Assembly (NCBI RefSeq): GCF_000173615.1
Contig: NZ_ABZS01000014.1
Span: 1 to 14,327, forward strand
Length of the DNA stretch: 14,327 bases
Source of the DNA: Sulfurihydrogenibium yellowstonense SS-5
GTDB taxonomy: Bacteria; Aquificota; Aquificia; Aquificales; Hydrogenothermaceae
Direction: 5' to 3'
Position 1 is the stretch's first letter, and every line of letters starts with the position of its first letter. The position numbers and the translations under genes are program-made. This document shows positions 1 through 14,327 of this stretch, piece after piece. The notes under the pieces are model-generated. The model was not told the DNA's origin and made no database searches. It saw only the letters and a list, made by a program, of their open reading frames with translations.

Positions 1-284
1 TACCAAAATTAGGTGTGAAGGTTGGTTTTATTACTCCTATCTCAAATCCTTTCTGTGATGGATGCTCTAAATTAAGACTCACAGCAGAAGGAAAAATAAA
101 ACTTTGCTTGAGAACAGATGAAGAACTGTCGGTTAAAGAAATATTAAGATATGGAACTGATGAAGATTTAGATGAGTTTTTAAGAAAAGTTTTGATAGCT
201 AAGGAAATTTCAAATCTAAACATTCAAAAATCAAATTATGCTTTTTCAGACTGTGTAAGAGTTATGACCAGCATTGGCGGTTAG
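1..284 (+). CDS. moaA: GTP 3',8-cyclase MoaA, C-terminal fragment
   Basis: C-terminal part of the radical-SAM enzyme that starts molybdenum cofactor synthesis by rearranging GTP to 3',8-cyclo-GTP. The reading frame enters from the left edge (first full codon at 3), so the N-terminal SAM-cluster half lies outside the window. Visible are the second [4Fe-4S] motif, FCDGC followed 13 residues later by another Cys (C-x2-C-x13-C), embedded in the family signature SKLRLTAEGKIKLCL, and the terminal Gly-Gly (MTSIGG) that MoaA needs for activity. This cluster binds the GTP purine in the known family. The GTG at 15 is internal, not a start. No other cofactor gene is in the window; the genes that follow are unrelated. 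Confidence 0.93.
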   Translation, partial: PKLGVKVGFITPISNPFCDGCSKLRLTAEGKIKLCLRTDEELSVKEILRYGTDEDLDEFLRKVLIAKEISNLNIQKSNYAFSDCVRVMTSIGG

Positions 285-294
285 TATGTTAGAA

Positions 295-326
295 TAGTAT
301 TAATCTGATACGGGGGGTTAATACTA
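295..326 (+). promoter_or_regulatory. 9-bp inverted repeat around a G6 ribosome-binding site
   Basis: TAGTATTAA (295-303) and TTAATACTA (318-326) are perfect inverted repeats. Their 14-nt loop holds GGGGGG (312-317), the only Shine-Dalgarno-like run before the ATG at 326, whose A is the last base of the right arm. It could be an mRNA hairpin gating translation of the small ORF and thiE, or a protein operator. Function is inferred only. Confidence 0.5.
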
Positions 327-421
327 TGGACGTTGGAACTTGGTTTCCAATAGTAATTCTTGGAATGGTTGTTTTTGCTATTATGCTGTTTGGAATTTTT
401 GTGTACTTAGATAGAGACTAA
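326..421 (+). CDS. 31-residue single-pass membrane peptide
   Basis: Not recognised. The ATG at 326 follows a G-rich ribosome-binding site by 8 nt and opens a 31-codon frame. The peptide has a short start (MDVGTW), one hydrophobic helix of about 21 residues (FPIVILGMVVFAIMLFGIFVY) and an acidic/basic tail (LDRD), so it should cross the inner membrane once. Its stop codon overlaps the thiE start (TAATG), which argues for translation and coupling. Small subunits of oxidases and transporters look like this, but nothing here assigns it to a complex. It is too short for routine gene callers, and I cannot exclude that it is merely a leader controlling thiE. Confidence 0.6.
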   Translation: MDVGTWFPIVILGMVVFAIMLFGIFVYLDRD

Positions 422-972
422 TGCTTCATAGATTTTATTTTATTACAGACAGAAAAAAGTTTAAAAAACCTTTTCTCGATACAATAAAAGAAGTTTTAGA
501 TAAAGGCATTAGATTGCTTCAAATCAGAGAAAAAGACCTTCCGGATAATGAACTTTTTAAGCTTACGGAAGATGTTTTAAAGATTGCCGAAGGCTATGAT
601 GCAAAGATAATAATCAATAGTAGACTTGATATTGCTTTACTTCTAAATCTTGACGGTGTACATCTTCCAGAAAATGGACTTCCGATAGAGCCAATAAAGA
701 AAAAATTTCCTAATTTGATAGTTGGCAAGTCTTGTCATTCTTTGGAATGCGGATTACAGGCTTATCAAGATGGGGCAGATTATGTTTTTATTTCTCCGAT
801 TTTCCAGGTAGAAGGTAAAGCACCACCAATTGGAGTAGAAAAGTTAAGGGAAATAGTAAATAAATTACCTTTACCTGTTTATGCTCTTGGTGGTATAAAT
901 AAGTTCAACGTTCAATCTGTGCTTGATACAGGCGTTTATGGAATTGCAAGTATTAGATATTTCTTAGATTAG
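421..972 (+). CDS. thiE: Thiamine phosphate synthase / TenI family protein
   Basis: TIM-barrel protein of the ThiE/TenI family. ThiE joins HMP-pyrophosphate and thiazole phosphate into thiamine phosphate; TenI is a thiazole tautomerase of the same fold. Family landmarks are in order: QIREKD (34-39), IINSR (64-68), GVHLPE (79-84), GADYVFISPIF (118-128) and YALGGI (154-159). At 183 residues it is shorter than typical ThiE (about 210), and the HLPE/GKAPPIG segments are somewhat TenI-like, so the ThiE versus TenI choice is open. The ATG overlaps the stop of the upstream membrane peptide (TAATG), implying co-translation. No TPP riboswitch is visible upstream. A dispersed repeat region follows the stop. 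Confidence 0.85.
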   Translation: MLHRFYFITDRKKFKKPFLDTIKEVLDKGIRLLQIREKDLPDNELFKLTEDVLKIAEGYDAKIIINSRLDIALLLNLDGVHLPENGLPIEPIKKKFPNLIVGKSCHSLECGLQAYQDGADYVFISPIFQVEGKAPPIGVEKLREIVNKLPLPVYALGGINKFNVQSVLDTGVYGIASIRYFLD

Positions 973-1453
973 GTTTTTCTAAACTGTTATTATATTTGTC
1001 AATTTTTAAATTTTCTAATCTCTAAAAATGTTGAATTGAGTAAGTAAAGCCAATCTTTGAAAGATTCCAATTAAAAAACTTTAGAGTGTTCTAAATTTTA
1101 ATTAAGTCTAAAATTTATTTGATAAGTCATTCTGCAACCGTGCGAAGAATTTCCTTTCTTTGCGTGTCTAAGTTTGCCATTTTTGAGCTAAGCGAAAAAT
1201 CTCCTCTTTTCATTCTTTAACTCTCTTAAAAAAAGAGACCCTTCAGCCTTCAGCTTCTGGATGACAAGAACAAGCTATTAATACCTTTCTGCAGCCGAAA
1301 AGAATCCCTTTACCTTACTTCTCACTCATTAACTGCATGGACAATTCATGAATTGCCTCTACTTGCTATACTTAAAACAGAAAATTCTTCTGCTTAAGGT
1401 CCTTAGAATGATATGATGAAATGTAAACTTGCAATAATTTTAAAACATTCTTA
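973..1453. repeat. Gene-free spacer of decayed dispersed repeats
   Basis: No credible ORF. A degenerate copy of the miniature element described at 6015-6186 spans roughly 1085-1275. Its conserved end segment is 1091-1116, an inverted hairpin unit lies near 1130-1158 (CATTCTGC...GCGAAGAAT), and a forward unit near 1234-1262 (GAGACCCTTC...TGGATGACA). A further unit lies near 1383-1412 and a partial one near 1290-1312. A CAATTCATGAATTGCC palindrome at 1342-1357 recurs at 12628-12642. No clear terminator for thiE or for the convergent lpxI was found. Confidence 0.6.
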
Positions 1454-2257
1454 TTAAACCTTAACAGACATCACAGTAATACCATATTCCTTTGCTCTAT
1501 TTATAAACTTCTCTTTTTCTAACAAAAATGTTTTATTTGCCTCAATTGCCAAAACCTTAGCTTTTGCTTTCTTCATAATTTCAAGAGTTTTGGAGCCAAT
1601 AACCGGAACGTCGTATCTCATATCTTGATTACTACGTGCAGTTTTACAGACTACTGTATTTTCTCCTCCAAACTCTCCGCCTCTTAAAATACACTTATCA
1701 GTTCCTTCCACGCCTTCCACAGCAATCACAACACCATTTTTTACAACCACAGTTTGACCAATATCAAGGTCTGCGATCTCTTTTGCTATCTTTATTCCAA
1801 ATTCTACATCTTTTAAAACTTCTGCATCATCAACCGGATTTATCAAAAAACCTTCCGGGATTAGCAACTCTTTTAAATAAGGTGTTGGGTCTATAAATTT
1901 AAATCCTTCTGATTCAAGTTCTTGAATGATTGAATGGAGTATAGATTTTGCTCTTTTGTCTTTAAGTTTACTTAAAAATGTTTTTGCCCGATGGTCTAAT
2001 TTATGAAAATGAAAAAGTATAGAGCTATGCTCTATTTTCCCAAGCATAACAAGGTTTTGAACGTTTTCTTTTTTGAGAAAATCTATTATTTTTTGAGCTT
2101 CTGTGAATGAAAACCAATGAGTTTTTCCGTAGCGTTCTAACTCTTTATCTGCTGAGGATTTTATGGCTATGATGGTTAGGTCTTCGTTGTTTTGATAGGC
2201 TGATTTTGCAAAAGCTTTTGGAAGTTCTCCACTACCTGCGATAAGTCCGATTTTCAT
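1454..2257 (-). CDS. lpxI: UDP-2,3-diacylglucosamine pyrophosphatase LpxI
   Basis: Hydrolyses UDP-2,3-diacylglucosamine to lipid X plus UMP, the fourth step of lipid A synthesis, on the cytoplasmic side of the inner membrane. It replaces LpxH in many non-gammaproteobacteria. The family (formerly DUF1009) is recognised from GLIAGSGELP (4-13), the VVVKNGVVIAVEGVEGTD segment (170-187) and the signature KTARSNQDMRYDVPVIG (205-221). At 267 residues it is full length. The ATG at 2257 overlaps the lpxA stop by 4 nt (ATGA), so the two are translationally coupled, and the pathway partners sit together as expected. It is the last gene of the arsR-trxA-lpxA-lpxI run. Confidence 0.92.
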   Translation of the reverse strand: MKIGLIAGSGELPKAFAKSAYQNNEDLTIIAIKSSADKELERYGKTHWFSFTEAQKIIDFLKKENVQNLVMLGKIEHSSILFHFHKLDHRAKTFLSKLKDKRAKSILHSIIQELESEGFKFIDPTPYLKELLIPEGFLINPVDDAEVLKDVEFGIKIAKEIADLDIGQTVVVKNGVVIAVEGVEGTDKCILRGGEFGGENTVVCKTARSNQDMRYDVPVIGSKTLEIMKKAKAKVLAIEANKTFLLEKEKFINRAKEYGITVMSVKV

Positions 2258-3069
2258 TCTTCGTCAGATATAAGCAGTTTCCTTTTTGAAGCTTCTGGGG
2301 CTATTCCTCTTTTTGTTGTTTTGACAAAGTCTAAAAGCATTTGAATTTCTTTAGTCTTAGGAAGTTTTTCTTCTACTTCTTTTATACCCTCTGCCAAAGT
2401 TGGAGATGTTCTAAATAATATTCTGTATGCTTCTTTTAAAAGTTTTATAGTTTCTGAGCTAAATCCTCTTCTTTTTAAACCAACTAAATTTAAACCATAC
2501 AATAAAACATGATTTTTTGACGCCCTTGTAAAAGGTGGTATATCTTTATCTACGGCAGATGCACCGCCTACCATAGCATAATCACCAATTCTGCAAAATT
2601 GATGTATCGGTGTTAGTCCGCCTACAAATACATAGTTTCCTATTTTTACATGTCCTGCTAATGTAACACAGTTAGCTAAGATTGTATTGTCTCCTACTTT
2701 GCAATCATGAGCAATATGAACGTATGCCATCAAGTAAGTATTATTTCCGATTCTTGTAATTCCATCATCAAAAGATGTTCCTCTGTGTACTGTACAGTAT
2801 TCTCTTAAAACTGTATTATTGCCGATTTCTACATAAGAGATTTCACCTTTAAAGCCAAGATGCTGTGGAATGTTTCCAATAACACAGCCTTCAAAGATTT
2901 CGCAGTTTGAACCTATTTTTGTATAATTTCTAATTTTGACAGATGAGTGAATGACTGTATTATCGCCAATTTCTACTACATCCTCAATAATAGAAAAAGG
3001 ACCAACCTTAACGTTGGTCCCAAGCTTTGCTTTATTACTAACTATTGCTGTTGGATGTATTTCTACCAT
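2254..3069 (-). CDS. lpxA: Acyl-ACP--UDP-N-acetylglucosamine O-acyltransferase
   Basis: First enzyme of lipid A synthesis; transfers a 3-hydroxyacyl chain from ACP to UDP-GlcNAc. The N-terminal two thirds is a left-handed beta-helix of hexapeptide repeats (IGDNTVI, IGNNTVL, VGDNTIL and so on). It carries the conserved block MAYVHIAHDC (residues 114-123), in which H121 corresponds to the E. coli catalytic His125. LAGHV and HQFCRIGDYAMVGG follow, then a helical C-terminal domain (YGLNLVGLKRRGF onward). Its 271 residues match the family (about 260). The start ATG lies 9 nt downstream of the trxA stop and the end overlaps lpxI, so it sits mid-operon. It supports an LPS-bearing outer membrane. Confidence 0.95.
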   Translation of the reverse strand: MVEIHPTAIVSNKAKLGTNVKVGPFSIIEDVVEIGDNTVIHSSVKIRNYTKIGSNCEIFEGCVIGNIPQHLGFKGEISYVEIGNNTVLREYCTVHRGTSFDDGITRIGNNTYLMAYVHIAHDCKVGDNTILANCVTLAGHVKIGNYVFVGGLTPIHQFCRIGDYAMVGGASAVDKDIPPFTRASKNHVLLYGLNLVGLKRRGFSSETIKLLKEAYRILFRTSPTLAEGIKEVEEKLPKTKEIQMLLDFVKTTKRGIAPEASKRKLLISDEE

Positions 3070-3078
3070 TAAATTCCT

Positions 3079-3396
3079 TTATGTAAGCAATGCTTTTAAA
3101 ACTTCCTTAGACTGTACGCCAACCTTTGTATCAACTACTCTTCCGTTTTTGAATACCATGATTGTTGGAATAGCTCTTATGCCGTATCTCATTGCAAGGT
3201 TAGGATTTTCATCTGTGTTTACTTTTACAACCTTTGCCTTTCCTTCTAATTCTACTGCAAGCTCTTCTACGATTGGAGCTATTAATCTACATGGACCACA
3301 CCATGGAGCCCAAAAGTCTACTAATACAGGCACATCCGAGTTTAATACTTCTTGTTCAAAATTTGATTCGTTCACTGATATAACTTTGCCAGCCAT
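3079..3396 (-). CDS. trxA: Thioredoxin
   Basis: Cytoplasmic dithiol reductant of normal length (105 residues) with the canonical active site WAPWCGPC (C33, C36), the cis-proline segment [10 protein letters not shown] and the C-terminal Gly motif [10 protein letters not shown]. There is no signal peptide, so it acts in the cytosol. The start is supported by AGGAGG 11 nt upstream, inside the last codons of arsR; only 4 nt separate the arsR stop from this ATG, so the two are coupled. Placement behind an ArsR repressor suggests redox- or metal-responsive expression, which is inference. Linkage to lpxA/lpxI may be simple operon sharing. Confidence 0.95.
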
Positions 3397-3400
3397 CCTT

Positions 3401-3715
3401 TCAGTCCTCCTGTGTTAAATTTTTGTATAAATCTAATACTCTTTTGTCTTTAATATAATAACATACAATTGAACCTTCTCGCTTATATCCAAGTATCCCT
3501 CTGTTTCTCAATACTGAAAGATGTTGAGATACGTTTGGTTGTGGCAAATCTAAAGCTTCCCATATATGTTTAACGCATTTTTTTCCACTTGCAAGAAACC
3601 CGATAATTTTAAGTCTTGCTGGATGAGCTAAAGCTTTAAGAAGTTCGGCTGTATCTTCTAAAAATTGTTCATCTTGCCATTTTTCAAGTTCTTTTGTTCC
3701 TTCCTTTAATTCCAT
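3401..3715 (-). CDS. ArsR/SmtB-family transcriptional repressor
   Basis: Small winged-helix DNA-binding protein of 104 residues. [17 protein letters not shown] is the typical opening, [18 protein letters not shown] the recognition helix, and [12 protein letters not shown] the wing. The metal-site motif ELCVCDL of classical ArsR is replaced by [11 protein letters not shown], leaving one Cys there (C47) plus one in the wing (C85). A two-Cys thiol/persulfide switch, as in SqrR/BigR-type members, is therefore at least as likely as metal sensing; this is inference. The frame is open to a GTG at 3724, but the ATG at 3715 has AGGTGA at proper spacing and is preferred. It is the first gene of the operon with trxA, lpxA and lpxI, and probably autoregulates it. 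Confidence 0.88.
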
Positions 3716-3739
3716 AAAAATCACCTGCGATTTAGAATA

Positions 3740-3777
3740 TTAGAATATATTATAAATATAATTTTTTATATATGCAA
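3740..3777 (-). promoter_or_regulatory. Promoter of arsR-trxA-lpxA-lpxI with candidate operator
   Basis: On the minus strand TTGCAT (3772-3777) and a perfect TATAAT (3749-3754) are separated by exactly 17 nt. Just downstream of the -10 the sequence ATATTCTAATATTCTA is a tandem 8-bp repeat, in the position where an ArsR-type autorepressor would bind. The promoter match is direct; the operator role is inferred. Confidence 0.6.
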
Positions 3778-3790
3778 TAGAAATGTAAAG

Positions 3791-3942
3791 CACCACTCCA
3801 AATTTTAACCAGGTCTAAAAATTGATTAACCTTTCGATCGGTTATTCTAAAGCTATGCGAAAAGTCTCAATCCTTTCACCTTTCACTTATTCATTTTCTT
3901 AAAAGAAGAGATCCTTCGGACTAAAGTCCTCAGGATGATGGT
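3791..3942. repeat. Miniature dispersed element, copy B
   Basis: Begins with the same 26-bp end segment (3798-3823) as the inverted copy at 6152-6177, with 24 of 26 bases identical by eye. It carries a degraded inverted hairpin unit (about 3843-3870) and a well-formed forward unit at 3911-3936: ATCCT, TC, GGAC, loop TAAA, GTCC, TC, AGGAT. It fills the space between the arsR promoter and the end of the CCG-domain gene. No ORF. Confidence 0.6.
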
Positions 3943-3997
3943 TGAAGGTAAAGTTATATTTACACTCTACAATTACTAATCTTTTCTTACCTATTTA

Positions 3998-4873
3998 CTA
4001 TGCTACTTTTTCAATGATTGCTTTTGTTGAAATTACGTGTTTATGTAATCCAAGCTCTTTTGGTTTTAAACCTATTGCTAAACCTATAAGCTGTGGCAAG
4101 TGTAAAACCGGCATTCCAATATTTACTCCGATTTTTTCTTCTGCTTCCGGCTGCATAGCATCAAGTTGCGTATGGCATAATGGACAAGGTGTTACCATAA
4201 AGTCGGCTTTTTCTTTTTTTGCTGCTTGCGTATCCATTGCTGTTAATCTTAATGTAACTTTGTCTTCTGCAGACCAAAAAGAGTGGAATCCACAGCAAGC
4301 AAGTCTTGCATCATGGTCTACCGGTGTTCCACCAAGAGCTTCTATCAATCTTTCTATAGAAGTTGGGTTGTCTGGGTCTTCGTATCCTGTTAAATAAGGT
4401 GGTCTTATGATGTGGCAACCATAGAAAGGAGCTATTTTAAACTCTTTTAATGGTCTTACTACCATTTCTTTAATTTTATCAAGACCAACCGCATCTATTA
4501 CTTCCCATAAAAAGTGAGTAACTTCTATCGTTCCTTTATATTCTAATCCGGATTCTTTTAAGACTTCATTAACTGCAGCTCTAACTTCTGGGTCATGGTC
4601 TAATTTGAATTTTGCTTCTCTAAGCATTAATGTGCATGTGTTACAGATTGTTAACATATCAAGTCCAAGCTCTTCTGCCAATGCCAAGTTTCTTGCATTT
4701 ATAACAAGAGATAAAAATTCGTCTTTTTCTTGAACAGCACCCGCTCCACAGCAAGTAGCAGCTTCAAGCTCTATTAATTCCATTCCAAGCTTTTCTGCAA
4801 CAAGCTTTGTTGAGTCATAAAGTTCAGGAGCTACACCCTTAGCTGAACATCCTGTATAAAATGCATATTTCAT
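3998..4873 (-). CDS. CCG-domain subunit of fumarate reductase/succinate dehydrogenase (SdhE/HdrB type)
   Basis: Contains two cysteine-rich CCG domains as in heterodisulfide reductase HdrB, archaeal-type SdhE and thiol:fumarate reductase. The first has C9, C41-C42-G43, C77 and C80; the second has C153, C193-C194-G195, C230 and C233. Both motifs are complete, so each could hold a non-cubane [4Fe-4S] cluster. It is 291 residues, with no signal peptide or membrane helix. It overlaps the upstream frdB-like stop by 4 nt (ATGA) and has a strong AAGGAGGT site. In thiol:fumarate reductase the two parts are fused; here they are separate genes. A soluble five-subunit NADH-dependent fumarate reductase is known from Hydrogenobacter thermophilus in the reductive TCA cycle, and this could be its counterpart. 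The flavoprotein gene is not in the window. Confidence 0.85.
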   Translation of the reverse strand: MKYAFYTGCSAKGVAPELYDSTKLVAEKLGMELIELEAATCCGAGAVQEKDEFLSLVINARNLALAEELGLDMLTICNTCTLMLREAKFKLDHDPEVRAAVNEVLKESGLEYKGTIEVTHFLWEVIDAVGLDKIKEMVVRPLKEFKIAPFYGCHIIRPPYLTGYEDPDNPTSIERLIEALGGTPVDHDARLACCGFHSFWSAEDKVTLRLTAMDTQAAKKEKADFMVTPCPLCHTQLDAMQPEAEEKIGVNIGMPVLHLPQLIGLAIGLKPKELGLHKHVISTKAIIEKVA

Positions 4874-5916
4874 GATTGTACCTCCTTCTTCTTGCTTTTT
4901 CTCTTGTCTTCATAAACAGTATGTACGTCCGGAATAATTTTTATCTTAACTTTATCTTTCATCTCTCTTGCTTTATCCATGATCTTTTGAACTTCTTCAT
5001 GTCTTTTTACTTTATGACCACCGAAAAAGTCTGCAATGTTAACTTTACCTTTAAAGAACATTCTAAGACCAAATGGAGCTCTTTTTGCAGCACCAAGCAA
5101 TCCTTCTTGTCTCATTGGAAGAAGCATTTCGTTTAAAAGACCTCTGTTATATATATCATTTTCAAAAATCTCAGCATGGATTTCTCCCGGTGATTTAAAG
5201 CCCTCTTCTGCTGCAATGATTCTTGTTCTTATGATATTTTCGTACGGTTGAACTTCCTTAGGACATCTTGTTGTACATTCCATACATCTAACGCACCATT
5301 CAAGATTGAAATCTTTTAATACTTCTTCAAGTCTTTCTCTCTTTGCCCCATCTCTTGAATCTGCAATAAATCTGTATGCTTTCGATATTACCATTGGTCC
5401 TAAGAAATCTTTATTAACTTTAAGAGCATTACAATCTGACATACAAGAATTACATAAAATACAATCAGAGGCATAATCTATTTTCTGATGGTCAAATGGG
5501 TCTTGTCTGTATTCTTTACCATCTGCAGGTGGAGGTTCTTTTGGTATAAACCAAGGCTTAATTCTTTTTAATTTATCAACTACCCAGTCCATATCATATA
5601 CAAGGTCTTTTAATACTCTAATATTTCCTGCTGGCTCTACGATTATAGTATCTGTATTATATTTTTCTAATAGATGTGTAATTTGGACTTTGCAGGCTAA
5701 GTTCGCATGTCCGTTTATTTTTACTGCACAAGAACCACAGATTGCAGCTCTACAGTTATATCTGAAAGAGATCGACGGGTCTTGTTCTTCTTTAGCTTTG
5801 AAGAGTGCTGCCAGTAGCGTCATTCCTTTTTCTACCGGGAGTTTGTAAGTTTTGTAATATGGTTCTGCGTTTTTTGTTGGGTCGTATCTAAACACTTTAA
5901 GATAGAAAAATTCCAT
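4870..5916 (-). CDS. Fumarate reductase/succinate dehydrogenase iron-sulfur subunit
   Basis: FrdB/SdhB-type electron-transfer subunit. An N-terminal plant-ferredoxin domain carries the [2Fe-2S] ligands C55, C60, C63 and C75 (CRAAICGSC...LAC). Two C-x2-C-x2-C-x3-C clusters follow: C152/155/158/162 and C208/211/214/218 (CVRCMECTTRCP). Ordinary SdhB/FrdB has a non-Cys residue in the last motif and a [3Fe-4S] centre; four Cys here suggest a [4Fe-4S], as in the SdhE-containing archaeal enzymes. At 348 residues it is about 100 longer than usual, the excess being a lysine-rich C-terminal tail. The frame extends to a GTG at 5925, but the ATG at 5916 with GAGGTGG just upstream is the better start. It is co-transcribed with the CCG subunit. 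Confidence 0.9.
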   Translation of the reverse strand: MEFFYLKVFRYDPTKNAEPYYKTYKLPVEKGMTLLAALFKAKEEQDPSISFRYNCRAAICGSCAVKINGHANLACKVQITHLLEKYNTDTIIVEPAGNIRVLKDLVYDMDWVVDKLKRIKPWFIPKEPPPADGKEYRQDPFDHQKIDYASDCILCNSCMSDCNALKVNKDFLGPMVISKAYRFIADSRDGAKRERLEEVLKDFNLEWCVRCMECTTRCPKEVQPYENIIRTRIIAAEEGFKSPGEIHAEIFENDIYNRGLLNEMLLPMRQEGLLGAAKRAPFGLRMFFKGKVNIADFFGGHKVKRHEEVQKIMDKAREMKDKVKIKIIPDVHTVYEDKRKSKKKEVQS

Positions 5917-5968
5917 AGCTGCCACCTCTGTAAAAATTTACATTCATATATTTAAACATATTTTTTAT

Positions 5969-5993
5969 AAAAATCAAATACTGTTTGATTTTT
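5969..5993 (-). other. 10-bp AT-rich inverted repeat upstream of the frdB-like gene
   Basis: AAAAATCAAA and TTTGATTTTT flank a 5-nt loop and lie about 55-80 nt before the frdB-like start. On either strand it gives a hairpin running into U residues, so it may terminate transcription from the aldo/keto reductase gene. It is also a good dyad for a repressor or activator. The sequence does not decide between the two. Confidence 0.4.
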
Positions 5994-6014
5994 TTCTTTT
6001 TTAAGTTAATCGGT

Positions 6015-6186
6015 GAGAGTGTTCCAAAATTCTTGTAAGTTTGCCTTTTTCTTGTCATCCTGAGGATGTAAGTCTGAAGGATCTTCTCTTTTGATTTTTT
6101 GAATTGAAAAGAAAAGCAGGAGATTCTTCACCGGCTGCAGAATGACGACTTAATTTTTAGACTTAGTTAAAATTTGGAACATTCTC
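6015..6186. repeat. Miniature inverted-repeat element (MITE-like), best copy (C)
   Basis: A 172-bp element bounded by inverted ends 6015-6031 (GAGAGTGTTCCAAAATT) and 6170-6186, whose complement reads GAGAATGTTCCAAATTT. Inside are two inverted copies of a hairpin unit. One is at 6057-6082 (ATCCT, GA, GGAT, GTAA, GTCT, GA, AGGAT); the other is at about 6120-6146 (GAGATTCTTC...GCAGAATGAC). There is no coding capacity, so mobilisation would need a transposase in trans. No convincing target duplication was seen. Related copies lie near 1085-1275, 3791-3942, 7337-7516 and 12655-12780. Confidence 0.7.
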
Positions 6187-6197
6187 AATATTTATAT

Positions 6198-6240
6198 CAC
6201 GTCTCACATCTCACGTTTCACGTCTTACGTCTCACTTCTC
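6198..6240. repeat. CACGTCTCAC-type low-complexity repeat
   Basis: A run of imperfect 8-10-nt units (CACGTCTCAC, ATCTCACGTT, TCACGTCTTA, CGTCTCACTT). It overlaps the last three codons, including the stop, of the aldo/keto reductase gene. The same type of run appears inside tnpB at 13817-13851. Confidence 0.7.
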
Positions 6241-7248
6241 GATAATATTTAAAATTTCGCTTTCTTCAAGCTTTGGATAATTTTCTATCTCTATATTTTC
6301 CAATAGATGCTCTACTTTACTCATACCAATTAAAACAGTTCCAACGTATGGGGTACTTCTTACAAATTGAATAGGAATATGAACATCCTTTTTTACTTTA
6401 AACATCTCTTTTACATTTTCCGGGAAATTTCTTAAAACTCTTTTTTGGAGCAACGGAGCACTAATGTATGTGTAAATTCCAAGCTTATTGGCAAGCTCTA
6501 AGGTTGAGTAATATCTTCCTTCATAAGGCTGGTTTTTTAGTTTAAATGCTTCAAGCATTGCAATATTGTATGGCAGCTGAATGAATCTAAAATGATGGTT
6601 TTCTCCGCCAACTTCTTTTGCTATCTTGAAAATTTCATACAGATTTAAATGTTGTGGATGACTTTCTTCTACTCTAAAGCCGTTCCATGTTGCAAGACCA
6701 TAATATCTTAACTTACCTTCTTTAACCTTTCCTTCCAACAATCTAAAAACTGTCCATATTTTTTGATAGAACTTTTCTCTTGAAACAATCTGTAGCTGGT
6801 CTTCTGGGTTGTGAAGAAAATAAACGTCAATATAATTTGTTTTTAGGTTTTCTAAGCTTTTTTCAAACGACCAATCTATATATTTTGGAGAAAGTATATT
6901 GCCGTATGGTGTGATATCATCTTTTGTAATAATGCCTTTGTCTATAAATTCTTCTTTTAAGTATTTTGTAATGTTGTCAATTTTAAGCCTGTTGTCTCTT
7001 GGAAAGTATCCGCCTTTTGTGGAGATTATGACTTTACTTCTATCTACTTCCTGCAATACTTCTGAGATTACTCTTTCGCTTTCCATATCTCTATAATTTA
7101 TAGCAGTATCTACAACATTTATGCCAAGCTCTATCCCTTTTTTGATAGTATTTTTGTAGCTTTCATTGGTTATCGGGTCAGGATTTCCTAAGTATGTCCC
7201 AATTCCTATTTCTGAAAGTTGTAAGTCTAAAAAGTTTTTATAATTCAT
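6232..7248 (-). CDS. Aldo/keto reductase
   Basis: NAD(P)H-dependent oxidoreductase of the aldo/keto reductase superfamily; substrate unknown. The catalytic tetrad is visible as D47 and Y52 (NVVDTAINYRD), K78 (IISTKGG) and H146 (VYFLHNPED) in a (beta/alpha)8 barrel of 338 residues. C-terminal motifs include STPYVGTVLIGMSKVEHLLEN. The open frame runs on to 7314, but the extra 22 residues are lysine-rich and atypical. The ATG at 7248 has AAAGGTGAT 5 nt upstream and gives the normal N-terminus (LQLSEIGIGTYLG). The last codons and stop lie in the CACGTCTCAC repeat, so the native C-terminus may have been altered. It stands alone between repeat-filled spacers. Confidence 0.88.
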   Translation of the reverse strand: MNYKNFLDLQLSEIGIGTYLGNPDPITNESYKNTIKKGIELGINVVDTAINYRDMESERVISEVLQEVDRSKVIISTKGGYFPRDNRLKIDNITKYLKEEFIDKGIITKDDITPYGNILSPKYIDWSFEKSLENLKTNYIDVYFLHNPEDQLQIVSREKFYQKIWTVFRLLEGKVKEGKLRYYGLATWNGFRVEESHPQHLNLYEIFKIAKEVGGENHHFRFIQLPYNIAMLEAFKLKNQPYEGRYYSTLELANKLGIYTYISAPLLQKRVLRNFPENVKEMFKVKKDVHIPIQFVRSTPYVGTVLIGMSKVEHLLENIEIENYPKLEESEILNIIEK

Positions 7249-7336
7249 ATTATCACCTTTATTTTTATTCTTTGCTTGGGTAAAAAGCTTAAAAGCGTTT
7301 GATATTCTTTTCATAACAAAACATTATTAATTCTTT

Positions 7337-7516
7337 TTACTTCGGCTGAGAAATTCAATAAAAATATAAGATTCTTCGCTACGCTCAGAATGACAAATAA
7401 GGTTTCCATTCCTATAATGCCTATCAGTCAACCTTTCCTTGTCATCCTGAGGACGTAAGTCCGAAGGATCTCCTTTTTAAATTCTATGAAATTACTAATT
7501 TTTCACCCAGTATAAT
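7337..7516. repeat. Dispersed hairpin element (copy D) between 19-bp direct repeats
   Basis: The spacer between the aldo/keto reductase and ymdB genes has no ORF. It holds a forward hairpin unit at about 7369-7394 (AGATTCTTCG...CTCAGAATGAC) and a perfect inverted unit at 7444-7469 (ATCCT, GA, GGAC, GTAA, GTCC, GA, AGGAT). The block is flanked by an exact 19-bp direct repeat (7318-7336 and 7517-7535, AAAACATTATTAATTCTTT), as if the insertion duplicated its target or arose by recombination. Confidence 0.65.
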
Positions 7517-7552
7517 AAAACATTATTAATTCTTTCTTTCTTTCTCTTCCAA

Positions 7553-8314
7553 CTATTCCTTTATCTGTATTCTCTTTAAATTCCTATCTTTAAGATTAAC
7601 ATAAAGTGAATTAAAAATAAACTGACCTTCAGCAGGTTCATACTTTTGTGGAATTCCTGAGATAAACTTTTTTATGATTTCATCTTTCCTTACGCCAATA
7701 ACAGAGTCTAAAGCTCCTGTCATTCCTACATCGGATATAAAAGCGGTACCACCGGGTAAAAATCTTTCATCTGCTGTTGGTACATGGGTATGGGTTCCAA
7801 AAACTATATCAGCTCTTGAATCTACATAATAGCCAAATGCTTGTTTTTCTGATGTTGCTTCAGCATGAAAATCTACGATAACGTAATCTACCTTCCCTTT
7901 AATAATCTCATAAATTTCATCAAACTTTCTAAACGGACAATCTAAGACCATTCCCATAAAAGCTCTACCCATTAGGTTTATAATGGCTACTTTATAGCCA
8001 TTTTTTTCAAATACATTAAATCCTTTTCCCGGTGCAGATGGTGGTAAATTTGCAGGTCTTAAAAGTCTTTCATCGTCAATAATTTCATAAACTTCCTTTT
8101 TATCAAAGGTATGATTTCCTGATGTGATAACATCAACCTTAACTTCTATCATCTCCTGAAAAACTGATTTTGTAATGCCGTTTCCATGTGCTAAATTTTC
8201 ACCGTTTAAAACAACAAAGTCAATGTTTAGTTCTTCAATCAATTTAGGGAGAACTGACTTAACGGCCCTCCTGCCGGTTCTACCGATTACATCACCTATA
8301 AGCAAAACATTCAT
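7553..8314 (-). CDS. ymdB: YmdB-family metallophosphoesterase (TIGR00282)
   Basis: Dinuclear-metal phosphoesterase. The Bacillus homologue hydrolyses 2',3'-cyclic AMP and affects biofilm formation and motility. All metal ligands line up with the known positions: D8 (LIGDVIG), E39-N40 (NGEN), N67-H68 (SGNHTFD), H150 (DFHAE), and H175 and H177 (GTHTHVPT). Its 253 residues match the family (about 260). The ATG has AGGAG 8 nt upstream. It is transcribed divergently from the lysine aminomutase gene, and nothing else shares its transcript except the repeat-filled spacer downstream. In vivo substrate in this organism is unknown. Confidence 0.9.
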   Translation of the reverse strand: MNVLLIGDVIGRTGRRAVKSVLPKLIEELNIDFVVLNGENLAHGNGITKSVFQEMIEVKVDVITSGNHTFDKKEVYEIIDDERLLRPANLPPSAPGKGFNVFEKNGYKVAIINLMGRAFMGMVLDCPFRKFDEIYEIIKGKVDYVIVDFHAEATSEKQAFGYYVDSRADIVFGTHTHVPTADERFLPGGTAFISDVGMTGALDSVIGVRKDEIIKKFISGIPQKYEPAEGQFIFNSLYVNLKDRNLKRIQIKE

Positions 8315-8382
8315 TTATAAAACTCCTGATATTAAAAATTTTTCCTAAATCTATCATTTAGATACTTAATTTCTTATAGCTC

Positions 8383-8448
8383 TTTATTTTATCAAAAGTA
8401 AAAATCAAAAAAATGAGATTATTCAGACTTAACCTATGATAAAATAAA
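8383..8448. promoter_or_regulatory. Divergent promoters built on a 12-bp inverted repeat
   Basis: TTTATTTTATCA (8383-8394) and TGATAAAATAAA (8437-8448) are a perfect 12-bp inverted pair 42 nt apart in the ymdB/kamA divergent spacer. Each arm reads outward as TGATAAAAT, an extended -10 (TGnTAAAAT). That places starts near 8452 for kamA (about 29-nt leader) and 8379 for ymdB (about 65-nt leader). No good -35 boxes are seen. Confidence 0.45.
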
Positions 8449-8480
8449 CTTTTTATAAATACCTCTAAAACGGAGCAAAG

Positions 8481-9605
8481 TTGCAAAATTTAGAAGAAAA
8501 TTTCTGGCAAAAGATACATCTTTATAAAGATATCTCAAATGAGCAGTGGCAAGACTGGAAGTGGCAAATAGCTAATAGAATTACTTCTTTAAATGAGTTA
8601 AAACAAATAATACCGATTAAAAACGAAGAAGATTTCTTGAAAATATCTGAAATATTTCACTTTGGAACCACTCCTTATTATATATCGCTAATCAATCCAA
8701 ATGATGAGAACGACCCAATATTAAAGCAAATTCTACCGGACATAAAAGAGATAGATGAAAAATATCAAGAAGGAGCTTTTTTAGACCCATTTTTAGAAGA
8801 TGTTAAATCTCCTGTACCCGGTTTAACCCATAGATACCCTGACAGAGTTTTATTTAGAGCTACAAACTTTTGTAGTGTTTACTGCAGACACTGTATGAGA
8901 AAGAGAATGTTCTTAGAAGATGAAAGAGCAAGGACAAAAGAAGAATACGATGCCATGTTTGAATACATAAGAAATAATAAATCTATAAAAGAAGTCTTGA
9001 TATCCGGCGGTGACCCCCTAACCCTCCCAAATAAAAAGATAGAATATATTCTCAAAAATCTTTATGAGATATCGCATATTGATGTTATAAGAATCGGAAG
9101 CAGAGAGCTTGTTGTAAATCCTTATAGATTCTACGATGAAAAACTATTACAACTCTTTGAAAAATACGATAAAGTTTGGCTTATTACACATTTTAACCAT
9201 CCAAATGAAATAACATCAGAAACAAAGAAGGCTGTAAAAAACATTCTATCAACAGGAACACCTGTTTTAAATCAAACCGTTTTACTAAAAGGAATCAACG
9301 ATAGTAAAGAAACAATAGAAAATCTTATGAGAGATTTACTTAAAGTAAAAATAAAACCATACTATCTTTTTCAATGCGACCCAACAAAAGGAGTTTATCA
9401 TTTTAGAACTCCTTTAGAAGTCGGTTTAGAAATTATGGAGTATTTAAGAGGAAGATTGTCAGGACTTGGAATACCAACCTTTGCCGTTGACCTTTTAGGT
9501 GGACTTGGTAAAGTCCCTGTCCTTCCAAATTATATAATTGAAAAAAATGAGGATTATATAGTTTTTAGAAACTATGAAAATAAAACTGTAAAAGTTAAAA
9601 TTTGA
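8481..9605 (+). CDS. kamA: Lysine 2,3-aminomutase (radical SAM, PLP)
   Basis: Interconverts L-alpha-lysine and L-beta-lysine using a radical-SAM [4Fe-4S] cluster and PLP. The cluster motif is C131-x3-C135-x2-C138 (CSVYCRHC). The two Asp residues that grip the substrate epsilon-amine are D300 (FQCDPTKG) and D337 (FAVDLLGG), and the PLP lysine is K344 (GLGKVP). The 37 and 7 residue spacings equal those of D293/D330/K337 in the clostridial enzyme, so lysine rather than glutamate is the likely substrate. It is 374 residues, shorter than the clostridial protein (about 416) at the C-terminus. The start is TTG, with GGAG 5 nt upstream and no better ATG. No beta-lysine acetyltransferase or EF-P gene is adjacent, so an osmolyte role versus EF-P modification is undecided. 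Confidence 0.88.
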   Translation: MQNLEENFWQKIHLYKDISNEQWQDWKWQIANRITSLNELKQIIPIKNEEDFLKISEIFHFGTTPYYISLINPNDENDPILKQILPDIKEIDEKYQEGAFLDPFLEDVKSPVPGLTHRYPDRVLFRATNFCSVYCRHCMRKRMFLEDERARTKEEYDAMFEYIRNNKSIKEVLISGGDPLTLPNKKIEYILKNLYEISHIDVIRIGSRELVVNPYRFYDEKLLQLFEKYDKVWLITHFNHPNEITSETKKAVKNILSTGTPVLNQTVLLKGINDSKETIENLMRDLLKVKIKPYYLFQCDPTKGVYHFRTPLEVGLEIMEYLRGRLSGLGIPTFAVDLLGGLGKVPVLPNYIIEKNEDYIVFRNYENKTVKVKI

Positions 9606-11204
9606 TTAAACTAACCCGTACTTTTTTAATTTTCTCCATAAAGTAACTCTATCTATATTCAAAATTTTTGCAGCTTTACTTTTGTTCCAATTTACACTTT
9701 CTAATACTCTTAATATCTTTTGTTTTTCATCAATCTCTTCATCAAGATCATTTTGCGTTAAAATCTTCGTGTTATAAACTATCTCGTCTGGAAGATCCGA
9801 TACTTCTATAAACTTCCCTTTTGCTAAAATTACAGCCCGTTCAATAATATTTTCTAACTCTCTTATATTACCCGGATAGTCATAATTAAGAAGTAGCCTT
9901 ACTGCTTCCGGAGATATACCTTTTATATGTTTGTTGTACTGCTTCGAATATAAATCTATGAAATAATTTATCAAAAACGGAATATCTTCCTTTCTTTCTC
10001 TTAATGCCGGAACTTTTATTGAAATTACTTTCAACCTGTAATACAGATCTTCTCTAAATTTACCTTCCTTCACAAGCTGGCTTAGGTCTTTGTTTGTTGC
10101 AGCTATGATTCTAACATCAACCTTTTTAGTTTTTGTATCTCCAAGTCTTTCAAATTCTTTTTCTTGAATTAGATGTAAAAGTTTTGATTGTAGATATGTA
10201 GGCAACTCTCCTATTTCATCTAAAAATAAAGTTCCACCATCAGCAAGCTCTACTTTTCCCGGCTTGTCTTTTACTGCCCCCGTAAAGGCACCTTTAACAT
10301 ATCCAAAAAGTTCACTTTCTAATAAATTATCAGGTATTGCAGCACAGTTTATCTTTACAAAAGGCTTATCTCTTCTTGAAGACTGATTATGAATATACTT
10401 TGCAAGAACATTTTTACCGGTTCCGGATTCTCCTTCCAATAAAACGTTTGCAGTTGTATCAGCGACAGTTTTAGCAATATCTAAAACATAAACCATTAAA
10501 CTACTTTTAGTGATAAGTCTGGATTTATTGCTTGCAGCTTCTTGCGAAAGCATACAATCCGGAACGACATAGAATGAAAATATGCTCCCCTCCCCACTTT
10601 TTAACCTTGTAAATACAGCTGAAACTTTTATCTTACCGTATGCAGGCGTCTCAATTATAATGTCTTCTCTTGAAGAAGGAAGCTCTTTTAAATCTTTTTT
10701 TATAAGCAAACTTAAATTCATTCCTTTAATATCTACTTCTCTACATAATAGATTTTTTGCGTTTTGATTGTAATTTATTATTTTCCCTTGATTATCAACA
10801 ACCACAATAGCATCAATTACAGAATCTAAGATTAAATGACTAAATTCTTTTTCTTTTTTTATGATTTCTATATACTGATTAACTTTTGTTGAGTCTCTAA
10901 TCTCTTCAATTATTCCTGCAAACTCTCCATTTTCAAATACAGGTTTAAAACTATAACAAACTTTTTTAGAACAACAGCTTAAAGTTATATTAAAATCTTC
11001 AAATTCCGGGAATGTTGAATGTTTATTATAATAATCTATTGGACATTTTTTACAGATATCAAACATTTTTAAATTTTTACATGATTGACCTTCTTTTATA
11101 TTCAAAATATCTTTTGCAGTTTTGTTTACGTATTTTATCTCTTTATTTTTATCAACAAATATTACACCGGTTGATAGATTGTTAAGCAAGTCTAAATCCA
11201 TCAT
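9606..11204 (-). CDS. Sigma-54-dependent activator with two PAS domains
   Basis: Enhancer-binding regulator of 532 residues. PAS1 (about 5-105) is Cys-rich (C42, C51, C54, C77, C78, C83) and may hold a redox, metal or heme sensor. PAS2 is at about 120-220. The AAA+ domain has Walker A GESGTGKN (258-265), the sigma-54 contact loop GAFTGA (305-310) and Walker B TLFLDE (325-330). A Fis-type helix-turn-helix ends the protein ([23 protein letters not shown]). Walker A ends in N where E is usual. The ATG at 11204 overlaps the SCP2 gene stop (TGATG); GTG codons at 11210 and 11207 and an ATG at 11201 are alternatives. It is probably the last gene of its operon and a candidate for binding the TGTTGCA repeats upstream of that operon. 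Its stop abuts kamA's. Confidence 0.92.
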
Positions 11205-11584
11205 CACCACTCTGTAGGGACTCTGCCCATCATTCTTAAGCTTTCTTCAAAGGGTCCCATATATTTCATGGCTGTAATCATAGAGCCTTTAAATTTTAAT
11301 TTTTTAGTAAGCATTGCAGCCTTTGGCCCCATTTCACCTTTGGCTAAAATTTTCCAGTTATCGTATGTTGCCCACATCTCAAAATCATATTTTTTATTAT
11401 CAGCTTTTCCGGCGGATTTTGCAACTCCATTTTCAACTATAAGTTCAACAGCCTCATCTTCCTTTCCTTCTATAAAATACTTTATAGACGCAGTAAACCC
11501 TTTCAAATCATTAACAAGCTTATCATTTTTGTTCCATTCATCTTTGTATAATTGTATCCATTCTTCAGATAAGAATTTTGCCAT
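11204..11584 (-). CDS. SCP2-like sterol/lipid-carrier domain protein
   Basis: A 126-residue single-domain protein resembling the SCP2 sterol-carrier fold: an N-terminal helix (LSEEWIQLYKDEWNKND), a beta-sheet core (VELIVENGVAKSAG, YDFEMWATYDNWKILAKGE) and helices ending in SMITAMKYMGPFEESLRMMG. This fold binds hydrophobic ligands or thioesters; no catalytic residues can be named. There is no signal peptide. AAGGAG lies just before the ATG. Its stop overlaps the activator start, and the gene follows two DUF2173 genes, so the four probably act together. Function unknown; the family assignment rests on pattern recognition. Confidence 0.72.
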   Translation of the reverse strand: MAKFLSEEWIQLYKDEWNKNDKLVNDLKGFTASIKYFIEGKEDEAVELIVENGVAKSAGKADNKKYDFEMWATYDNWKILAKGEMGPKAAMLTKKLKFKGSMITAMKYMGPFEESLRMMGRVPTEW

Positions 11585-11606
11585 TTTTCTACTCCTTTGA
11601 TTTTTT

Positions 11607-11627
11607 AGCCGGGAGAAACTCCCGGCT
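11607..11627 (-). other. Intercistronic GC-rich stem-loop
   Basis: A perfect 9-bp hairpin, AGCCGGGAG and CTCCCGGCT with a 3-nt loop, lies between the second DUF2173 gene and the SCP2 gene. On the transcribed strand it is followed by A residues, not U, so it is not a standard intrinsic terminator. A 3'-end stabiliser or processing site raising DUF2173 mRNA over the downstream genes is the simplest reading. Confidence 0.6.
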
Positions 11628-11639
11628 TGAGTTAATTAA

Positions 11640-11966
11640 TTACTTAGAAAGAAGAGCTCTAAAAACTTCATTAAATGAAACTTCATCGTTTTTAACGAAT
11701 ACACCAACATTACCTGCAACACAGACTGAATATTTAGGACCTGTCAATGCCCAGCCATGTAATGGAGTCCATTCTTGGCCAGAAAATGCAGTGTATCCAT
11801 CTGTTTGCATTCTTGCCATTGCGTTGTTTGCTGCACACATTGTAGCTGCCATTGCTGCCTCTTCTTCAGTTATATCCCCTTCGTAAGCTACAAGTGTGCC
11901 ATCTGGATTAAATTCACCTGCTGCAAAAACACCTTTGATTGACATTAATTTTTTTAAGTCTGCCAT
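11640..11966 (-). CDS. DUF2173 family protein (second copy)
   Basis: A 108-residue protein I assign to DUF2173, a small family of unknown function with a roadblock/profilin-like look. Pattern: LKKLMSIKGVFAAGEFNPDGTLVAYEGDI, then an Ala/Met-rich helix (AAMAATMCAANNAM), then YSVCVAGNVGVFV. It is a clear paralogue of the gene just upstream, sharing AAGEF, the G-D-I turn, the AAN helix and the Y-x-x-C-x-x-GNVGVFV strand, with the Cys (C82) conserved between them. The frame opens at a GTG (11975), but the ATG at 11966 with AGGAGGT 8-9 nt upstream is preferred. No signal peptide or membrane segment. Both copies have strong ribosome-binding sites, suggesting high expression. Confidence 0.75.
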   Translation of the reverse strand: MADLKKLMSIKGVFAAGEFNPDGTLVAYEGDITEEEAAMAATMCAANNAMARMQTDGYTAFSGQEWTPLHGWALTGPKYSVCVAGNVGVFVKNDEVSFNEVFRALLSK

Positions 11967-11982
11967 TTTACCCACCTCCTAA

Positions 11983-12324
11983 TTAAACATACTTGCTTAA
12001 AACTTCAAAAGTTTTGTCAAAGTCAGCTTTTGAAAGCTCAACAAAAACTCCGACATTTCCCATGATGCATGCAGCATATTTTCCGGCTGCTACTGCAAAA
12101 CCTTGAACAGGATAAAATCCTTCTTTACCTGTATATGCGCTCCAACCTTTTGCTTGCATGTTTCCTATAGCTCTGTTAGCTGCAGCCATCAATGCAGCTA
12201 TTTCTGCAGCTTTTTCTGAAATGTCCCCAGTGTAGGATAAAAGTCTTCCATCTTCAGAAAACTCTCCTGCTGCAACTGCTCCGGGCAACGACATTAACTC
12301 GTGCAACTTTGATAAAATTGCCAT
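11983..12324 (-). CDS. DUF2173 family protein (first copy)
   Basis: A 113-residue paralogue of the following gene and first gene of the four-gene operon. Visible blocks: LHELMSLPGAVAAGEFSEDGRLLSYTGDI, an Ala-rich helix (AAEIAALMAAANRAIGNMQ) and YAACIMGNVGVFVELS with C86. The start was moved from a GTG at 12333 to the ATG at 12324 because AAGGAGGTG sits 7 nt before it and matches the sister gene. The small alpha/beta pattern suggests a homo- or heterodimer of the two paralogues, but that is inference. Expression is probably controlled from the sigma-54-like site and repeats upstream. Confidence 0.75.
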   Translation of the reverse strand: MAILSKLHELMSLPGAVAAGEFSEDGRLLSYTGDISEKAAEIAALMAAANRAIGNMQAKGWSAYTGKEGFYPVQGFAVAAGKYAACIMGNVGVFVELSKADFDKTFEVLSKYV

Positions 12325-12362
12325 GTTCAACACCTCCTTAAAAAATTTTCAAAAATACTTAT

Positions 12363-12378
12363 ATAAATTTTCATGCCA
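12363..12378 (-). promoter_or_regulatory. Candidate sigma-54 (-24/-12) promoter
   Basis: On the minus strand TGGCATG, 4 nt, TTTAT resembles the consensus TGGCACG-N4-TTGCW. The -24 half is good; the -12 half lacks the GC. The predicted start is near 12352, 28 nt before the first DUF2173 ATG. An AT-rich sigma-70 promoter in the same stretch cannot be excluded. Confidence 0.4.
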
Positions 12379-12434
12379 ATCACATTAAGTATTTGTAAAA
12401 ATAATATTAATTATGAAATAAGCTTTGACTGAGA

Positions 12435-12483
12435 TGTTGCAAAAAATGTTGCATACATTAAAACTGTTGCATAGTATGTTGCA
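12435..12483. promoter_or_regulatory. Four TGTTGCA repeats: candidate activator-binding array
   Basis: Exact copies of TGTTGCA start at 12435, 12447, 12465 and 12477, giving spacings of 12, 18 and 12 bp. Each contains a TG-N3-CA dyad. They lie 83-131 bp upstream of the predicted operon start, the usual place for sigma-54 enhancers, and the operon encodes such an activator. Binding is inferred. Confidence 0.6.
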
Positions 12484-12492
12484 ATAAGTTAA

Positions 12493-12506
12493 TTGATGCA
12501 GATCAT
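12493..12506. promoter_or_regulatory. FNR/CRP-like half-perfect dyad
   Basis: TTGAT-GCAG-ATCAT matches the FNR-type box TTGAT-N4-ATCAA at 9 of 10 positions. It lies about 145 bp upstream of the DUF2173 operon start, beyond the TGTTGCA array. A chance match in AT-rich DNA is possible. Confidence 0.25.
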
Positions 12507-12526
12507 ATTGAATGATATACGTCGGA

Positions 12527-12780
12527 TGAGAAATTCAATAAAAGCTATGAGATTAAAAATAAAAGACTCTTCGCCGACTGTGTGGAATGACAAATAAGAC
12601 AGTTGTTAATGTAGATGTGTGCATGTAATTCATGAATTGCCCCACTACTATTTTACTTTCTTTGTTATCTTTAGGCTGTAAGCCCAAGGAACATATTTTT
12701 TGATTTTTTGATTTGAAAAAACAAGAGATTCTTCGCCGACTTCAGAACGACAACATTGATTTTTGAAACAGTCTCTATAG
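12527..12780. repeat. Dispersed hairpin repeats (copy E) in the dapD/tnpB upstream spacer
   Basis: No ORF. The segment 12527-12598 repeats the block at 7343-7397 (GAGAAATTCAATAAAA, then a GACTCTTCGCC...GGAATGACAAATAAG hairpin unit). A palindromic AATTCATGAATTGCCC lies at 12627-12642, shared with 1342-1357. A decayed inverted unit (about 12667-12693) and a forward unit at 12724-12750 (GAGATTCTTCGCC...CAGAACGAC) complete a miniature-element copy that ends just before the dapD promoter. Confidence 0.6.
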
Positions 12781-12788
12781 TACATTTT

Positions 12789-12824
12789 TGATATAATAAA
12801 CTCCAATATTTAATCACGGGAGGT
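12789..12824 (+). promoter_or_regulatory. Native dapD promoter and displaced Shine-Dalgarno
   Basis: TGATATAAT (12789-12797) is a perfect extended -10 with no clear -35. It is followed 20 nt later by GGGAGGT (12818-12824), a strong ribosome-binding site with no start codon near it. If the insertion at 12826-14189 is removed, GGAGG falls 5 nt before the dapD ATG. Today this promoter reads through tnpB. Confidence 0.65.
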
Positions 12825-12877
12825 TAACAACAGTTGCTATTTTTTGTAAAAAAGTTTAAAGCAGTAGAGATTGAGAA

Positions 12878-14182
12878 ATGATAACACTCCAATGTCAACT
12901 TGAATTCCAAAATAAGCAAGATAAAGAGATTGTATTAGATTTAATGCGTAAATTTTCATCTGCTATGAGATATGCTTATCAAAGATTGTTAGAAGGTGAA
13001 AAAAGAAAAGATTTGAAAAAGCATTTATCAAAACTATTCAGCATAAATACAAGATACTCAGACGATGCTATATTCTTAGCACAATCAATGATTACATCAT
13101 GCAAAGAGAGGGAACAAAATCCAAAAAAGCTTATCTTTGGCTCAAGGAAATTATTTGAGCAATTAAAGAAAAACCATTTAACAGGTAAAAGAAGAAAACA
13201 GTTAAAAACAAAATGGAAGGAAAGCAGACAAGGGAATTTGTATTCAAGAGGAGATAAAACAAAACAAGGAAATCTGAATTTAAGATTTCAGTGGATAAAT
13301 GATGAATTGTATTTAAGAATAAACACAGGAGATAGACAGTATATCTACGCAAAAGTAATTAGAAGTGTTGAAAGAAAAAATGATAAATGGATAGAGTTTA
13401 TGTTTATGCTTGAAAATGCATACAGATATGGAGAATGGTTTCCATACTCAGTTAATCTGAAAATAAAAAACGGCAATGTATATGCTTTTATATCTGTTGA
13501 AGAGAAACTGCCACATATCACAATCAAAAAAGACAATGGAATAATAGGCATAGATGTAAACGCATATCCATTTCATTTAGCATTGGCTTTTACACTACAA
13601 AAAGGTAAAAGAGGATTGGGATATAAAGAAAAACTGCCTAAGAATTACAAAGAACTTTTAAATGATTCTGATTTTCTATCATACACTATAGCAAGAATTG
13701 AAGATAATATTAAAAAACTAAAACAAAAGCTAAAAGAAGAAAAAAACGAATATAAGAGAAATAAAATTAAAAGCAAATTAGCAAAACTAAGAAAAAACCT
13801 AAAAACATTACAAAACCACGTCTCACTTTTCACATCTCACGTCTCACGTTTAGAAAGTGGAAAGAGCAAGACAGCTTCCCAACAAACTGTCAACCAACGG
13901 AAGGAACTGGTGAGGGGTCTGCCTACAAGCAGACATAAAAGCTGGCAAGTTCTTTCCATAGCTTTAGCCTTCTGCTGTCTTGAAAAATCTTACAGAGATT
14001 TTTCTCCTTTGAAACGTGTTATAATTTCAAAGGATTGGACAGCAGTGGCTAATAGGTTAGTTCCTGTGCTTGGTATATGGACTATGACACTTCCAAAATA
14101 CCGCCTGTTGGGGTCGGAAGTGTCTGAAATGGCGGAATACAAATTCCCCAACCCAAGCTGTAGTTTTATACAGTTTGGTTGA
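12878..14182 (+). CDS. tnpB: TnpB-family RNA-guided nuclease, apparently internally deleted
   Basis: A 434-residue TnpB (IS605 OrfB) of the lineage found in thermophiles. The N-terminal recognition part is intact, followed by RuvC-I GIIGIDVNAYPFHLALA with D226. In relatives about 130 residues with the RuvC-II Glu, a DKD-type RuvC-III and any zinc ribbon come next. Here the sequence passes at about residues 238-244 straight into GKRGLGYKEKLPKNYKELL, which normally follows RuvC-III. No other catalytic Glu/Asp motif or C-x2-C pair is seen. The C-terminus (TVNQRKELVRG, YRDFSPLK, KDWTAVANRLVPV) looks native. Residues 314-325 are encoded by a CACGTCTCAC repeat. The frame is open throughout, so a protein may be made, but it is probably nuclease-dead. 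The ribosome-binding site is weak. The family layout is from memory. Confidence 0.8.
   Translation: MITLQCQLEFQNKQDKEIVLDLMRKFSSAMRYAYQRLLEGEKRKDLKKHLSKLFSINTRYSDDAIFLAQSMITSCKEREQNPKKLIFGSRKLFEQLKKNHLTGKRRKQLKTKWKESRQGNLYSRGDKTKQGNLNLRFQWINDELYLRINTGDRQYIYAKVIRSVERKNDKWIEFMFMLENAYRYGEWFPYSVNLKIKNGNVYAFISVEEKLPHITIKKDNGIIGIDVNAYPFHLALAFTLQKGKRGLGYKEKLPKNYKELLNDSDFLSYTIARIEDNIKKLKQKLKEEKNEYKRNKIKSKLAKLRKNLKTLQNHVSLFTSHVSRLESGKSKTASQQTVNQRKELVRGLPTSRHKSWQVLSIALAFCCLEKSYRDFSPLKRVIISKDWTAVANRLVPVLGIWTMTLPKYRLLGSEVSEMAEYKFPNPSCSFIQFG
13817..13851. repeat. CACGTCTCAC repeat inside tnpB
   Basis: Imperfect units CACGTCTCAC, TTTTCACATC, TCACGTCTCAC, GTTT match the intergenic run at 6198-6240. They are translated in frame as HVSLFTSHVSRL in a variable, probably unstructured linker, so the insertion did not break the ORF. 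Confidence 0.7.
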
Positions 14183-14189
14183 CCAGGTT
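14086..14189 (+). ncRNA. Candidate omega RNA (guide RNA scaffold) overlapping the tnpB 3' end
   Basis: Three stems interleave: GACACTTCC/GGAAGTGTC (14086-14094/14116-14124, 9 bp), CCGCC/GGCGG (14101-14105/14131-14135) and GTTGGGG/CCCCAAC (14107-14113/14146-14152). They are followed by the right-end hairpin 14155-14176. Stems two and three cross the first, giving the pseudoknot expected of TnpB omega RNAs, which end at the element's right end. The guide would begin at 14190 with TAGATGGAAGAGC, the start of dapD. The true 5' end is probably further upstream inside tnpB. Confidence 0.6.
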
Positions 14190-14192
14190 TAG

Positions 14193-14327
14193 ATGGAAGA
14201 GCTTAAAAAACTTATTTTAGAAGCATGGGAAAACAGAGAGCTTTTAAAAGAAAATAAATACAAAGAAGCGGTAAGAGAAACCATTGACTTATTAGACAAT
14301 GGAAAAATAAGAGTAGCAGAGAAGATA
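14193..14327 (+). CDS. dapD: Tetrahydrodipicolinate N-succinyltransferase, N-terminal fragment
   Basis: First 45 codons of DapD, which succinylates tetrahydrodipicolinate in the diaminopimelate/lysine pathway feeding peptidoglycan. The N-terminal helical domain is recognisable: MEELKKLILEAWENREL, then VRETIDLLDNGKIRVAEKI, parallel to E. coli LDSGALRVAEKI. The hexapeptide-repeat domain lies beyond the window edge. The ATG is 10 nt after the tnpB stop, with only AGG (14185-14187) as a ribosome-binding site. The original strong GGGAGGT is stranded at 12818, upstream of the insertion. Translation may now rely on coupling to tnpB. Confidence 0.85.
   Translation, partial: MEELKKLILEAWENRELLKENKYKEAVRETIDLLDNGKIRVAEKI

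Follow-up and report, generated by a model that had tools for sequence, protein, structure and literature searches.

The window analysed here, a 14,327-nt stretch of the Sulfurihydrogenibium yellowstonense SS-5 genome (contig G000:C215, from an assembly that is 82.7% complete), contains near its right-hand end an element that separates the Shine-Dalgarno (SD) sequence GGGAGG from the dapD start codon (14193-14195), as read directly from the DNA. The downstream gene was identified as dapD by a match to Pfam THDPS_N_2 (E 1.3e-12), and the features of the locus are listed in Table 1. The initial annotation had proposed that an insertion splits the dapD start codon from its ribosome-binding site and that joining the flanks of the insertion would rebuild the original site. 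Both proposals were borne out by the one-contig relative G005, where a joined-flank query aligned with the dapD site at 96% identity over 150 joined bases. Specifically, the dapD leader is unbroken in G005, with the same upstream -10 and AGGAGG followed by TTTAGATG, the uninterrupted site reading TTAATTACAGGAGGTTTAGATGGAAGAAC; in the window, 1364 bp lie between the corresponding junctions, the length that the initial annotation gave. The pentamer AGGTT, present at 12821-12825 and 14185-14189, is not a target-site duplication, as the left-hand GG is that of the host SD and the right-hand CCAGG is the end of the element itself.

Table 1. Coordinates of features at the dapD locus in the window and loci carrying orphan leaders.
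Feature	Position in window, or loci	Strand	Remarks
Extended -10, TGATATAAT (TG-A-TATAAT)	12789..12797	+	Ancestral dapD promoter, now 5' of element; same motif in G005 empty site
Host SD, GGGAGG	12818..12823	+	Final GG is the crossover/left junction
Inserted element, 1364 bp	12824..14187	+	IS607-type ends, no target-site duplication; borders from G005 empty site and ends common to other copies
Left-end motif, ACAACAGTTG	12827..12836	+	Three bases inside junction
tnpB-derived ORF, 434 aa, RuvC-deleted	12878..14182	+	
Deletion 1 junction	13593..13594	+	162 nt lost vs full-length copies; RuvC-II glutamate region gone
Deletion 2 junction	13615..13616	+	207 nt lost vs full-length copies; RuvC-III aspartate region gone
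omega-RNA candidate, three interlocking helices and two hairpins (109 bases)	14079..14187	+	Overlaps tnpB 3' end
Right end, CCAGG	14183..14187	+	Its AGG is an SD-like remainder, 5 nt before dapD ATG
Expected guide, 20 nt at start of right flank	14188..14207	+	Takes in dapD start codon; presumed from known TnpB guide layout
dapD (tetrahydrodipicolinate N-succinyltransferase), first 45 codons	14193..14327	+	Assigned by Pfam; contig end cuts gene
htpX orphan leaders	L350-L353, L356-L358, L361, L190, L215, L216		
Hydrogenase small subunit orphan leaders	L362-L367		
acpP orphan leaders	L178, L188, L354, L370		
hsp20 orphan leaders	L187, L355, L369		

Among the six other genomes of the genus that were compared, G002 is occupied in the identical place before dapD and by the same right end; a single base before the ATG is altered, and an intact dapD frame of 271 codons follows the element remnant. 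The region upstream of dapD differs in G001, G003, G004 and G006, which speak neither for nor against the insertion. The insertion at dapD is genuine, and both borders are placed to the base. Just upstream, window positions 12700-12790 consist of an interspersed repeat (...TTCTTCGCCGACTTCAGAACGACA...) with a partial second copy at 12555-12579; a query covering 12700-12890 gave 44 matches in the same genome, mostly to its first 80-90 bases.

The junctions of the element carry GG on both sides, as GGAGG on the left and CCAGG on the right, and the empty site has a single GG at the join. CCAGG is read at 68 of the 97 right ends sampled (see below). A search for inverted pairs of at least 10 nt within the element returned 23, none with arms at both ends, so that no terminal inverted repeat joining the two ends was found. 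These features, including the lack of a target duplication, are shared with IS607 transposons, which exchange strands over a GG core without duplicating their (G)GG target, according to the available part of PMC6188088. Two copies from outside the genus, L166 and L169, encode the same TnpB family and have the same ends (GGAGG, three bases and [AG]CAACAGTT on the left, ACCAGG on the right); in both, the gene upstream of and overlapping tnpB matches the IS607 transposase model NF033518 (E 5e-60 and 1e-66). The TnpA typical of IS607 elements, a serine recombinase with a MerR-like HTH, is absent from the window copy. Neither a serine recombinase nor a Y1 transposase was found in the source genome or in G001, G002, G003, G004 and G006, and the Y1 transposase of G005 belongs to another element. 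Current mobility of the element family in the genus is thus unsupported, as no transposase was found in these six genomes. G005 also harbours a different IS607, with TnpA and a different TnpB, and a different IS605 (G005:C1:1778630, L109, and G005:C1:1433445, L087), either of which is a candidate mover of the SD-targeting copies.

The database name of the protein family of the window ORF is IS200/IS605 TnpB-related, and full-length relatives do bear the TIGR01765 and TIGR01766 TnpB signatures found in IS200/IS605 elements. Unlike those elements, however, the copies have no linked Y1 transposase, and the relatives with the same ends use a serine recombinase; assignment to IS200/IS605 was therefore rejected. 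The window element is very probably a TnpB/omega-RNA element of the IS607 type that is non-autonomous and comes from a family that inserts into SD sequences. It is in this target that the family departs from published IS607 elements, for which only a minimal (G)GG is described in the portions of PMC6188088 and PMC4058570 that were available, whereas the present family is found at GGAGG ribosome-binding sites.

The tnpB that the initial annotation recognised in the element is not intact, the product having 434 aa compared with about 550 aa in most of the relatives listed. A TnpB family search matched 1609 proteins, and most of the 120 listed were near 550 aa. Two deletions, of 162 and 207 nt, have cost the ORF 123 codons and with them most of the RuvC nuclease. 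In the full-length protein P0008 the deleted blocks contain E289 and D358, both nearly invariant, which from the alignment we take to be the RuvC II and III residues; D226 is kept. Consistent with this, NCBIfam assigned both TIGR01765 and TIGR01766 to P0008 and only TIGR01765 to the window protein. The RuvC catalytic triad is thus incomplete through deletion of the TIGR01766 region, which full-length relatives retain. Both deletion junctions recur in another copy of the same genome, on contig C66 (L002), which also follows GGAGG, and the same shortening was seen at the protein level in P0001, P0069 and P0119, so that the RuvC-less form is present at more than one locus, as judged from sequence. 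A complete nuclease is thus out of the question for the window protein, and the most fitting view of it is as a passenger or a derivative in decay, not as a dapD switch. AlphaFold models were of low confidence (pLDDT 57 and 61), about the first 200 residues being usable. In the full-length TnpB, the last 110 residues had pLDDT values <50 and overlap the RNA described below (window 13900-14182); this C-terminal stretch of tnpB may therefore be conserved for the RNA rather than for the protein.

The right end of the element is predicted to encode a pseudoknotted RNA. In an alignment of 22 copies (A1), 98.0% of cells across the helices formed standard pairs, and two-sided changes occurred in 59 cells compared with 18.8 in shuffled alignments and ≤10 when the alignment was slid. 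Further pair types were no more numerous than in shuffles (17 vs 20.1), and helix 2, being invariant, was uninformative on covariation. The window RNA scored 131.3 bits against the R1 covariance model, the window copy being among the 22 used to build that model. No Rfam match to the candidate was found at Rfam thresholds. Identity with RAGATH-18 (RF03064) was considered and rejected, there being no match over the cut-off in any of seven genomes and one sub-threshold match in G084. The RAGATH-18 (reRNA) TnpBs, such as that of ISFba1, resemble the present family in combining an IS607 TnpB with a pseudoknotted guide RNA, and their TAM is G-rich, like the GGAGG target seen here, but the TnpB has 387 aa rather than about 550 aa (available text of PMC11061315). 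The right-end RNA presumably serves as a guide RNA.

The R1 model detected the RNA in 75 of the 112 genomes of the order and in 20 of its 22 genera, counts that include orphan leaders lacking tnpB. To describe the sites, 98 matches in 95 fetched loci were hand-picked from the matches listed; a duplicate (L072) was dropped, giving 97 right ends that exclude the window copy, include orthologous sites and comprise at least six orphan leaders (htpX, acpP and hsp20 loci) that are not elements. In 91 of these 97, a start codon opening at least 60 codons lay within 15 nt of the right end, compared with 3851 of 37600 random positions in the same loci (10.2%); the remaining six had no qualifying ORF. 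At ≥70 bits the same test gave 62 of 67, and the start codon was mostly 5-9 nt away. GG or GAG was still present between the right end and the start codon in 20 of the 91 right flanks, where an earlier GG may thus have served for the crossover. The downstream ORFs, named by eye except for dapD, include rplU, rpsM, adk, ftsH, trpS, infB, atpC, nuoK and others, among them genes expected to be essential. Location of the copies before such seemingly indispensable genes argues that the insertion is tolerated and that translation must continue there. Outside the order, 80 loci were kept, of which 35 were scanned with the model and 31 matched; leaving aside four already counted, such a start codon followed in 20 of 27, one of them having a flank of only 52 nt. 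The named genomes in this set are, we assume, Firmicutes. In G107 (L194), an R1 match lies just upstream of each of two DUF2173-like genes; the DUF2173 pair of the window (11640-12333) has no R1 match.

The left ends point to the same site. Among 37 copies carrying the left-end motif at ≤1 mismatch, GGAGG was found exactly three bases before the motif in 26. In four of the 11 others (L058, L059, L065 and L147), GGAGG is present in the empty site of a relative, as if, on sequence comparison, the stranded SD had drifted after falling out of use, and in L162 GGAGG lies one base nearer to the motif; some of the remainder (L043, L143, L144, L180, L202 and L205) are probably chance motifs. Joined-flank alignments to fetched loci crossed the junction for 15 of the 18 insertions tested in the genus, and the uninterrupted site was GGAGG in 13 of these 15, the exceptions being L149, where the relative is missing bases at the junction, and L054, with AGAGG in a distant relative. 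L150, L151 and L057 gave no junction-crossing alignment among the fetched loci, and for L151 full-length matches exist beyond them. Six short, MITE-like derivatives of ~300-540 bp (L142, L147, L180, L186, L200 and L202) keep a left-end motif and the RNA but could not accommodate a full tnpB.

We infer that a serine recombinase, either lost from the copy or acting in trans, would exchange strands over the final GG of GGAGG. The asymmetry of GG would allow the element to enter in a single orientation, in which the omega-RNA end faces the start codon. Coding sequence, promoter and spacing of the start codon would all be retained by the host gene, while the host SD would be left upstream of the element, its place being taken by the CCAGG end.

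A transposase that needs only GG could also insert anywhere, with copies at SD positions surviving and those in coding DNA being purged. Such an origin for the pattern would fit the (G)GG preference, with no other target pattern, reported for Helicobacter IS607 in the accessible parts of PMC6188088 and PMC4058570, as well as the residual GG or GAG in the 20 right flanks, and 80% of the GG dinucleotides in a 400-kb sample of G005 lie inside ORFs of at least 120 aa. However, among GG dinucleotides located 2-11 nt before the ATG of ORFs of at least 200 aa, those ending GGAGG number 50 of 238, against which the occurrence of GGAGG at 26 of the 37 left ends, and in 13 of the 15 empty sites, stands out, so that position alone fails to explain the motif. 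In the same 400 kb, GGAGG ends 288 of 23924 GG, and 45% of GGAGG are at such start positions. The pattern is surely strengthened by the loss of insertions that fell in coding DNA, and the target preference may be partly survivorship, but survivorship as the whole explanation is rather unlikely.

The pattern could also be shaped by TnpB, if its TAM were AGGAG(G) and copies located at a TAM were kept or re-copied through cleavage and repair of empty alleles. IS607 TnpBs with an AGGAG TAM have already been published: for 23 IS607 TnpBs from 22 strains, the available text of PMC11061315 gives AGGAG in 18 of 22 and GAGGG in 4 of 22, and by analogy TnpB may take part here as well. With CCAGG in place of GGAGG at the occupied site, the element's own locus would escape cleavage, while the empty allele of G005 has retained GGAGG together with a target with one mismatch. 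Set against this, L142, L186 and L200, which have no room for a full tnpB, also follow GGAGG, as does the RuvC-less C66 copy, and the RNA of the family is not RAGATH-18, unlike that of the TnpBs with the published AGGAG TAM. We consider a shaping role of TnpB possible, though on balance doubtful. A link between the IS607 target or TAM and the SD sequence was not found in searches of the PMC open library; the available main text of PMC11061315 contains no mention of Shine, ribosome or start codon, and the mention of Shine-Dalgarno in the accessible part of PMC13418256 concerns fliC.

At dapD itself, the AGG left by the right end reproduces the native spacing to the ATG, and the tnpB stop codon (14180-14182) precedes the dapD ATG by 10 nt. 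Read-through from the old promoter and coupling of dapD to tnpB are plausible, and dapD is presumably still translated via the AGG, via coupling to tnpB, or both. A simple promoter scan returned two weak promoter-like sites on the + strand inside tnpB, the total number of sites being lower than in shuffled sequences, and no + strand terminator was found by the simple scan. An internal promoter for dapD was rejected, as the scan found none that was convincing. By eye, an extended -10-like sequence (TGTTATAAT) is visible near 14017-14025. The extended -10 promoter at 12789-12797 is missing from the scan output because the scan requires a -35 box. The element had been suggested to act as an on/off or dosage switch for dapD, a suggestion to which its position, being a family-wide insertion habit, lends no support. 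Replacement of GGGAGG by CCAGG before the start codon could weaken initiation, but the same arrangement precedes many unrelated genes, the dapD frame has stayed intact behind the element remnant in G002, and neither a Y1 nor a serine transposase was found in the source genome (82.7% complete), making an adaptive switching or lowering of dapD expression highly improbable.

The combination of a RuvC-less TnpB with an intact RNA also recalls TldR, in which the RuvC nuclease is lost and the guide RNA kept (PMC13418256, available text), and could represent an exapted RNA-guided repressor. In line with such a function, the two deletions are shared with the C66 copy and the shortening with three further proteins, a comparison of the window copy with the C66 copy over 795 nt gives a dN/dS of about 0.15, a value that stays at 0.15 when the first 100 codons are omitted, and the best fold match of the RuvC-less TnpB is a dCas12f-gRNA complex (E 2e-4). 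The N-terminal part of the C66 copy nevertheless diverges more than the rest, so that the copies may be recombinant and the dN/dS may reflect full-length ancestors, and the fold match comes from a weak model (pLDDT 61) with low TM-scores (0.28 and 0.34). Moreover, in a search for GGAGG plus guide at ≤3 mismatches, the sole match in the source genome (82.7% complete) was the element's own junction; a second target there was accordingly rejected, and a TldR-like role is thus unsupported. Elsewhere, the guide with its TAM matched an AGAGG site in G004 with two mismatches and the empty dapD site of G005 with one. In contrast to TldR, nuclease loss in the window occurred through internal deletions and no trans target was found, and we regard exaptation as a repressor as improbable.

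In addition to the copies with tnpB, omega-RNA-like pseudoknots occur without tnpB directly 5' of the same genes in several genomes. A re-search of 19 genomes with few matches returned 23 R1-like matches, 18 of which lie before htpX (8), the hydrogenase small subunit gene (6), acpP (2) and hsp20 (2), with names assigned by eye; L360 is among the five left out. Six further orphan leaders were already in the sample, before htpX (L190, L215 and L216), acpP (L178 and L188) and hsp20 (L187). In 11 orphan leaders the 220 nt upstream were examined for a left end, and none came to light save for a low-similarity match in L363; none of the eight loci searched gave an Rfam match. When 21 of the 24 were aligned, 91.2% of cells paired, with 56 two-sided changes compared with 21.3 in shuffles; the number of changing pairs did not exceed that in shuffles (126 of 500), while pairing in helix 1 reached only 79%, probably due to misaligned groups. 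The leaders have a covarying stem, and a G-rich stretch resembling an SD often immediately precedes the start codon. They may have arisen by domestication of omega-RNAs, or represent a cis RNA of greater age. Taken across the Aquificales and thermophilic Firmicutes, it is close to an even question, leaning slightly to the negative, whether an IS607 TnpB lineage targets the SD with its omega-RNA as a portable 5' leader, some of these leaders having been domesticated.

The dapD insertion exemplifies a mobile element that has a ribosome-binding site as its target. The SD would be a safe harbour available before very many genes, at which the promoter, the reading frame and the spacing of the start codon are left intact. 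Targeting of the SD could explain why AGGAG is the TAM of some IS607 TnpBs, and it suggests a route for delivering DNA between an SD and its start codon. Finally, guide RNAs of transposons are a possible origin of structured 5' leaders.
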